A stretch of 64,000 nt of DNA, taken from the NCBI RefSeq assembly GCF_000264455.2, contig NC_017957.2, positions 186,001-250,000 of the forward strand. Reading direction: 5' to 3'. Each line of letters opens with the position of its first letter. The stretch's first letter is position 1. Of the stretch, positions 1 to 64,000 are shown piece by piece. Below the pieces are notes generated by a model. It ran no database searches. It had not been told where the DNA came from and worked only from the letters and a program-made list of their open reading frames with translations. The position numbers and the translations under genes are program-made. This DNA comes from Tistrella mobilis KA081020-065 (GTDB taxonomy: Bacteria > Pseudomonadota > Alphaproteobacteria > Tistrellales > Tistrellaceae).

Positions 1-518
1 TCGTCCAGCGCCACCAGCCCGGCTTCGGCATAGCCGGTGATGCCGCGCGGATCGTCGTAGATGATGATCTCGGGCAGGCCGGTCGCGCTGCGCAGCGCCA
101 GCAGCTTGTCGGTCTGTTCCTGATCCTCGGCCAGCGCGAAGCGCGGCCGGGCGGTGCGGGTGAAATGCTCAAGCTCGCCCGGCGGCACGTCGGGGAAGAC
201 CGGGGCGGCAAATCCGCCCAGGGTCATCGCCGCCACCGTGCCGAAATAGAGCGCCGCGCGGTTGTCGCCCAGCACCGCCAGCGCCTCGCCGGGGCCGAAG
301 CCCAGCGCGTCCAGCCCGGCCGCGATCTCCATCACCCGGCGGTGATAGTCGCGCCAGCTCCACACCCGCCAGATGCCGCGCTCCCGTTCGCGCAGCGCCG
401 GTCGGTCGCCATGGTCGCGGGCATTCACTGCCAGGATCGCGGGCACCGCCGGCCCGTTCCGGCCAGGGGCATGTCCGGCCGGCATGGCCCGGGCGGGGGC
501 GATGTCCGCTGTCGCCAT
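1..518 (-). CDS. AMP-dependent acyl-CoA synthetase, N-terminal part (runs off the window)
   Basis: The minus strand reads open from an ATG at 518 to the window edge, giving about 172 residues (MATADIAPARAM...). The stretch with RERERGIWRVWSWRDY, LGDNRAALYFG and EIIIYDDPRGITGY matches the N-terminal domain of long-chain-fatty-acid CoA ligases/AMP-binding enzymes, which activate a carboxylic acid with ATP and CoA. The catalytic P-loop and adenylation motifs lie beyond the edge. It starts 4 bases after the stop of the upstream LivG-like ATPase gene, so the two are co-transcribed. This pairing is common in branched-chain amino acid-type ABC clusters that import aromatic or aliphatic acids. The substrate is unknown. 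Confidence 0.8.
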   Translation of the reverse strand, partial: MATADIAPARAMPAGHAPGRNGPAVPAILAVNARDHGDRPALRERERGIWRVWSWRDYHRRVMEIAAGLDALGFGPGEALAVLGDNRAALYFGTVAAMTLGGFAAPVFPDVPPGELEHFTRTARPRFALAEDQEQTDKLLALRSATGLPEIIIYDDPRGITGYAEAGLVALD

Positions 519-522
519 CCGT

Positions 523-1335
523 TCAGGCCGCACGGGACCGCCCCTTTCCCAGATAGGCCGCGACCACGGCCGGCCGGGCGATCACCTCGTGCGGGTCGCC
601 TTCGGCGATCGGCTCGCCATAGGTCAGCACCAGCAGCCGGTCGGTCAGGGCGGTCACCACGTCCATGTGGTGTTCGATCAGCAGCACCGCGGTGCCGAAG
701 GCGTCGCGGGCATCCAGGATGAAGCGGGCCATGTATTCCTTCTCTTCCTGGTTCATGCCGGCCATGGGCTCGTCCAGGATCAGCAGCCGGGGTTCGGCGG
801 CCAGTGCCCGCGCCAGTTCCACCCGCTTCTGCAGGCCGAGCGGGATCACCTCCACCGGCTGGTCGCGCACGTCCTGGAGCTGCAGGAAATCGATCACCTC
901 TTCCACCACTGCCCGGTGGCGGATTTCGGCCGGTCTGGCCCAGAAGGGATAGAACAGCGCCGGCAGTGCCCCCGGCCGCATGTGCAGGTGACGGCCGACC
1001 AGGATGTTGTCGAGCACGCTCATGCCCCGGAACAGCGCCAGGTTCTGGAAGGTGCGGGCGATGCCCAGCCGGGCGATGCGGTGCGGCTTCAGCCCGCGGA
1101 GATCGCGGCCGGCGAAGCGCACCTGGCCGGCATCGGGCGGATAGAAGCCGGTGATGGCGTTGACCATGGTGGTCTTGCCGCTGCCATTGGGGCCGACCAG
1201 GCCGAAGATCTGGCCGGGATGGATGGCGATCGAGACGGATTTGAGCGCCTTCAGCCCGCCGAAGGACCGCTCGATCCGGTCGCAGACCAGCAGCGGCGTG
1301 GGGGCGGAAGACGAGGTCGGGTCGGCTGGGGTCAT
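523..1335 (-). CDS. livG: ABC transporter ATP-binding protein, LivG type
   Basis: This 270-residue protein is the usual length for LivG, one of the two cytoplasmic ATPases of branched-chain amino acid (HAAT) transporters. Walker A is GPNGSGKT at residues 48-55, the Q-loop region reads ARTFQNLALF, the signature is degenerate (PLGLQKRVELARAL, usual for LivG), and Walker B is LLILDEP followed by MAGMN. The C-terminal VVAAYLGKG is the typical BCA ABC tail. The next gene downstream is an acyl-CoA ligase, so the imported compound may be an acid that is activated to a CoA ester; this is inference. The permease, LivF and binding-protein genes are not in the window. Confidence 0.88.
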   Translation of the reverse strand: MTPADPTSSSAPTPLLVCDRIERSFGGLKALKSVSIAIHPGQIFGLVGPNGSGKTTMVNAITGFYPPDAGQVRFAGRDLRGLKPHRIARLGIARTFQNLALFRGMSVLDNILVGRHLHMRPGALPALFYPFWARPAEIRHRAVVEEVIDFLQLQDVRDQPVEVIPLGLQKRVELARALAAEPRLLILDEPMAGMNQEEKEYMARFILDARDAFGTAVLLIEHHMDVVTALTDRLLVLTYGEPIAEGDPHEVIARPAVVAAYLGKGRSRAA

Positions 1336-1802
1336 CGGTCCGGGTGGCCCTCTGCGACGGCCGCGGCGGGACGGGCGTTCGGGTGACGCCGCCCCCCGGT
1401 GGCATGGGGGTGCAAGGACGGGGCCGGCGGCGGCGCAGGCGGCCGTGCCGGTCGAAGGTATGTGGCAGTCGAAGGCGTGCCGGGGTCGAAGGCGCGTCGG
1501 GTGCGATCGAAGATCGTGCCCCGGTGGGGCATGGCTGCCCGGGATGGCGCACGGTTTCTTCCTGGTGCCGGCGCCTCCCTGGTGCCGGTGTGCCGGTTTT
1601 GCCTGTGTTTGTTGTCCGGCGACCGTTTTAGTGAACGATACTCACTTTTTAGAGTCAACACGAAAGCGGCTCATGACGCCGGCATGAGTGCCTTCGTCTG
1701 ATGAATTCGTGTTATTTTGCAATGCAAGACGATATGTTGCGGCCGCACAGGGCGGGCCGGCCCGGCACGATCGCCGGCCGGGAACAGGTCAGTAAATATG
1801 AC
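1336..1802. other. intergenic region, 467 bases
   Basis: No convincing gene is visible between livG and the tetR gene. The tail of the region (about 1620-1740) is richer in A+T and should hold the promoter of the livG operon. It contains one inverted repeat that could be an operator (1630-1646). Open frames here are long only because stops are rare in such GC-rich DNA, and they resemble no protein family I know. Confidence 0.6.
1630..1646. promoter_or_regulatory. candidate TetR operator upstream of the livG operon
   Basis: Inverted repeat AGTGA-N7-TCACT lies in the A+T-rich patch upstream of livG. A related motif (AGTAA-N11-TTACT, containing GACTCACTTA) overlaps the 3' end of the tetR gene at 1791-1811. 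Position and symmetry fit a TetR-family binding site; the link to the neighbouring TetR is inference. Confidence 0.4.
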
Positions 1803-2546
1803 TCACTTACTTGGGGCTGCCGCCTCGATCCGTGCCACCACCGCTTCCAGCCGGTCGAGCAGCGGCACCGCGGGGTCGGTGGTGCCGGCCGGGCGCATGC
1901 CCTGGATCAGCACATCGGTCAGGGCATCGGCAACGGCGGCAACTTCGATCCGGCCGCGGCCGCTCAGCGCCCGCCAGGCGACGTGTTCCAGTGTGCCGAA
2001 CACCAGATAGCGCACCAGCCGGACCGGGAAATCCGCCCGCACGTCGCCGGCGCGGATGCCGTCTTCCACGATGCGCAGGGTGATGCCGGTATAGCGGCGG
2101 TTGGCCTCCAGAAGGGTCGATTCGAAATAGTCGTCATGGCTGCGCGCCTCGCGCAGGAAGACCTTCGAGATGCCGGCATTGATCAGCATCTTCTGAAGGT
2201 GGAAGCCCAGCACATAGCGCAGCTTCTCGCGGAAGCCCGCGATATGGGGCAGGTTCTCCTCAAGCTCGGCGATCAGCCCTTCGTAATAGCGGCAGAGCAC
2301 CTGGCCGAGCAGATCCTTCTTGCTGTCGAAATGCTTGTAGATCGTGCCCTCGGCGATGCCCACCCGCCGGGCGATCTCGGAAATCGACGCCGCTTCGTAG
2401 CCGCGTTCGGCGAAAACGTCATGGGCGGTTTCCAGGATGGTGCGGGTCCGCGCCAGGGTCTTGGGCCTGGGCCCACGCTTGCGCGGCGCGGCCGCCGTCT
2501 CAGGGCTGGTCTCGGTCATCGGGTTCGGGCTCTCCCCCCTGGACAC
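1803..2546 (-). CDS. TetR/AcrR family transcriptional regulator
   Basis: This is a 247-residue one-component regulator. A TetR_N helix-turn-helix lies at about residues 30-80 (FAERGYEAASISEIARRVGI, then AEGTIYKHFDSKKDL), followed by a helical ligand domain. The N-terminus (residues 1-29) is basic and proline-rich, and the true start could be the internal Met 10. It sits upstream of the livG/acyl-CoA ligase operon in the same orientation, separated by 467 bases, and probably controls it in response to an acyl-CoA-like ligand, by analogy with TetR regulators of fatty and aromatic acid catabolism. The ligand is not predictable. Confidence 0.85.
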   Translation of the reverse strand: MSRGESPNPMTETSPETAAAPRKRGPRPKTLARTRTILETAHDVFAERGYEAASISEIARRVGIAEGTIYKHFDSKKDLLGQVLCRYYEGLIAELEENLPHIAGFREKLRYVLGFHLQKMLINAGISKVFLREARSHDDYFESTLLEANRRYTGITLRIVEDGIRAGDVRADFPVRLVRYLVFGTLEHVAWRALSGRGRIEVAAVADALTDVLIQGMRPAGTTDPAVPLLDRLEAVVARIEAAAPSK

Positions 2547-2656
2547 TGGCCGTGGGCGGCCTTCGCCTTCCTAGCACGGGCGGGCCGGGCTTGTCAGCGC
2601 GACGTGCCGATGGCGCGACGGGCGGCGGCGATGCCGGGGGCAGGGAGGGCTCACAA

Positions 2657-2682
2657 TTATTGGTTAGGGATATATCCAATAA
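2657..2682. repeat. inverted repeat in AT-rich promoter region
   Basis: Arms TTATTGG (2657-2663) and CCAATAA (2676-2682) are separated by 12 bases, within a roughly 70-base A+T-rich island (2650-2715) that stands out from the GC-rich surroundings. It lies between the tetR gene and the plus-strand gene at 2784 and is probably a regulator-binding site or promoter element. Confidence 0.45.
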
Positions 2683-2783
2683 GTTGAATTTAATAATAAG
2701 CACATTGTAAAAATGGTTCGGGTGCGCGGCCACACCCCGCATCAACCGCCGCCGCGACCCGCATCTCAGGGAGGACAGGACCC

Positions 2784-3266
2784 ATGCCTGGTGGTCCCAT
2801 CGATAGAACCGTCATCATCCGCCACAGATCCACGGGCCGCCTGCTCGGCCTCTCGACCCTCTCGGTCGCAGCTGGCCAGAAGGTCTCGCTGATCGGCATC
2901 CCCGACGAGAACGGGGCGCGGAGCCGGGCGGAGGTGATCTGGAAGCTGGTCGGCCAGCCGCCGATCATGCAGGAGATAAGCCTGATCAATGAAGCGGCCG
3001 CAGCCTATGTCGGCGTCGACCGCACGCCGCTCGACACCCACGACATCCCCGTGCTCAATGCCGTGGGGATCGGCCTGACGGCAGGCGAGGGGGCACCGGC
3101 CTTCCTGCTGGAAATCACCAAGACCGGGCAGCTGCTGAGTCTCGGCCACGCGCAGTATCTCAATCTCCGCCGGCTCGGTGCGGTGACGGCGGTTTGGGCT
3201 CCCATCGACAGCCCGGTCGACGAATTCGAGCCGGAATTCGAATGGGAGATCGTGGCGCTCGACTGA
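2784..3266 (+). CDS. hypothetical protein, 160 residues
   Basis: I do not recognise the family. The ATG is preceded by a good ribosome-binding site (GGAGGACAGG, about 5 bases before it) and an A+T-rich promoter-like region. The protein has no signal peptide or membrane segment. It is rich in short beta-like segments (RTVIIRHRSTGRLLGL, KVSLIGI, AEVIWKLVG) and has an acidic C-terminus (DEFEPEFEWEIVALD). The spaced hydrophobic/Trp pattern would be compatible with a beta-trefoil or lectin-like fold, but that is a guess. It stands alone between two TetR genes and converges with the second. Confidence 0.6.
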   Translation: MPGGPIDRTVIIRHRSTGRLLGLSTLSVAAGQKVSLIGIPDENGARSRAEVIWKLVGQPPIMQEISLINEAAAAYVGVDRTPLDTHDIPVLNAVGIGLTAGEGAPAFLLEITKTGQLLSLGHAQYLNLRRLGAVTAVWAPIDSPVDEFEPEFEWEIVALD

Positions 3267-3300
3267 CGACCACCCGACGCCTGCGGCGTGATGCCCGGCC

Positions 3301-3999
3301 TCAGGCCGCAGGCGGCACCTCGTCCCCCCACAGCTCGGGCCGGGCGATCACCCGGGCGCGGAAGGCCGCTTCGGCCTCGGGGGTCAGCGGCCGGTCGGTA
3401 TAGGTCTGATAGTAGATCGGCAGCAGCGACAGGCGGACCGACATCGGCTCGCGCACGTCGAGGGCGTAATAGCCCATCTGGATGAAATAGAAATTCCGCG
3501 CCCGGATCTCGGCCTGGCCGGCGTCGAAGCCGTGGCGGGTGTACATGTCGACCAGGGCCGCGAGACGGGCCTGGTCGGCAGCGCGGATCGTGTCCTGGAT
3601 GGCCGGCATGCCGCGCGCCCAGTCGCGTACCGCGAAATCGAGCCGGGGGTCGAACTGCCCCGGATCCAGCCAGATCTCGAACAGCGCCAGAATGCAGGCT
3701 TCCAGCGTCGGCCCCGCCATCGCCGCGCGCTGGATCGCATCGGTGTTCTTCCGGTTCCAGACCTCCAGCATCGCGTCCAGCAGCGCCGCCCGATCCTGGA
3801 AATGCCAGTAGAAGCTGCCGCGGGTGACCCCCAGCCCGTCGGCCAACCGGGTGATGCGCACCGCATCGACCCCGCTTTCCACCAGCACCTGCAACGCCTT
3901 TTCGAGCCAGTCCGCCCGGGTCAGGCGCGGCGCGCGCGCATCGTCTTCGGGCATGCTCACCTGCTCGATCAGCCGGCGGTTCGTCATTGACGTCTCCAT
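3301..3999 (-). CDS. TetR family transcriptional regulator
   Basis: The frame encodes 232 residues from the ATG at 3999. The TetR_N helix-turn-helix spans about residues 28-75 (VRITRLADGLGVTRGSFYWHF). The C-terminal half resembles TetR regulators with a helical ligand pocket (RNFYFIQMGYYALDVREPM). A start at the internal Met 5 (MTNRR) is possible. It is divergent from the cupin/FAD-oxidoreductase/TRAP operon, and an ATACAG/CTGTAT inverted repeat overlaps its own start codon, so it probably represses both itself and that operon. Confidence 0.85.
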   Translation of the reverse strand: METSMTNRRLIEQVSMPEDDARAPRLTRADWLEKALQVLVESGVDAVRITRLADGLGVTRGSFYWHFQDRAALLDAMLEVWNRKNTDAIQRAAMAGPTLEACILALFEIWLDPGQFDPRLDFAVRDWARGMPAIQDTIRAADQARLAALVDMYTRHGFDAGQAEIRARNFYFIQMGYYALDVREPMSVRLSLLPIYYQTYTDRPLTPEAEAAFRARVIARPELWGDEVPPAA

Positions 4000-4011
4000 A
4001 CAGGTCTGTAT
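3998..4011. promoter_or_regulatory. candidate TetR operator
   Basis: Inverted repeat ATACAG-GT-CTGTAT overlaps the start codon of the tetR gene (3997-3999) and lies in the divergent promoter region of the TRAP operon. Size and placement are typical of TetR autoregulatory sites. Confidence 0.5.
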
Positions 4012-4060
4012 CGTTCAAGACATAAGTGTACGGTCTCGGGCGTGGTCTGACCAGAGTCTC

Positions 4061-4117
4061 CACAACGAAGACGTGGCACCACAACGAAGACGTGACACCA
4101 CAGCAAAGACGACAACC
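4061..4117 (+). repeat. 19-bp tandem repeat, three units, third degenerate
   Basis: Units at 4061-4079 and 4080-4098 (CACAACGAAGACGTGGCAC and the same with one base changed) are followed by a weaker copy at 4099-4117. They lie in the 5' untranslated region of the cupin gene, just before its ribosome-binding site. Confidence 0.7.
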
Positions 4118-4132
4118 GGGGGGAAGAGAGAG

Positions 4133-4513
4133 ATGACGGTGCAGGCGAAATCGCCGCCCAGGGTGATGCGGTTCGACGGGTTGAGCTTCGCGCCCCGCTT
4201 CGCCTTCCCCGAGATGGCACGCGTCGTGGAAGTGGCGGGGGCGGAAGACGGCAGCGCGCTTGCCGGCGGCTTCGCGCGCTTCACCGGCGCCCGGATTCCG
4301 TGGCAGCTGCGGTATGACGAGCTGATCCTGGTGCTCGACGGCCGGCTTGTGGTCGAAACCGCGGATGGCCGGCTGGAGGCCGGGCCCATGGATACGATCT
4401 GGCTGCCGGCGGGCACCGACCTGGTCTACAGCTCGGAGAACGCGCTGGTCTGGTACTGCCTGCAGCCGGCCGGCTGGTCGCGGGACATGGATGCCGCAGG
4501 GAGTGGGGCATGA
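4133..4513 (+). CDS. cupin-domain protein, EutQ-like
   Basis: The protein has 126 residues starting at the ATG at 4133, which follows a purine-rich site (GGGGAAGAGAGAG). It is a single small beta-barrel cupin: RYDELILVLDGRLVVET is the first motif, and GPMDTIWLPAGTDLVYSS belongs to the second. It resembles cupins of the EutQ kind that accompany amine and ethanolamine catabolic genes. Its stop overlaps the start of the FAD oxidoreductase (ATGA), so the two are translationally coupled. It may sense or process the same substrate; the role is not established. Confidence 0.75.
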   Translation: MTVQAKSPPRVMRFDGLSFAPRFAFPEMARVVEVAGAEDGSALAGGFARFTGARIPWQLRYDELILVLDGRLVVETADGRLEAGPMDTIWLPAGTDLVYSSENALVWYCLQPAGWSRDMDAAGSGA

Positions 4514-5829
4514 CCGCCATCACCCTGCTGCCCGAGAACGACCGCACGAACGGCTGGAGCGCCGACCTGCCGCCGCGCCGGCCGAAGCCGCCGCTCGGCC
4601 GCGACGTCACCGCCGATGTCGTGGTGATCGGGGCCGGTTTCGCCGGGCTCGGCGCCGCGCGCCGGCTGGCGGAACTCAGGCCAGATGCGAAGATCGTGGT
4701 GCTGGAAGCGGGGCAGCTGGGCGAGGGCGCCTCGGGCCGCAATTCGGGTTTTGCGATCGACCTGCCGCACAATGTCGGCTCGTCGCTGGAAGAACTGGCC
4801 AAGGGCCAGGCCTATAAGCGCCTCGCCCGCGCCGGCATCGCCTCGCTCAAAGACACGATCACCCGCCACGGCATCGCTTGCGACTGGAGCGCGGACGGCA
4901 AATACCACACCGCCTCGTCGGATCGCGGCGCGGACGAGGTGCTGCGGCCGACGGTCGAAGAACTCGTCCGGCTGGGTGAGCCTCATGAATGGCTGGACCG
5001 CGAGGCGACCGCCCGCCGGCTCGGCACCCGCCATTTCGCCGCCGCGGTCTTCACCCCCGGCACGGTGCTGGTCAATCCGGCGGCGCTGAATCGGGGTCTC
5101 GGCGACAACCTTCCCGAGAATGTCGACCTTTATGAAGGCACCCCGGTTGTGGATGCCGCGTTCGGGGCAAGCGTGGTGCTGAAAACGCCCGGCGGCATGG
5201 TGCGCGCGCCCAAGGCCATCCTGGCGGTGAACGGGCTGGCGATGCGCTTCGGCTTCTGGAGGGGCCGGCTGCTCAACTTCGCCGCCCATGCCAGCCTGAG
5301 CCGGCGGCTGACCGCGGCCGAACAGGCGGCGCTGGGCGATATCGCACCCTGGGGATCAACCCCCGCCAATGCCTTCGCCGGCATCACCATGCGCTATACC
5401 AACGACCGGCGGATCCTGATCCGGCAGAACATCCATTACTGCCCGGGTCTGCGCCAGTCGGATGCCCGCCGCGCGCTGATCCGCACCGAGCATCAACGCC
5501 TGTTCGACCAGCGGTTCCCGATGCTGACCGGCGTGCAGATGGAGCACACCTGGACCGGCTTCATCTGCCTGTCGCGCAACGGCGCCCCCGGCTTCGGCCA
5601 GGTGGCCCCCAATGTCTGGAGCGCCGTCTGCCAGAACGCGGTCGGCATCGCCAAGGGCACGATCAGCGGCCGGCTGGCGGCGGCCATGGCGCTGGGCGAG
5701 GACGACCCGCTGATCGCGGACATGGTGAGCCTCGGCACCCCCAGCCGCGTGCCGCCGCGTCCTTTCCTCGATATCGGCGTGCGCGCGCGCTTCGCGCTCG
5801 AAATCTTTGCCAATCGTCACGAGGCCTGA
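4510..5829 (+). CDS. FAD-dependent oxidoreductase, DAO family (gamma-glutamylputrescine oxidase-like)
   Basis: This 439-residue flavoprotein binds FAD through a Rossmann motif, VVVIGAGFAGLGAA (GxGxxG at residues 41-46), followed by VVLEAG and the GEGASGRNSGF segment characteristic of D-amino-acid-oxidase-fold enzymes such as PuuB/OrdL. The C-terminal NAVGIAKGTISGRLAA is the second FAD contact. These enzymes oxidise a C-N bond of an amino acid or amine, giving an imine and hydrogen peroxide. It is coupled to the preceding cupin and followed by a TRAP transporter, so the imported ligand may be an amino compound; this is inference. Confidence 0.85.
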   Translation: MTAITLLPENDRTNGWSADLPPRRPKPPLGRDVTADVVVIGAGFAGLGAARRLAELRPDAKIVVLEAGQLGEGASGRNSGFAIDLPHNVGSSLEELAKGQAYKRLARAGIASLKDTITRHGIACDWSADGKYHTASSDRGADEVLRPTVEELVRLGEPHEWLDREATARRLGTRHFAAAVFTPGTVLVNPAALNRGLGDNLPENVDLYEGTPVVDAAFGASVVLKTPGGMVRAPKAILAVNGLAMRFGFWRGRLLNFAAHASLSRRLTAAEQAALGDIAPWGSTPANAFAGITMRYTNDRRILIRQNIHYCPGLRQSDARRALIRTEHQRLFDQRFPMLTGVQMEHTWTGFICLSRNGAPGFGQVAPNVWSAVCQNAVGIAKGTISGRLAAAMALGEDDPLIADMVSLGTPSRVPPRPFLDIGVRARFALEIFANRHEA

Positions 5830-5850
5830 GGCGTCACGAGGCCTGAGGCG
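5817..5850 (+). repeat. 17-bp tandem duplication across the stop codon
   Basis: The unit TCACGAGGCCTGAGGCG occurs at 5817-5833 and again, identical, at 5834-5850. The first copy holds the last codons and TGA of the FAD oxidoreductase. It looks like a recent slippage duplication. Confidence 0.8.
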
Positions 5851-5923
5851 TCGGACGCAAGACCAACACCACAAAGACGATCCGCAACAGGATCGCACCC
5901 ATGTGATCAGGGAGGATACCGAC

Positions 5924-6943
5924 ATGACCATCAGGACGATGCTGACCATGAGGACGATGCTGGCCGGCGCCGCATTGCTGGCGCTGGCCGCGACCGGGCT
6001 TGCCGCAGCCCCCGCCCGGGCGGTGACGCTGAAGCTTGCGACCGATTCCGGCGCCAAGGGCTCGGATGCCGGCAATGCGATCGAGGCCTGGGCGGAGAAG
6101 ATCAGGGCCGGTACCAAGGGTGAGGTCGATGTCCAGGTCTTCTATCAGAACGAACTGGGCGGCCAGCAGGAAGTCTTCGACCTGCTGATGGCCGGTGATG
6201 TCGACCTGATGCTGAACTGGCCGATGACCTCTTACGATCAGCGGATTTCGCTGATCTACACGCCCTATATGTTCACCGACTGGCCCGAGGCGCTGAAGGC
6301 CTATGGGCCGGGCGGCTGGCTCAACGCGGCCCTGGGCGACATCTATGGCGATATCGGGCTGCGCTTCCTGGGCGCCTGGCCCGAGGGCTTCAACGGCGTC
6401 GCCACCCGCGGCGGCCATGCCACCACGATCGAGGCCGCCAGGGCGTTCAAGGTGCGGGTGCCGCCGGTCTCGCCCTTCACCGAGACCGTGGCGGCGATGG
6501 GCTATCAGACCGCGACCGTCGATTGGGGCGAACTCTATTCCGCCATCCAGACCGGCGTCGTCGACGGCGAGGCGGCCAATGTCATCTTCTACGACGTCAC
6601 CTATTTTGGCGACGTGCTGACCGATTACGTCCACACCCGCCAGCAGTTCCTGACCGGCATCCTGACCGCGAACGAGGAAAGCTGGCAGGAGCTGACGCCG
6701 GCACAGCAGGCGGTGGTGGCAGAGGCCGCGCGTCAGGTGATGGTGGCGCAGTTCGATGCGGCGAAGGCAGCCGACGAGGGCCATGTGGCGTCGTGGAAAA
6801 AGCTCGGCCACAGCTATGTCGAACCCACGGCCGAGGAGCTGGCGGCCCTGACCAAAGCGGTGCGCGCCGCCGTCTGGCCGGGCATGGAAAAGGTGCTGGG
6901 CCCCGAGCTGATGGCCCGGGTGCGCGCCCAGACCGGCAACTGA
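5924..6943 (+). CDS. dctP: TRAP transporter substrate-binding protein, DctP family
   Basis: The chosen ATG at 5924 follows GGGAGGATACC and gives 339 residues with a clear signal peptide (MLAGAALLALAATGLAAAPARA, cleaved near residue 33 before VTLKLATDSG). The mature part has the DctP fold, including FKVRVPPVSPF (the binding-arginine region) and a C-terminal helical part. It captures an organic anion in the periplasm for the DctQM permease encoded next. An upstream in-frame extension exists but lacks a ribosome-binding site. The substrate may be that of the upstream FAD oxidase. Confidence 0.88.
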   Translation: MTIRTMLTMRTMLAGAALLALAATGLAAAPARAVTLKLATDSGAKGSDAGNAIEAWAEKIRAGTKGEVDVQVFYQNELGGQQEVFDLLMAGDVDLMLNWPMTSYDQRISLIYTPYMFTDWPEALKAYGPGGWLNAALGDIYGDIGLRFLGAWPEGFNGVATRGGHATTIEAARAFKVRVPPVSPFTETVAAMGYQTATVDWGELYSAIQTGVVDGEAANVIFYDVTYFGDVLTDYVHTRQQFLTGILTANEESWQELTPAQQAVVAEAARQVMVAQFDAAKAADEGHVASWKKLGHSYVEPTAEELAALTKAVRAAVWPGMEKVLGPELMARVRAQTGN

Positions 6944-6988
6944 CCGGCTGGCAATCCTGCCCCGTCCTGCCCGCTGTCTCTGGGGGTT

Positions 6989-7501
6989 GTGCCCGTGATC
7001 ACCTTCCTCGCCGCGCTGGACGGGGTGTTCGCCCGCGTCCTGAACCTGCTCGTGCTGGTCACCAGCCTTGTCGTCACCGCCGCCCTGGTGCTGCTGGTGA
7101 CGGCACGGGCCGGGTTCGACCTGCCGCTCACCGGTATGCACGAGGCCAGCATGCTGGCCGCCATGTGGCTCTACATGGCAGGCGCCACACTCGCCACCCG
7201 CAATGGCCGCCATCTGACGGTCGATTTCCTGGCGACCGGCCTGACCGGCCGGCGGGCGCGGGCGATCCACGGGCTGATCATCGCCGCGATCACCGCGGTG
7301 GTGGCGGGGTTGTTCTGCTTCTGGGTGTGGAAGATGTTCGCCTGGGGCCTGAAACGCCCGCAGACCATCCCGGTGCTGGGCCTGCCGCTCTGGCTGGCCC
7401 AGGCACCGCTGGCGCTGGCCGCCGTCACCGCCGTGCTCTATGCGCTGCGCGACATGGCGCGTGCCGTCCTGGCCCTGGCCGGACGGGGGGAGGGCGGCTG
7501 A
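6989..7501 (+). CDS. dctQ: TRAP transporter small permease, DctQ family
   Basis: A 170-residue protein with four predicted membrane segments (LLVLVTSLVVTAALVLLV, the MLAAMWLYMAGA region, IIAAITAVVAGLFCFWVW, and LPLWLAQAPLALAAVTAVLYA). It carries the DctQ pattern of a charged Arg-rich loop (RNGRHLTVDFLA). The start is a GTG at 6989; a GTG two codons later (6995) is better spaced from the TGGGGG site, so either may be used. It lies 45 bases after dctP and is followed directly by dctM. Confidence 0.85.
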   Translation: MPVITFLAALDGVFARVLNLLVLVTSLVVTAALVLLVTARAGFDLPLTGMHEASMLAAMWLYMAGATLATRNGRHLTVDFLATGLTGRRARAIHGLIIAAITAVVAGLFCFWVWKMFAWGLKRPQTIPVLGLPLWLAQAPLALAAVTAVLYALRDMARAVLALAGRGEGG

Positions 7502-7502
7502 G

Positions 7503-8792
7503 ATGGATGCGCTCGCAGCCCTTCTGCTTCTGCTGGTCCTGCTCGGCATCGGCCTGCCGGTGGCCTGGTCCTTCGCCGCGGTGGTGGCGGCGCTCGCCGT
7601 CATCTACGATGCCAATTTCAACACCCTGATGCTGCAGGGCTTCCGCTCGCTCGACGGGGTCATCCTGCTGGCCCTGCCGCTTTTCGTGCTGGCCGGCTAT
7701 CTGATGCAGTCGGGCGGCATCGCCGACCGGCTGGTCGCCTTCATCGAACTGCTGGTCGGCCGCCGCCGCGGCGGCATGGGCAGCGCCATGGTGGTGACCT
7801 CGGGCGTGTTCGGCGCGATGGCCGGCACCGCGACCGCGGCGGTCGCCGCCATCGGCACGCTGATGATCGACCCGATGGAAAAGCGCGGCTATTCCCGCGG
7901 CTATGCCGCGGCCCTGCTCGGCATCTCGTCGCTGCTGGGCATCCTGATCCCGCCCTCGATCACCATGATCCTGTTCGCGGTGGCGACCCAGCAATCGGTC
8001 GCGGCCTGTTTCGCGGCCTCGATCGTGCCGGGGCTGCTGTTGATGGTGGGGTTGATCCTGTTCAACCGCAGCCAGATCGGCCGCCATATCCACGAGATCC
8101 GCAGCGATCGCCGGCAAAGCCCGGCCGAAAAGCTGGGCGTGTCGGTCCGCGCCCTGCCGGCGCTGTCGATGCCCGCGATCATCATCGGCGGCATCTATGG
8201 CGGGCTGTTCACCCCCACCGAAGCCGCGGCCTTCGCGGTGCTGGCCGCCGTGCTGATCGGCCTTTTCGTCTATCGCGACATGACGCCGGCAAAGCTCCGC
8301 CAGGCGACGATCGATGCGGCCGAGACGACGGGATCGATCATCATTATCCTGCTCTTCTCGTTCATCATCGGCCGGATGCTGGTCGCCGGCCGGGTGCCGC
8401 AGGATCTGGCGGCGCTGGTCGCCTCGGTGGTGTCGGATCCGGTGATGATCATGATCATCGTGAACCTCTTCCTGATCCTGGTCGGCGCGCTGATCGACGA
8501 CGTCTCGATCACGGTGGTGATCGCGCCGCTGCTGCTGCCGCTGATGGTCTCGGTCGATGTCCACCCGGTGCATTTCGCCGCCATCGTCGGCACCTCGGTG
8601 GTGATCGGCGCCAACAGCCCGCCGATGGCGCCGCTGTTGTTCATGGCCTGCCGGATCGGCGGGGTCTCGGCCCAGCACGCCGTGGGGCCGGCGCTCAGGA
8701 TGATGGCCTGGGTGGCGCTGCCGGTGCTGCTGCTGACCAGTTTCGTGCCCGCCCTGTCGCTCAGCCTGCCGCGCTGGCTGGGGCTGCTCTGA
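7503..8792 (+). CDS. dctM: TRAP transporter large permease, DctM family
   Basis: This 429-residue integral membrane protein has about 12 hydrophobic segments and the DctM signatures GSAMVVTSGVFGAMAGTATA, GISSLLGILIPPSITMILFA and GGLFTPTEAAAFAVL. It forms the Na+/H+-driven translocation channel of the DctPQM system. The ATG at 7503 is 1 base after the dctQ stop, so the genes are coupled. It converges with a marR gene whose apparent reading frame continues antisense into the last 523 bases of dctM. Confidence 0.9.
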   Translation: MDALAALLLLLVLLGIGLPVAWSFAAVVAALAVIYDANFNTLMLQGFRSLDGVILLALPLFVLAGYLMQSGGIADRLVAFIELLVGRRRGGMGSAMVVTSGVFGAMAGTATAAVAAIGTLMIDPMEKRGYSRGYAAALLGISSLLGILIPPSITMILFAVATQQSVAACFAASIVPGLLLMVGLILFNRSQIGRHIHEIRSDRRQSPAEKLGVSVRALPALSMPAIIIGGIYGGLFTPTEAAAFAVLAAVLIGLFVYRDMTPAKLRQATIDAAETTGSIIIILLFSFIIGRMLVAGRVPQDLAALVASVVSDPVMIMIIVNLFLILVGALIDDVSITVVIAPLLLPLMVSVDVHPVHFAAIVGTSVVIGANSPPMAPLLFMACRIGGVSAQHAVGPALRMMAWVALPVLLLTSFVPALSLSLPRWLGLL

Positions 8793-9283
8793 GCGGCGGT
8801 TCCCGGCAGTCTCAGACCGGATCGCCCCCGTCCCGTTCCCAGCCTGTTCCGCAGCGTCGTCAGCACCCGATATGCGGTTCGCAGCTCGTCCAGGCTCAAC
8901 CCCTCGGCCAGGGCGTCGATCTGCGGATCGTACAGGCGGAGCGCTTCGTCATAGACCGCGCGGCCGCGGGGGGTGAGCACCACCAGCTGCGCGCGTTTGT
9001 GATGGGGGTTGGGCGCGAAGGCGACGATGCCCTCTTTCGCCAGATCATTGACGATCCGCTGCACGTTCTGGCGATTGGCGCCCAGATCGCGGGCCAGCCA
9101 GGCCACCGGCTGCGGCCGGTCGGCATAGACGATCGCGCCCAGAATCTGCCAGCGCGCGCTGGTCAGCCCCAGCGGCGCCACCAGCCGGTCGCCCCAGGCG
9201 AGCGTCAGATTGTTCACCCGGAACAGACCCAGGATCAGATCGGTCAGGGCCGTGGCCCTGGCGGCATGCTGGTCATCGGACAT
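8270..9283 (-). CDS. MarR family regulator, reading frame probably shifted at its 3' end
   Basis: The first ~150 residues are a normal MarR winged helix (LTSARWQILGAIVYADRPQP, LGANRQNVQRIVNDLAKEGI, PHHKRAQLVVLTPRGR). As read, the frame continues to 337 residues, with about 170 residues that are simply the antisense of dctM. If one base is removed from the C5 run at 8825-8829, the protein would end at a stop at 8812-8814 (…GDPV), giving a standard 156 residues and no overlap with dctM. I therefore take 8812-9283 as the likely functional gene, with either a real frameshift or a sequence error. It is divergent from the membrane protein gene at 9425. Confidence 0.75.
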   Translation of the reverse strand: MSDDQHAARATALTDLILGLFRVNNLTLAWGDRLVAPLGLTSARWQILGAIVYADRPQPVAWLARDLGANRQNVQRIVNDLAKEGIVAFAPNPHHKRAQLVVLTPRGRAVYDEALRLYDPQIDALAEGLSLDELRTAYRVLTTLRNRLGTGRGRSGLRLPGTAAQSSPSQRGRLSDRAGTKLVSSSTGSATQAIILSAGPTACWAETPPIRQAMNNSGAIGGLLAPITTEVPTMAAKCTGWTSTETISGSSSGAITTVIETSSISAPTRIRKRFTMIMIITGSDTTEATSAARSCGTRPATSIRPMMNEKSRIMMIDPVVSAASIVAWRSFAGVMSR

Positions 9284-9319
9284 GCGTCATCCTGCGAGTT
9301 TATTGACACTCTGCGCATT

Positions 9320-9341
9320 AATTGACATCATGATGTCAATT
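9320..9341. promoter_or_regulatory. perfect 22-bp palindrome, likely MarR operator
   Basis: Arms AATTGACATCA and TGATGTCAATT are exact reverse complements with no spacer. The site lies 36 bases upstream of the marR start and 84 bases upstream of the plus-strand membrane protein gene. A partial second half (TTGACAC, 9303-9309) precedes it. Size and position are typical of a MarR dimer site controlling both divergent genes. Confidence 0.7.
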
Positions 9342-9424
9342 GGTCATGTAAGTGACGCTAGCGCGTCTGCCGCTCCCGGGCAAGCCCCGGATGCCGGCGG
9401 CGCCGATGGGGAGATCCCGTCCCG

Positions 9425-9892
9425 ATGAAGGCCGCCCTCATGAAACCTGCCGCGCCCATACGCCGCGTCCACCCGATCGCCGGCACCATTGCCCTGCTGA
9501 CAATCGCGAGCTTCTGGCTGGCCACGGTCGCCGCCGAAATCTGGGGCAGCGCCGCCACCGTCACCCTGGTCAAGACCGCCATCCCCTGGGGTTTCCTGCT
9601 GCTGGTGCCGGCCCTGGCGGCGACCGGCGGGTCGGGTATGGCACTTGCGCAGGGGGGACGCAGCGGGCTGCCGGCGCGCAAACGCAGGCGCATGGCGATC
9701 ATCGCCGCCAACGGCATGCTGGTGCTGATCCCCTCGGCCCTGTTCCTGGCCGCCCGGGCCGGGGCGGGGCGGTTCGACACCGGCTTCGTGCTCGTCCAGG
9801 CGATCGAGCTGGTCGCCGGGGCGGTCAACCTCACCCTGCTCTGCCTCAACCTGCGGGACGGGATCCGGATGGTGCGGGGGCGGGTTGCGTAA
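9425..9892 (+). CDS. small integral membrane protein, four helices
   Basis: The 155-residue product starts at the ATG at 9425; the second Met at residue 6 is also possible. Four hydrophobic segments are visible: IAGTIALLTIASFWLATVAAEIW, TAIPWGFLLLVPALAATGG, AIIAANGMLVLIPSALFLAA, and FVLVQAIELVAGAVNLTLLCL, with a basic cytoplasmic loop (ARKRRRM). I do not recognise a named family beyond conserved four-helix membrane proteins. It shares a promoter region and a palindromic operator with marR, so it is probably the regulated target. Its 3' end overlaps the convergent tetR gene by 47 bases. Confidence 0.7.
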   Translation: MKAALMKPAAPIRRVHPIAGTIALLTIASFWLATVAAEIWGSAATVTLVKTAIPWGFLLLVPALAATGGSGMALAQGGRSGLPARKRRRMAIIAANGMLVLIPSALFLAARAGAGRFDTGFVLVQAIELVAGAVNLTLLCLNLRDGIRMVRGRVA

Positions 9893-10598
9893 CCGGCGAC
9901 GACCCCGCCAGCGCCTCCAGCGCCATGCGGCGATAGGTGGCGACCAGGCGGTCGCCTTCCTCAGGGGGTACGGCGATGGCGAGCCGCATGGTCGCCTCGC
10001 CCAGATGCATGACCAGGAAGGCGGTGGCCTCCACGTCGGCCGGGTCGGCGCCCGGGCGGATGCGGCGGATGGTGTCGGCCAGAAGGCGGCCGTTCAGCCG
10101 GCTTTCCTCGACCTCCATCTCGCGCAGCAGCTTGTCGGCCTGCATGCCCGACCAGATGTCCGAGATGACCGGATCGGCCCGGAACAGGCCGTAATATTCA
10201 TCGATCAGCGCGCCGAAGGCGGCGAGCAGCCCGGCCTCGTCGGCCACCGGCTCCAGCCCGGCACGGATGCAGGCCCGGCTCTCTTCATTGCAGCGCATCG
10301 CCAGCATCCGGATGATCGCCGCCTTGTCGGGAAAGAACTGGTAAAGCGAGCCGATCGGCACACCAGCGCGTTCGGCCACCTGCGCCATGCGCAGCCCGTC
10401 GGTGCCGTCGGCGGCGATGATCTCCCGCGCGGCCAGAAGCATGCGCTCCACCCGCTCGCGGCTGCGCTGCTGGGTGGGCATGCGCCGTGGCGCGGCGCGG
10501 TCGGCCGTGGTCGTCACCGGTTCCGGATCCTCCGTCACTTTCCTGCTTGACCCAGAATACGAGTCTGCCTCATGTTTTTCAATATGAGGATTGCTCAT
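9846..10598 (-). CDS. TetR family transcriptional regulator
   Basis: This 250-residue protein has a TetR_N domain at about residues 45-95 (RVERMLLAAREIIAADG, MAQVAERAGVPIGSLYQFF) and an all-helical C-terminus of the TetR_C type (YYGLFRADPVISDIWSGMQADKLL). The first 39 residues are poorly structured, and the first ATG has no ribosome-binding site and lies beside the operator, so translation may start later (Met 40). It is divergent from the NmrA-type oxidoreductase at 10619, which it presumably represses. Confidence 0.8.
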   Translation of the reverse strand: MSNPHIEKHEADSYSGSSRKVTEDPEPVTTTADRAAPRRMPTQQRSRERVERMLLAAREIIAADGTDGLRMAQVAERAGVPIGSLYQFFPDKAAIIRMLAMRCNEESRACIRAGLEPVADEAGLLAAFGALIDEYYGLFRADPVISDIWSGMQADKLLREMEVEESRLNGRLLADTIRRIRPGADPADVEATAFLVMHLGEATMRLAIAVPPEEGDRLVATYRRMALEALAGSSPVTQPAPAPSGSRPAG

Positions 10599-10604
10599 GT
10601 TTTT
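10569..10604. promoter_or_regulatory. candidate TetR operator with a repeated half-site
   Basis: CTCAT (10569-10573) and ATGAG (10584-10588) form an inverted repeat, and CTCATGTTTTT occurs twice (10569-10579 and 10594-10604). All lie between the divergent tetR and oxidoreductase starts. Confidence 0.5.
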
Positions 10605-10618
10605 GGGAGGGACGGATC

Positions 10619-11461
10619 ATGACCACAGGCGCGACGACGCTGGATCAGCTGCCGGTTCTGGTCACCGGCGGCACCGGCAAGACCGGTCGGCGGGTGGCGG
10701 CGGGGCTGCGGGCGCGGGGATGGCCGGTGCGGATCGCGGCGCGCAGCCTGGCACCCGCCGCCGATGCGGTACGCTTCGACTGGGCCGATCGGGATGGCTG
10801 GCCGGCGGCATTGGATGGAGTGGGCGCGGTTTACGTCGCCTATGCGCCCGATCTGGCGGTGCCGGGGGCGGTGGACGACATCACCGCCTTCGCCGCCGCG
10901 GCGCGGGCGGCGGGTGTCGGCCGGATGGTGATGCTGTCGGGCCGCGGCGAGCCGGGGGCCGAGGCCGCGGAGCGTGCGCTGGCGGCTGCCGGCTTCGACT
11001 GGACGGTGCTGCGCGCCAGTTGGTTTGTGCAGAATTTCACCGAAGGCCTGTTGGCCGAGGCCCTGGCCGCGGGCGAACTGGCCCTGCCGGTGGGCGATGT
11101 GCCCGAACCCTTCATCGATGCCGACGACATCGCCGAAATCGCGGTCAAGGCGCTGACCGAAGACGGGCTCGGCGGCCGCATCCTGGAGCTGACCGGCCCC
11201 CGGTCGCTGAGCTTCGCCGCGGCCATGGCCGAAATCAGCCGACTGACCGGTCGGCCGATCAGCTATCGGCAGATTCCGATGGCCGATTTCCTGGCCGGGC
11301 TTCAGGCCCAGGGCGTGCCCGACGACATGCGCGACTTCCTGGCCTGGCTGTTCACCACGCTGTTCGACGGCCGCAACAGCGCCACAACCCCCGCCGTGAC
11401 CGAGGTTCTGGGCCGGCCCGCGCGCGATATCACCGACCGAGCTGCTGCCGGATGGCCCTGA
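10619..11461 (+). CDS. NmrA-like NAD(P)-binding oxidoreductase
   Basis: The ATG at 10619 follows GGGAGGG and gives 280 residues. The atypical SDR Rossmann motif is VLVTGGTGKTG (residues 13-23). The rest matches NmrA/QOR2-like proteins (ergot-alkaloid-biosynthesis-like, NAD(P)H azoreductase-like): GVGRMVMLSGRG, DWTVLRASWFVQNF, PFIDADDIAEIAVKAL. The Tyr-Lys catalytic pair of classical SDRs is absent, as usual for this group. It may act as a quinone or electrophile reductase, or as a redox sensor. It is divergent from a TetR gene and its end overlaps the convergent aldehyde dehydrogenase gene by 32 bases. Confidence 0.78.
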   Translation: MTTGATTLDQLPVLVTGGTGKTGRRVAAGLRARGWPVRIAARSLAPAADAVRFDWADRDGWPAALDGVGAVYVAYAPDLAVPGAVDDITAFAAAARAAGVGRMVMLSGRGEPGAEAAERALAAAGFDWTVLRASWFVQNFTEGLLAEALAAGELALPVGDVPEPFIDADDIAEIAVKALTEDGLGGRILELTGPRSLSFAAAMAEISRLTGRPISYRQIPMADFLAGLQAQGVPDDMRDFLAWLFTTLFDGRNSATTPAVTEVLGRPARDITDRAAAGWP

Positions 11462-12848
11462 GGGTTGCCCGGCCATAGGGCGGTTTCAGCCCGGCGAGTT
11501 TTGCGATGTCGAACCGCGACTGGCGATAGATCGCCCGGGCATGGCTGAAGGTGCGGAACCCGTCCCGACCGTGATAGGCGCCCATGCCCGAGGGGCCGAT
11601 GCCGCCGAAGGGCAGGTCTTCCTGGCCGATATGGAAGATCACGTCGTCCAGCGTCACGCCCCCTGAGACGGTGCGATCCAGCACGCGGCGGCGTTCGGCC
11701 GCATCGCTGCCGAAATAATAGAGGCCGAGCGGCCGGTCGCGGCGGTTGACCTCGGCGATCGCGCCGTCGATATCGCCATAGCGGCGGAGCGGCAGGATCG
11801 GGCCGAAGATCTCTTCCTGCATCAGGATCATGTCGTCGGTGACGTCGCGGACGATATGCAGCGGCATCTTGCGGCTGTTGGTGGCGGTGAAATCCTCACC
11901 CGCCGGATTGACCGTCTCGATCCGTGCGCCCTTGGCCCGGGCATCCGCCAGCCAGCCGGTCAGGCGCTGGTGATGGCGGTCGTTGATGATGGCCGTATAG
12001 TCGGGATTGTCGATCAGGCGCGGATACATGGCGCTTGCCGCGCGCGTCAGCCCCTCGACCACCTGGTCCTCGCGGTCTTCGGGCACCAGCATGTAATCGG
12101 GGGCGAGGCAGGTCTGGCCGGCATTCATCATCTTGCCGATCACCACCCGTTCGGTGCTGCGGGCGATATCGGCCGACGCCCCCAGGATCACCGGCGATTT
12201 GCCGCCCAGTTCCAGCGTCACCGGCGTCAGATTGTCGGCCGCCGCGCGCAGGATATGGCGGCCGATACCGGTGGCTCCGGTGAACAGCAGATGGTCGAAG
12301 GGCAGGGCGGCGAAGGCCCGGCCGGTCTCGGGCCCGCCCGAGACGAAGGCCAGTTCGTCGGCGGCGAAATAGCGCGGGCAAAGCTCTTCGAACAGGGCGG
12401 CGGTGCGCGGGGTGTATTCGCTGGTCTTGACCATCGCCCGGTTGCCGGCGGCCAGCACCCCCGCCAGCGGCGCCATCACCAGATTGACCGGATAGTTCCA
12501 GGGCGCGATCACCCCCACCACGCCCTTGGGCTGGTATTCGACCCGGCCGCGGCCGCCCAGCAGGCCCAGCGGAAAGGTCACCGGCCGCCGTTCCGGCCGC
12601 ATCCAGCGCCCCAGATGCCGGCGGGCATGGCGCAGCGGCAGAACCGAGGCCAGGATGTCGGTGATCATCGACTGCTCGCGGCTGCGATGGCCGAAATCCT
12701 CGCTCATCGCCGCACAGAAGGCCTCGGCATTCTCGGTCACCAGCGCCATGGCGCGCGTCAGTCGGTCACGGCGGATATCGGCCGCGACCGGCAGGGCGGC
12801 GGTGAAGGCCGCTGTCTGTGCCTGAAAGATGGTGGTCGGATCGGACAT
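11430..12848 (-). CDS. aldehyde dehydrogenase, coniferyl-aldehyde type
   Basis: The start at 12848 is set by AGGAG just upstream on the minus strand; a longer open frame upstream has no support. The 472-residue NAD(P)+-dependent enzyme shows VIAPWNYPVNL (cofactor pocket), LELGGKSPVIL (catalytic Glu) and NAGQTCLAPDY with the nucleophilic Cys near residue 250. The Cys-Leu-Ala-Pro-Asp context and the C-terminal GGIGPSGMGAYHG are those of coniferyl aldehyde dehydrogenases (CalB-like), which lack the long C-terminus of other ALDHs. Such enzymes oxidise medium-chain or aromatic aldehydes to acids. Confidence 0.87.
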   Translation of the reverse strand: MSDPTTIFQAQTAAFTAALPVAADIRRDRLTRAMALVTENAEAFCAAMSEDFGHRSREQSMITDILASVLPLRHARRHLGRWMRPERRPVTFPLGLLGGRGRVEYQPKGVVGVIAPWNYPVNLVMAPLAGVLAAGNRAMVKTSEYTPRTAALFEELCPRYFAADELAFVSGGPETGRAFAALPFDHLLFTGATGIGRHILRAAADNLTPVTLELGGKSPVILGASADIARSTERVVIGKMMNAGQTCLAPDYMLVPEDREDQVVEGLTRAASAMYPRLIDNPDYTAIINDRHHQRLTGWLADARAKGARIETVNPAGEDFTATNSRKMPLHIVRDVTDDMILMQEEIFGPILPLRRYGDIDGAIAEVNRRDRPLGLYYFGSDAAERRRVLDRTVSGGVTLDDVIFHIGQEDLPFGGIGPSGMGAYHGRDGFRTFSHARAIYRQSRFDIAKLAGLKPPYGRATLRAIRQQLGR

Positions 12849-13044
12849 GTCTGATCTCCTGCCGCGGAGAGGGGGGAGGCCGGAGGATGGGATAAGAGTG
12901 TGCCGTTGCAGCCCCCCACATCTTTTCCTGATCAGAGACGGATGGCCATATTTACTTATGGTTGTGGTCTGGAGTGATCGCCCCGACGACCGGGATCGAC
13001 AGCAGCGCAGATCGGGCCGGCGCGGCTGGATCACGCGCCTGCGG

Positions 13045-13689
13045 TCAGCCGGGCGCGGACGGGCGGCAGGATTGCGGTGACCGGTGCGCAGTGCCGGCAG
13101 CACCATAGCGCAGCCCGTCGATCAGAAGGCCCAGCATGCGGCTGACATGGGCGGCGCCGTCCTCGCCGCCGGCGGTGGCAAGATTGCCGATCGCGCGCAG
13201 CAGATCATATGCCGCAACGTCGCCGCGGATCGCGCCGGCCGCCGCGGCTGTGTCCAGCAGGGCGGTCAGCGCCGGTTCGAACCGGCTGCGGAAATGGTCG
13301 GGCAGGGTATCGAAGGCCGGGTCGCCGGAATGCAGCGCCGCGGCCAGCCCCTTCTTTGTGGTCAGGAAGCCGGTATAGCGGGCCAGCCACAGCGCCAGTG
13401 CCTCGGCCGGCGGGTGGCTTGCGGCAAGGGTGGCGGCGTCGGCCGCGCAGGCATCGACCTCGCGCCGGAACACCGCCGCCACCAGATCGGCGCGTTTGGG
13501 GAAGCGGCGATACAGCGTGCCGACACCGACGCCCGCCCGGGCCGCGATCTCGCGCGCCGGTGCATCCACGCCGGCCTCGGCGAACAGCGCCTTCGCCGCC
13601 TCCAGCAGGGCGTCTTCGCTGCGCTGCGCATCGGCGCGCAGCCGCCGGCTGCTGCCGGTTTCCGCCGTCTCGTCCCCGCTCACCTGCAT
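13045..13689 (-). CDS. TetR family transcriptional regulator
   Basis: I place the start at the ATG at 13689 because GGGGGAGAG lies directly before it; the open frame extends 14 codons further. The 214-residue protein has a TetR_N helix-turn-helix (VDAPAREIAARAGVGVGTLY, then RRFPKRADL) and a C-terminal SbtR-like helical domain (FRSRFEPALTALLDTAAAAG). It is divergent from the alpha/beta hydrolase gene at 13899, and three matching inverted repeats fill the space between them, so autoregulation and control of the hydrolase are likely. Confidence 0.85.
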   Translation of the reverse strand: MQVSGDETAETGSSRRLRADAQRSEDALLEAAKALFAEAGVDAPAREIAARAGVGVGTLYRRFPKRADLVAAVFRREVDACAADAATLAASHPPAEALALWLARYTGFLTTKKGLAAALHSGDPAFDTLPDHFRSRFEPALTALLDTAAAAGAIRGDVAAYDLLRAIGNLATAGGEDGAAHVSRMLGLLIDGLRYGAAGTAHRSPQSCRPSAPG

Positions 13690-13748
13690 CTCTCCCCCGC
13701 CGTGCCGGCCCGGAAACGGGTCTCCGGGCACGACTTGTCGCTTGATAA

Positions 13749-13819
13749 ACGGAACACGGTTCCGTATATCTCGGTCTCAGTCGGAACGCGGTTCCGTTTA
13801 TAGCCGGATCGCAGTTCCG
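13749..13819. promoter_or_regulatory. triple operator CGGAAC-N3-GTTCCG
   Basis: Three copies of the same dyad are present: CGGAAC-ACG-GTTCCG (13750-13764, flanked by A and T), CGGAAC-GCG-GTTCCG (13782-13796), and a weaker CGGATC-GCA-GTTCCG (13805-13819). They sit between divergent tetR and hydrolase genes. The repeated dyad strongly suggests cooperative binding by the adjacent TetR. Confidence 0.72.
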
Positions 13820-13898
13820 TTTCCTGTTCTACAGGCGAAGCCTGCCCTCCCGCCAGCCCCTCCCGACCAACTCCCTCCCAACCAAGGGTCTCTCTCCC

Positions 13899-14906
13899 AT
13901 GACCGATCTGATCCAGGCGGCCCGGCATCTGCCGGCGCGCGCAGCCCTTCCCACCCTGTCGGTGGCCCCGATCCACATCCCCGTGCCCGGCCGGCCGCGG
14001 CCGCTGGCGCTGCGCGTCACGCTGCCGGTGCCCACCCTGCCGGTGCCCACCCTGCTGGTACCGGACGGGGGGAGCGATCCTCTGCCGGTGGTGCTGCTCT
14101 CTCACGGCCACGGGCCGTCGCTTTATCTGTCGTCGCTGGATGGTTATGGGCCGCTGGCGGGGTTCCTGGCCGGGCAGGGGTTTCTGGTGATCCAGCCCAC
14201 CCATGCCAGTTCACGATCCGGCGGTCTCGGCGCCGATGCGCCGGGTGCGCCGCTGTTCTGGCGGATGCGGGTGGCCGAGATGACCGCGATCCTCGACCGG
14301 CTGGACGAGATTGCGGCCCTGATCCCCGGCGCGCCCCCACGCCTGAACCGGGACCGCATCGCCGCCATCGGCCATTCCATGGGCGGCCAGACCGTCGCGA
14401 TGCTGCTGGGGGCGCGCCTGACCGACCCGACCGACCCGGCGGCGCGGGATGTGAACCTGATCGAGCCGCGCATCCGCGCCGGCGTGCTGCTGGCAGCCCC
14501 CGGCCGCGGCGGCGACGCGTTGAGCGCCCATGCCGCCGCCGCCTGGCCGGCGCTGAACCCCGATTTCAGCCACATGACCACGCCGTCGCTGGTGGTCTGC
14601 GGCGAGCGGGACGACAACCCGCATCTGACCACCATGGGCCCCGCCTGGCATGCCGACCCCTTCCACCTCAGCCCCGGCGCCCGCGCCCTGCTGACGCTCG
14701 CCGGCGCCGGCCACGGCCTGGGCGGCATTGCGGGGTATGATGCGAAGGAAACCGACGACGAAGACCCCGACCGCCTGGAAGCCACCCGCCGCCTGATGGC
14801 AGCCTGGCTGCGCTCCACCCTCGACCCCACCGACCCGGTATGGGAGCAGGCGGTGGCGGCGTTGCGCGCGCATGCGCCGGGGTTGGGGTGGGTGGAGGGG
14901 CGGTGA
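13899..14906 (+). CDS. alpha/beta hydrolase (chlorophyllase/dienelactone hydrolase-like)
   Basis: A 335-residue protein with the nucleophile elbow GHSMGG at about residues 158-163 (AAIGHSMGGQTVAMLLGARL), an oxyanion region LLSHGHGPSLY, and a late catalytic His in GAGHGLGGIAG. There is no signal peptide. The segment LPVPTLPVPTLLVP near residues 43-56 looks like an internal in-frame duplication of VPTLP. It is probably cytoplasmic. It is divergent from a TetR gene with three operator copies, so it is likely an inducible esterase. The substrate is unknown. Confidence 0.78.
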   Translation: MTDLIQAARHLPARAALPTLSVAPIHIPVPGRPRPLALRVTLPVPTLPVPTLLVPDGGSDPLPVVLLSHGHGPSLYLSSLDGYGPLAGFLAGQGFLVIQPTHASSRSGGLGADAPGAPLFWRMRVAEMTAILDRLDEIAALIPGAPPRLNRDRIAAIGHSMGGQTVAMLLGARLTDPTDPAARDVNLIEPRIRAGVLLAAPGRGGDALSAHAAAAWPALNPDFSHMTTPSLVVCGERDDNPHLTTMGPAWHADPFHLSPGARALLTLAGAGHGLGGIAGYDAKETDDEDPDRLEATRRLMAAWLRSTLDPTDPVWEQAVAALRAHAPGLGWVEGR

Positions 14907-14944
14907 CGGAGAGATGGCCCTCAGTAGATGTATGCTGTACAAAC

Positions 14945-15220
14945 ATGGCCATTGCGATGGAGCAACAGGGGCAGCCAGAGACGATGGCCAGGTCTTTGAA
15001 CGACAGGCTGCAGCAGCTTCCCGACGCCCGCCGGCAACGCATCCTGGCGGAGGCCGATCGGCTGCGTGCGGAATGCGTGGCGCTCCACGCGCCACACCGG
15101 ACCGGCACGCCGTCCCAGGCGACCTCCGGTCGTCGACGGGCGTCTCCCCGCGCCTCCGGCACCACCGGCCCGACCGCCGGTGGCGAACACGGGTCTGTCG
15201 GCGGGCCGCACCGGTCATAG
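14945..15220 (+). pseudogene. short ORF, possible remnant of an XRE/HigA-type antitoxin
   Basis: The frame from 14945 (or 14984) encodes at most 91 residues. MARSLNDRLQQLPDARRQRI and the following LAEADRLRAE look like the N-terminal helix pair of small XRE-family antitoxins, but where the DNA-binding helices should follow, the sequence turns into a Pro/Ser/Arg/Thr-rich tail with no domain. I read it as a truncated remnant. It fills most of the 331-base gap between the hydrolase and the PPOX protein gene, in which I see nothing else. Confidence 0.3.
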
Positions 15221-15237
15221 ATCACGGCTTTCACCCG

Positions 15238-15927
15238 TCACCTCCGCCATTCCTCGTCTCTCATCGCATCATCCCCGGGAGACAAAACCCCGTCGCCCCG
15301 TTCGGCCCCGCCTTGCGTCTGAAGCGCCGCCCTCAGCGCCGCATTCTCCGCCTCCAGTTCCGCGATACGGTCCCTAACCGGACGCAGGGCTTCGGTCAGT
15401 TCCGCCTCGGTGAAGCGGGGGGTGATGTATTGGGGGCAGTTCCAGTCGAAGGCCTCCAGATGCAGGCGGATGATGCGCTCGGCCTTTGGGGCCGTGGCGC
15501 CCGGCACCCGGGCGGTCAGTGCCGGATCGGCGTCCAGTGCGACGATCTCGGCCAGGGCATAGATCTTCAGCCGCGCGCGGCGCGGATAATCCATCAGGAA
15601 CAGGCTGACCTTGTCATTCGTCGACAGGTTGCCGACGCTTATGTATTGCCGGTTGCCGCGCTGGTCGGCGAAGGCCAGGCTGCGATCGTCCAGCACGGTC
15701 AGAAACCCTTGGGGTCCGCCGCGGTGCTGAACATAAGGCCAGCCGGTTTCCGAGGTCGTGGCCATGTAGAAACTGTCCCGGCTGGTGATGAAGGCCGCTT
15801 CCTGGTCGGTGAACCGGTCGAACGCCCGGTGTCCCTTGAAATCCTGCCAGAGATGGGCGACGCCCAGCCGGTCCTGCGCCGCCCGCACGGCCGGCGTCAT
15901 CGCGATGTCGAGAAAGCCGTACCCCAT
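15238..15927 (-). CDS. pyridoxamine 5'-phosphate oxidase-family FMN-binding protein
   Basis: The ATG at 15927 follows GGAGGGG. The 229-residue protein carries a PPOX split-barrel domain: SFYMATTSETGWPYVQHRGG, LAFADQRGNRQYISVGNLST, KVSLFLMDYPRRARLKIYA. This arrangement is found in flavin-dependent oxidases/reductases and general stress proteins rather than in PdxH itself. Residues 185-212 (ALRPVRDRIAELEAENAALRAALQ) form a likely coiled-coil tail. It is divergent from a LysR regulator 116 bases away, which probably controls it. Confidence 0.8.
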   Translation of the reverse strand: MGYGFLDIAMTPAVRAAQDRLGVAHLWQDFKGHRAFDRFTDQEAAFITSRDSFYMATTSETGWPYVQHRGGPQGFLTVLDDRSLAFADQRGNRQYISVGNLSTNDKVSLFLMDYPRRARLKIYALAEIVALDADPALTARVPGATAPKAERIIRLHLEAFDWNCPQYITPRFTEAELTEALRPVRDRIAELEAENAALRAALQTQGGAERGDGVLSPGDDAMRDEEWRR

Positions 15928-16043
15928 GGTCTGCCCCTCCTGCTGCGGATGGATTATTCTCTACCAGTCATGAGGTAACAGGCGGCAGGCCGTGCAACAA
16001 TCGGCAGAATACGGCGAGCATCTCCCCGGATTTTGAGGAAATC

Positions 16044-16982
16044 ATGGACCGTCTGGAAGCCATGGCCTTTCTGCTGGACGCGCTGGAGGCCGGCAGTTTC
16101 TCGGCCGCCGCCCGCCGGCTGGGCGTGCCCGTGGCCACGCTGACGCGACGGATCGATCAGCTGGAGCAGGTGACCGGTGCCACCCTGCTGATCCGCACCA
16201 CCCGCCGGCTGGTGCTCACCGATGCCGGGCAGCGCTATGTCGAGGGGGCGCGCCGCATCGTCGCCGAGGTTCGGGATATGGAACGCGAGGCGGCGGGCGA
16301 GTTCATCGAGCCGACCGGCCGGCTGGTGGTCAGCGCGCCGCGCATGTTCGGCCGGCTGCATGTCCAGCCGGTCATACATGAGTTCCTGCGCCGGCATGCG
16401 GCGATTTCGGTGGTGCTGCATCTGTCGGACAGCAATGTCGATCTCGCGGCCGGCGCCGCCGATCTGGCGGTGCGCATCGGCGTGCTGCCCGACAGCAGCC
16501 TGATCGCCACGCATCTCGGCCGCATGCGCATCGTCACCGTCGCCAGCCCGGCCCTGCTCGACCGCCATGGCGAGCCGCACCATCCGGAGGATCTGGCCGG
16601 CATGCCCGGCGTGGTGTTCGACATGCCGCCATCCGACCGCCTGGCGCATGCCCCGGGGCGCAGCCGGGGACAGGATCCGGGACCGCGTGTGGGCACCCGG
16701 CTGATCGTCACCGGCGCCGAAGCGGCGGTGGATGCCGCCGTGGCGGGTGTGGGCGTGGTGCGTCTGCTGCATTATCAGGCAGCGCAGGCCCTGGCGGATG
16801 GCCGGCTGCGCCTCGTCCTGGAGGCATTCGAACCCGAACCGGCCCCCGTGCATGTGCTGCACGCACCGCTCGCCCAGCTGCCGCAGAAGACCCGCTATTT
16901 CATCGATGTCGCCAGCGCCCGGATCCGGGCGTCGGTGCAGGCGCTGGGGCAAACCACGCAGCACACCGCGTGCGAAAACTGA
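16044..16982 (+). CDS. LysR family transcriptional regulator
   Basis: This 312-residue regulator has an N-terminal winged helix (GSFSAAARRLGVPVATLTRR, IDQLEQVTGATLLIRTTRRL) and a periplasmic-binding-like effector domain (GRLVVSAPRMFGRLHVQPVI, DLAVRIGVLPDSSLIATHLG). It belongs to the large CrgA/YafC-like group often found beside oxidoreductases. It is divergent from the PPOX flavoprotein gene, its likely target. The gene ends 9 bases before the convergent AbiEii gene. Confidence 0.87.
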   Translation: MDRLEAMAFLLDALEAGSFSAAARRLGVPVATLTRRIDQLEQVTGATLLIRTTRRLVLTDAGQRYVEGARRIVAEVRDMEREAAGEFIEPTGRLVVSAPRMFGRLHVQPVIHEFLRRHAAISVVLHLSDSNVDLAAGAADLAVRIGVLPDSSLIATHLGRMRIVTVASPALLDRHGEPHHPEDLAGMPGVVFDMPPSDRLAHAPGRSRGQDPGPRVGTRLIVTGAEAAVDAAVAGVGVVRLLHYQAAQALADGRLRLVLEAFEPEPAPVHVLHAPLAQLPQKTRYFIDVASARIRASVQALGQTTQHTACEN

Positions 16983-16991
16983 CGTTGGGCC

Positions 16992-18005
16992 TCAGGGGCT
17001 CCTGTTGGCGCGCGCCTGTATGTCGGCACATCGGGCCATCAGCGTGTCGAACGGTTCTGCATCGTCGAAGAGCAGACCGTCCTCGACCATTCTGGCGTAG
17101 TCCTCTTTCAGGGCCTTCGCAGCGTCCCCCGTCGGCACCAGCTTCAGACCGCCATTGATGGCGGCGTCATAGTCGATCGGTGTCCGATCGGCGGCCTTTT
17201 CAGCAAAGAACATCCCTTTGTGTCGTGCAACACTGCCGGCCAGGTCTCGCTTTGCGAAGGCAGCCTCGGCCAGTCCGGCATCATCCAGCCGGACGATATC
17301 GTGCCAATGTCGCGCGAAGCGATCTCCACGCAGTCGTTCTTGCAGACAGAACACATGGATTGCCGTCGCTTTCTCCCAGAACGTCCGTTCGGCATGCATG
17401 ACGCGGGGGCGCGCTGTGGGAAATGTCAGTTCGGTGATCAGCTCCGAGGCATCGCAGACGACGTCGCGAGAGCTTGCCGGTTCGCCCGTCGAGCGTGCGC
17501 CGAATTCCAGCATGACGCTGGGGGCGACATAGCCCGATCCGGTGCTGGTCGGGTCATAGTCAATGAAGAGCTTCTCGCCGTCGATCCGGACGGTGGCGGC
17601 AAGATCTTCTGCCGTCAATGCGGCCGTGACGATCGGTCCGACGACGGTCTCCACCCAATGTGGCAGTCGTCGGCGGACCTCGGCTGACCAACGCCTCTCC
17701 TCGCTCCGGGTCTTTGGCAGGGCTTCGCCATCTTCGCCTGCCAGATCTGGCGCAATCGCCCGAATGTCGTATGTCAGGTCGACGTCCTCGGAAAACCGGC
17801 GGATGGCTCGATAGACTTTCGACAGCGATGTGCCGCCTTTGAACACCAGATCCGCGCCGAGCGGCGTGGTGTAGAGTGCGTGCAGTGCCCAGACGACCCA
17901 GACATCCTTTTCGAGAAGATGCGCAGGCCGCCCCGACTGTTCTGCCGCGACACCCAGGGCGTCGCGGCGGTCCCGGGTCGACAGCTGCAGAAAACGCTCA
18001 GCCAT
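16992..18005 (-). CDS. abiEii: AbiEii/AbiGii-type nucleotidyltransferase toxin
   Basis: The start at 18005 overlaps the antitoxin stop by 8 bases (ATGGCTGA). The 337-residue protein has the DUF1814 nucleotidyltransferase core: LVFKGGTSLSKVYRAIRRFS then EDVDLTY (the GS/GG...DxD polymerase-beta-like motif), followed by HAERTFWEKATAIHVFCL and ARHWHDIVRLDD. AbiEii family toxins stop growth when the antitoxin is lost, as part of type IV toxin-antitoxin or abortive-infection phage defence. Known relatives transfer nucleotides to tRNA acceptor stems or bind GTP. All core motifs look intact. Confidence 0.85.
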   Translation of the reverse strand: MAERFLQLSTRDRRDALGVAAEQSGRPAHLLEKDVWVVWALHALYTTPLGADLVFKGGTSLSKVYRAIRRFSEDVDLTYDIRAIAPDLAGEDGEALPKTRSEERRWSAEVRRRLPHWVETVVGPIVTAALTAEDLAATVRIDGEKLFIDYDPTSTGSGYVAPSVMLEFGARSTGEPASSRDVVCDASELITELTFPTARPRVMHAERTFWEKATAIHVFCLQERLRGDRFARHWHDIVRLDDAGLAEAAFAKRDLAGSVARHKGMFFAEKAADRTPIDYDAAINGGLKLVPTGDAAKALKEDYARMVEDGLLFDDAEPFDTLMARCADIQARANRSP

Positions 18006-18591
18006 GAGCCACCTTCCCCACATGCTGCGCAAGCCATGTCGGCAGCTGTGGTGCGGCCGCGACCAGTTCGCCGAAGGTGCCGGGCGGCATCTTCCGTTTC
18101 AGGGTTCTGAGGGCCGCTTCCGCTTTCTCCGGGCCGAGCCAGGCCAGCGCCCGGACGGCTTCCCCCGCCGGCCGGTCGGCCAGCACCAGTTGCCAGCGCG
18201 GCGCATGCCGCAGTTCCACCACCTGTTTGCCCAGCTGCATGTTCCGGCTGCGCCCCGAGGTCAGGTAGACCGGCCGGACGGGAACCTGTGTCGTCAGCCC
18301 CAGGGCGTTTGCCGCCGCGGCACCGTTGGAGGCGATGATCTCCCCGTTCCGGGCTGCGACGGCCCGGACCGTCTGTTCCACCGAGGGGGGGCGGGTGCCG
18401 AACCGGCTGACGACGGGATGAAGATAAATGCCCCGACTGGCGCGGATCAGACGACCCCGGGCGGCCAGGCGCGACAGAGCCTGGTCCACCGCTGCCCGAT
18501 TTCCGAGATGAAGCAGGCTTTTGGCGGATACGGGGGTGCCTTCGGGCAAGCCCGCTGCATGGGCCAGAATGCGTTCGCTCAGCTGGGTCAT
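17998..18591 (-). CDS. abiEi: AbiEi-type antitoxin, winged-helix protein (DUF6088-like)
   Basis: The start at 18591 follows AGGAGG on the minus strand; the open frame runs further upstream without a ribosome-binding site. The 197-residue protein has an N-terminal winged helix (GNRAAVDQALSRLAARGRLI, RASRGIYLHPVVSRFG) and a C-terminal antitoxin domain (NGAAAANALGLTTQVPVRPV, YLTSGRSRNMQLG). Antitoxins of this group bind inverted repeats in their own promoter; a 9-bp-arm dyad lies 12 bases upstream of the start. It is coupled to the toxin gene by an 8-base overlap. Confidence 0.85.
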   Translation of the reverse strand: MTQLSERILAHAAGLPEGTPVSAKSLLHLGNRAAVDQALSRLAARGRLIRASRGIYLHPVVSRFGTRPPSVEQTVRAVAARNGEIIASNGAAAANALGLTTQVPVRPVYLTSGRSRNMQLGKQVVELRHAPRWQLVLADRPAGEAVRALAWLGPEKAEAALRTLKRKMPPGTFGELVAAAPQLPTWLAQHVGKVAHG

Positions 18592-18602
18592 GACGTGCCT
18601 CC

Positions 18603-18630
18603 TGTCAGAAAAATAGGCAAGTTTCTGACA
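18603..18630. promoter_or_regulatory. inverted repeat, likely AbiEi operator
   Basis: TGTCAGAAA (18603-18611) and TTTCTGACA (18622-18630) are exact reverse complements with a 10-base spacer, immediately upstream of abiEi. This fits the autoregulation known for AbiEi antitoxins. Confidence 0.65.
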
Positions 18631-18663
18631 AAATGCAAAAGGCACGCCCGGCGCCCACCCCGG

Positions 18664-18700
18664 AAAAAACACCGCCGCAACCCGAAGGCTGCGGCGGTGT
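18664..18700 (-). terminator. rho-independent terminator of the cyd operon
   Basis: On the minus strand an 11-bp perfect stem (18690-18700 with 18669-18679) is followed by a run of six T residues (complement of A at 18664-18669). It lies 34 bases after the cydX stop. Confidence 0.85.
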
Positions 18701-18733
18701 CTGATCGTCCGACGGTGCGGGCAGGGCAGGCGG

Positions 18734-18841
18734 TTACGGCTGCCCTTCGGCCGCATCCTCTTTCATCTCGAACCACATCGCGTTCAGCACGGCGAAGGCG
18801 CAGGCGAGCGGCAGGCCGAGCAGCCAGGCGAAGTACCACAT
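18734..18841 (-). CDS. cydX: cytochrome bd oxidase small subunit CydX
   Basis: This 35-residue gene (MWYFAWLLGLPLACAFAVLN, then AMWFEMKEDAAEGQP) has an AAGGAG site 8 bases upstream. It matches the CydX/YbgT signature MWYFAWxLG...CAFAV with one membrane helix and a charged C-terminus. CydX binds CydA and stabilises the haem groups of cytochrome bd quinol oxidase. It lies 28 bases after cydB and is followed by a strong terminator, so it is the last gene of the operon. Genes of this size are often missed. Confidence 0.93.
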   Translation of the reverse strand: MWYFAWLLGLPLACAFAVLNAMWFEMKEDAAEGQP

Positions 18842-18869
18842 GGGGTTGTCTCCTTCGTGATGCTTGCGA

Positions 18870-20024
18870 TCAATAGTAGTGGCCGGCTTCGTCGCGGATC
18901 GCCTCTTCTTCCACCTTTCCCCACATGATGCGGTAGGCCCAGGCGGTATAGGCCAGGATCAGCGGCAGGAAGATCACGGTCACGACCAGCATGATGAACA
19001 GGGTGAGGTGCGAGGACGACGCGTCCCAGACCGTGAGGCTGGAGCGCGGGTCGATGGAGGAGGGCAGGATGAAGGGGAACATCGAGAGCCCGACCGTCGA
19101 GATCACCCCGAAGATCGACAGCCCCGAGGCGATGATCGAGAGGCCCCGGATCCGGGCACGAAGCCCGATCAGGGTGACGGCGGCGCCCGCAAAGCCCAGC
19201 ACCGGCGCGATCAGCATCCAGGGGTTGTTGGCGTAGTTGACGAACCAGGCGCCGTCGCCATGGACGACGTCCTTGAGCAGCGGGTTCGACGGGCCGTCGG
19301 CGGCCATCGGTGCCGCCAGCGCATAGCCGTCCACCCAGTTGGCCAGTGCCAGCCCGCCCAGGGCAAAGAGGGCGATGGTGGCGACGGCGGCGACGGTGCC
19401 GAAATTCCGCGCCCGTTCACCCACCACGCCGCCGGCCTTCAGGGTCAGCCAGACCGCGCCGTGCATGGCCAGCATGGCCACCGACATCAGCCCGCAGAGC
19501 AGGGCGAAGGGGTTGAGCAGGCCGAAGAAGCTGCCCTCATAGAAGGCGCGGAGCGTGTCGTCGAGCCGGAAGGGCACCCCCTGGAGCACATTGCCGACCG
19601 CGACACCGAAGATCAGCGCGGGCACGAAGCCGCCCACGAACAGCGCCCAGTCCCAGGACGACCGCCAGCGGGCCTCGATCCGCTTGGAGCGGTATTTGAA
19701 CGCCACCGGCCGCAGGATCAGGGCCGCCAGCACCACGAACATGGCGAGGTAGAAGCCCGAGAACGAGACCGCGTAGAGCGGCGGCCAGGCGGCGAAGATG
19801 GCGCCGCCGCCCAGGATGAACCAGACCTGGTTGCCTTCCCAGACCGGGCCGATCGTGTTGATGGCGACGCGGCGCTCCACATCGGTCTTCGCCACGAAGG
19901 GCAGCAGCAGGCCGACGCCCATGTCGAAGCCGTCGGTGGCGGCGAAGCCGATCAGCAGGATGCCGAGCAGCCCCCACCAGATCAGGCGCAGCGTGCCGTA
20001 GTCGATAAGCTCATGCAGGATCAT
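18870..20024 (-). CDS. cydB: cytochrome bd quinol oxidase subunit II
   Basis: The protein has 384 residues, the usual length of CydB, with about eight to nine membrane helices. The N-terminus (LIWWGLLGILLIGFAATDGF, DMGVGLLLPFV) and the GPVWEGNQVWFILGGGAIFA segment are diagnostic. CydB binds no catalytic haem but completes the oxidase that reduces oxygen to water with quinol electrons under low oxygen or stress. GGAG precedes the start. It follows cydA by 6 bases and precedes cydX. Confidence 0.95.
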   Translation of the reverse strand: MILHELIDYGTLRLIWWGLLGILLIGFAATDGFDMGVGLLLPFVAKTDVERRVAINTIGPVWEGNQVWFILGGGAIFAAWPPLYAVSFSGFYLAMFVVLAALILRPVAFKYRSKRIEARWRSSWDWALFVGGFVPALIFGVAVGNVLQGVPFRLDDTLRAFYEGSFFGLLNPFALLCGLMSVAMLAMHGAVWLTLKAGGVVGERARNFGTVAAVATIALFALGGLALANWVDGYALAAPMAADGPSNPLLKDVVHGDGAWFVNYANNPWMLIAPVLGFAGAAVTLIGLRARIRGLSIIASGLSIFGVISTVGLSMFPFILPSSIDPRSSLTVWDASSSHLTLFIMLVVTVIFLPLILAYTAWAYRIMWGKVEEEAIRDEAGHYY

Positions 20025-20030
20025 GGCTGG

Positions 20031-21644
20031 TCACTCCGCCGGGAAGGGCCGGGCGGCGCCACCTGCGGCAGGCAGATGCGTCGCAGAGGGGGGCGTCGAG
20101 GGCGGGACAGGGTCGTGATCGGGCTGCGGCCCCTTGCGGATGGCGCGGAGCATCAGCCCCATCTCGATCACGAACAGCACGCTGTAGAACAGGGTGAAGC
20201 CGGCGATGGTCAGCAGAAGTTCACCCGCCCCCAGGCTGGACACCGCCATGGCCGTGGGCAGCACGCCTTCGATGATCCAGGGCTGACGGCCGACTTCGGC
20301 CACGATCCAGCCCATTTCGGCCGCGATCCAGGGCAACGGGATCGCCAGCACCGCGATCTTCAGCAGCCAGCGCTGTTCCCCCAGCCGGTTGCGGGCCGAC
20401 TGCCAGAAGAACACGCCGGTCAGCAGGATGAAGAAGAAGCCGAGCCCGACCATGATCCGGAAGGCCCAGAACAGCGTCGGCACATGCGGCACCAGATCCC
20501 AGGCGGCCTGGTCGATCTGGGCGTCGGTGGCAAGCCGCGGGTCGTCGACATAGCGCATCAGCAGCAGGGCATGGCCCATATTGCCGCCATTGGCCTCGAA
20601 GGCCTCGCGCACCTCGGGGCCGACCGCCTCGATGCTGCGGGCGGCACGGATCTTCTGCAGCGCGTCATAGGCGATGATGCCGCTCCGGATCCGCTCCTTG
20701 CCTTTTTCGACCAGATCGTTGATCCCGGGCACTTCGGTGTCGAGCGAGCGGGTGGCGATCAGCCCCAGCGCATAGGGGATGGTGATCACGTGATGGGTCT
20801 CGCGCCCCTCCTGATCGGGGAAGCCGAGCGCCGTGAAGCCGGCCGGGGCCGCCTCCGTCTCCCACATGCCTTCCATCGCCGCCAGCTTCATGCGCTGGTG
20901 TTCGGTCGCCATGTAGCCGCTCTCGTCGCCCAGCACCACCACCGACAGCGAGGACAGCAGGCCGAACGAGGCCGCCACCGCCATCGAGCGCTTGGCGAGC
21001 AGCACGTGCCGCCCCTTCAGCATGTACCAGGCCGAGACGCCGAGCACGAAGATCGCCGCGGTCACATAGCCGGCCGAGACGGTGTGCACGAACTTGGCCT
21101 GGGCGACCGGGTTGAACAGCACCTCGAAGAAGTTGTCGACCTCCATCCGCATGGTCGCGGGGTTGAAGGCGGCGCCCACCGGGTTCTGCATCCAGCCATT
21201 GGCGATCAGGATCCAGAGTGCCGAGAAGTTCGACCCGATCGCCACCGCCCAGGTGGCGCAGAGGTGCTGAACCTTCGTCATCCGGTCCCAGCCGAAGAAG
21301 AACAGGCCGACGAAGGTGGCTTCCAGGAAGAAGGCCATCAGCCCTTCGATCGCCAGCGGCGCGCCGAAGATGTCGCCGACATAATGGCTGTAATAGCTCC
21401 AGTTCATGCCAAACTGGAACTCCATGGTGATGCCGGTCGCGACCCCGAGCACGAAGTTGATGCCGAACAGCGTGCCCCAGAATTTGGTCATCTGGCGCCA
21501 GATCGCGCGGCCGGTCATCACATAGACCGTTTCCATGATCGCGATCACGACTGACAGGCCCAAGGTCAAGGGCACGAAGAGGAAGTGATAAAGGGCGGTC
21601 AGGGCGAATTGCAGCCGTGACAGCGATACGACGTCCAGTTCCAT
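20031..21644 (-). CDS. cydA: cytochrome bd quinol oxidase subunit I
   Basis: I start it at the ATG at 21644 (MELDVVSLSRLQFALTALYH), giving 537 residues; 15 further upstream codons are open but unlike the family. It contains the high-spin haem ligand region (His 20 in ALYHFLF), TGITMEFQFGMNWSYYSHYVG, a second conserved His (AKFVHTVSAGY), and the quinol-site WIVAEVGRQPW. The loop between helices VI and VII is of the short type. The tail after residue ~505 is Pro/Asp-rich. In the 87 bases between cydC and cydA a small hairpin (21699-21714, CGGACG-ATAC-CGTCCG) could modulate read-through. Confidence 0.95.
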   Translation of the reverse strand: MELDVVSLSRLQFALTALYHFLFVPLTLGLSVVIAIMETVYVMTGRAIWRQMTKFWGTLFGINFVLGVATGITMEFQFGMNWSYYSHYVGDIFGAPLAIEGLMAFFLEATFVGLFFFGWDRMTKVQHLCATWAVAIGSNFSALWILIANGWMQNPVGAAFNPATMRMEVDNFFEVLFNPVAQAKFVHTVSAGYVTAAIFVLGVSAWYMLKGRHVLLAKRSMAVAASFGLLSSLSVVVLGDESGYMATEHQRMKLAAMEGMWETEAAPAGFTALGFPDQEGRETHHVITIPYALGLIATRSLDTEVPGINDLVEKGKERIRSGIIAYDALQKIRAARSIEAVGPEVREAFEANGGNMGHALLLMRYVDDPRLATDAQIDQAAWDLVPHVPTLFWAFRIMVGLGFFFILLTGVFFWQSARNRLGEQRWLLKIAVLAIPLPWIAAEMGWIVAEVGRQPWIIEGVLPTAMAVSSLGAGELLLTIAGFTLFYSVLFVIEMGLMLRAIRKGPQPDHDPVPPSTPPSATHLPAAGGAARPFPAE

Positions 21645-21731
21645 TCGAACAACTCCCGCCGGCCGGACCGGCATTATCCTTGGCCGCATCCCCGGGGGCG
21701 GACGATACCGTCCGGGGTGGTGCGGCTGTCG

Positions 21732-23447
21732 TCAATCCGGGCGGAGCCTGTCGAGCGCCGCCTGGAATGCCGTCTCACCACGCCTGAGATCGCCGGTGAT
21801 CCGACCGTCTTCCAGGATCAGAAGCCGGTCGGCCAGGGCGGCCTCCCGCCGCAGATGCGTGACGACGAGTATCGTCTGCGTCTGCGGCAATTCCTTGACC
21901 GTTGTCAAAACGTCAGCGGCCGTCCGGGCGTCCAGCCCGTCGGTCGGCTCGTCGAGCAGCAGCAGCGGCGCGTCACGCAGGAAGATGCGCGCCAGCGCCA
22001 TCCGCCGCCGCTGCCCGGAAGAGAGCCCTTCTCCGCCCTCTCCCAGACGCTGGCCGAGCCCCGCCTTGTGGTCGCGGACAAGCTGCCCCAGCCCCGCGCG
22101 GTCGAGTGCGGCCAGCATGCGGTCTGATGTCGCAGCCGGGTCGGCCAGCAGCAGATTGCCGGCCAGATCATCGGCGAACAGCTCGGTCGCCTGGCCGAGC
22201 AGGCTGTGCGGCAGCGCCCGGATCCGGCCCCGATCGGGCCGGCGTTCGCCCGCGATCAGCTCGACCAGGGTCGATTTGCCGGCACCGCTCGGCCCCAGCA
22301 GCGCCACCCGCTCGCCGCGGGCGAGCGCAAGCGACAGCCCGTCGAAGAGCGGCGCGGTGGCACCTTCATGGGCGAAGCGCAGATCCTCGATCACCAGCGC
22401 CGAGGGTGCCGGCGGCGGATCGGCCGCGGGCAGGGGCGGTGCGGGTTCAGGCGTGAGCATGGGCAAAAGCCGGCGCGCCGCGATGACCGTGCGGCCCAGG
22501 TCGAGCACGCCGCGGCGCAGCGCCGCGAAAGGTTCCATCAGTGCCAGCGACACCAGCACCACCAGCGCCGCCTGCGGCACCGTCGCGATGCCGGCCTGGA
22601 CCAGCCCGCCCGCCGCGGCAAGGCTGCCGGCCAGCAGCAGCGCGCTCGCCGCACCGAAGCCGGCGGCGGCGGTGGTGTCCAGCCGGTTCAGCCGGTCGTC
22701 GGCCAGGGCCAGCCGGGTTTCGGCGTCGGCGGCATGGTCGCGCGCGGCCGCGATCCGCCCGGTCATCAGATGGTCGGTCTGGCCCGCCACCAGATCGACC
22801 GTGCGCATGCGCAGGGCTTCGAGCGCCGCCGCCCGCCGCCGGGCCGGCCGGTCGGCGGCCCGGGCCAGCGCGAGCGGCAGGGCGATGCCGGTGACCGCCA
22901 CCCCCAACCCCACCCCGACCCCAAGCCGGGTATCGATCAGCGCGAGCGCGAGCGCCGCAAGTGCTGCGGTGATCACGGCCGCCGCCGCCGGCAGCAGCAC
23001 CCGCAGATAAAGATTGTCGAGGGCATCCACCTCCACCGTCAGCCGGTGGAGCAGTCTTGCCGGCCGGGCCTTCAGCGCCCGGGCGCGATCGGGGCCGGCA
23101 TGGGCGCGGAACAGCCGCTCGCGCAATTCGGCCAGCAGGCCCAGCGTCGCGTCATGGCTCACCAGCCGCTCGCCATAGCGGCCGCCGGTGCGCAGCAGCG
23201 CCAGCATGCGGATGCCCGCCGCCGGCCGGAACACGTCAAAGGCGAGTGCGGTTGCAGCGGCACTTCCTGCGGCTGCGGTGGCGGTGATGAACCAGCCCGA
23301 GAGCCCAAGCAGCGCCACCCCGGCCAGCACGGTCAGCGCCGCCAGCGCGATGCCGCCCAGCAGCGGCTTGCGGCGCATGCGGAAGAACAGCGCCGCGGTG
23401 TCGGCGAGCGCCCGCATTCTGCCCTGTCCGTGCCGTGTCCGGTTCAT
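21732..23447 (-). CDS. cydC: cysteine/glutathione ABC exporter subunit CydC
   Basis: This 571-residue protein is a half-transporter with six N-terminal helices and a C-terminal ATPase. Walker A is GPSGAGKSTLVELI, the signature is LSSGQRRRMALARI and Walker B is LLLLDEPTDGLD. With CydD it exports cysteine and glutathione to the periplasm, which is needed for cytochrome bd assembly. The 4-base overlap with cydD (23444-23447) and its place before cydA settle its identity against other exporters such as those for lipids. Confidence 0.92.
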   Translation of the reverse strand: MNRTRHGQGRMRALADTAALFFRMRRKPLLGGIALAALTVLAGVALLGLSGWFITATAAAGSAAATALAFDVFRPAAGIRMLALLRTGGRYGERLVSHDATLGLLAELRERLFRAHAGPDRARALKARPARLLHRLTVEVDALDNLYLRVLLPAAAAVITAALAALALALIDTRLGVGVGLGVAVTGIALPLALARAADRPARRRAAALEALRMRTVDLVAGQTDHLMTGRIAAARDHAADAETRLALADDRLNRLDTTAAAGFGAASALLLAGSLAAAGGLVQAGIATVPQAALVVLVSLALMEPFAALRRGVLDLGRTVIAARRLLPMLTPEPAPPLPAADPPPAPSALVIEDLRFAHEGATAPLFDGLSLALARGERVALLGPSGAGKSTLVELIAGERRPDRGRIRALPHSLLGQATELFADDLAGNLLLADPAATSDRMLAALDRAGLGQLVRDHKAGLGQRLGEGGEGLSSGQRRRMALARIFLRDAPLLLLDEPTDGLDARTAADVLTTVKELPQTQTILVVTHLRREAALADRLLILEDGRITGDLRRGETAFQAALDRLRPD

Positions 23448-25069
23448 GCCGCCCCCTCCAGCCGGATCACCCGGTCGAGTGCCGCCGCCAGGTCGGGATC
23501 ATGTGTGGCCACCACCAGGGTGCGGCCGGCGGTGGCCTCGATCAGGGCGGTGCGCACCCGGGCGGCGGTGTCGCCGTCCAGATGCGCGGTCGGCTCGTCG
23601 GCCAGCACGATATCGGCGGCGGGGTCGGCGATGGCGCGGGCGATCGCCAGCCGCACCGCCTCGCCGCCCGACAGCCCGAACCCGGCCTCGCCCACCTGGC
23701 GGGCGGGGTCGACGCCCGGCAGCAGCCGGGCGAGCGGCGGGCCGGCCTCCACCGCCCTGCCAAAGCGGACATTCGCCATCAGGCTGCCGGCGATCATATG
23801 CGGCCGATGGCCGATCCAGGCGATCCGCCGGCGCAGATCCGCCCGGGTCGATGCGTCGAGCGGCGTGCCGCCGATGATGATCCGACCGCCATCGGGCAGG
23901 GCCAGCCCGGCGATCAGCGCCAGAAGGGTGGATTTGCCCGAACCCGAAGGGCCGAACAGCGCCACCCGTTCGCCGGGTGCCACCTCCAGGCTGAAGCCCT
24001 GGGGGATGCCCCGGCCGCTCGCCGGATGGGTGAAGGAAAGCCCCTGAAGCGAGAGCGACGGCGGGCCGGAGATGGTTGCCTCCGCCGGGGAGGGGGCCGG
24101 GGCCGGGTCTGCGGCGGGGGCCGTCCCCAGCGCCATGAGCGCGTCATGCGCCGCCTCGCCCGAGGCGCGGTCGTGCCAGACCGCCGCCAGCTCGCGCAGC
24201 GGCTCGAAAAACGCCGGGGCGAGCAGCAGCACGAACAGGCCCTGGGCCAGCCCCATCCGTCCGCCCCAGGCGCCGAAATTCAGGTCGCCCAGCAGGTGGA
24301 AGCCGACATAGACCGCCACCATCGCAACCCCCAGCGCCGAGAACAACTCCAGCACCGCCGAGGACAGAAAGGCGATGCGCAGCACCGCCATGGTCCGCTG
24401 CCGCACGCTTTCGGCCGCGGCGCGCAGGCGCCCGGCCGTCACCTCCACCGCATCCAGCGCCCGGATGGTGGAAAGCCCGCGCAGCCGGTCCATCAGCACC
24501 GCGTTCATGGTGCCGAGTTCGGCCAGCTGCGCCTCGCTCGCCGCCTTGGCGCGGATGCCGACCAGGGCCATGAAGACCGGGATCAGCGGGGCCGCCACCA
24601 GCAGGATCAGCGCCGCCGCCCAGGATATCGAGGCCACAGCCACAAGAAGAACGAAGGGAACAGTGACAACCTTAAGCTGCACCGGCCGGTAGCGATGCAG
24701 CCAGGGCAGCACGGCTTCCGCCTGTTCCGCCACCACCGATGCCGCAGCCCCCGATGCCGTCCGACCCGGGTCCAGCGGGTCGCGGGCGGCCAGCGCCGCC
24801 AGGGCCTGGCGGCGCAACTGCCCCACCTCCGCCCGCGCGGCCCGGAACACCATCCGCGTGCCCAGCGCCTCCAGCCCCGCCCGCAGCAGCCCCAGGGCCA
24901 GAACCGCCAGGGCGGCGGGCAGCACGGCCGCCGTCCCGGCATCATCCGCCAGCTGCCCCAGCGTGCGGGCGATGATCCAGGCCATGGGCAGCCAGACCAG
25001 GGCGGCGGCCAGCTGCACCAAACTTCCGGTGGTTGTGGCGCGCGGAAAACGTCTCGTCCGGTTTCGCAT
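23444..25069 (-). CDS. cydD: cysteine/glutathione ABC exporter subunit CydD
   Basis: The first gene of the cydDCABX operon encodes 541 residues. The membrane part runs to about residue 300, and the ATPase has Walker A GPSGSGKSTLLALI, signature LSGGEAVRLAIARA and Walker B IVLADEPTAHLD. It forms a heterodimer with CydC. A GAGGCGG site lies close to the ATG. The promoter must lie in the 259-base region shared with the divergent chemoreceptor gene. Confidence 0.92.
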   Translation of the reverse strand: MRNRTRRFPRATTTGSLVQLAAALVWLPMAWIIARTLGQLADDAGTAAVLPAALAVLALGLLRAGLEALGTRMVFRAARAEVGQLRRQALAALAARDPLDPGRTASGAAASVVAEQAEAVLPWLHRYRPVQLKVVTVPFVLLVAVASISWAAALILLVAAPLIPVFMALVGIRAKAASEAQLAELGTMNAVLMDRLRGLSTIRALDAVEVTAGRLRAAAESVRQRTMAVLRIAFLSSAVLELFSALGVAMVAVYVGFHLLGDLNFGAWGGRMGLAQGLFVLLLAPAFFEPLRELAAVWHDRASGEAAHDALMALGTAPAADPAPAPSPAEATISGPPSLSLQGLSFTHPASGRGIPQGFSLEVAPGERVALFGPSGSGKSTLLALIAGLALPDGGRIIIGGTPLDASTRADLRRRIAWIGHRPHMIAGSLMANVRFGRAVEAGPPLARLLPGVDPARQVGEAGFGLSGGEAVRLAIARAIADPAADIVLADEPTAHLDGDTAARVRTALIEATAGRTLVVATHDPDLAAALDRVIRLEGAA

Positions 25070-25085
25070 ATCCGCCTCGTGGAAT

Positions 25086-25227
25086 CCTTGACGTCAAGGG
25101 CACCACAGATTGATGCGACATGGAAGGGGGCATGGCTGCGACCTCATGCCCCGGCAGGCGTGACCGCTCACATCCGGCAAGGGATTGCTCCTGCCGACGA
25201 TTAATTCAATCTTCATCAAATTGATGA
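25086..25227. promoter_or_regulatory. two palindromes in the cydD / chemoreceptor divergent region
   Basis: CCTTGACGTCAAGG (25086-25099) is a perfect 14-bp palindrome 17 bases upstream of cydD. TCATCAA-A-TTGATGA (25213-25227) is a perfect 15-bp palindrome in an A+T-rich stretch (25200-25320). Their spacing does not match the FNR/CRP consensus (TTGAT-N4-ATCAA), so I leave the regulator unnamed; redox control of cyd would be expected. Confidence 0.5.
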
Positions 25228-25328
25228 TAAATGACCCGAAACGGCCTAGCCGCCACGCCGGCCTGAATCTTTCCGAAAGGGCGAATTTTGGCGGGAATTA
25301 TAAACAAAACGGTGTATGGGGGGATTCT

Positions 25329-27422
25329 ATGTTTCTGCGCAACTGGATGCGGCGCCGTCTGGCCGTAAAGATCGTCGTGCCGGTGCTGCTGGTCCTGACC
25401 CTGGGGCTGGGCCTGTCGACCTGGTTCGGCGTGTCGCGCAGCGGCGAGACCATCGAACATCTGAGCGAAACGGTGGTCGAAGGCGTGGCCGGCGAGGCCA
25501 AGGAGCAGGTCGCCGGCATCATCGACGGCGCCTTCGGCGTGGCCCGGGGTATCGGTGCCACGGCGGCGGGCGCGATCGATGCCGGCAAGGCCGATCGCGA
25601 GGCCGTTGTCGCCATGCTGAAACTGTTGCTGCAGGACAACCCCAACCTGGTCGGCACCTGGATCGCGTTTGAACCCGACGCCTTCGACGGCGCCGATGCT
25701 GCCCATAAGGACCAGCCCGGCCATGACGCGACCGGCCGTTTCATCCCCTATGTGTCGCGCAGCGGCAGCACCATCAATCTCGAACCGCTGATCGACTACG
25801 AGACGCCGGGGGCGGGCGACTATTATCTGCTGGCGCGCAAAACCCGTCGCGAGCAGATCATCGAGCCCTATTTCTACGAGATTGCCGGCAAGCAGGAGCT
25901 GATCACCAGCCTGGCGGTGCCGGTGGTGCGGGATGGCCGGGTGATCGGCGTGGCCGGCGTCGACCTGAAGCTGCCGGTGCTGAACCAGATCCTGGGCGAG
26001 ATGAAGCCCTTCGGCACCGGCAGCGTGTCGCTGATTTCGACCGGCGGGCTGTGGGTCGCCTATCACGACGCGGCGCAGCTGGGCAAGGCCGCGGCCGATC
26101 TGGAGCCGGACCTCGCCGCGGCGATCGGCCGGTCCGACGGCCGTCCGATGGCCTTCGAGGCGGCATCCCAGGCGGTGACCGGCACGCCCGTGCACCGGAT
26201 CGTGCTGCCCGCCCGCTTCGGCAAAGTGGAGGCGCCCTGGTTCGTGACCGTCGACGTGCCCGAGGCCGAAATCAGCGCGCCGGTGGTGGAGCTGACCAAC
26301 GGCCTGGTCACCACCGGCCTGGTGGTGGTGGTGGCCATGGGGGTGGTCGTGGCCCTGCTGATCCAGCGTCTGGCCGCGGCCCCGGTCGGCCGGCTGACCG
26401 CCGCGGTGCGCCGGCTTGCCGCCGACGAGACCGATGTGGTGGTGCCGCTGACCGGGCGTGCCGACGAGCTGGGCGTGATGGCAGGCTCGATCGACTATTT
26501 CAAGGACCGGCTGGTCGAGGTGAAGCATCTGCGCGAAGAGCAGGAGGCGGCCAAGGAACGCGCCGCCGCCGAGCGCCGGGCCGAGATGATGCGCCTGGCG
26601 GGGTCGTTCGAAGCCGCGATCGCCGGCGTGGTCGACGGTGTCGCGCGCGCCGCCGGCGATCTTCAGGCCAATGCGACCGAGCTGTCCGGCACGGCCGACG
26701 ATGCCAGCCGCCAGTCGGCGGCGGTGGCGGCGGCGACCGGCCAGGCCTCGTCGAACGTGGCCATGGTCGCAGGTGCCGGCGAGGAGCTTTCGGCCTCGAT
26801 CGCCGAGATCAGCCGCCAGGTGGCGGAAAGTTCCTCCGTCACCCGGTCTGCGGTAGAGGACGCCGAGGCCACCGGCCGCACGGTCGAGGGCCTGGCCGAG
26901 GCCGCCCACCGCATCGGCGGCATCGTTCAGCTGATCAGCGACATCGCCGCCCAGACCAATCTTCTGGCGCTGAACGCCACGATCGAAGCGGCACGCGCCG
27001 GCGATGCCGGCAAGGGCTTCGCGGTGGTGGCGAGCGAGGTGAAGAGCCTGGCCGACCAGACCGCCCGCGCCACCCAGGACATCTCGGCCCAGATCGCCGG
27101 CATGCAGCAGGTGACGAAGGGGGCGACCGAGGCGATGACCCAGATCCGCGCCACCATCGGCCGCATCGACGAAATCTCCACCGCCATCGCGGCGGCGGTG
27201 GAGGAACAGTCGGCCGCCACCAGCGACATCTCCACCAACGCCCAGCAGGCGGCCCGCGGCGTCGACGAGGTCTCGCGCAGCGTGACCGGCGTCAGTCGGG
27301 TGGCCTCGGATGTCGGCACCACGGCCGGCCGCGTGCTGGCGGCCTCGTCCGATCTCTCCACCCAGTCGGATGCGCTCCGCCGCGAGGTGGGGGCGTTCAT
27401 CGAGGGGGTGCGGCGGGCCTAG
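25329..27422 (+). CDS. methyl-accepting chemotaxis protein with Cache sensor
   Basis: I start at the ATG at 25329 ([20 protein letters not shown]), giving 697 residues. A first membrane helix spans residues ~12-32. A large periplasmic double-Cache-type domain runs to ~315 ([40 protein letters not shown]). A second helix is near 325-347, followed by a HAMP linker and a long cytoplasmic coiled coil with the conserved hairpin [20 protein letters not shown] near residue 540. It senses a small ligand and signals to CheA. No CheW-binding pentapeptide tail is seen. It is divergent from cydD. Confidence 0.9.
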
Positions 27423-27429
27423 ACCTTTA

Positions 27430-27460
27430 CCCCGTCAGGTGGCGCCACCTCCTGACGGGG
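27430..27460. terminator. hairpin shared by convergent genes
   Basis: CCCCGTCAGG (27430-27439) pairs with CCTGACGGGG (27451-27460) around a self-complementary GGCGCC loop. It directly follows the chemoreceptor stop and overlaps the last codons of the convergent araC gene, so it may end transcription from both sides. It lacks a clear T-run. Confidence 0.45.
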
Positions 27461-28364
27461 ATCTGCTTTGCCCGCCCCTTGCATACCGGCCGGGCGGCTG
27501 GCCGACATGGCGGCTGAACGCGATGCTGAACGTGCTGGCCGAGCCATAGCCGACCCGCCGGGCCACCTCGTCGAGCGGAAGGTCCCGGCGGCGGAGAAGG
27601 TCCCTGGCGACGGCCATTCGCCAGGCGAGCAGATATTCCATCGGCCTCTGTCCGACGATGCGGGTAAAGCGGTCGAAGAAGGCCGAGCGGGACATGCCGG
27701 CTGCGCGGGCGAGGTCCGCCACCGTCCAGTGCCGTTCCAGATCGCCATGGATCTGCCGCAGGGCATGCGCGATCCGCAGATCCGCCAGTCCGCGCAGCAA
27801 GCCGGGCGGCATATCCTTCCCCGGCATTGCGCGCAGCGCCTCGATCAGCAACAGGTCGACCAGGCGGGTCAGCACCAGTTCGCGGCCGGGCCTGTCGTGC
27901 GCCGCCTCGTCGCGGATCAGCCGCACCAGCACCGAAAGCTGCGGCACGCCGCGCAAATGGAGCATGCGCGGGAGAAGCGACACCAGCAGCAGGGCGTCGG
28001 GGGACTCGAAGACGACATGGCCCCCGAACAGCCGGACGTCCGGCGCATCGCCGTGCCGGCCGTGCCGACGCTCCTCCGTCGGCGCCGGTGCCGCGTCGGG
28101 CACGATCAGCGTCGGCGTCGCGGGCAGAAGGCCCGACATCGTGAAGGCGGGGGTTGCGGGGAGAAGCACGAAATCCCCCGCGTCGAGGGTGACGGTATCC
28201 TCGCCCTCCACGGCCAGGCGGCACCGGCCCTCCATCACCACACAGAAGCCGGGCCGCCCGAAGGCTTCGTAACGCACGGCCCAGGGTTCCACGCCGGTGA
28301 TCCCCTTCGAGAACAGGGCACGGGGACGCATGAGCGTGATGATCTGTGCGAGGGGGTCGCTCAT
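27435..28364 (-). CDS. AraC family regulator with N-terminal cupin domain
   Basis: The start at 28364 (MSDPLAQIITLMRPRALFSK) gives 309 residues, the usual length for the cupin_6 AraC group; the frame is open 40 codons further. The N-terminal cupin (GRPGFCVVMEGRCRLAVEG, DTVTLDAGDFVLLP) binds a ligand, and the C-terminal double helix-turn-helix includes WTVADLARAAGMSRSAFFDR and LPLDEVARRVGYGSASTFSI. It is divergent from the short-chain dehydrogenase gene, a very common pairing in which the regulator controls the dehydrogenase. Two CCTGATTG half-sites (28395-28402, 28411-28418) lie between them. Confidence 0.87.
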   Translation of the reverse strand: MSDPLAQIITLMRPRALFSKGITGVEPWAVRYEAFGRPGFCVVMEGRCRLAVEGEDTVTLDAGDFVLLPATPAFTMSGLLPATPTLIVPDAAPAPTEERRHGRHGDAPDVRLFGGHVVFESPDALLLVSLLPRMLHLRGVPQLSVLVRLIRDEAAHDRPGRELVLTRLVDLLLIEALRAMPGKDMPPGLLRGLADLRIAHALRQIHGDLERHWTVADLARAAGMSRSAFFDRFTRIVGQRPMEYLLAWRMAVARDLLRRRDLPLDEVARRVGYGSASTFSIAFSRHVGQPPGRYARGGQSRSPSGGGAT

Positions 28365-28464
28365 TTCCGGACGGATGCCAACGAAATACCGACGCCTGAT
28401 TGATGTTGGTCCTGATTGTCGAGGGTAGATCTGCTGCGTCAACCTCGAACACGGGAGTTTCGCG

Positions 28465-29220
28465 ATGAAGACCGTTCTGATCACCGGCTGTTCGTCCGGC
28501 TATGGCCTTGAAACCGCCCACCGCTTCCACGCCGAGGGCTGGAGCGTTGCCGCCACCATGCGGACTCCGCAGGACGGGCTGCTGCCCGCCTCCGACCGCA
28601 TCCGCGTGCTGCCGCTGGATGTCACCGATCCCGACAGCATCCGATGGGCCATCGATGCGGCGGGGCCGGTCGACGCGCTGGTCAACAATGCGGGCATCGG
28701 CATCGTGGGGGCCTTCGAGGCCACGCCGATGCTGCATATCCGCCGGTTGTTCGAGACCAACACCTTCGGCGTGCTGGCGATGACCCAGGCCGTCATTCCG
28801 CAGTTCCGCAGCCGCCGATCGGGGGTGATCGTCAATGTGACCTCCAGCGCGACGCTCGCCCCGATGCCTCTGGCCGCCGTCTATACTGCCAGCAAACAGG
28901 CTATCCAGGGTTTTACGGGGTCGCTCGCCCATGAACTGGCGGTCTTCGGCATCCGCGTCAGGCTGGTCGAACCGGGCTACGCCCCGTCCACCCGCTTTGC
29001 TCAGAACATCCCGCTGCCGGTCGACGCGCTTGTCCCTGAGGCCTACCGGGCCTTCGCGGCCCCCGTTTTCGCCGGCTTCGCGACGCCTGCGATGGTAACC
29101 CGGGAAAGCGATGTGGCCGAAGCGGTCTGGCAGGCCGTCAACGACGTCTCGGACCGGCTGCATTTTCCGGCCGGCGCCGACGCCGTGGCGCTTGCCCGGG
29201 CGGCCTGCCGGGCCGATTGA
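28465..29220 (+). CDS. short-chain dehydrogenase/reductase
   Basis: A classical 251-residue SDR. The cofactor motif is TGCSSGYG (residues 7-14), then NNAG (in DALVNNAGIGIVGAF), the catalytic Ser region VNVTSSATLAP, and the active-site YTASK. The Arg pattern after the first strand suggests NADP(H). GGGAG precedes the ATG. The substrate is unknown; the divergent cupin-AraC regulator suggests induction by a small alcohol, ketone or toxic carbonyl. Confidence 0.87.
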   Translation: MKTVLITGCSSGYGLETAHRFHAEGWSVAATMRTPQDGLLPASDRIRVLPLDVTDPDSIRWAIDAAGPVDALVNNAGIGIVGAFEATPMLHIRRLFETNTFGVLAMTQAVIPQFRSRRSGVIVNVTSSATLAPMPLAAVYTASKQAIQGFTGSLAHELAVFGIRVRLVEPGYAPSTRFAQNIPLPVDALVPEAYRAFAAPVFAGFATPAMVTRESDVAEAVWQAVNDVSDRLHFPAGADAVALARAACRAD

Positions 29221-29239
29221 TCACCTCTTGCGCGGCCGC

Positions 29240-30169
29240 CTATTCCGGCGGCCCCACCAGCAGCAGCCGGGCCGGCGTTTCGGCCGCCGCCTCGTGAATA
29301 GTACCCGCCGGCACGATCAGATGGTCGCCGGGGCCGAGCAGATGTTCGGCCCCGTCCGTCCGGGCACGGAGGCGGCCGTCCAGCACCACGACCAGCTCGT
29401 CGGCGGCTGCGGCATGGGGCGGGATGGCGCCATCGACCCGGGCCTCGACCACCAGCAGCGGCGCGGTGGCCGGGCCCAGGCGGCCGGTGATCCGGCCGTG
29501 GAAGCCGGGCATGGTGATCTCGGCACCGATCGACGCCGGCATCGCCGGCTTGCGGGCGGTGATCAGATAGCCGACCTGTCGGACGGGCTTCACCTCGCCC
29601 GGGATCAGGCCGGCATCGGCCATCCAGCCGGCCAGGCTGTCCGGCGCATCCAGACGCATGCGCGCGGCCACCGGGCCGAACCAGCGTTTCAGCATCGCCG
29701 CCTGGTCGGGCGGGGTGGTCACGATGCCGAGCCGTCCGCCGGGGGCCAGGACCCGGGCCATCTCGGCGATGGCCGCCTGCGGTTCCGGAAAAAAGAAGAA
29801 GGCGTTGAGCGAGGTCACCAGCGTGAAGGCACCGTCCGCGAAGGGCAGGCGGGCCACATCGCCCTGGTGCAGCTCCAGCCGGCCGGCGGCCAGGGCTGCG
29901 GCGTTGCGCCGCCGGGTTTCCGCCACCATGTCGGGGCTGTGGTCGAGCCCGGCGGCAGAGGCGCCCCGCGCCAGCACCCGTTCAATGAAGACGCCGCCGC
30001 CGCAGCCGAGATCGAGCAGGCGGTCCCCGGGCCCCGGATGCAGGGCATCCAGCGTCATCGCGAAACTGGTCTCGTGACCGGCGGGGTGGCGGTAGATCAA
30101 CCGGCCGATCAGCCCGCCGGGACGGCGGGCGATGCGATCGGTCAGTCGGTCCATGAAGGTCGCGCTCAT
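29240..30169 (-). CDS. SAM-dependent methyltransferase fused to a cupin domain
   Basis: I place the start at 30169 (MSATFMDRLTDRIARRPGGL); the open frame extends upstream only by overlapping the permease gene. The 309-residue protein has a class I methyltransferase domain at about residues 1-205 (motif I LLDLGCGGGVFIERVLARG, LNAFFFFPEPQAAIAEMARV, then LAPGGRLGI) and a C-terminal single-domain cupin at about 215-305 (HAAAADELVVVLDGRLRART, LGPGDHLIVPAGTIHEA). It lies 41 bases downstream of an RhtX/FptX-like permease gene and is probably in the same iron-uptake operon. The fused architecture is unusual; the methyl acceptor is unknown. Confidence 0.78.
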   Translation of the reverse strand: MSATFMDRLTDRIARRPGGLIGRLIYRHPAGHETSFAMTLDALHPGPGDRLLDLGCGGGVFIERVLARGASAAGLDHSPDMVAETRRRNAAALAAGRLELHQGDVARLPFADGAFTLVTSLNAFFFFPEPQAAIAEMARVLAPGGRLGIVTTPPDQAAMLKRWFGPVAARMRLDAPDSLAGWMADAGLIPGEVKPVRQVGYLITARKPAMPASIGAEITMPGFHGRITGRLGPATAPLLVVEARVDGAIPPHAAAADELVVVLDGRLRARTDGAEHLLGPGDHLIVPAGTIHEAAAETPARLLLVGPPE

Positions 30170-30210
30170 GGGGATATGGCCTTGTTGAGGGGCAGGGATC
30201 AGGGGGCGGA

Positions 30211-31467
30211 TCAGTCGTCGAGCCGTCGCAGCGCCGGGCGGGCGAGCATGGCGCGGGTGACGACGAGGCCCGCCAGCCCGGCGGCGAGCACGGCGGCCAG
30301 CGCGCCGGCATAGCCGGTTCCGGCGGCGATGCCGGTGGCGACGCCGCCGCTCAGGGTCTCGCCCGCCACCTGCGCCGCCTGGGGGATGGTGACGTCGGTG
30401 CCGGCCTGGTTGCCCCGTGCGGCGAAGCGCATCATCAGCGTGGCGGCCGCGGTGGTGGCGGCCCCGCCGGCGGTGCCGAGCAGGATGGATGCCGGCAGCA
30501 CGACCGCCAGATCGGGGGCCACCAGCCCCGCCACGGGCAACAGCCACAGGCCGAGGGCGGCAAGCGTGAGGACCAGGGCCGAGACGAGGGTCGGGCCGGT
30601 GCCGTGGCGCCCGATCATCCGGACTGCCAGCGGGCAGCCGATCAGAATCATCGCCAGGCTGCCGGCGATGCCGATGAGGCCGATCCGGTCCAGCGCCATG
30701 CCGGCATCGGTCAGATAGAGCTTCGAGAGCGCGAGCCCGCCCGAATAGGGCAGGGCGAAGCCGATGCCGGCGATCAGCACCGGCCAGGCCCCCGGCCGGC
30801 GGAAATAGGCGCGGAGCCGTGCCCGCGGCCGGTCGTGGCGATCGGGGTCCGCCGGCGGTTCGGCCCAGCCCAGCACCGGCAGCAGGGCGGCGAGCAGCAG
30901 CCCGGCCAGACCGGCGAGTGCCGCCTGCACGCCGAGATGGCCCGAGGCCCAGAGCAGCCCCGACCCGCCGAGCATGAAGCCCGCCATCATGCCGCCGCTC
31001 TGCAGCGCATTGGCGCGGGTGAGCCGGCCGCCATGCAGCCGTTCCGCCGCAAGCCCGTCGGTGGCGGTATCCTGGGTGGCCGAGGCGATCGAGGCGATCA
31101 GCGTCAGCACCACCACCGGCAGGGCCGCCGCCTGCCAGTCGGCGATCATGGCGAGGCCCGCCATGGCCGCGGCCAGGATCAGCTGCATGGGGATGATCCA
31201 GGCGCGCCTGCGGCCGAGGCGCCGGCCGCCCCTGTTGTCCACCAGCGGCGCCCAGAGCGGTTTCAGCACCCAGGGGAGCCCTGCGAGCGATACCCAGGCG
31301 ATCATCTCCAGCGGCACGCCGGCCCGGCGCAGCAGCACCGGCAGGGCTTCGAAGGCGAAGCCGATCGGCAGGCCCTGCGCGATGTAGAGCGCGCCGATCA
31401 GCAGCAGGCCCGGGGCCGTGTGCGGCTCAGCGGTGGCGGAGGTCGTGGTTGTGGCCTGACCGGTCAT
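30211..31467 (-). CDS. MFS permease, RhtX/FptX siderophore-uptake type
   Basis: The 418-residue major-facilitator protein starts at the ATG at 31467; an upstream GTG at 31479 would overlap the receptor gene by 7 bases. About twelve hydrophobic helices are present, with GALYIAQGLPIGFAFEALPV and LAGLPWVLKPLWAPLVDNRG near the N-terminus. These are characteristic of AmpG/RhtX/FptX-like permeases, single-protein inner-membrane importers of siderophores. Its place directly downstream of a TonB-dependent receptor supports siderophore uptake over muropeptide uptake (AmpG). The cargo is not predictable. Confidence 0.75.
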   Translation of the reverse strand: MTGQATTTTSATAEPHTAPGLLLIGALYIAQGLPIGFAFEALPVLLRRAGVPLEMIAWVSLAGLPWVLKPLWAPLVDNRGGRRLGRRRAWIIPMQLILAAAMAGLAMIADWQAAALPVVVLTLIASIASATQDTATDGLAAERLHGGRLTRANALQSGGMMAGFMLGGSGLLWASGHLGVQAALAGLAGLLLAALLPVLGWAEPPADPDRHDRPRARLRAYFRRPGAWPVLIAGIGFALPYSGGLALSKLYLTDAGMALDRIGLIGIAGSLAMILIGCPLAVRMIGRHGTGPTLVSALVLTLAALGLWLLPVAGLVAPDLAVVLPASILLGTAGGAATTAAATLMMRFAARGNQAGTDVTIPQAAQVAGETLSGGVATGIAAGTGYAGALAAVLAAGLAGLVVTRAMLARPALRRLDD

Positions 31468-31472
31468 GGCGC

Positions 31473-33674
31473 TCACCACCGCCCGGTCAGGGTCAGGCCC
31501 AGGCTGCGGCCGCGCCCGGCGACGCCGACATCGCTGCCGCCCATGTCGTAATAATAGGTCAGATATTCTTCGTCGAAGAGGTTGCGGGCCCAGAGCGTCG
31601 CCGCCCAGGCGCCGGTATCGAAGCCGATCCGGCCGTCGACCAGATGGGTTTCGCCCTGGCGATAATCCGAGGCGGGGGTGAAGCTCATCGACGAGCGCCA
31701 GGAATAGTCGACGCCTGCCACCAGATCGACCCCCGGCGCCACCGGCCGGTTGAGGTCCAGCCCCAGCGCCAGGGTGTGTTCCGGGGCATAGGGCAGGTCC
31801 TGCCCCGAATAATCCGCCCCCTGGATGCTGTCGACGAAATCGTCGAAATGCGCGTTCAGATAGCCATAGGCCAGGCGCAGCCCCAGACCTTCGGCGATCT
31901 GCGCCCGGGCCTCGATCTCGGCACCTTCCGAGGTGGAGCGGGCGGCATTGCGCAGCACCCGGGTCAGCGGGCTGGTGTAGATCACCACCTGCTGATCCTT
32001 CCAGTCATTGCGGAACAGGGTGAGGTCGATCGCCAGCCGGTCGTCGAGCCACAGGGTCTTGGCGCCGATCTCGAAGGTGGTGACGGTTTCCGGGTCGTAG
32101 CGGTTGATGCTGCCGTCCAGCTCCGGATAGGGGCTGATGCCGCCGGATTTGAAGCCGCGGGCGACGCGGGCGAAGGTGGTGATGCCGTGCGCCACCGGCC
32201 GCCAGCGGATCGTCATCTCGGGCGAGACGTCGTCGAAATCGGCATCACCCGACACCCGCATCGGCGCGCCCATCATCATATTGCCCGAGGGGCTGGTGAT
32301 CTCCGACGTGGTGTCTTTCCATTCGCGGGTATAACGCAGCCCGGCCGTCACATCGACCGAGGGCAGCACCTGCACCCGTGCCTCGCCGAAGGCCGAGGCG
32401 GTGTCGGTGGTCTGGTCGAAGCCGCTGCGGCTCCAGTCGGCGCGGGGCACGGTGGTAAAATCGTAGAACTGCGCCGCCTTGAAATCCTCGCGCATGTAGA
32501 ACAGCCCCGTGCTCCAGCCGAAGCGGCGGCCGTCCTCGGGGCTGGACAGGCGGAGTTCCTGCGAGACCTGGCGCTGTTCCTCGGTCTGGGCCTGAACGTA
32601 ATAGGGCAGGGCCATGAAATCGCCGTCGAGCACATGGTCCAGGTCATGGCCGCGGATCGCGGTCACCGAACTCAGCACCACCGCACCGAAATCATGGGTC
32701 AGCTTCGCCGACAGGCCGGCGGTGTCCAGGCTGCGTTCGCCCTCGGTATCGTGGGTGGAGCGGTGGTCGAAGGCGAGCGGCAGGGGGGCATAGGCGAGCC
32801 CGCCATCATCGCGATCACGTGACAGATCCGCCCGGATCATCACCTCGGTCGCATCATCCAGCATGCCACCGATCGCGAGTTTCGCCGCCATGCGGTCGGT
32901 GCGGCCCAGGCGATTTCCCGACGCATCGTCGCGGATGAAGCCGTCATCGCGGGTGAGGCCGATCATGGCCCGCACCGCCAGATCGGCGGCCGCACCCGCC
33001 TCACCCAGCGGCGTGTCGAGCACACCCTGCATCTCCAGCCGCCGGTCGCTACCCAGGCCGGCCGTGGCGGTGATCCCCGGATCGGCGCCCGGCACCGGCG
33101 AGACCAGATTGACCGCGCCGCCGATGGTGTTCTTGCCGTAGAGCGTCGACTGCGCGCCGCGCACCACCTCCACCCGGTCCAGATCCTGAAACGCGGTCGG
33201 ATAGCCGTTGGGCCGGGCGATATAGACGTCGTCGACGAACAGGCCGACACCGGGCTGGCGGTCCACCCCGCCGCTCATGCCCAGAGAGCCGATGCCGCGA
33301 ATGGTCAGCGGTCCGCCCTGGGGGCTGTAGGTGGCGTTGGGCACGGCCCGCGCGGCATCGTCCAGATCGCGCACCCCCGCCTCGCCCAGCCGGTCGGCTG
33401 CGATGACGGTGACGGCGACCGGCGCGTCGCCCGCCTGCTCCGCCCGGCGGCGGGCGGTGACGGTCAGCGGTTCCAGGGTGACGGCGCCGCCGGTCGCAGC
33501 CTCGCTCGCCACCTCTTCCGCCAGAGCCGGGGCCGGCATCAACGGCAGGGCGGCCGCAAGGGCCGCGCTGGTCAGCAGGCGGCGGGCCAGGAGGGGGCGG
33601 GCCAGGAGGGGGCGTCTCGGAAGGGGGCGCGTCGGGATGGGGCGTGTGAGGGCAGGCGGCATCGGCGAGGTCAT
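31473..33674 (-). CDS. TonB-dependent outer-membrane receptor
   Basis: This is a 733-residue receptor from Met at 33674; starts up to 33740 are possible. The N-terminus has an Arg/Pro/Leu repeat (RPLPRRPLLARPLLARRLL) merging into a signal peptide (AALAAALPLMPAPALAEE). The plug domain follows (LEPLTVTARRRAEQAGDAPV, TIRGIGS, GLFVDDVYIARPNGY, RVEVVRGAQSTLYGKNTIGG), then a 22-strand barrel ending in GLTLTGRW. It imports a metal chelate across the outer membrane using TonB energy. The permease downstream and the AraC regulator upstream make up a siderophore-uptake unit. Confidence 0.88.
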   Translation of the reverse strand: MTSPMPPALTRPIPTRPLPRRPLLARPLLARRLLTSAALAAALPLMPAPALAEEVASEAATGGAVTLEPLTVTARRRAEQAGDAPVAVTVIAADRLGEAGVRDLDDAARAVPNATYSPQGGPLTIRGIGSLGMSGGVDRQPGVGLFVDDVYIARPNGYPTAFQDLDRVEVVRGAQSTLYGKNTIGGAVNLVSPVPGADPGITATAGLGSDRRLEMQGVLDTPLGEAGAAADLAVRAMIGLTRDDGFIRDDASGNRLGRTDRMAAKLAIGGMLDDATEVMIRADLSRDRDDGGLAYAPLPLAFDHRSTHDTEGERSLDTAGLSAKLTHDFGAVVLSSVTAIRGHDLDHVLDGDFMALPYYVQAQTEEQRQVSQELRLSSPEDGRRFGWSTGLFYMREDFKAAQFYDFTTVPRADWSRSGFDQTTDTASAFGEARVQVLPSVDVTAGLRYTREWKDTTSEITSPSGNMMMGAPMRVSGDADFDDVSPEMTIRWRPVAHGITTFARVARGFKSGGISPYPELDGSINRYDPETVTTFEIGAKTLWLDDRLAIDLTLFRNDWKDQQVVIYTSPLTRVLRNAARSTSEGAEIEARAQIAEGLGLRLAYGYLNAHFDDFVDSIQGADYSGQDLPYAPEHTLALGLDLNRPVAPGVDLVAGVDYSWRSSMSFTPASDYRQGETHLVDGRIGFDTGAWAATLWARNLFDEEYLTYYYDMGGSDVGVAGRGRSLGLTLTGRW

Positions 33675-33813
33675 GGCTGGCATCCCGCAGGTCATATGCG
33701 AATGAGACGCATTAACGACCATATGGCTGCCGAAATCCATGGCGCCGGCTTTCGCGATCCGGACTCAGTCTTGCGCGTTTTGTCCGCCGCCGGCCGGCGC
33801 CTGCCGCGGGCGG

Positions 33814-34674
33814 TCAGCGCCTGCCGCAGGCGGCGCCGGGCGGCAGGCCGTGGCGCTTGCGGAAGGCGGTGGAGAAATGGGCCGGGCTGTAGCCCACCCG
33901 CCAGGCGGCCTCGGCGATGCCCAGCCCCTCGTCCTCGATCAGCCGGCGGGCCTCGTCCAGGCGGCGGTTCTTGACGAAGGCATAGACCGGGCTGCCGAAC
34001 AGGGCCTGAAAGCCGCGGCCCAGCTTGCGGGCGTTGAGGCCGACCGCGCGGGCGAGATCGGGCACCGGGGGCGGGGCGGCCAGGTCGCGCAGCAGCAGGT
34101 CCCGCGCGGCGTGCAGCCGCTCGATATCGCCGGGGGAAAGGACCACGTCGCCGCGGGAACGGGCCACGGCATCACGTCCGGAACCGGTGCCGCCGGCATC
34201 GCCCGCCTCGACCACATGGCCCAGCAGATGCAGGGCTGCCGCGGTCAGATGCAGCCGCCGCGCCGTGCCCGTGCCGGTCGTGCCGAGCATCCGCCAGACC
34301 AGCCCCATGGAAACCGGCACGCTGGCCGCTTCCCGCCCGGCCCCGCCGGCCAGCCGCGCGCCATCGGGCCCCAGCAGATCCTCCACCGCCTCGGGCAGCA
34401 CGCGCAGGAACACCCCGGCAATGGTGCCGTCGGCCCGGGCGGTATGCCGGCTCTCGAACCCGCGGGCGGCCCAGAACCGCGCCGCCATCCCCGGCACCCA
34501 GTCGGCCGGCGCCGCCGGCTCATCCGCCTCTCCGGCCCCGCCGACCGCCACCCGCCCGGCCGCCAGCGTCCCCAGCCACAACCCGGGCGCCACGACCGAC
34601 GACCAGCACTCGCCCTGCCGGATCCGGCTGCGATAGAGGTAAATCTCCAGCCCGGCCGCGGTGACGGTTTCCAT
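33814..34674 (-). CDS. AraC family regulator, PchR-like
   Basis: The 286-residue protein has a C-terminal AraC domain (VPDLARAVGLNARKLGRGFQ, ALFGSPVYAFVKNRRLDEAR, then LGIAEAAWRVGYSPAHFSTA) and an N-terminal sensor (IYLYRSRIRQGECWSSVVAP). The helix-turn-helix style with KLGRGFQALFG is that of PchR-type regulators of ferric-siderophore uptake. It lies upstream of the TonB receptor gene in the same orientation. The coding sequence of its first ~25 residues is duplicated about 510 bases away in the next gene. Confidence 0.82.
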   Translation of the reverse strand: METVTAAGLEIYLYRSRIRQGECWSSVVAPGLWLGTLAAGRVAVGGAGEADEPAAPADWVPGMAARFWAARGFESRHTARADGTIAGVFLRVLPEAVEDLLGPDGARLAGGAGREAASVPVSMGLVWRMLGTTGTGTARRLHLTAAALHLLGHVVEAGDAGGTGSGRDAVARSRGDVVLSPGDIERLHAARDLLLRDLAAPPPVPDLARAVGLNARKLGRGFQALFGSPVYAFVKNRRLDEARRLIEDEGLGIAEAAWRVGYSPAHFSTAFRKRHGLPPGAACGRR

Positions 34675-35160
34675 CCTGGGGCCTTTTCTGGGAGGGGAGG
34701 GATCCGGGGATGATGGGGAGGGTAGGGGTGGGGTGTCAATCTGGATGAAGAGCGGCCCCGCTTCCGGGTGATCCGCTCAACGCCTGAACAAGACTGCGGG
34801 CAATGCCGGGCAGTGCGGCGGTCTCCAGCCTGGCAGCTGCCGCATCGACGGCCAGGAGATCATCGTCGAGCAGATGGTCGAACTTGTTTTGAATCTTGTT
34901 GCCGATCCGTTGCGCCAGGATCAGCGGATCCGGTGGCGGAGCGTCGGCGATCCGGCATAGCGCCTTCAGCACATTCCCGGGGTCGGCGCGCAGATCGAGC
35001 GCGACGCCGTCACCGGTCCCTCGAATGCCTTCGGCATCGAGTGCGAGCAGCAGTGCCAACGCCCGGCAGGCGGCCCGCGGCGTCGCCAACCACGACCCGG
35101 GCGCCACCACCGACAACCAGCACTGGCTTTGCCGGATTCGGCTGCGATAGAGATAAGCCT
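34576..35160 (-). repeat. duplicated AraC 5'-end segment (copies 34576-34647 and 35090-35160)
   Basis: The two ~72-base segments agree at most positions, including the stretch encoding YLYRSRIRQ and VVAPG, and the following CCATCCTG is also shared (34671-34678 and 35161-35168). The span given runs from the first copy to the second. One copy belongs to the intact araC gene, the other opens the chimeric gene at 34736-35164. Confidence 0.8.
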
Positions 35161-35164
35161 CCAT
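34736..35164 (-). CDS. chimeric ORF: AraC N-terminal fragment joined to an unrelated tail
   Basis: The 142-residue frame begins MEAYLYRSRIRQSQCWLSVV then APGSWLATPRAA, nearly the same as the N-terminus of the neighbouring PchR-like AraC protein. After about residue 35 the similarity ends, and an unrelated helical, acidic tail follows (LRADPGNVLKALCRIADAPP, IGNKIQNKFDHLLDDDLLAV). There is no DNA-binding domain. I read it as the remnant of a second araC gene whose body was replaced when foreign DNA entered. Whether a protein is made is unknown. Confidence 0.5.
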   Translation of the reverse strand: MEAYLYRSRIRQSQCWLSVVAPGSWLATPRAACRALALLLALDAEGIRGTGDGVALDLRADPGNVLKALCRIADAPPPDPLILAQRIGNKIQNKFDHLLDDDLLAVDAAAARLETAALPGIARSLVQALSGSPGSGAALHPD

Positions 35165-35197
35165 CCTGAGATCTTCGTTGAAGGATCGATCCCGGGA

Positions 35198-35962
35198 CTA
35201 TGGGGAGGGGGGGCAATCGATATGGTCTGGTAGTTCTCCGGTCCTGAGGTACTGGCCCTCCCAGAACATGAGCTTGTCGAGCAGGCGGCGGGCGATGAAT
35301 TCGTCGGAGATGTTCCCACTGCGGGACAAAGGGCCCTCACGGCGCCGCAATTCATCGATCAGCCCGGCAGTTGCGGTCTGGAAATCCTGGCGCTGGTTTT
35401 CGAGGGCGAAGTGGACGGTACAGGCGCTATGGTAGGTGGGATAGCTGGCCGTGCCGCGCCTGAGAATCACCTGATCATCCTGTGACAGGAGGCCTGGGTT
35501 CTCTAGTTCAATTCGCCGTCGCGCCCGGGCGGCCCTGCGCGCCATGGTGTCCCAAATGAATATGCAAAGATTTGGCCAGGAAAATACGGCGATCTTACTG
35601 GCAGCTGAGATGTGGCTCCGGTTTTGCGCGTCGGCCTCTTGTAAGGCCTTCGCCAGCGACTCTATCAAATTATTTGGGTCTGCATCTCCATATTTGGACT
35701 GACGGAAGTCCATAATGACTTTGGCAACAGCCGCATAATTCCAGGTTCCTGTCCGGGCAAGTCGGAAGGTCACAAGGAAAAGACGTGCATCGCTCTCGCT
35801 AATTTCATATCTCGATGTCGAACTGAAGATGGTCAACCAGTACTGATCCGATGGGAAGCGACCAATGTTGATACCAGGAGCGGCGCACCACTTGAGTACA
35901 TCTTTACGAGCCATTTCCAATAAACGAGACCGTAAAGTTCCACACAGGAAATTCGGTTCCAT
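35198..35962 (-). CDS. hypothetical protein of atypical composition
   Basis: The 254-residue frame is not recognised. It is clearly poorer in G+C than its neighbours (35500-35960) and uses A/T-ending codons, a sign of transfer. Visible stretches include DQYWLTIFSSTSRYEISESD, FRLARTGTWNYAAVAKVIMD and KIAVFSWPNLCIFIWDTMAR. There is no signal peptide; one Trp-rich hydrophobic stretch is probably buried core rather than a membrane helix. It lies between a chimeric AraC remnant and an IS5-type remnant. A role in a mobile or defence cargo is possible but not shown. Confidence 0.6.
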   Translation of the reverse strand: MEPNFLCGTLRSRLLEMARKDVLKWCAAPGINIGRFPSDQYWLTIFSSTSRYEISESDARLFLVTFRLARTGTWNYAAVAKVIMDFRQSKYGDADPNNLIESLAKALQEADAQNRSHISAASKIAVFSWPNLCIFIWDTMARRAARARRRIELENPGLLSQDDQVILRRGTASYPTYHSACTVHFALENQRQDFQTATAGLIDELRRREGPLSRSGNISDEFIARRLLDKLMFWEGQYLRTGELPDHIDCPPSP

Positions 35963-35969
35963 GATCGTC

Positions 35970-36257
35970 CTCCAATAATTTTGGTTGGAATTCGCCCGAG
36001 ACGTTGGCTGGTTTCCTGCTCCTTGCGATTCTCCGCATCATAATTCGGATCATCGCGAGGCGGAGGACTGCCAGAGCCATCCGAAGGGCCGTTCGATGAT
36101 CCTGCGTTTGGGCAGGATCTGAAAGCCGTTTGCGGTAGCCGCCATCGGTGAAGATGCGCTCGATGAAGGGGAACAGGCGGCGGATCTCCGTCAGCACCGA
36201 CAATGCACCGTCCCGATCCTGGATGTCGGCAGGCGGGATCAGCGGCTCCACCGGCGA
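35970..36257 (-). mobile_element. degenerate IS5-family transposase fragment
   Basis: Read in pieces on the minus strand: IPPADIQDRDGALSVLTEIR and RLFPFIERIFTDGGY, then in another frame ILPKRRIIERPFGWLW, then RLAMIRIMMRRIA. These are the catalytic-core end and C-terminus of IS5/IS1031-group DDE transposases (DGGY region and the ERT/ERP-FGWL motif with its catalytic Glu). They are broken by frameshifts and deletions, and the N-terminal half is missing. No terminal inverted repeats were found. Confidence 0.75.
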
Positions 36258-36267
36258 CCATTCTTCA

Positions 36268-36699
36268 TCAGCCCGCCCCGCGCATGGGGCTTATGAACGG
36301 AATGCCGGCGAAGTCCTTCTCGTTGTCCGTCACCACCAGACAGTCATTGGCGCGGGCGGTGGCGGCGATGATCATGTCGAGACCGCTTCCTGGCCTGCCG
36401 GCGGCCTTGCCCTCGGCCATCAGGTGGGCCCAGATGAGGCCGGCTTTGTCGTCGAAGGGCAGGACGCGACCGGCGAACAGCGACTGCGGTCCCTCGGGGC
36501 CGGCAAACCAGGCCTCAAGGGCGTCACGCTTCCTGCCGCGGGGTTTTTCCAGAATGCCGCGACGGATTTCGGCGATCGTCAGCGAAGAGATGAACAGATC
36601 GTCGTCCCGCTGTTCCGCCCACCAGGCGAGCAACAGCTCCGAGGGCTCTGGCTTGACGACATTGCTGATGATGTTGGTATCGAGAAGATAGCGCGTCAC
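36268..36699 (-). CDS. vapC: PIN-domain ribonuclease toxin, VapC family
   Basis: The 143-residue protein starts at a GTG that overlaps the antitoxin stop (GTGA). It has the PIN-domain acidic residues: Asp in YLLDTNIISN, Glu in LTIAEIRRGI, Asp in GLDMIIAATA and Asp in LVVTDNEKDF. VapC toxins cut tRNA or rRNA and are held inactive by VapB. All four acidic positions are present, so it is probably active. Confidence 0.88.
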   Translation of the reverse strand: MTRYLLDTNIISNVVKPEPSELLLAWWAEQRDDDLFISSLTIAEIRRGILEKPRGRKRDALEAWFAGPEGPQSLFAGRVLPFDDKAGLIWAHLMAEGKAAGRPGSGLDMIIAATARANDCLVVTDNEKDFAGIPFISPMRGAG

Positions 36700-36995
36700 A
36701 GCCTGACCTTGCGCCCGTCTTCGCGCGGGCGGGCAAGGTCGAGATCGGCGCCGACGAGGGGCGATCTGCGAAGAGCAGCCAGGATGCCGCCTTTCCCGGG
36801 CGTGTCACCGGAGAGGGCCTGGCCGACCATCGCGCGCAGTCTGGACGCATCGGCGCCATCCTCGGCCAGACGGCGCGCCAGCGCACGGATGAGATCGCGA
36901 TCCATGTCGCGCCCGAGCACTTCGAAGCGCGCCAGACCTCTCTCGCTCAATCGGGACCGGTAGTTCTGAACGGCGCGCTTCTGCGAGTTTCCCAT
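36696..36995 (-). CDS. antitoxin partner of the PIN toxin
   Basis: The start at 36995 (MGNSQKRAVQNYRSRLSERG) gives 99 residues; the longer open frame from 37049 lacks support. The N-terminus, KRAVQNYRSRLSERGLARFE, resembles the ribbon-helix-helix-like DNA-binding part of antitoxins found beside this PIN subgroup, and the C-terminus (SPLVGADLDLARPREDGRKV) is the toxin-binding tail. The gene precedes and is coupled to vapC. An A+T-rich promoter-like patch lies at about 37018-37030. Confidence 0.78.
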   Translation of the reverse strand: MGNSQKRAVQNYRSRLSERGLARFEVLGRDMDRDLIRALARRLAEDGADASRLRAMVGQALSGDTPGKGGILAALRRSPLVGADLDLARPREDGRKVRL

Positions 36996-37109
36996 CGGCG
37001 TCTCCCCTGCGCTCCCCTGTAATATATCCGGTAAGTCGCGGAGGGACAAGGCGGAGGGGCGCGCGGCTTGAGGCAGCCCCCTCCGTTCAGGTCGTACCGG
37101 CGGGGCCCC

Positions 37110-37604
37110 TCACAGATGCCCCACCCACTCCGCCCGCGCCTTCAGCGCCTCGGCATAGCGCCGGCCGATCCGGGCGATCCGCTCGGGTGCGAAGTTCTGC
37201 TGGGCGAGCGCCATGCCGCGGTCGAAGACTTCGGAATAGCGGCGGATCAGGCCGTCCGGTGACAGGTCCAGCCAGGCGATGCCGTCGAAGCAGACGCGGG
37301 TGCCGGCGGCTTCCGGGGCGGTGGATCGATAGCTGAAGCGATAGCGGGCACAGGCGCGGCCGGGGCCGGCCAGCACGTCGTGGAACTGCCAGCGGAAATC
37401 GCGGCCGCCCTTGTAGAAGCCCGCCAGGATATGGGCGATGCCGTCGGGGCCCTGTTCGGGGCCGAAGAAATAGTCGTCATAGATGCCGTCGGGGGTGAAG
37501 CAGGCGGCGAGCGCCGCGGCGTCGTTCGCCTCGACGGCGGCGGCGAAGCGGGTGAGCAGGGCTTCGGTGGCGGTGGCGGTGGCGGGGTCGGTTGCGGTGG
37601 TCAT
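37110..37604 (-). CDS. SnoaL-like / NTF2-fold protein
   Basis: The 164-residue protein has the cone-shaped NTF2 fold pattern: FAAAVEANDAAALAACFTPD, GIYDDYFFGPEQGPDGIAHI, then FRWQFHDVLAGPGRACARY and FDGIAWLDLSPDGLIRRYSE. Such proteins are small-molecule isomerases, hydrolases or binding proteins. Nothing in the immediate neighbourhood indicates the substrate; it stands alone downstream of the sensor kinase gene, 43 bases away, and may be co-transcribed with it. Confidence 0.75.
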   Translation of the reverse strand: MTTATDPATATATEALLTRFAAAVEANDAAALAACFTPDGIYDDYFFGPEQGPDGIAHILAGFYKGGRDFRWQFHDVLAGPGRACARYRFSYRSTAPEAAGTRVCFDGIAWLDLSPDGLIRRYSEVFDRGMALAQQNFAPERIARIGRRYAEALKARAEWVGHL

Positions 37605-37647
37605 GGGGGCGGTCCTCCCGGGGCGGCGCTCATGATCCGGCGCCGTG

Positions 37648-40600
37648 TCATCCGCCAGTATGCCCGCCGTCGGCTCTCTGCGTCACCTCGTCGTCTGCCG
37701 CCGCGAAGCGACGGTGGAACAGGTCCCAGGAAGGCTGGCCGATGGCGGCAATGCGGGCGGTGGCCGTCTCTATGGCGGCCTGATCGCCGGCCCCGGCCGC
37801 CGCCTGCAGGGCCTGCCCCGCCTGCATCAGCGCGGTCAGCCCGCAATTGCCGGCGACGGAGATCATGTCGTGGCCCAGCCGGCGCAACCGGTCCTGATCG
37901 CCGATCGTGAGGGCGGCGGCCACCTCACTGAGCTGCTGGCGGCCGGTCGATTCGAAGCTCACCACCATCGAGGCCAGCGTTTCGGCCGAGATGATGCCGC
38001 GGAGCGTGGTCATCGGCGCCTCGTCCAGAAGGTCTGACATGTCGTCGGCCGCCGCCGCCGCCGCGGGCGGCGGGGGCGCGATGCTGGCGGTTATGGGAGC
38101 GACCCGGTCCCTCCACGCCGTCCAGCGGGCGGCCATGGCCAGCAGCTTTTCGGCGCGGAAGGGCTTGGGCACGAAGTCGTCCATGCCGGCGGCCATGTAT
38201 TCCTCGCGCATGCCGGCCATGGCGTTGGCGGTCATGGCGACGATCGGCGTCCGCGGCCGGCCGCTCTCTGCCTCGGCGGTACGGATGCGGCGGGTCGCCT
38301 CCATCCCGTCCATCACCGGCATCTGCACATCCATGAACACCAGGTCGAAATCATCGGCCCGGCAGGCCTCGATCGCCTCGGCGCCGTTTTCGACCACCGC
38401 CACCCGATAGCCCTGTTTTTCCAGAATGGTCGAGGCGACCGCCTGGTTGACGGTGTTGTCCTCGACCAGCAGCACACGGCGCCCGGCCGTGAGGGGGGCG
38501 GATGGCGGCGCCTCGGCCGATGCCGCCGGCGGCGGCGACAGGCCGAAGCTGCGGGCAAGGGCCGTGATCAGCTCCCCCCGCCGGATCGGCTTGGTGATCA
38601 CCGCGTCGAAGACCCGCGCCGCCTCGGCCGAGGGCGGGGAGGAGGCGGCCAGGATCGTGCGCACCGTCTGAAACCGTGGATGCAGCCTGAGCCAGGTGCC
38701 GAGGATCGCACCATCCATGCCCCCCAGATTGAGATCGGTGACGACCAGATCCACCGGCGTGCCGGTCTGGGCGGCCTTTTCCAGCAGGTGCAGGCTTTCG
38801 GCGACGTCGGTGGCCTCGCTGATCTCCATGCCCAGCTCTCCCAGGTGATGGGCCAGAACCCGGCGGTTGAGCGGCAGATCGTCGACGATCAGCGCCCGCC
38901 GCCCGCGCAATCCGGCCTCCAGCCCCTCGCCGCCCTCCGGGGGTGCGGGCAGCGTCGTCCGCTCCAGCGGGACCTCGAAGCGGAAGACCGATCCCCGGCC
39001 GGGCTCGCTGTCGACCGAGATCGTGCCGCCCATCAGCTCGACCAGTTTCAGGCAGATGACAAGCCCCAGCCCCGAGCCGCCGAAGCGGCGGGTGATCGAG
39101 GCGTCGGCCTGGGCGAATTTATGGAACAGCTTTGCGGTCTGGTCGGCGCTCATGCCGATGCCGGTATCGCGCACCTCGAACAGCAGGCGCCGGTGGTCGG
39201 TTCCTGGCCGGTCGGCCCCTCCGGACCGGCCTTCGCAATCTTCGCCACTTTCGTTGCCAACATCTTCGCAATCTTCGCAAGCCACCGGACCCAGGTCGCG
39301 CACGGTGACGGCGACATGGCCGCGTTCGGTGAATTTCACCGCATTGCCGGCCAGGTTGAGCAGGATCTGCCTGAGCCGCGTGGGATCGCCCAGCCAGCCG
39401 GTGCCGGTGTCGGGTTCGGCCATGCAGGCGATCTCGATGCCCTTATCGCGGGCCCGGGGCGCCAGGATCGCGGCGACGCCATCCAGCAGCCCGGTCAGAT
39501 CGAAGGGCAGGTGTTCCAGCTCGACCCTGTCGGCCTCAAGCTTCGAGATGTCGAGGATGTCGTCGATCACCACCAGCAGGGCTTCGGCGCTGTCGCGCAC
39601 GGTTTCGGCATAGCCGCGCTGCTCGTCGTCGAGCGGGGTGCCGAGCAGGATCTGGGTCATGCCCATCACGCCGTTCATCGGCGTGCGGATCTCGTGGCTC
39701 ATATTGGCCAGGAAGTCGGATTTGGCCTGGCTTGCGGTCTCGGCCATGACCTTCGCCCGTTCCAGCGCCGTGGCGAGCGAGGCGAGTTCGCTGGCCTGGC
39801 GTTCCAGCTGCGCATTGGCCTCGCGCAGTTCGACGATCGCCCGGTTGCGGATGGTGAGATCTGTGATCGCGCCGACGAACATCCGGCCCTGATCGGTGAC
39901 GAACTCACCCACCGACAATTCGATCGGGAAGCTGCTGCCATCCTGGCGCCTTCCCTGCAGCTCGCGGCCGATGCCGATGATCCTGGGCGGGCTGCCGGCC
40001 ACATAGCGGGCGACATAGCCGTCATGGGCGGCAGCCAGTTCCGGATCCATCAGCATGGCCACGTTCTGCCCGATCATCCGATCGGCCGGCCAGCCGAACA
40101 GCCGCTCGGTGGCGGCATTGACCATGGCCATGCGGCCGTCTGCGCCGATCACCACGATGCCAACGCCCAGCGTGCCGAACAGCGCCTGCAGCCGGGCCTC
40201 GCTCTCGCGCAGCTGTGCTTCGCCGCGCCGGATTTCGGTGACGTCGGAGAAGGTCACCGCGCAGCCCTCGCCCAGCCGCACCGCCTGAACGCGGAACCAG
40301 CGGTCGCCGCTCTCCCGCCGGGCGGCATGGTCGAACAGGGCCGGCTCGCCGCTGTCGACCACCGCGGCATAGCGCGCCACCAGTTCGGGCCCCTCGCGGC
40401 TGCGCAGCGTCTTCAGCGTGTTGCCGATCGCCTTGTCGAGCGGCACGCCGGTCTTGCGGACGAAGGCGGCATTGGCCATGACGATGCGGAAATCGTCGAT
40501 CCGTCCCGCCTCGTCGCGGACGGGTTCAATGGTCATGATCGCGTTCAGCGAGGCATGCATTATGCCCGACAGCATGTCGCGGGCGCGGACGATTTCGGCC

Positions 40601-42537
40601 GCGTGCCCGCGCTCTTCGGTCACGTCGGCGCAGCTCGTCACCAGCCCGCCGCGCTGCATGCGCCTGACCCGGGTTTCGATCACCCGGCCGTCTTCATGGG
40701 TCGTCTCGAAGGGCTCGGTCAGGATGGCGTCGTCGGCGGCGATCAGATCGCGCAGCCGGGCCAGATCGGCCGCCGTCCCCCGGGCGCAGGCGATCTCCAC
40801 CACGCCCAGATCCTGGCCCACGACCAGCCGGCCCGGGGCGATGCCGTGCAGATCCTCGAACCGGGCATTCCAGGCCAGCAGCTGCAGATCGGGGCCGAAG
40901 GCGGCAATGCCGTTGTCGATGGTCTGCAACACGGCATCCAGCAGCGCCTCGCGCTCGGCAAGCGCGGCCTTGGCCTGCATCTGCTCGGTCAGGTCGCGGC
41001 CGGATCCGCGGAAGCCGCGGAAGTTGCCGGCATCGTCCAGGATCGGCTCGCCGTTCATCTCCACATGGCGCAGCCGGCCCACACCGTCGAAGATGTCGTA
41101 GCAGAGGTTGCGGAAGGACCGCCGCCCGGCCAGGGCCTCGGCATAGGCCCGGAAGCCCGGCTGCGCGGTATCCGCCACCAGTTCGCGCCGGGTGCGGCCC
41201 AGGATCTGCGCCGGGTCCAGGCCGATTTTCAGCACCCCCGGCGACATGGCGGTGAAGCGCCCGTCGGCATCGGTTTCCCAGTACCAGTCCGATGACAGCT
41301 CGGTCAGTGCCTTGAACCGGATCTCGCGTTCGGCCAGCTCGGCCGTGCGGGCCGCCACCTGGCGCTCCAGATCGGCCGCCATGCGCTGCGATGCCTGCGC
41401 CGACAGGCGCTGACGCTCCAGCCGCGCCAGATGCATCTGCAACAGCGCCGCGAGCAGCAGCGCGATGACGCTCAGCGCCAGCGTGGTGTAGAGCGGATGG
41501 GCCAGGTTCAGCGACGCGACGAAGGGCGCGCCCGCGCCGATGGTCACCAGCCAGTTGCGGTCGAAAACCCGGATCGGCAGGGTTTCGGTCAGCACCTGAC
41601 TGGTGGCGAAACCGGCGCTGCGGTGAAATGCCTCGGCCTCGGGGTCGTCGGTGACGTCGCGGATCGACAGCTCCACCGGCCTGTCGTCGTGGCCGGTCCC
41701 GGCCAGAACATCGTCGATCACCAGCGGCGCATAAGTCCAGCCGGTGGTGGCGGCCATCCGTTCGGCGACGGTGCCGAGCGGCATGCCCGGCCGATAGACC
41801 GGCAGCAGCAGCAGGAAACCGCGATCGCGGGCGCCCGTCGCCTGGACCAGGGTGATCGGCGCGGTCAGCGCAGCCTCGCCGCTGATCATCGCCGCCCGCG
41901 CGGCGCCGGCGCGGGAGATTTCCGAGGCGATATCCAGTCCCGCCGCGCCGGCATTCGGGGCTGTGGGCTCGATATAGCGGATGATCCAGCTTTCGCCCTC
42001 ATGCGCGGTCAGGCGGCGGATGGCGAAATCGGGCCGGCCGTCGGCACGCTCACGCGCGATGAAGGACTGTTCCTCGCCCGGGCGCAGCCGGGTGATGACC
42101 CCGAAGCCCAGCGCGCCGGGAAATTCCCGGGCGATGTCGCGGCTGGCGGCATAGGTTCTGAAGGCGGCCAGCGTCATGTCGCGGTCGCCGCCCACCAGCA
42201 GGGCGCCGCGGGCCCCCTGCAGCCCGTATTCATAGGTGTGGATGCGGTCGGCGATGCGACCCGCCATATCGGTTGCGGTCAGGCGGAACCGGTTGCCGAT
42301 CACCGTCTGATTGGTCTGATGCTGCCAGACCCCGCCCAGTACCGCCGCGACCAGCCCCAGGATCAGGAGCAGCGCCGCAGCCGGATACGGCCGCGCGCTG
42401 CGGCCGGGCCGGGCGGATCCGGACAATGGGGGCGTCTCCCGCGGGGCGGGATCTGGCTGTTCAGTGGCGTTGTGCACGCGCGGGATTCCGGCTGTTGGAT
42501 CGGCTCTGTTTTGCAAAGTGTAGATCCGAAACGTCAC
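37648..42537 (-). CDS. hybrid sensor histidine kinase with CHASE, PAS, two receivers and Hpt
   Basis: A 1629-residue membrane kinase. The first helix is near residues 52-72, a periplasmic CHASE domain runs to ~340, and a second helix lies near 350-370. Several PAS domains follow (about 400-920). HisKA carries the phosphoacceptor His in [14 protein letters not shown] (~945). The ATPase domain contains NAVKFT, DTGIG and GSGLGL. Two receivers follow (Asp in [12 protein letters not shown] and in [12 protein letters not shown]), and a C-terminal Hpt has His in [13 protein letters not shown] (~1554). A Cys/Asp/Glu-rich insert ([17 protein letters not shown]) interrupts the ATPase domain near 1085-1105. 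The N-terminal start is uncertain. No response-regulator partner is adjacent. Confidence 0.88.
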
Positions 42538-43027
42538 AAAGTCCTTAACGGCCCGCCAGATGAAGAATACCTCTCCGGGTATTCAGTCATGATGTGGGGT
42601 AAGGGCAGATACTTAGTTTTCATATATTTGAAGAACCATGCAGTGATCATGCGGGTGCGCGGGTTATTCATGCGCATGCAGGCGGCTCCCGGCGGGCTTG
42701 CATTTCGCGGCGCAGCACGATAAACCAGGATCATGCTGCAACGCGGCAGCCGGCATCCGTCTTCAGGATGTGCCCCTCTTCGGAATGTAGCCTGCGACCG
42801 ATGTAGACCCGGACCGGTACCGCCCGAGACTGACGTGGCCCGCCCGCCTGGCTTCCGCCCGGCCGCGGGGCCTGCTCGTGCGTATCGTTGTTCCCTGGTC
42901 CATCGCGCCCCGCGGCCCCGAACCCCCCTCTCATCTTCCGCAAGAATCATCTTCCGCAAGAAACTGTCCCGACCGCGTCGCCGGCCGCCCGGCTGCCGCA
43001 GTCGCAAACCGTCCGGAGACGTCCGTC
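42538..43027. other. intergenic region, 490 bases
   Basis: This region separates the divergent sensor kinase and SulP transporter genes. An A+T-rich part (about 42575-42670) probably holds promoters. It contains a hairpin GAATACC (42565-42571) with GGTATTC (42578-42584) around a 6-base loop. An open frame from 42878 extends the SulP frame upstream but has no membrane-protein character and no ribosome-binding site. No gene was found. Confidence 0.55.
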
Positions 43028-44536
43028 TTGACCACGCAATCCTCCCCATCGGCTGGCCCGCGCGGCCGGCTTCGCGCCGAATGGTTCGGCAATATCCGCG
43101 GCGACCTGCTTTCGGGCCTGGTGGTCGCGCTGGCGCTGATCCCCGAAGCGATCGCCTTTTCGATCATCGCCGGCGTCGACCCCAAGATCGGGCTCTACGC
43201 CTCGTTCTCGATCGCCGTCGTCACCGCCATCGCCGGCGGCCGGCCGGGCATGATCTCGGCTGCGACCGCCGCGACCGCCGTGCTGATGGGCTCGCTGGTC
43301 CGCGATCACGGGCTCGATTATCTGCTGGCCGCCACCGTGCTCGCCGGCCTGCTCCAGATCCTGGCCGGGCTGCTCCGCTTCGACTATGTGATGCGGTTCG
43401 TGTCGAACTCGGTGATGACCGGCTTCGTGAACGCACTCGCCATCCTGATCTTCATGGCCCAGCTGCCGGAACTGATCGGCGTGCCCTGGATCACCTATCC
43501 GATGGTCGCGGCCGGGCTCGCCATCATCTATCTCTTCCCCCATCTCACCCGCGCGGTGCCCTCGCCGCTGGTCTGCATCGTGGTGCTGACGGTGGTGGCG
43601 CTGTCGATGGGGCTGGAGCTGCGCACCGTGGGCGATATGGGCGAGCTGCCCTCCAGCTGGCCGGCCTTCCTGATCCCCGACGTGCCGCTGACGCTGGAAA
43701 CGCTGAAGATCATCCTGCCCTATTCGGCCGGCGTCGCCGCGGTCGGCCTGCTCGAAAGCCTGATGACCGCCCGCATCGTCGACGAGATGACCGACACCAG
43801 CGGCAGCCGCCGCCGGGAATGCTTCGGCCAGGGCCTGGCCAACACGGTCACGGGCTTTCTGGGCGGCATGGCCGGCTGCGCGATGATCGGCCAGTCGGTG
43901 ATCAACGTGAAATCCGGCGGCCGCGGCCGGCTGTCCTGCTTCTGCGCCGGTGTGTTCCTGCTGTTCCTGATCGTCGTTACCGGCGATCTGGTGGCGCAGA
44001 TCCCGATGGCGGCGCTGGTCGCGATCATGATCATGGTCTCGGTCGGCACCTTCCGCTGGTCGTCGCTGAAGGAACTGGCCACCCATCCGCGGGTGTCGAG
44101 CCTGGTGATGCTGGCGACCGTGGTGACGGTGATCGCCACCCATAATCTGGCGATCGGGGTGGGCGTGGGCGTGCTGCTCTCGGGCCTGTTCTTTGCCTGG
44201 AAGATTTCGCGCATCGTGCGGGTGACCTCGACGCTGTCGGAAGACGGCCGCACCCGCACCTATCTGGTCGAAGGCCAGGTCTTCTTCGCCTCGGCCGAGA
44301 TTTTCCAGTCCGGCTTCGATACCAAAGAGGATCTGGAGCGGGCGGTGATCGACGTCTCCCGCGCCCATATCTGGGACATTTCCAGCGTCGCGGCGCTTGA
44401 TGCCGTGGTGCTGAAATTCCGCCGCCACGGCACCCGCGTCGACATCCTGGGCCTGAACGAGGCCAGCGCCTCGATCGTCGACCGGCTGGCGCTGCACGAC
44501 AAGCCGGGTGCGGCCGGGCGGCCGGCGGGGCATTGA
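43028..44536 (+). CDS. SulP family anion transporter with STAS domain
   Basis: The likely start is a TTG at 43028 with GGAGA 8 bases upstream, giving 502 residues. About 10-12 helices carry the SulP signatures: [75 protein letters not shown]-terminal STAS domain follows ([40 protein letters not shown]). Bacterial SulP proteins move sulfate, bicarbonate or dicarboxylates; no carbonic anhydrase is fused or adjacent, so the ion is undetermined. Confidence 0.9.
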
Positions 44537-44581
44537 CGGTGGGGCATTGACGGAGGCCGGGCGGCCCGCCGCGGCCGCCCG
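44527..44581 (+). repeat. 13-bp direct repeat over the SulP stop codon, followed by a GC hairpin
   Basis: GGGGCATTGACGG occurs at 44527-44539 and 44541-44553; the first copy contains the SulP stop codon (44534-44536). Directly after, CGGGCGGCC (44558-44566) pairs with GGCCGCCCG (44573-44581), a possible terminator stem without a T-run. Confidence 0.6.
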
Positions 44582-44715
44582 GCCCGATCACCCGCCGCCG
44601 ACCGATCAAGGGCGACGTGAGGCGGGCTGCACGGAATCGACAGGGAGTGCAGATCGGTACCAGAGTTGGAAAAACGGAGGGATCCGATCCTTACGGAAAG
44701 AGAGGGACGACCGTC

Positions 44716-44997
44716 ATGGCGGGTGCAGTCAAACGCTCTATCGGTCTGTCTCCGCAGCGCGCGGCCTTCGTCGACCGGTTGCTCGCCACGGGCGCCTATG
44801 CCGATGTGGATGAGGTGATCGATGCAGGGCTCCGCGCCCTGCAAGATCAGGATGCAGAGATCGAGCGCCGGCTGCGAGAGGATGTTGCCCCGGTCTATGA
44901 TGCCGTCGAAGCGGATCCTGGCCGCGTCATCCCTGTTGATGACGCCTTCGATCGTCTGCGCGCCTTGCATGCCAGTTGCGTGAAGGCCGGCAAGTGA
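44716..44997 (+). CDS. ParD-like antitoxin without a visible toxin partner
   Basis: The ATG at 44716 gives 93 residues. The ribbon-helix-helix N-terminus ([20 protein letters not shown], then [20 protein letters not shown]) is that of ParD/CopG antitoxins, with a toxin-binding C-terminus ([20 protein letters not shown]). A parE gene should follow within a few bases, but none of the frames after 44997 resembles ParE or RelE. The gene is therefore an orphan or the remnant of a lost pair. It lies directly upstream of the CRISPR leader. Confidence 0.72.
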
Positions 44998-45084
44998 GCC
45001 GTGGCGTTGCCCTCGCGGGCCTTCACCCTGGTCGATGCAGGGACCGCCTCCGCAGACCCACCACAAATCTGCCCCCGTCTCGCC

Positions 45085-45260
45085 CGCGAACCCCAAGCTC
45101 CCGTGAAAATCCCGGGAGGTTCGCGAAAAGAAATTGTCCCGTTTTTCAATTGGTTAAATTTCACAATTTATTCATGTTCATACTATGGAATGACTTCCAG
45201 AAGAGGTTCGCGCGGATCGCCTTTTTCCGGCCCCCGATTCAGGCTATTAAGAGGGGGTGG
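45085..45260 (+). promoter_or_regulatory. CRISPR leader with inverted repeat
   Basis: The stretch before the first repeat is A+T-rich at 45125-45190, in contrast to the neighbourhood. It starts with nested inverted repeats: CGCGAACC (45085-45092) with GGTTCGCG (45118-45125), and CTCCCG (45098-45103) with CGGGAG (45113-45118). A CGCGAACC...GGTTCGCG block of this kind resembles what I recall from type I-C leaders. The orientation agrees with the repeat ending in ATTGAAAC. Confidence 0.65.
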
Positions 45261-46588
45261 GTCGCACCCTTGCGGGTGCGTGGATTGAAACGCGGGGCAC
45301 CGGTACAGCGTGGAAGCCCGCGCGAGTCGCACCCTTGCGGGTGCGTGGATTGAAACCGGATCAGTGCCCCGGGGGCGGCGGCGCTGACCCGTCGCACCCT
45401 TGCGGGTGCGTGGATTGAAACGAAATCGACTTTGTCGAGGTGGCGCGATCTGGCGTCGCACCCTTGCGGGTGCGTGGATTGAAACCGCCAAAACGCGCGT
45501 CTGACGATTCACCGTGGCGTCGCACCCTTGCGGGTGCGTGGATTGAAACCCTGAGTGTGTAACCGCACTCACGAATCAAATCGTCGCACCCTTGCGGGTG
45601 CGTGGATTGAAACCACTGGAGCCCGGCGACGCTCAAAAAAACCTTCGGGTCGCACCCTTGCGGGTGCGTGGATTGAAACACGCCCGAGGCCGATCCTGGC
45701 GATGGTGCCGCCGGTCGCACCCTTGCGGGTGCGTGGATTGAAACTGGCCATCGCCGCGGCCCTGGAAGCGGAGGGCCGTCGCACCCTTGCGGGTGCGTGG
45801 ATTGAAACCGTACTTCCGGAACGGCGAGGCCGTGAACGTAAAGTCGCACCCTTGCGGGTGCGTGGATTGAAACAGCTGCCGCGGCGCCCGCGCCCGGACC
45901 ATCCCGTGTCGCACCCTTGCGGGTGCGTGGATTGAAACTGGTTGGTTGATGTCAGGCTGCATCAGGGGTCTCGTCGCACCCTTGCGGGTGCGTGGATTGA
46001 AACGCGGCGCGCTCGACCAGGTATTCCATAGCCGCGGACGTCGCACCCTTGCGGGTGCGTGGATTGAAACGACGCCTGCGTGGCCTTCGCAGGTCACGAT
46101 CTGGTCGCACCCTTGCGGGTGCGTGGATTGAAACCATGCCCACGATATTCGCGCGAGCAGGCGGGCGCGTCGCACCCTTGCGGGTGCGTGGATTGAAACC
46201 GGGTCGGATCTTGGCTGGAGGAGGCTTCCTGATGGTCGCACCCTTGCGGGTGCGTGGATTGAAACGACTCGGACGCACTGGCCGCCGCGGAGGACAACCG
46301 TCGCACCCTTGCGGGTGCGTGGATTGAAACCGTCGGCGTCGGCGAAGGCGGACATCAAGCCCGAGTCGCACCCTTGCGGGTGCGTGGATTGAAACACGGC
46401 CGAGCGCCCAAGCTATGCCGAGCGACGCACGTCGCACCCTTGCGGGTGCGTGGATTGAAACACGGCATCGGATTTGATGCCGTCGAAAGGAGCGGTCGCA
46501 CCCTTGCGGGTGCGTGGATTGAAACTTCGGCTGCCCGACGGCACGCCGTGCACCACGGTCGCACCCTTGCGGGTGCGTGGATTGAAAC
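45261..46588 (+). CRISPR. CRISPR array, type I-C-like, 21 repeats and 20 spacers
   Basis: Each repeat is 31 bases, begins GTCGCACCCTTGCGG and ends TGCGTGGATTGAAAC. It can fold as CGCACCC/GGGTGCG with a TTGC loop. All 21 copies are identical as far as I can read, including the last. Repeats start at 45261, 45326, 45391, 45455, 45519, 45583, 45649, 45714, 45778, 45843, 45908, 45973, 46040, 46104, 46169, 46235, 46300, 46365, 46431, 46495 and 46558. Spacers are 32-36 bases, mostly 33-34, and all differ. The fold and ATTGAAAC end match subtype I-C, although I-C repeats are usually 32 bases. No cas gene is present in the window. The glycogen operon ends 48 bases beyond the array on the opposite strand. 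Confidence 0.97.
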
Positions 46589-46636
46589 CGAGGCCGAGAC
46601 CGTATGGATCGGCGCCATCGCCTCGGCTTTCCCGGC

Positions 46637-48631
46637 TCATCGACCCCGGGTCACCCCCTTCTCCCGCCCCATCTTCACCCGCCCCACCCGCCGCACCACC
46701 GCCGGCGTCTCCACCAGCCCCGGCAGGGGGGCCGGCATGCGGCGGCGCCAGTTGGGGTGTTCGTGGATGGTGCCGGGCAGGTTGGGCTGGTCGTCCAGCC
46801 CGACCAGGTCTTCCAGCGGGGCCAGCACCAGGGGGGCGCGGCTGCGGCCCAGGAAGTCGAGGGCCGCGTCGATCACCGGGGCGGGCGTGTCGGGGGCGGG
46901 TTCGGGGCCGGTGGCGGTGCCGGCATTGGTGAAGGCGGTCCAGAGCCGGGTGCGGTCGCGGGTGCGGGTCTCCTGCGCCAGTGCCGCGGTCTCACCGGGC
47001 CCGAACAGCGAGAGGCGCTCGCGCCAGGCGATGTCGAGCCCCTGCCACCAGCCGGCGGTGGTCGGCAGGTCGTGGGTGGTGGTGGTGGCGGTGATGCCGT
47101 CCTCCCAGGCCTCCGGGGCGCGGAAACCGTCCGTCCCGTCGCGTTCGAACCACAGCACCCGGGTGCCCATCAACCCGCGGGCGGCCAGCACCGCGCGGAA
47201 GCCGTCGGGCACCGTGCCCAGATCCTCGCCGATCACCACCGCCCGGCGGCGCTGCGAGACATCCGCCACCACATCCAGCATCTCCGCCAGCGGATAGCGC
47301 AGATAGGCGCCTTCGGCCGGTGACGCGCCGTCGGGGATCAGCCAGAGCCGCATCAGCCCCAGAACATGGTCGATGCGGATGCCGCCGGCGGCGGCGAGGG
47401 TCGCGTCCAGCATCTGGCGGAAGCCGGCGCAACCGGTTTCCAGCATCACCCGCGGCGACGGCGCCGCCAGCCCCCAGTTCTGGCCCAGCGGGTTGAACAG
47501 ATCGGGCGGCGCGCCGATGCTCGCCCCGGTCAGGATACCCGCCCCGTTCAGATCGCCGGCGCGCTCGCTCCACGACTGCGCGCCGCTGCCGTCGACACCG
47601 ATGGCGAGGTCGGCGATCAGCCCCACCCCCATCCCGGCATCGGTGGCCGCCCTCTGCGCCCCGGCCAGGCCGCGGAAGGCGAGCCATTGCCGCAGCCGCG
47701 CCCGATCCACCGCCTCCGCCGCGCTTTTGGCCATATTGGCCACAGATGAGCCATGTGGATCGCGAAAGTCTTGTGGCCAGGATGGCCATCCGCCGGTCAG
47801 CCCCTGCTCCCGAAACCGGGCATCCAGCACCTCGAAGACCGCATGATCGTCCAGCGCGCGGCCGCGTGCGGCCCGGAAGGCCTGCCAGTCGGCATCGGCG
47901 GCAAGCCGGGCGCCATGGGCCTTCAGCAGATGGTCGATCACCGCCCGTTTGACCGCCGCCACCTCGGGCCAGTCCACCAGCGGCGCCGCCGCGGCGGCAC
48001 GGGCGCGCGCCGCAAGCCCCAGCGTCTCCAGCGCCCGCGCGGTCTCCGCGGGGCCGGCGATGTCGTCGGGGTCGATGATCAGCTCGTTCAGGAACAGCCG
48101 GCTGGACGGGGCATAAGGGCTCCAGCGATGCGGATCGGCGCCGAACAGGGCATGGACCGGGCTCACCCCCAGGCAGCAGGCCCCGGCTTTGCCCAGGCTG
48201 CGGGCGAGCCCGGCCAGCGCGGTGGTATCGCCGCAGCCCGGATCGCCCGATCGCCGCAGCCCGTAAAGCTGCGCCGTCGCCCCCCAGGCCCGCGGAGGCC
48301 GGCCGGGCTGGCCCAGGGCCGCGTCCAGGCCGAAGCAGCGCGGGCCCATTGCCGCATCCGGCCGCGGCGGCGGCAAAGCGGCCGCCCGCTCCAGGCTCTC
48401 GCGGATCTGTGCCGGGCTGTCGGCCGGCAGGTCCAGCACCGCCAGCAGCGCGCGCAGCGTGTCGGGGGTCACACTGTGTCCCTGGCCCGCGGCATCGGTC
48501 CAGCTGGTGGCGATGCCGGCGGCGGCGGCCAGGGCCTGCAACTGTTGATTAAAATCATTACCGCCTGTGGTTGCAGATTGATCGGTTGTGGCTCGGTTAA
48601 TTATAGTCCTTCCGGTTGTATTCGGGCTCAT
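46637..48631 (-). CDS. malQ: 4-alpha-glucanotransferase (amylomaltase)
   Basis: This 664-residue GH77 enzyme moves alpha-1,4-glucan segments between maltodextrins and releases glucose. Visible signatures are ADLAIGVDGSGAQSWS, GASIGAPPDLFNPLGQNWGL, the nucleophile Asp in GGIRIDHVLGLMRLW, the acid Glu in VVIGEDLGTVPDGF, and TTTTHDLPTTAGWW. The first ~25 residues are unusually Thr/Asn-rich and their coding DNA is A+T-richer. The ATG overlaps the glgX-treZ stop (ATGA). It is the last gene of the operon, and no terminator is visible before the CRISPR array. Confidence 0.9.
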   Translation of the reverse strand: MSPNTTGRTIINRATTDQSATTGGNDFNQQLQALAAAAGIATSWTDAAGQGHSVTPDTLRALLAVLDLPADSPAQIRESLERAAALPPPRPDAAMGPRCFGLDAALGQPGRPPRAWGATAQLYGLRRSGDPGCGDTTALAGLARSLGKAGACCLGVSPVHALFGADPHRWSPYAPSSRLFLNELIIDPDDIAGPAETARALETLGLAARARAAAAAPLVDWPEVAAVKRAVIDHLLKAHGARLAADADWQAFRAARGRALDDHAVFEVLDARFREQGLTGGWPSWPQDFRDPHGSSVANMAKSAAEAVDRARLRQWLAFRGLAGAQRAATDAGMGVGLIADLAIGVDGSGAQSWSERAGDLNGAGILTGASIGAPPDLFNPLGQNWGLAAPSPRVMLETGCAGFRQMLDATLAAAGGIRIDHVLGLMRLWLIPDGASPAEGAYLRYPLAEMLDVVADVSQRRRAVVIGEDLGTVPDGFRAVLAARGLMGTRVLWFERDGTDGFRAPEAWEDGITATTTTHDLPTTAGWWQGLDIAWRERLSLFGPGETAALAQETRTRDRTRLWTAFTNAGTATGPEPAPDTPAPVIDAALDFLGRSRAPLVLAPLEDLVGLDDQPNLPGTIHEHPNWRRRMPAPLPGLVETPAVVRRVGRVKMGREKGVTRGR

Positions 48632-51600
48632 GGCTCGGGCTCCCTCAGCACCGCCGCGGTGGTCATGGGCGCAAGCGCGCCCGTCTCCAGCGCCTCGATT
48701 GCCTCAGGGGGCACGAACAGCCAGCGGCCCTCGGGCTTTCCGTCCAGCGGCACCGGGCTGCCGTCCAGATTGCAGAACAGGGTCAGCACGGCGCCGTCGC
48801 CCAGCCGCCAGGCGGCGCGCACCGCCTTGGGACCGATGGCCGCCGCCCCCTCGGACACGGCCCCCTCCAGCCGCGGCACGATCTCGCGCTGTCGGAGCGC
48901 GATCAGCCCGGCAACCAGGGCGGCCCGGGCGCGGCCCGGCTCACGCGCCGCCTCGTCCGCTTCGGTCCGCGAGGTCTCGAAGGTCAGCGCCGCATTGGGG
49001 TCGGGGATGCGGGCCCGGGCCTGATCGTCGGCGAACCGCTCGAACCGGGCGAATTCCCGCCGCCGGCCCTCGCGCACCAGCGGTGCCAGTTCGTCGTGAT
49101 GATCGGTGAAGAACAGGAAGGGCCGGGTGCTGCCCCAATCCTCGCCCATGAACATCAGCGGGATGGCGGGTGCGAGCAGGATCAGCGCGGTCGCCGCCGC
49201 CACCGCCGCCACCGGCGCCAGGCTGGTCAGCCGCTCGCCGAAGGCGCGGTTGCCGATCTGGTCGTGGTTCTGCAGGAAGTTGACGAAGGCGGTGGGCGGC
49301 AGATGGCCGCTCGGCTCGCCCCGCCTCTCGCCGCCGCGATAAGGCGACGGATCGCCCTGATAGACGAACCCCTCGGCCAGCGCCCGGGCCAGACGCTCCG
49401 CCGGCGCCTCGGCATAATCGGCGTAATAGCCGTCGGTCTCGCCGGTCAGCAGCACATGCATCACGTGGTGCATGTCGTCGTTCCACTGCGCGTCATAAAG
49501 CCCCGGTGCCAAATGGCGGGCGGCATTGCCGTCATGTTCCAGCACCAGATGGATATGGCGGCCGGGCTCGGTTTCGCTCCGGATCCGGGCGGCGGTCTCG
49601 TCCAGCCAGTCGGGATCGGGGATCGCATGGACGGCATCGAAGCGCAGCCCGTCGAAGCGGTATTCGTTCAGCCAGTAGAGCGCGTTCTCCGTGAAATGGC
49701 GGCGCACCTCCGGCCGGCGGAAATCGATCGCCTCGCCCCAGGGGGTCTCGATGTCGGTGCGGAAGAAGCCGCCGGCATAGCCGTGGATATAGTTCCCGTC
49801 CGGCCCGAAATGGTTATAGACCACGTCCAGGAACACCATCAGCCCCAGCCCGTGGGCGGTGTCGATCAGGGTCTTCAGCTCTTCGGGGCTGCCATAGGCA
49901 TGGTCGGGGGCATAGGGCAGCACGCCGTCATAGCCCCAGTTGCGGGCGCCGGGGAAATCATTCACCGGCATCAGCTCGATGGCGGTGAAGCCGCGGGCCG
50001 CAATCTCGGCCAGGCGGCGGGTGACGCCGGCAAAGCCCTCCCACAACCCGGCATGTACTTCCAGGATCACCGCCTCGCGCCAGGGCCGGCCGCGCCAGTC
50101 GCCATGGCGCCAGAGGAAGGCTTCGGGGTCGATCACTTCCGACGGACCGTGGACATCCTCGGGCTGGAAACGCGACACCGGGTCGGGCACCACCAGATCC
50201 TCGCCCATGCCATAGCGATAGCGGGTGCCCGCGCCGCATTCGACCGTCGCCTCGTGCCAGCCTTCGCCCAGTGCCAGCATGTCGATCGGATCGCGCCCCT
50301 CGATCAGCAGCCGCACCCGGCCATGATCCGGCGCCCAGATCCGGAACCGGGTCCGCCCCGACCCGACCGGTTCGGCACCGGCCGACAGTGGCTGATGGAA
50401 GCGGCGGCCCGGTGGCGGATCGGCCGGCAGGGATGCCGCCAGCACTTGCAGGCTGCGGGCCCGCACCGTCACCCGGCCGCCGGTCAGCGGCACCTCGTCG
50501 GTCTCGCCGTCGCTTGTGTCCAGAATGCGGGTCCAGGCCAGGCCGTGGCGGGCAAGCGGGCGCAGCGGCAGGATGAAATCCTGATCCTCGGCCCCGGTGT
50601 TGAACAGGGTCAGCACGACGTCGAGCAGTTGGTCCGGCGCCCGATCCGACGGACCTATATCCGATGGGCCTGTGCGGACCAGCGCCAGCGCCCGGGTGGC
50701 CGGGTCGTTCCAGGTTTCGGCCGGCACCGGCCCGCCATCGACCCCGAACCAGGCGATATCGGCCAGATCGAAGGCATAGCGCCGGTCGCCATGCAGAAAG
50801 CGGCGGTCGCGCAGCACCGCGAAGCGCCGCCTTGCGGCCGCCACAGCGGCGGTGAACCGGGTCAGCGCCGCGCCCTCGGGCCGTTGCAGCGCCGCCCAAT
50901 CCACCCAGGATATTTCGTTGTCCTGGGCATAGGCGTTGTTGTTGCCCTGCTGGCTGCGGCCGAATTCGTCGCCGGCCAGCAGCATCGGCGTGCCCTGCGA
51001 CAGCAGCAGGGTGGCGATCATCGCCCGTTGCAGCCGGGCACGGGTGTCCAGGATCGCCGGGTCGTCGGTCTCGCCCTCGACGCCCCAATTCGCCGACAGG
51101 TTGTCGCCATGCCCGTCGCGGTTGTCCTCGCCATTGGCCTCGTTGTGCTTCTCGGCATAGGACACCAGGTCGCGCAGGGTGAAGCCGTCATGGGCGGTGA
51201 TGAAGTTGACCGATGCCTGGGCGCCGCGATGGCGGTGGTCGAAGATGTCGCCCGATCCGGCCAGCACCGCGGCAAAGCCGGGCAGGCTGCCGTCGTCGCC
51301 GCGCCAGCTGCGGCGCACCGTGTCGCGATAGCGGTCGTTCCATTCCGAAAACCCGGGCGGGTGATTGCCCAGCTGATAGCCGCCGGGCCCGATATCCCAG
51401 GGTTCCGAGATCAGCTTGACGCGTGACAGCACCGGGTCCTGCAGGATGGCGTCGAAGAACCCCGACCCGGGGTCGAAACCGGTGCCTTCGCGGCCGAGCG
51501 TCACCCCCAGATCGAAGCGGAAGCCGTCGACATGATAGACCTCCACCCAGTGGCGCAGGGAATCCAGCACCATCTGCAGCACGCGGGGATGCGACAGGTT

Positions 51601-52557
51601 CAGCGTGTTGCCGCAGCCGGTGTCGTTGATGCAATAGCGTTCCTCGCCCGGCACCAGCCGGTAATAGCTGGCATTGTCCAGCCCGCGGAAGGAGAGCGTC
51701 GGTCCAAGCTCGCTGCCCTCGGCGGTGTGGTTATAGACCACGTCCAGGATCACCTCGATCCCGGCGGCGTGCAGCCGGCGCACCGCGACTTTCACCTCGT
51801 CCAGCTCGGCCGTCGACAGATAGCCGGGTTCGGGGGCGAAAAAGCCGATGCTGTTATAGCCCCAGTAATTTCTCAGGCCCCGGTCGACCAGATGGCGGTC
51901 CTGCACGAAGGCATGGACGGGCAGCAGCTCCACGGCGGTCACGCCCAGCCGTAGCAGATGGTCCACGAAGCGCGGATCGGCGAGGGCGGCGAAGGTGCCG
52001 CGCTCATGCGGGCGGATGTCGTCGCGCCGCATGCTGATGCCGCGCAGATGGGTCTCGTAGATCAGGGTCTCGGTCCAGGGCACCTCCGGGCGGCGATCGT
52101 CGCCCCAGTCGAAGGCATCCACCGTCACCACCGCCTTGGGCATGGCCGGCGCGCTGTCGCGGCGGTCGAACGACAGATCGCGCCGGGCTGAGCGTGTGCT
52201 GTAGCCGAACAGATGATCCGACCAGCGCAGCCGCCCGGCGATCCGCCGGGCATAGGGGTCGAGCAGCAGCTTGTTCGGGTTGAAGCGATGGCCGCGCAGC
52301 GGCTCGTAGGGGCCATGGGCGCGATAGCCATAGACCAGCCCCGGCCCGGCATCGGGCAGATAGCCGTGCCAGACCTCGTCGGTACACGCCGGCAGCGGCA
52401 TGCAGGCGATCTGCCGGCGGCCCTGCCGGTCGAACAGACACAGATCCACCCGGCTGGCATTGGCCGAGAACACGGCAAAATTGACGCCCAGCCCGTCCCA
52501 GCGCGCACCGAGCGGCCAGGGACGTCCGGGAAACAGGCGATCGGCCGGGATGGGCAT
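48628..52557 (-). CDS. glgX-treZ: fusion of glycogen debranching enzyme GlgX and trehalohydrolase TreZ
   Basis: One uninterrupted frame encodes 1309 residues. Residues 1 to ~710 are GlgX (isoamylase-type GH13; CBM48 start LGARWDGLGVNFAVFSANAS; HVDGFRFDLGVTLGREGTGF, LISEPWDIGPGGYQLG, FITAHDGFTLRDLVSY), which removes alpha-1,6 branches. Residues ~720 to 1309 are a complete TreZ (RFRIWAPDHGRVRLLIEG, MPVNDFPGARNWGYDGVLPY, FDGLRFDAVHAI, HLVLEHDGNAARHLAP, FVNFLQNHDQIGNRAFGERL), which releases trehalose from maltooligosyl-trehalose. The linker is short (PADPPPGRRFHQPLSAG). These are usually separate genes. Confidence 0.92.
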   Translation of the reverse strand: MPIPADRLFPGRPWPLGARWDGLGVNFAVFSANASRVDLCLFDRQGRRQIACMPLPACTDEVWHGYLPDAGPGLVYGYRAHGPYEPLRGHRFNPNKLLLDPYARRIAGRLRWSDHLFGYSTRSARRDLSFDRRDSAPAMPKAVVTVDAFDWGDDRRPEVPWTETLIYETHLRGISMRRDDIRPHERGTFAALADPRFVDHLLRLGVTAVELLPVHAFVQDRHLVDRGLRNYWGYNSIGFFAPEPGYLSTAELDEVKVAVRRLHAAGIEVILDVVYNHTAEGSELGPTLSFRGLDNASYYRLVPGEERYCINDTGCGNTLNLSHPRVLQMVLDSLRHWVEVYHVDGFRFDLGVTLGREGTGFDPGSGFFDAILQDPVLSRVKLISEPWDIGPGGYQLGNHPPGFSEWNDRYRDTVRRSWRGDDGSLPGFAAVLAGSGDIFDHRHRGAQASVNFITAHDGFTLRDLVSYAEKHNEANGEDNRDGHGDNLSANWGVEGETDDPAILDTRARLQRAMIATLLLSQGTPMLLAGDEFGRSQQGNNNAYAQDNEISWVDWAALQRPEGAALTRFTAAVAAARRRFAVLRDRRFLHGDRRYAFDLADIAWFGVDGGPVPAETWNDPATRALALVRTGPSDIGPSDRAPDQLLDVVLTLFNTGAEDQDFILPLRPLARHGLAWTRILDTSDGETDEVPLTGGRVTVRARSLQVLAASLPADPPPGRRFHQPLSAGAEPVGSGRTRFRIWAPDHGRVRLLIEGRDPIDMLALGEGWHEATVECGAGTRYRYGMGEDLVVPDPVSRFQPEDVHGPSEVIDPEAFLWRHGDWRGRPWREAVILEVHAGLWEGFAGVTRRLAEIAARGFTAIELMPVNDFPGARNWGYDGVLPYAPDHAYGSPEELKTLIDTAHGLGLMVFLDVVYNHFGPDGNYIHGYAGGFFRTDIETPWGEAIDFRRPEVRRHFTENALYWLNEYRFDGLRFDAVHAIPDPDWLDETAARIRSETEPGRHIHLVLEHDGNAARHLAPGLYDAQWNDDMHHVMHVLLTGETDGYYADYAEAPAERLARALAEGFVYQGDPSPYRGGERRGEPSGHLPPTAFVNFLQNHDQIGNRAFGERLTSLAPVAAVAAATALILLAPAIPLMFMGEDWGSTRPFLFFTDHHDELAPLVREGRRREFARFERFADDQARARIPDPNAALTFETSRTEADEAAREPGRARAALVAGLIALRQREIVPRLEGAVSEGAAAIGPKAVRAAWRLGDGAVLTLFCNLDGSPVPLDGKPEGRWLFVPPEAIEALETGALAPMTTAAVLREPEP

Positions 52558-52566
52558 GGGGTGGAA

Positions 52567-54732
52567 CTACCTTCCCTGTCTCAACATCAGTGTGGAAAGC
52601 GGCGGCAGCGTCAGGGTGAGAGAGGCGGGCCGGCCATGCGCCGGGGTTTCCACCGCCAGCGCCCGGCCGCCATTGCCCAGGCCCGAACCGCCATAGGCGG
52701 TGGCGTCGGTGTTCAGCACCTCGTGCCAGATGCCGGGGGCCGGAACCCCGATACGATAGCCCTCGCGCGGGACCGGGGTCAGATTGGCGACCACAAGCAT
52801 GCCAGAGGACGGGGGGGCGGGCTCGGTCGCCTCTTCCCCCGTGCGGCGGATCCAGGCGAAGACGCTGTTGGCGGCATCGTCGCCCACCACCCACTGAAAG
52901 CCGCCCGGGTCGTCGTCGCGGGCGTGCAGCGCCGGCTCGTGGGCGTAGAGCCGGTTCAGATCGGCGACCAGCGCCTGGATGCCCTGATGGCCGGGATCGT
53001 CGAGCAGCCCCCAGGGGGTGGAGCCGTCATGGTCCCATTCGCGCGGGTTGCCCAGTTCGCCGCCGGCAAAGATCAGCTTGCGGCCGGGATGGCCCCACAT
53101 GAAGGCGAGATAGGCGCGCAGATTGGCGCGTTTCTGCCAGTCATCCCCCGGCATGCGGCCGAGCAGCGAGCCCTTGCCGTGGACCACCTCGTCATGCGAC
53201 AGCGGCAGCACATAGCGTTCCGACCAGGCATAGACCAGGCTGAAGGTCATGGTGCCGTGATGCCAGCGCCGGTTGATCGGGTCCTCGCCCATATATTTCA
53301 GGCTGTCGTGCATCCAGCCCATATTCCATTTGAGCGTGAAGCCCAGCGCGGTCTCCGATCCTTCGGCCGCGACCGGCGCCGTCACCCCCGGCCAGGCGGT
53401 GGATTCCTCGGCGATGGTCATGGCGCCCGGCACGCGCGCCTCGATCACCTGGTTCAGCCGGCGCAGAAAGGCCACCGTTTCCAGGTTCTCGCGGCCGCCA
53501 TGGATGTTGGGCACCCAGTCGCCGGCCTCGCGGCTGTAGTCGCGATAGAGCATCGAGGCCACGGCATCCACCCGCAGTGCATCGACATGGTAATGCTCCA
53601 GCCAATAGAGCGCGCTCGCGATCAGGAAGCCGGCTACCTCGTCGCGGCCGTGATTGTAGATGGCGGTGTTCCAGTCGCGATGAATGCCCTCGCGCGGGTC
53701 TTCATGCTCGTAAAGCGCCGTGCCGTCGAAGCGGAACAGCCCGTGGCTGTCCATCGGGAAATGCGCCGGCACCCAGTCCAGGATCACCCCGATCCCGGCG
53801 GCGTGGCAGCGGTCCACGAAGCGCGCGAAGCCGCGCGGCCGGCCGAAACGGGCGCTGGGGGCGAACAGCCCCAGCGGCTGATAGCCCCAGGATCCGCCGA
53901 AGGGGTGCTCCATCACCGGCAGCAGCTCGACATGGGTGAAGCCCAGCGCCCGGACATAGGGGATCAGCCGGTCGGCCAGCCCGTCCCAGTCCAGCTGCGG
54001 GTGGGCGGCATCGCGGAACCACGACGCCGCATGGACCTCGTAGACCGAGACCGGCATCTTCAGCAGATCGGTGGTGGCGCGCCGGGCCATCCAGCTGCCG
54101 TCGGTCCAGGGGAAGGGGGTCGGGTCGGGCACGATGCTGGCGGTGCCGGGCGGCATTTCCGTCGCCTGGGCCATCGGGTCGGCCTTGTGCAGCACGGCGC
54201 CGCCGCGGCTGCGGATCTCGTAGCGATAGGCCCGGCCCGGGCCGATGCCGGGCAGGAACAGCTCCCAGACGCCGGCCGTATGGCGTAGCCGCATCGGGTG
54301 GCGGCGCCCGTCCCAGCCGTTGAAATCGCCGGTCACCGAGACCCGGTCGGCATTGGGTGCCCAGACCGCGAACACGGTGCCGGCGACGCCGTCGATCTCC
54401 GTTGCCCGCGCACCCAGCACCCCCGGCAGGTCGGGATGGCGGCCGGTGCGGATCAGCTGCAGATCCTCGTCGGTCAGGATCGGGCCGAAGCGATAGGGAT
54501 CTTCCACCGTTTCCGTGCCCCGGCCGGTGGTCACCACCAGCCGGTAGGGGGCATCCTCGATCGTGCCGGCGAAGATCCCGGCCGGATGCACCCGGGCCAG
54601 GATGCCCAGCGGCCGGCCATCCTGTTGCGCCGCTGCCCCCACCTCGTCGGCATCGGGGCGGATCACCACCAGCCGGCGCCGGCCCGGTCCGGAGATGGGA
54701 ACCGGTCCCAGGATGGGGCCGGGACCCAGCAC
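52567..54732 (-). CDS. glgB: 1,4-alpha-glucan branching enzyme, 5' end probably frameshifted
   Basis: The readable frame starts at a GTG at 54732 and encodes 721 residues of Glg[41 protein letters not shown], the nucleophile in [17 protein letters not shown], the acid in [14 protein letters not shown], and [15 protein letters not shown]. Upstream, the same frame still reads [16 protein letters not shown], typical GlgB sequence, but has no start codon before the treS stop. An ATG at 54811 overlapping that stop (ATGA) would reach this frame if one base were removed from the C6 run at 54777-54782. GlgB adds alpha-1,6 branches to the glucan made by GlgE. Confidence 0.88.
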
Positions 54733-54807
54733 CGCGAAGGGGTCGCCATGGCGGGCCTCGGCCAGGGCCTCGATCGCCCCCCGGTCCAGGCCGGGGGGCC
54801 GGCCGGT

Positions 54808-57800
54808 TCATGCGTCGGGTGCGACATCGTCGGTCTCCGGTACCAGTCGTTCGGCCAGCCGGGCAAGACCGGCCGCCGGCAGCAGCAGCCAGTCCGGCCG
54901 CAGCTCGGCCTCGTAGGCGACCTCGTAGGCCGCCTTCTCGATCAGGAACAGTTTCAGCAGCGCCGGCAGGTCGGGGGCGGTGGTGGTGGCCTCGTCGCCG
55001 GCATAGCCGGCCAGGAAGGCCCGCTCCATGTCGCCGCGCAGCCGCAGCAGCCAGTGGGCGGGATCGTCGGGCTCCAGCCCTGCACCGGTATCCGATGCCG
55101 GGGCCGCCGGATGGGGCAGGGCGGTCACGTAATCGATCGAGCGCAGGAGCCCCGCCACATCCCGCCAGGGGCTGTCCTTCGCCCGGCGCAGTGCCAGCGG
55201 CCGGGTCGGCTCGCCCTCGAAATCGATCAGGGTGACATCGCCGGTCGACACCAGCAGCTGCCCCAGATGGAAATCGCCATGGATGCGGGTCAGCGTCGCG
55301 CCGGTCCCTGCCTCGGCCAGTGCGGCCACGGCCGCGGCCAGCCCCCGGCGCCGGGTCAGCACGCGCCGCACTGCCCGGGAAAGGGGGGTATCCTCCCCCG
55401 CGGCGGCATGATCGGCCAGAATATCGAAGGCCGTTTCCAGCGCTTGGCCGATTCGGCTATTCCAGGCGTTAATCGTAGCCGGATCGGCTATCTCCGGCGC
55501 AAAATTCACGTCCTCCGACGGCCGCGCCAGCACCTCGTGCAGCTCCTTCAGCCGGCGGCCGATGGTGCGGGTCAGCGCGCGGATCGTCGCCGTTGCATCC
55601 TCCAGCCGCTCGTGGTCGTGATGGTGCAGCGCGTCCAGCGCCCGGGCCAGCTGGTCGCCGGTCCAGTGCCAGCCATCGCCCTGATTGCGGATGAAGCGCT
55701 GGATCACCGCCAGGCTGGCGGTTTCTGCGGAGCCCTCCCCAACCGGGCCCTCCCACGCCAGTTCGCCCAGGAATTCCGCCACCCCGGCATAGCCGGCCCC
55801 GGTCAGATGGCGGGCCATTTCGACCTCGGGGTTGATGCCGGGCTGGATGCGGCGGATCAGCTTGATCACCGCGGTATCGCCCACGATCACCGAACTGTTG
55901 GTCTGCTCCGCCGTCATCCAGCGCACCTCGGCCCCGGGCGGCAGGGCACCCGCGATCGCAACCGCCTCGGCCGATCCGGGCCGCAGCGCCAGCCGCGCCC
56001 CTGGTGCCGCCTCTGCGCCGCCATCGGCCAGCGCCCTCATCAGCGCCCGGCCGAAACCTTCCAGCGCAAAACCGTCGGTCAGCAGCCCCACCCGCGCGGT
56101 CTGCCGCACCCGGGCGAGCGCCAGGCGCACCGGCAAAGCCGGGGTGTCCGGGCGGTCTGCCTCCCACAGAATGCCCAGCGGCAGGGCGTAGCGATCCTCG
56201 CTGCCGTCGTCGCGAGCGACCGCGACGCCGGTCAGCAGGATCTCGCCGTCGGTGCCGGGCAGCGGGTCGGCGAAATCCAGCCGCGCGGTTGCCGCCGCAT
56301 CCCGGCCGCCCGCAAACCAGCGGCGCATGGCCAGCCAGGCCGGCAGCACCGTCTTCGACAGCCGGTCGCGATGGGGTTCTTCCAAGAGCTGCGCCAGCCC
56401 CCGGCGCAGCACGAAGGTTTCATGCTCGGGCAGGGGTTCCGGCGCCGGCAGGTGCCAGACCGGCGCCCGGCCTTCCGGTTCCAGCGCAAAGGCATAGAAG
56501 CCATAGGGCGGCAGGGTCAGCAGATAGGGCAGCTGGCCGATCGGCGGAAAGGCGGCACCGCCGACCAGTTCCATCGGCACCCGGCCTTCGAACCGCGACA
56601 GGTCCAGCTCCACCGCCTGGGCGGTGCGCGACAGATTGGCCACGCACAGCACCGTATCGCTGTCGTCGGCGCGCAGATAGGCCAGCACCCGGCGGTTGCC
56701 CGGGAACAGGAAATCCAGCCGTCCCCGGCCGAAGGCGCGGAAGCGGCGGCGGACCTGAAGCATGCGCCGGGTCCAGTGCAGCAGCGAATGCGGATCGCGG
56801 CTCTGGGTCTCGACATTCACTGCCGCATGGCCGTAAAGCGGGCTCATGATTGCCGGCAGGATCAGCTGTTCCGGATCGGCGCGCGAAAACCCGCCATTGC
56901 GGTCTGGCGACCATTGCATGGGGGTGCGCACCCCGTCGCGGTCGCCCAGATGGACATTGTCGCCCATGCCGATCTCGTCGCCGTAATACAGCACCGGCGT
57001 GCCGGGCATGGTCAGCAGCAGGCTGTGCATCAGCTCGATCCGCCGCCGGTCGCGATCCAGAAGCGGCGCCAGGCGCCTGCGGATGCCCAGATTGATCCGC
57101 GCCCGCCGGTCCGAGGCATAGGTCTCCCACAGGAAGGTGCGCTCGGTTTCGGTCACCATCTCCAGCGTCAGCTCGTCGTGATTGCGCAGGAAAATCGCCC
57201 ATTGGCAGTTTTCCGGAATGTCCGGCGTCTGGCGCATGATGTCGGTGATCGGGAACCGGTCTTCCTGCGCGATGCTCATATACATCCGCGGCATCAGCGG
57301 GAAATGAAATGCCATGTGGCATTCGTCGCCAGCGCCGAAATATTCCTGGGTGTCTTCCGGCCATTGATTGGCTTCGGCCAGCAGCATCCGGTCACTGTAA
57401 TGTTCGTCCAGATGGGCGCGGATCTTCTTCAGAATATCGTGAGTCTCGGGCAGGTTCTCGTTGTTGGTGCCCTCGCGCTCGATCAGATAGGGCACGGCGT
57501 CGAGCCGGAGCCCGTCCACGCCCATGTCGAGCCAGAAGCGCATCACCTTCAGCACCGCGTCCAGCACCCGCGGGTTGTCGAAATTCAGGTCGGGCTGGTG
57601 GGAATAGAAGCGGTGCCAGTAATAGGCCCCGGCCACCGGATCCCAGGTCCAGTTCGACTTCTCGGTGTCGAGGAAGATGATCCGGGTTTCGGGATATTTC
57701 CGGTCGTCATCCGACCAGACATAGAAATCGCGCTGCGCCGAGCCGCGCCTGGCGCGGCGGGCGCGCTGGAACCAGGGATGGGCGTCGGAGGTGTGGTTGA

Positions 57801-58194
57801 TCACCAGTTCGGTGATGACCCGCAGGCCCCGGGCATGGGCCTCGGCCAGGAAGCGCTTGAAGTCACCAAGCGTGCCATAGGCGCGGTTGACGTCGCGATA
57901 ATCGGCGATGTCGTAGCCGTCGTCGCGCAAGGGCGAGGGGTAGAAGGGCAGCAGCCAGATCGTGTCGACGCCAAGTGCCGCAATATAGTCCAGCCGCGAG
58001 ATCAGCCCGGGAAAATCGCCGATGCCGTCGTCATTGCCGTCCTGAAACGACTTCACATGCAGCTGGTAGATGACGGCGTCCTTGTACCAGAGCGGATCGC
58101 CCGGTGCATGATCGGCGCCGCGGATGATCCGGCCTTGCGCGCCGGTTGGGGACGAGACGGTTGGGGATGAGACGGGCGTCGTGGGTGCAGGCAT
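54808..58194 (-). CDS. treS: trehalose synthase/maltokinase fusion (TreS-Mak)
   Basis: I start at the ATG at 58194 rather than the TTG at 58203. Of 1128 residues, about 20-560 are the GH13 isomerase TreS, which interconverts trehalose and maltose ([68 protein letters not shown]). About 620-1128 are the kinase Mak/Pep2, which makes maltose 1-phosphate with ATP ([44 protein letters not shown]). The fusion is known in many bacteria and channels maltose to GlgE. It lies 5 bases after glgE. Confidence 0.93.
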
Positions 58195-58199
58195 GTGGC

Positions 58200-61100
58200 T
58201 CAACCTCTCACCGGCGGCAGCACCCGCCAGATGGCGAAGGGAAGGTGGGCGGGGTCCAGGCGCAGCCGGTGATGCCGGCCGGTCCAGGTGGATCGCTGGC
58301 CGGTGACCAGATCATCCATGACGACGTGGGCATCCTCGGGCAGACCCCAGCGGTCCAGCGGCAGCTCGATCGCCGCCTCCTGGGCGTGGTGGGGGTCCAG
58401 GCTCACCGCCACCAGAACGATGTCGTCGCCCTGATCGGTCGTCTTGCTGAACAGCAGCACCTGGTCGTTCCAGGCGGTGTGGAAGGCGAGGCCGCGATTC
58501 TGATGCAGAGCCGGGTGTTCGGCGCGGATGCGGTTGAGCAGGGTGATCTCGGCGCGGATATGGCCCGGCCGGTTCCAGTCGCGGGGCCGGATCTCGTATT
58601 TCTCGCTGTCGAGATATTCCTCGCGCCCCGGCAGGGCTGCGCCCTCGCACAGCTCGAAGCCCGCATACATCCCCCAGAGGCTTGAGAGCATGGTGGCGAG
58701 GCAGGCGCGGATCAGGAAACCCGGCCGGCCCGAGGTCTGCAGGAAATAAGGGTTGATGTCGGGGGTGTTGACGAAGACATGCGGCCCGAAGAACTCCACC
58801 GCCGGCGGCGTGCTGAGTTCGGTGAAATAGTCGGTCAGCCCGGCCTTGTCGTCGCGCCAGGTGAAATAGGTGTAGGACTGCGCGAAGCCGAGCTTGGCCA
58901 GCCGGTACATGACCTTGGGCCGGGTGAAGGCCTCGGCCAGGAACACGGTGTCGGGATGGTCGCGGCGGATGTCGGCGATCAGCCATTCCCAGAACGGAAA
59001 CGGCTTGGTGTGCGGGTTGTCGACCCGGAACAGCCGGACACCTTCCGCCACCCAGAAGGCCACCACATCCCTCAGCGCCTGCCAGAGCGACGGCACGGCG
59101 CCTTCGGCATAGAAGTCGACATTGACGATGTCTTCATAGCGCTTGGGCGGGTTTTCGGCATAGCGCATGGAGCCGTCGGATCGCCAGGCGAACCAGTCGG
59201 GATGGTCCTTCAGCCAGGGATGATCGGGCGAGCACTGGATGGCGAAATCAAGCGCCACCTCCATGCCCTGATCGGCCGCGGCGGCGACCAGGGCCCGGAA
59301 ATCCTCCAGCGTGCCGAGTTCGGGATGGATCGCGTCATGGCCGCCCGCCTCGCTGCCGATGGCGTAGGGGCTGCCGGGATCGTCCGGGCCCGCCGTCAGG
59401 GCGTTGTTGCGGCCCTTGCGGTTGGTGCGGCCGATCGGGTGGATCGGCGGCATATAGAGCACGTCGAAGCCCATCGCCCGGATCTCGGGCAGGCGGCGGA
59501 TCACGTCCTCGAACCGGCCGTGGCGGCCGGGGTCGTCTGTTTCCGAGCGCGGGAACAGCTCGTACCAGGCGGCAAAGCCCGCGCGCAGCCGCTCGACATC
59601 GACCGGGTAGTCGCGCGGCGTGGCGCTGGCGAAGGGGCGCGGGTCGACCAGCGCCATGGCCGCGCGGGTTTCGTCGTCGAGCAGGCGGCGGACCTTCGCC
59701 GCATCATCGCAGGCCTGCTCCACCTCCTGCACGATGTCGTCGATGCCATGGGCACGGAGCAGGGCCAGACCATCGGACAGATCCACCGGCCGGACCACGC
59801 CGGCCGCCTGCTTCTTGGCCAGATCCGCCCGGTAGGAGCCCCAGGCATCGCGCCAGGCCATGATCTCGAACCGGTGCCGGCCCAGCCGGTCCAGCGGCAC
59901 CCGGCCCCGCCAGCGGTCGTTGACCATCGGGGTCATCGGCACCTCGCGCCATTCGGTCTCGTCCTCGGCGCGCAGCCGGAGCACGGCGCGGATCACGTCA
60001 TGGCCGTCGGCGAAGATGTCGGCCTCGATCTCAAGCGTGCTGCCCAGCCGGCGGCGGATGGCGAACCGGCCGTCATCCAGCAGGGGGGAGACGGCCTCGA
60101 TCGCGATCCGCGGCAGCTTCGCCGCCGCCTCGGCCGGCCCGGCCTCTGGCCCGCGCACAGGGGGGGCCGCCGCGATCTCCAGAACCGCCACCCCGCCGGG
60201 CGCCAGATCCAGCGGCGTGCCCGGCGGGTGATCGACCAGCCGCCGCGCGGCCATGTCCGGCCCGCGGGCCAGCAGCGGCTGCGGATCGAGGCGGAGGGGG
60301 GCGTCCAGCACCCGGGAGGCCACCACCAGCCGGTCGTCGCCGGCGCGGAAGGCGAGCACCGGGCCGCTCTGGCCGGTCAGAATGTCGAGCTTCGGCCGGC
60401 CGGCCTGCGCCATCCGCTCGAAACCGGCATTGGCGACCCTGAGCGCGGGGGAGAGGTCATAGGCCGGCCGTTCCGGCCGGGCGGGGGCCACGGTATCCGG
60501 GCGCAGCGGATCCGGTGCGCCCCGGTCGAACCCGGCCTGAACCACGATCCCGTCGAAGAGGAAGGGGGCAAGTTTCAGGCTGCGCCGTCCGGCCGCCTCT
60601 GCCGCCTCGGGCCCGCCCAGGATCTCGGGCAGGCGCGGCCCGAAGGGCACTTCCGGGCAGGCCAGCACGCTGCCGATGCGCGACAGCCGCGCGATCTCGT
60701 CCAGCATCCAGGGCGCCGCCAGATCCCACCAGGCATCGGAGGCGACCGCGGCATCGAAGCCGCAGGCGGCGAGCGCGTCGATCCGCTCCGCCGTCAGCCC
60801 ATGGGTCCAGAGCAGCAGCCGGCAATCGGCGGCGCGGGCACAGAGCCGCGCCCAGATCTCGGGCGTCACCGCCTGGGGCAGGGGCGCGCGGAAGCCCGCG
60901 ACGCAGGCCGCCATGGCGGCATCGACCAGCCCGGCCAGCGTCGCTTCGTCCTGGTCATTTTCAGGGATCAGAGCCTGCCGGCGCGGATCGCGGCCCGCCC
61001 GCGCTTCGCGCGCCGGGTCGGGTTCGGGCAGCAGATCGACCAGCAGCCGGATGCCGTGATCGGCGGCGCTGCGGCAGGCGGCCTCGATCCGGGCCGGCTC

Positions 61101-61247
61101 GGCCGGGCCCGCCAGCAGCAGATGGTCGAAGCCCAGATCACGGGCATGGGCGGCGGCGGCCGCCAGCGTCGCACCCTCGCGGGCGGTTGCGGCGGGCACC
61201 ATCAGGATCCGCGGGTGCCAGGGGGTGCGAGAGGGCTGCGCGTTCAT
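58200..61247 (-). CDS. glgE: maltose-1-phosphate maltosyltransferase with N-terminal extension
   Basis: Of 1015 residues, about 375-1015 are the GlgE core: [40 protein letters not shown], the nucleophile Asp in [18 protein letters not shown], the acid Glu in [17 protein letters not shown]. GlgE extends alpha-1,4-glucan with maltosyl units from maltose 1-phosphate. The first ~370 residues are an extra amylase-barrel-like region ([37 protein letters not shown]) without the catalytic set, probably structural. The ATG overlaps the stop of the upstream DUF2934 gene (ATGA). Confidence 0.92.
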
Positions 61248-61744
61248 GCATCCCCCGCCGGCCGGGGGGTCCGGGAACGGGTGGCCGGTTTCGTGCCCGC
61301 TTTCTTCGGCCCCTCGGCGGTCGGCGTCGGTGCGGCATCGGTGCCGCCCTTGGTGCGGTGCGTTCCGGCCCCGGTTGCCCTGGTCGCACCCGCACTCGCC
61401 TTCGTCTCAGCCGTCTTCGCGGCCGCCAGACGCCGCCGGGTGCGGGTCTCCGGCGCCGCGGGGCCGGGTTCGGCGGCAGAGGGCGCGGGGGAGCCGGGGA
61501 CGGGTGGGCCGGGGACGGGTGGCGTCGGGCCGGCCTCGTAAGGGCCATCCTCCGGGCCGGGTGCGCGTCCGGTTTCCGGCACCGACCGGTTGGCCGCCTC
61601 CAGCGCCTCAAGCTCGGCTTCCGCTGCCGCCCAGTGTTCGCGATCGCGGCCATGGGGCCGGCCTTCCTCCACCCAGATGCGGTGGGCGATCTTTTCCAGG
61701 CGGCGGGTGCGGTCCGTGGGGGTGTCGTCGGATGTGTGCATCAC
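61244..61744 (-). CDS. DUF2934-type small protein, first gene of the glycogen operon
   Basis: The 166-residue protein has a short N-terminal motif, RRLEKIAHRIWVEEGRPHGR then DREHWAAAEAELEALEA, matching the DUF2934 helix-hairpin found in many alphaproteobacteria. The rest is low-complexity, Pro/Gly-rich and then basic (PPVPGPPVPGSPAPSAA; RTRRRLAAAKTAETKASAGA), possibly a nucleic-acid- or surface-binding tail. It is coupled to glgE by a 4-base overlap and lies about 30-40 bases after an EcfG-like promoter. Its function is unknown; its position suggests a link to storage or stress metabolism. Confidence 0.75.
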   Translation of the reverse strand: MMHTSDDTPTDRTRRLEKIAHRIWVEEGRPHGRDREHWAAAEAELEALEAANRSVPETGRAPGPEDGPYEAGPTPPVPGPPVPGSPAPSAAEPGPAAPETRTRRRLAAAKTAETKASAGATRATGAGTHRTKGGTDAAPTPTAEGPKKAGTKPATRSRTPRPAGDA

Positions 61745-61782
61745 CAGGCGTCCTCGGGCATCGATGGGCCGTCTGCTGGCTC

Positions 61783-61807
61783 AACACCCGCGGGGCGTCC
61801 TGGTTCC
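61783..61807 (-). promoter_or_regulatory. EcfG-like stress promoter of the glgE operon
   Basis: On the minus strand GGAAC (61807-61803), 16 bases, then TGTT (61786-61783). This matches the alphaproteobacterial general stress sigma factor pattern GGAAC-N16/17-CGTT apart from one base. The spacing to the start codon at 61744 is suitable. Confidence 0.6.
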
Positions 61808-61828
61808 CCATCCTGCCGCCCATGTCAC

Positions 61829-61856
61829 GGTTCAGGCGGGCCGGTTCAGGCGGGCC
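61829..61856 (+). repeat. 14-bp tandem repeat between the two stress promoters
   Basis: GGTTCAGGCGGGCC is present twice without spacer (61829-61842, 61843-61856), between the two EcfG-like elements. Confidence 0.75.
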
Positions 61857-61881
61857 GGGTTGCGGCTGCCTCTTCCTGCCG

Positions 61882-61906
61882 GGAACCCTCCCGCCGGTCC
61901 GGGGTT
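61882..61906 (+). promoter_or_regulatory. EcfG-like stress promoter of the SRPBCC-otsBA operon
   Basis: GGAAC (61882-61886), 16 bases, then GGTT (61903-61906). The same pattern as in the divergent promoter, about 44 bases before the start codon at 61950. Confidence 0.55.
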
Positions 61907-61949
61907 GTGCGGGACGACCTCACCGCTTTGTTCCAAGGAGCCTTCCCCC

Positions 61950-62840
61950 ATGGCGACCCATACTGATCACGGCCACCACACCCCGAATGTGCATCCCGCA
62001 GAACAGCTCGCCTCGCTTGTCCTTGGCGCCTGCATGGTGCGTCATGGCCTCAAATCCGACCATCTGGGCCATGCCGGCGGCCTCCTGTCGCTGGCGGCCG
62101 GCGGCCTGCTGATTCAGCGCGGCCTGCAGGGCCGCTGCATGCTCTATGAACGCCTCGGCATCGACACCAGGGGCGAGCAGGAGGTGAACGGCCGCAACAC
62201 CTCTGAAATCCATGCCTCGGTGACCATCGACCGCCCGGCGGCGGAGCTGTACCGCGAATGGCGCGATCTGGAGCATCTGTCGCGCATCCTCTCTCATGTC
62301 CACAGCATCCGCGAGATCGACGACACCACCTCGCGCTGGATCATCGACGGCCCGGCGGGCGAGAGCATCGGTTTCGTGTCGCGCATCACCCAGGACATTC
62401 CCGACCGCCGCATCGCCTGGAGCACGACCGAAGAGGCCGATTTCCAGAATGCCGGCATGGTCGAATTCATCCCCGATACCGAAACCGGCGACGGCCGCAA
62501 CCGCACCGAGGTGGCGGTGACGCTGCGCTACGAGGTGCCGGCCGGGCTGCTGGGCCGCATCGGCCAGTGGCTGATGCCGCGCCACCCCAAGCGCCAGCTG
62601 ATGGACGATCTGCGCCGCTTCCGCCGGCGGATGGAAGAGAACGGCTCCGCCACCGGCGGTGCTGCCGCCGGATCGTCGGGCGGCTTCGGCACCGAGGTCG
62701 GCGGCGGAGCGCCCGGAACCACGGGATCGGGCACCACGGGATCGGGCACCACGGGATCGGGCACGGCCCAGGCCTCGGCGCCCTTCACCCCCGGCAGGCA
62801 GCCGGGCGGCAACGGCAAGTCGACCGGCCCGGGCCAGTGA
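61950..62840 (+). CDS. SRPBCC-domain membrane-associated protein
   Basis: The ATG at 61950 follows AAGGAG and gives 296 residues. An N-terminal hydrophobic pair (EQLASLVLGACMVRHGL, AGGLLSLAAGGLLIQRGLQG) resembles the YgaP-like DUF2892 membrane hairpin. A START-like SRPBCC domain follows at about 85-230 (ASVTIDRPAAELYREWRDLE, WIIDGPAGESIGFVSRITQD). The tail is a Gly/Thr/Ser repeat (GTTGSG three times). Proteins of this build are often stress-induced in alphaproteobacteria; the ligand is unknown. It is divergent from the glgE operon and its stop overlaps the otsB start. Confidence 0.8.
   Translation: MATHTDHGHHTPNVHPAEQLASLVLGACMVRHGLKSDHLGHAGGLLSLAAGGLLIQRGLQGRCMLYERLGIDTRGEQEVNGRNTSEIHASVTIDRPAAELYREWRDLEHLSRILSHVHSIREIDDTTSRWIIDGPAGESIGFVSRITQDIPDRRIAWSTTEEADFQNAGMVEFIPDTETGDGRNRTEVAVTLRYEVPAGLLGRIGQWLMPRHPKRQLMDDLRRFRRRMEENGSATGGAAAGSSGGFGTEVGGGAPGTTGSGTTGSGTTGSGTAQASAPFTPGRQPGGNGKSTGPGQ
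62718..62762 (+). repeat. 15-bp tandem repeat, three copies, in coding sequence
   Basis: ACCACGGGATCGGGC is repeated exactly at 62718-62732, 62733-62747 and 62748-62762. It encodes a Thr-Thr-Gly-Ser-Gly repeat in the tail of the SRPBCC protein. Copy number could vary between strains without shifting the frame. Confidence 0.9.
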
Positions 62841-63631
62841 CCGTGGCGGCGCTGCGGCTGCCCGACCCCAGGCCCGACTGGGCGCTGTTTCTGGATGTGG
62901 ATGGCTGCCTGGTCGACATCGCCCCAACCCCCGATGCGGTGGTGGTGGAACCGGGGTTGCCGGCGCTGCTCGACCGCCTGGCGGTCCGGTTCGGCGGTGC
63001 GCTCGCCCTGGTCAGCGGCCGGCCGCTGGCGGAACTGGAGCAGCTGTTCCACCCCGCCCGTCCGGCCGCCGCCGGCCAGCACGGGCTGGAATGGCGCGGA
63101 CGGCCGCCGCTGCCCCGGCCTGAGGGCTTCGAGGCGCTGGACGCGCCCCTTCAGGCCTTTGCCGAGGCCCATCCGGGCGTGCTGCTGGAGCGGAAATCCC
63201 ACGGGTTCGCCCTGCATTATCGCGCGGCCCCGGCCGCGGGGGCCGGCGCGCTGGCGCTGGCCCGCCGGCTGGCGGCGACGACGGCGCCGGAATTGCGGGT
63301 GATGCCGGGCAAGATGGTGGTGGAGCTTCGGATGGCGGGTGCCGACAAGGGTACCGCCATCCGCGCCTTCATGGAGGCGCCGCCGTTTCGTGGCCGGGTG
63401 CCGGTCTTCGCGGGCGACGACGTCACCGACGAGGACGGTTTCGCCATGGTCAATGCCATGGGCGGCCACTCGATCCGGGTCGGACCCGATATCGGGTCCG
63501 GACACGGGGCTCCACCTGCCAGCGCCGCACGCTGGACGGTGCCTGATGCGCCCGGTTTCCGCCGCTGGCTGGCCGGGCTTGTGGTGATGGACGAGCCGGC
63601 GGGTGAGGGAGCCGGCGGCCCCGGAACCTAA
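62837..63631 (+). CDS. otsB: trehalose-6-phosphate phosphatase
   Basis: The start is a GTG at 62837 that overlaps the previous stop (GTGA), giving 264 residues. HAD-superfamily motifs are visible: FLDVDGCLVDIAPTPDAV (nucleophile Asp and acid Asp), LVSGRPLAELEQLF, KMVVELRMAGADKGTAIRAF with the Lys of motif III, and FAGDDVTDEDGF (motif IV). The Cys where many OtsB proteins have Thr (DxDGT) is a mild variation. It removes phosphate from trehalose 6-phosphate made by OtsA, encoded next. This supplies trehalose as a compatible solute and as substrate for the divergent treS-glgE pathway. Confidence 0.92.
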   Translation: MTVAALRLPDPRPDWALFLDVDGCLVDIAPTPDAVVVEPGLPALLDRLAVRFGGALALVSGRPLAELEQLFHPARPAAAGQHGLEWRGRPPLPRPEGFEALDAPLQAFAEAHPGVLLERKSHGFALHYRAAPAAGAGALALARRLAATTAPELRVMPGKMVVELRMAGADKGTAIRAFMEAPPFRGRVPVFAGDDVTDEDGFAMVNAMGGHSIRVGPDIGSGHGAPPASAARWTVPDAPGFRRWLAGLVVMDEPAGEGAGGPGT

Positions 63632-63721
63632 CCCCCCCTCTGCGGGTTATCGCGATGAATGAGTGTCGCGACGACGGCGCCGGCCAGGGCCGGCCCCGAT
63701 CGGAGCCTGGAGGGACGGATC

Positions 63722-64000
63722 TTGAAGCGACTTGTGGTGATTTCCAACCGCGTGGCCCGCGCAGATCCGCGGACCACCGAGGATGCGGGGGCGAGCGGCG
63801 GACTGGCCGTGGCCGTCCGCGAGGCCCTGAGCGAAACCGCCGGCCTGTGGTTCGGCTGGAGCGGCCAGTTGTCGGAGACGCCGGCCCTGCACGGACCCGA
63901 GATGCAGCCCGGCGGCTACCGCATCGCCACCGTCGACCTGACGCCGGCCGATCATCGCGGCTATTACAACGGCTATGCGAACGAGGCGCTGTGGCCGGTG
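63722..64000 (+). CDS. otsA: trehalose-6-phosphate synthase, N-terminal part (runs off the window)
   Basis: The start is a TTG at 63722 preceded by GGAGGGACGG. The 93 visible residues (LKRLVVISNRVARADPRTTE, ASGGLAVAVREAL, GLWFGWSGQ, RGYYNGYANEALWPV) match the N-terminus of GT20 OtsA, including the conserved SNR and GGL segments and the YYNGYANxxLWP motif. It joins UDP-glucose and glucose 6-phosphate. It follows otsB by 90 bases in the same operon. Confidence 0.93.
   Translation, partial: MKRLVVISNRVARADPRTTEDAGASGGLAVAVREALSETAGLWFGWSGQLSETPALHGPEMQPGGYRIATVDLTPADHRGYYNGYANEALWPV

Follow-up and report, generated by a model that had tools for sequence, protein, structure and literature searches.

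The locus studied here raises the question of how a well-kept CRISPR array is served when no cas genes lie around it. The window, i.e. the whole stretch of 64,000 nucleotides that was analysed, corresponds to positions 186001-250000 of contig C2 in the genome of Tistrella mobilis KA081020-065 (G000; 6.51 Mb, 5 contigs). An earlier note, made from this stretch alone, had described a type I-C-like array of 21 identical 31-base repeats with 20 distinct spacers of 32-36 bases, and this description held on re-examination. All repeat copies are identical from the first to the last base of the array, and the 20 spacers all differ from each other. The 31-nt repeat folds into a 7-bp hairpin of the I-C form, and a cognate I-C operon is present in the genome. 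The repeat ends in ATTGAAAC, a handle which is used by type III systems too. The leader was claimed to be on the correct side; it is on the 5' side and aligns with the leaders of other arrays of the genus. Domain matches bore out the ParD-like antitoxin and the SulP gene reported on the leader side (Table 1). The antitoxin is a neighbour that stands outside the CRISPR system, and no copy of it was found in the loci fetched from two relatives, G042 (same species, 60 contigs) and G001 (same genus). Whole-genome searches for the Cas1, Cas8c and Cas7 families gave no match inside the window, in agreement with the claim that no cas genes are nearby, and a simple scan of positions 45000-46900 revealed no sigma-70-like promoter. 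Small toxin-antitoxin-like genes were seen beside several array sites, or at a position occupied by an array in a relative; some of these genes were recognised by eye only.

Table 1. Coordinates of the features described (positions without a contig are those of the window; others are given as genome and contig)
Feature	Location	Strand	Remarks
CRISPR array	45261..46588	+	21 identical 31-nt repeats, 20 spacers of 32-36 nt
Leader, 181 nt	45080..45260	+	aligned with sister-array leaders
ParD-type antitoxin	44716..44997	+	PF03693, 24.2 bits, cut-off 21; left neighbour
SulP transporter	42878..44536	+	PF00916 and PF01740; marks left flank of array site
4-alpha-glucanotransferase (malQ-like)	46637..48631	-	PF02446; marks right flank of array site
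Window-repeat array	G000:C2:143 kb		3 copies
Window-repeat array	G000:C2:370 kb		15 copies
Window-repeat array	G000:C3:187 kb		2 copies
32-nt variant-repeat array	G000:C4:504.6 kb		~78 kb from I-C operon
32-nt variant, nearly dead copy	G000:C1:1441 kb
Leaders without repeats	G000:C2:386.9 kb; G000:C3:196.0 kb
Type I-C operon cas3-cas5c-cas8c-cas7c-cas4-cas1-cas2	G000:C4:418604-426840	-	complete
Type III CRISPR locus	G000:C2:408000-427900		RT-Cas1 fusion (663 aa), Cas6, 754-aa Csm3-like protein, two arrays
Type II locus	G000:C4:558000-577900		1090-aa Cas9, Cas1, adjoining array
AT-rich-looking DNA, ~6 kb, with a long gene	G001:C4:1031000-1050900, from ~12.8 kb in		at the place expected for cas4-1-2
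~354-nt unit	G000:C2:371968-372321; G001:C2:57-61 kb; G001:C2:69-71 kb
Toxin-antitoxin-like genes	44716-44997; G042:C2:99719-100625; G000:C4:544860-546140; G000:C2:151100-151780		array-adjacent or facing a relative's array

When the whole genome was searched for Cas7, Cas8c and Cas1, as the earlier note had advised, a complete I-C operon was found on another contig, C4. All seven of its genes have best PADLOC matches of the I-C kind, internal stops are absent, and Cas3 carries the HD, Walker and DEAH motifs. Solved relatives were matched by Cas1 (E 4e-91), Cas3 (5e-102) and Cas5c (2e-98). Thus, what lies just outside the window is not a complete operon with an array linked to it; the operon is far away, and no repeat within 7 substitutions was present in the 19.9 kb around it. 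Instead, cas2 is directly followed by a decayed leader without repeats (from about C4:418580 downwards), which scored 63 against the leaders, whereas the best of 297 control windows scored 32. Since the operon has no linked repeat to compare, this stub provides the link between the operon and the leaders, and it fits the loss of an ancestral array that may once have adjoined cas2. The possibility raised earlier that cas had been lost recently is therefore not supported: cas is present, and it is the array beside the operon that is missing, with a leader stub remaining. The region after cas2 in G042 gave a best leader score of 32, which equals the best of the 297 controls, so that a leader remnant there is only suggestive.

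Three CRISPR systems are present in G000, and a linked array is absent only for the I-C one. The type II locus on C4 has an array next to its genes, and the type III locus on C2, which encodes an RT-Cas1 fusion, has arrays of its own with a different repeat; for three of its open frames (282-423 aa) PADLOC gave no match at E 1e-20. As the type III locus lies on the same contig as the window, encodes both RT-Cas1 and Cas6, and belongs to a type that also uses the ATTGAAAC handle, crRNA production or spacer acquisition for the window array might be handled mainly by such a system instead. However, the type III arrays differ in repeat, whereas the window repeat has the I-C hairpin form and an intact I-C operon exists, and we regard this explanation as very improbable.

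The presence of a second array with the same repeat was also checked, and three more were found, two on C2 and one on C3. Allowing up to 3 mismatches, the genome contains 41 copies of the window repeat (39 exact, 2 with one mismatch), which fall in four arrays, as against 0 for the reversed pattern taken as chance control. The window array is the longest among the G000 arrays read. Arrays with 32-nt variant repeats, in which the stem is kept, were also found; in the C1:473-kb array of G001, one G-C pair of the stem has become A-T on both sides. The contig that carries the operon bears one such variant array, yet away from cas. C2, C3 and C4 each begin at the start codon of an open frame, like rotated finished circles, but these first genes are not replication genes. 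In size, the contigs agree with the published chromosome and megaplasmids of T. mobilis, and the three may be separate replicons. A unit of about 354 nt adjoins array sites; in G001 several copies of it stand head to tail, and in G000 there is a single match over its whole length. The position at C2:151 kb of G000, which faces the 575-kb array of G001, was considered as an empty site and rejected: other DNA, toxin-antitoxin-like by eye, is present there, so the site is not cleanly empty.

The arrays share a leader as well as a repeat. The window leader opens with an inverted repeat at its 5' end, followed by an AT-rich middle, and contains two copies of GGTTCGCG 87 nt apart, the second being 56 nt upstream of the first repeat. 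When 19 elements of G000 and G001 were aligned, homology began at the inverted repeat; in a few elements it reaches about 20 nt beyond, and copies from one genomic site have their flanks in common. Two GGTTCGCG copies, with at most one mismatch each, lie 86-88 nt apart in 20/20 leaders, and the second copy is 54-58 nt upstream of the first repeat in all 19 leaders that reach a repeat; four elements that are shortened or decayed are excluded from this count. The part of the leader between the two copies is absent in two elements, the C3 mini-array and the one at C2:38 kb of G001. So many leader copies at different sites reveal the positions that are kept, and may locate the docking signals of type I-C adaptation.

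Comparison with G042 was most informative for the window site itself. This genome has a complete I-C operon, with 93-99% protein identity to that of G000, and, with up to 3 mismatches allowed, 152 copies of the repeat, for 100 of which the positions were listed. Its array at C2:100802 is flanked by the same SulP and malQ genes as the window array; the two leaders are 96% identical, the left flank is 91% identical and the right flank is conserved. Of the 37 spacers in this G042 array, none is common to the 20 of the window, so the spacers have been replaced since G000 and G042 split. While the turnover itself was observed, its agent would be I-C acquisition acting in trans. In a tree of the leaders, same-site copies from different genomes clustered together at six sites (support 0.85-1.00), which indicates that the array sites are older than the split of the genomes and that their contents have turned over.

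The third genome, G001, bears nine arrays, spread over three contigs; in two of the arrays the repeats are variants. At its operon locus cas3, cas5c, cas8c and cas7c are present, and cas4, cas1 and cas2 were not found there, their place being taken by other DNA (Table 1). Cas1 matches occur at three places elsewhere in this genome, at E 5e-59 or weaker, as compared to 7e-94 for the I-C Cas1 of G000. The G001 arrays are tidy although cas4-1-2 is absent at the operon locus, and tidiness alone is thus no proof of ongoing acquisition. At C4:957 kb of G001 a short leader piece is fused to a repeat remnant, the deletion scar of a variant array; as both remain, the locus was rejected as a clean empty site. 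In the C2:556000-570900 stretch of the same genome, a lone repeat (565239), its trailer duplicated, and an array of five repeats are separated by about 1.4 kb, and an 890-nt flank segment is present in two copies. A REP-like palindrome was seen near several array trailers. Its copies in the fetched loci number 62 (G001, 268 kb), 13 (G042, 119 kb) and 2 (G000, 330 kb); as these loci were picked around arrays, the counts are not genome rates.

These observations bear on whether the window array is an inert relic which, in spite of the intact operon, is neither extended nor used any more and owes its tidiness to chance or recency. The tidy arrays that G001 retains without cas4-1-2 at its operon would agree with this, as would the C3 sister array without the middle of its leader and the window's lack of a promoter-like site in the simple scan. 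Against it, 21/21 repeats are identical and the leader is of full length, the I-C operon has no internal stops, and the replacement of all spacers at the same site since the split from G042 is not what a relic would show. We therefore consider a relic unlikely.

The separation of operon and arrays recurs in each of the three genomes examined from the genus. Among 387 genomes of the class, cas8c was found in 12, of which 3 are of this genus. No array was found beside the I-C operon of G000, G001 or G042 in the 20-kb stretches around cas8c, which extended 8-13 kb past the gene and 5-10 kb before it. In contrast, 7 of 10 other alphaproteobacterial I-C loci have an array, which begins some 3.1-3.3 kb downstream of cas8c; at the remaining 3 the contig ends 3.2-3.3 kb downstream, where an array would start. 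The 10 loci represent the 9 genomes outside the genus, with a short G116 fragment omitted. Beyond the genus, the leader-repeat pattern had no match in a genome-contig collection from which near genomes were possibly left out, so that absence is unproven; with the same reservation for that collection, 67 stretches fitted the Cas8c pattern and 0 were confirmed. A near search of the array region against plasmids, again with near genomes possibly left out, gave no match.

Spacers were read from five arrays each of G000 (43 spacers) and G042 (105, with about 43 repeats unread), and a further 91, of which 8 were counted twice, were listed for G001. With a limit of E 1e-4, no spacer was common to different genomes among these sets. 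Three exact duplicates and two partial pairs occurred inside G042 and G001, and at a looser limit different arrays were linked by 12-13-nt identities only. No protospacer was found in comparisons with phages, plasmids, viral contigs and the fetched loci. The whole window array matched one phage record at 8 places (~70% identity), probably driven by the repeats, and 8 plasmid records (66-76% identity), which were likewise taken as repeat-driven. Array C2c hit the same phage record as the window array, besides one 27-nt match at E = 1, and exact 22-24-nt pieces of window spacers 1, 3, 5, 9 and 15 gave 0 matches in viral contigs. Partial matches of 15-26 nt between G000 or G001 spacers and the fetched loci were not accepted as targets; one of them corresponds to a degenerate copy within the trailer of C2c.

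Orphan arrays directed against incoming I-C systems, or carried as mini-arrays by phages, could also give an array without cas genes, and such arrays have been described, for example the I-F orphans of E. coli (PMC8616872, in excerpt). An anti-cas array would be expected to carry spacers against cas genes of its own subtype. Among the matches listed, however, the longest between a window spacer and the I-C operon of G000 or G042 spans no more than 17 nt (94%), and a search of viral contigs for exact copies of the repeat gave 0. With 21 repeats rather than a few, 20 spacers, a full leader and a setting beside transporter and carbohydrate genes, the window array hardly resembles either kind, and we give this origin next to no weight.

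The window array is not an orphan: its repeat and leader are common to other arrays and its cognate operon is intact elsewhere in the genome, as expected of a remote array. The earlier proposal that a cas locus elsewhere in the genome serves it in trans is supported by the complete C4 operon and the three arrays with the same repeat. In our reading, which we hold with a probability of about 85%, the remote arrays with a common leader and repeat would be fed and read in trans by the one distant I-C operon. This reading draws on the complete operon, the 41 repeat places, the common leader, the stub and the spacer turnover at the same site in G042, all evident from the sequences. It draws further on the genus operons without an adjoining array, as against 7/10 other I-C loci with one, and on the two other CRISPR systems of G000, which keep arrays beside their genes. 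Counted against it were the lack of protospacers and of a promoter-like site in the searches described, the tidy G001 arrays and the control-level score of the G042 stub.

Under service in trans, Cas1-Cas2-Cas4 from the C4 operon would recognise the common leader-repeat junction, and spacers would be inserted at the leader end of the window array and its sister arrays wherever these are located. The window array would be transcribed from the leader side, Cas5c of the distant operon would cut the hairpin repeats to yield crRNAs, and these would be used by Cas7c, Cas8c and Cas3 against invaders; transcription, processing, acquisition and interference would thus all take place in trans. The array formerly beside cas2 would have been lost, leaving the leader remnant. 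A wider and more tentative proposal, to which we give somewhat less than even odds, is that the I-C system of the genus is a hub with satellites. An array-less operon would serve memory banks that are stable in site and spread over several replicons, the ~181-nt leader with paired GGTTCGCG would suffice for docking in trans, and banks would be gained and lost as modules. G001 might then be a natural read-only version that dropped the adaptation genes and kept the effector and the banks. Testing would be most worthwhile for the common leader architecture and this hub-and-satellite reading. An apparent orphan array becomes a testable trans-acting set, for which three related genomes offer an intact (G000), a probably read-only (G001) and a larger state (G042, 152 repeats). 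Labelling arrays as orphan from a single window is unsafe without the whole genome.

Remote arrays are already known, and the Tistrella case therefore adds an example to a known, less common arrangement. Among titles and abstract openings on Tistrella and CRISPR, nothing visibly concerned these arrays. In the excerpted survey PMC5294841, 12% (236/2001) of type I cas loci were isolated, the type I-F system of Zymomonas mobilis being an example with distant arrays. As in Zymomonas, the Tistrella cas locus has no array within 10 kb and the arrays are elsewhere in the genome; in contrast to it, the Tistrella system is I-C, extends over several contigs and has a leader stub beside cas. A 2026 survey (PMC12814883), as excerpted, found that arrays with the same consensus repeat are updated alike whatever their distance from cas, and that type I-C arrays are mostly close after cas. 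Distance-independent updating, as proposed here for the Tistrella I-C arrays, is in line with the former conclusion, whereas the operon without a close array departs from the latter trend. A plasmid survey (PMC9071438) reported, in the part available, many orphan arrays, shorter on average, and suggested that they use host Cas proteins in trans. The window array resembles these in being a cas-less array on a secondary replicon, inferred as such here, and differs in being the longest read in its genome and in having its operon identified. The E. coli I-F orphan arrays described in the excerpt of PMC8616872 are an example of the anti-cas kind. Beyond what the excerpt of PMC5294841 offers, the Tistrella case has been compared site by site across three genomes, which makes it a clear new example of the remote-array kind with a comparison of unusual completeness.
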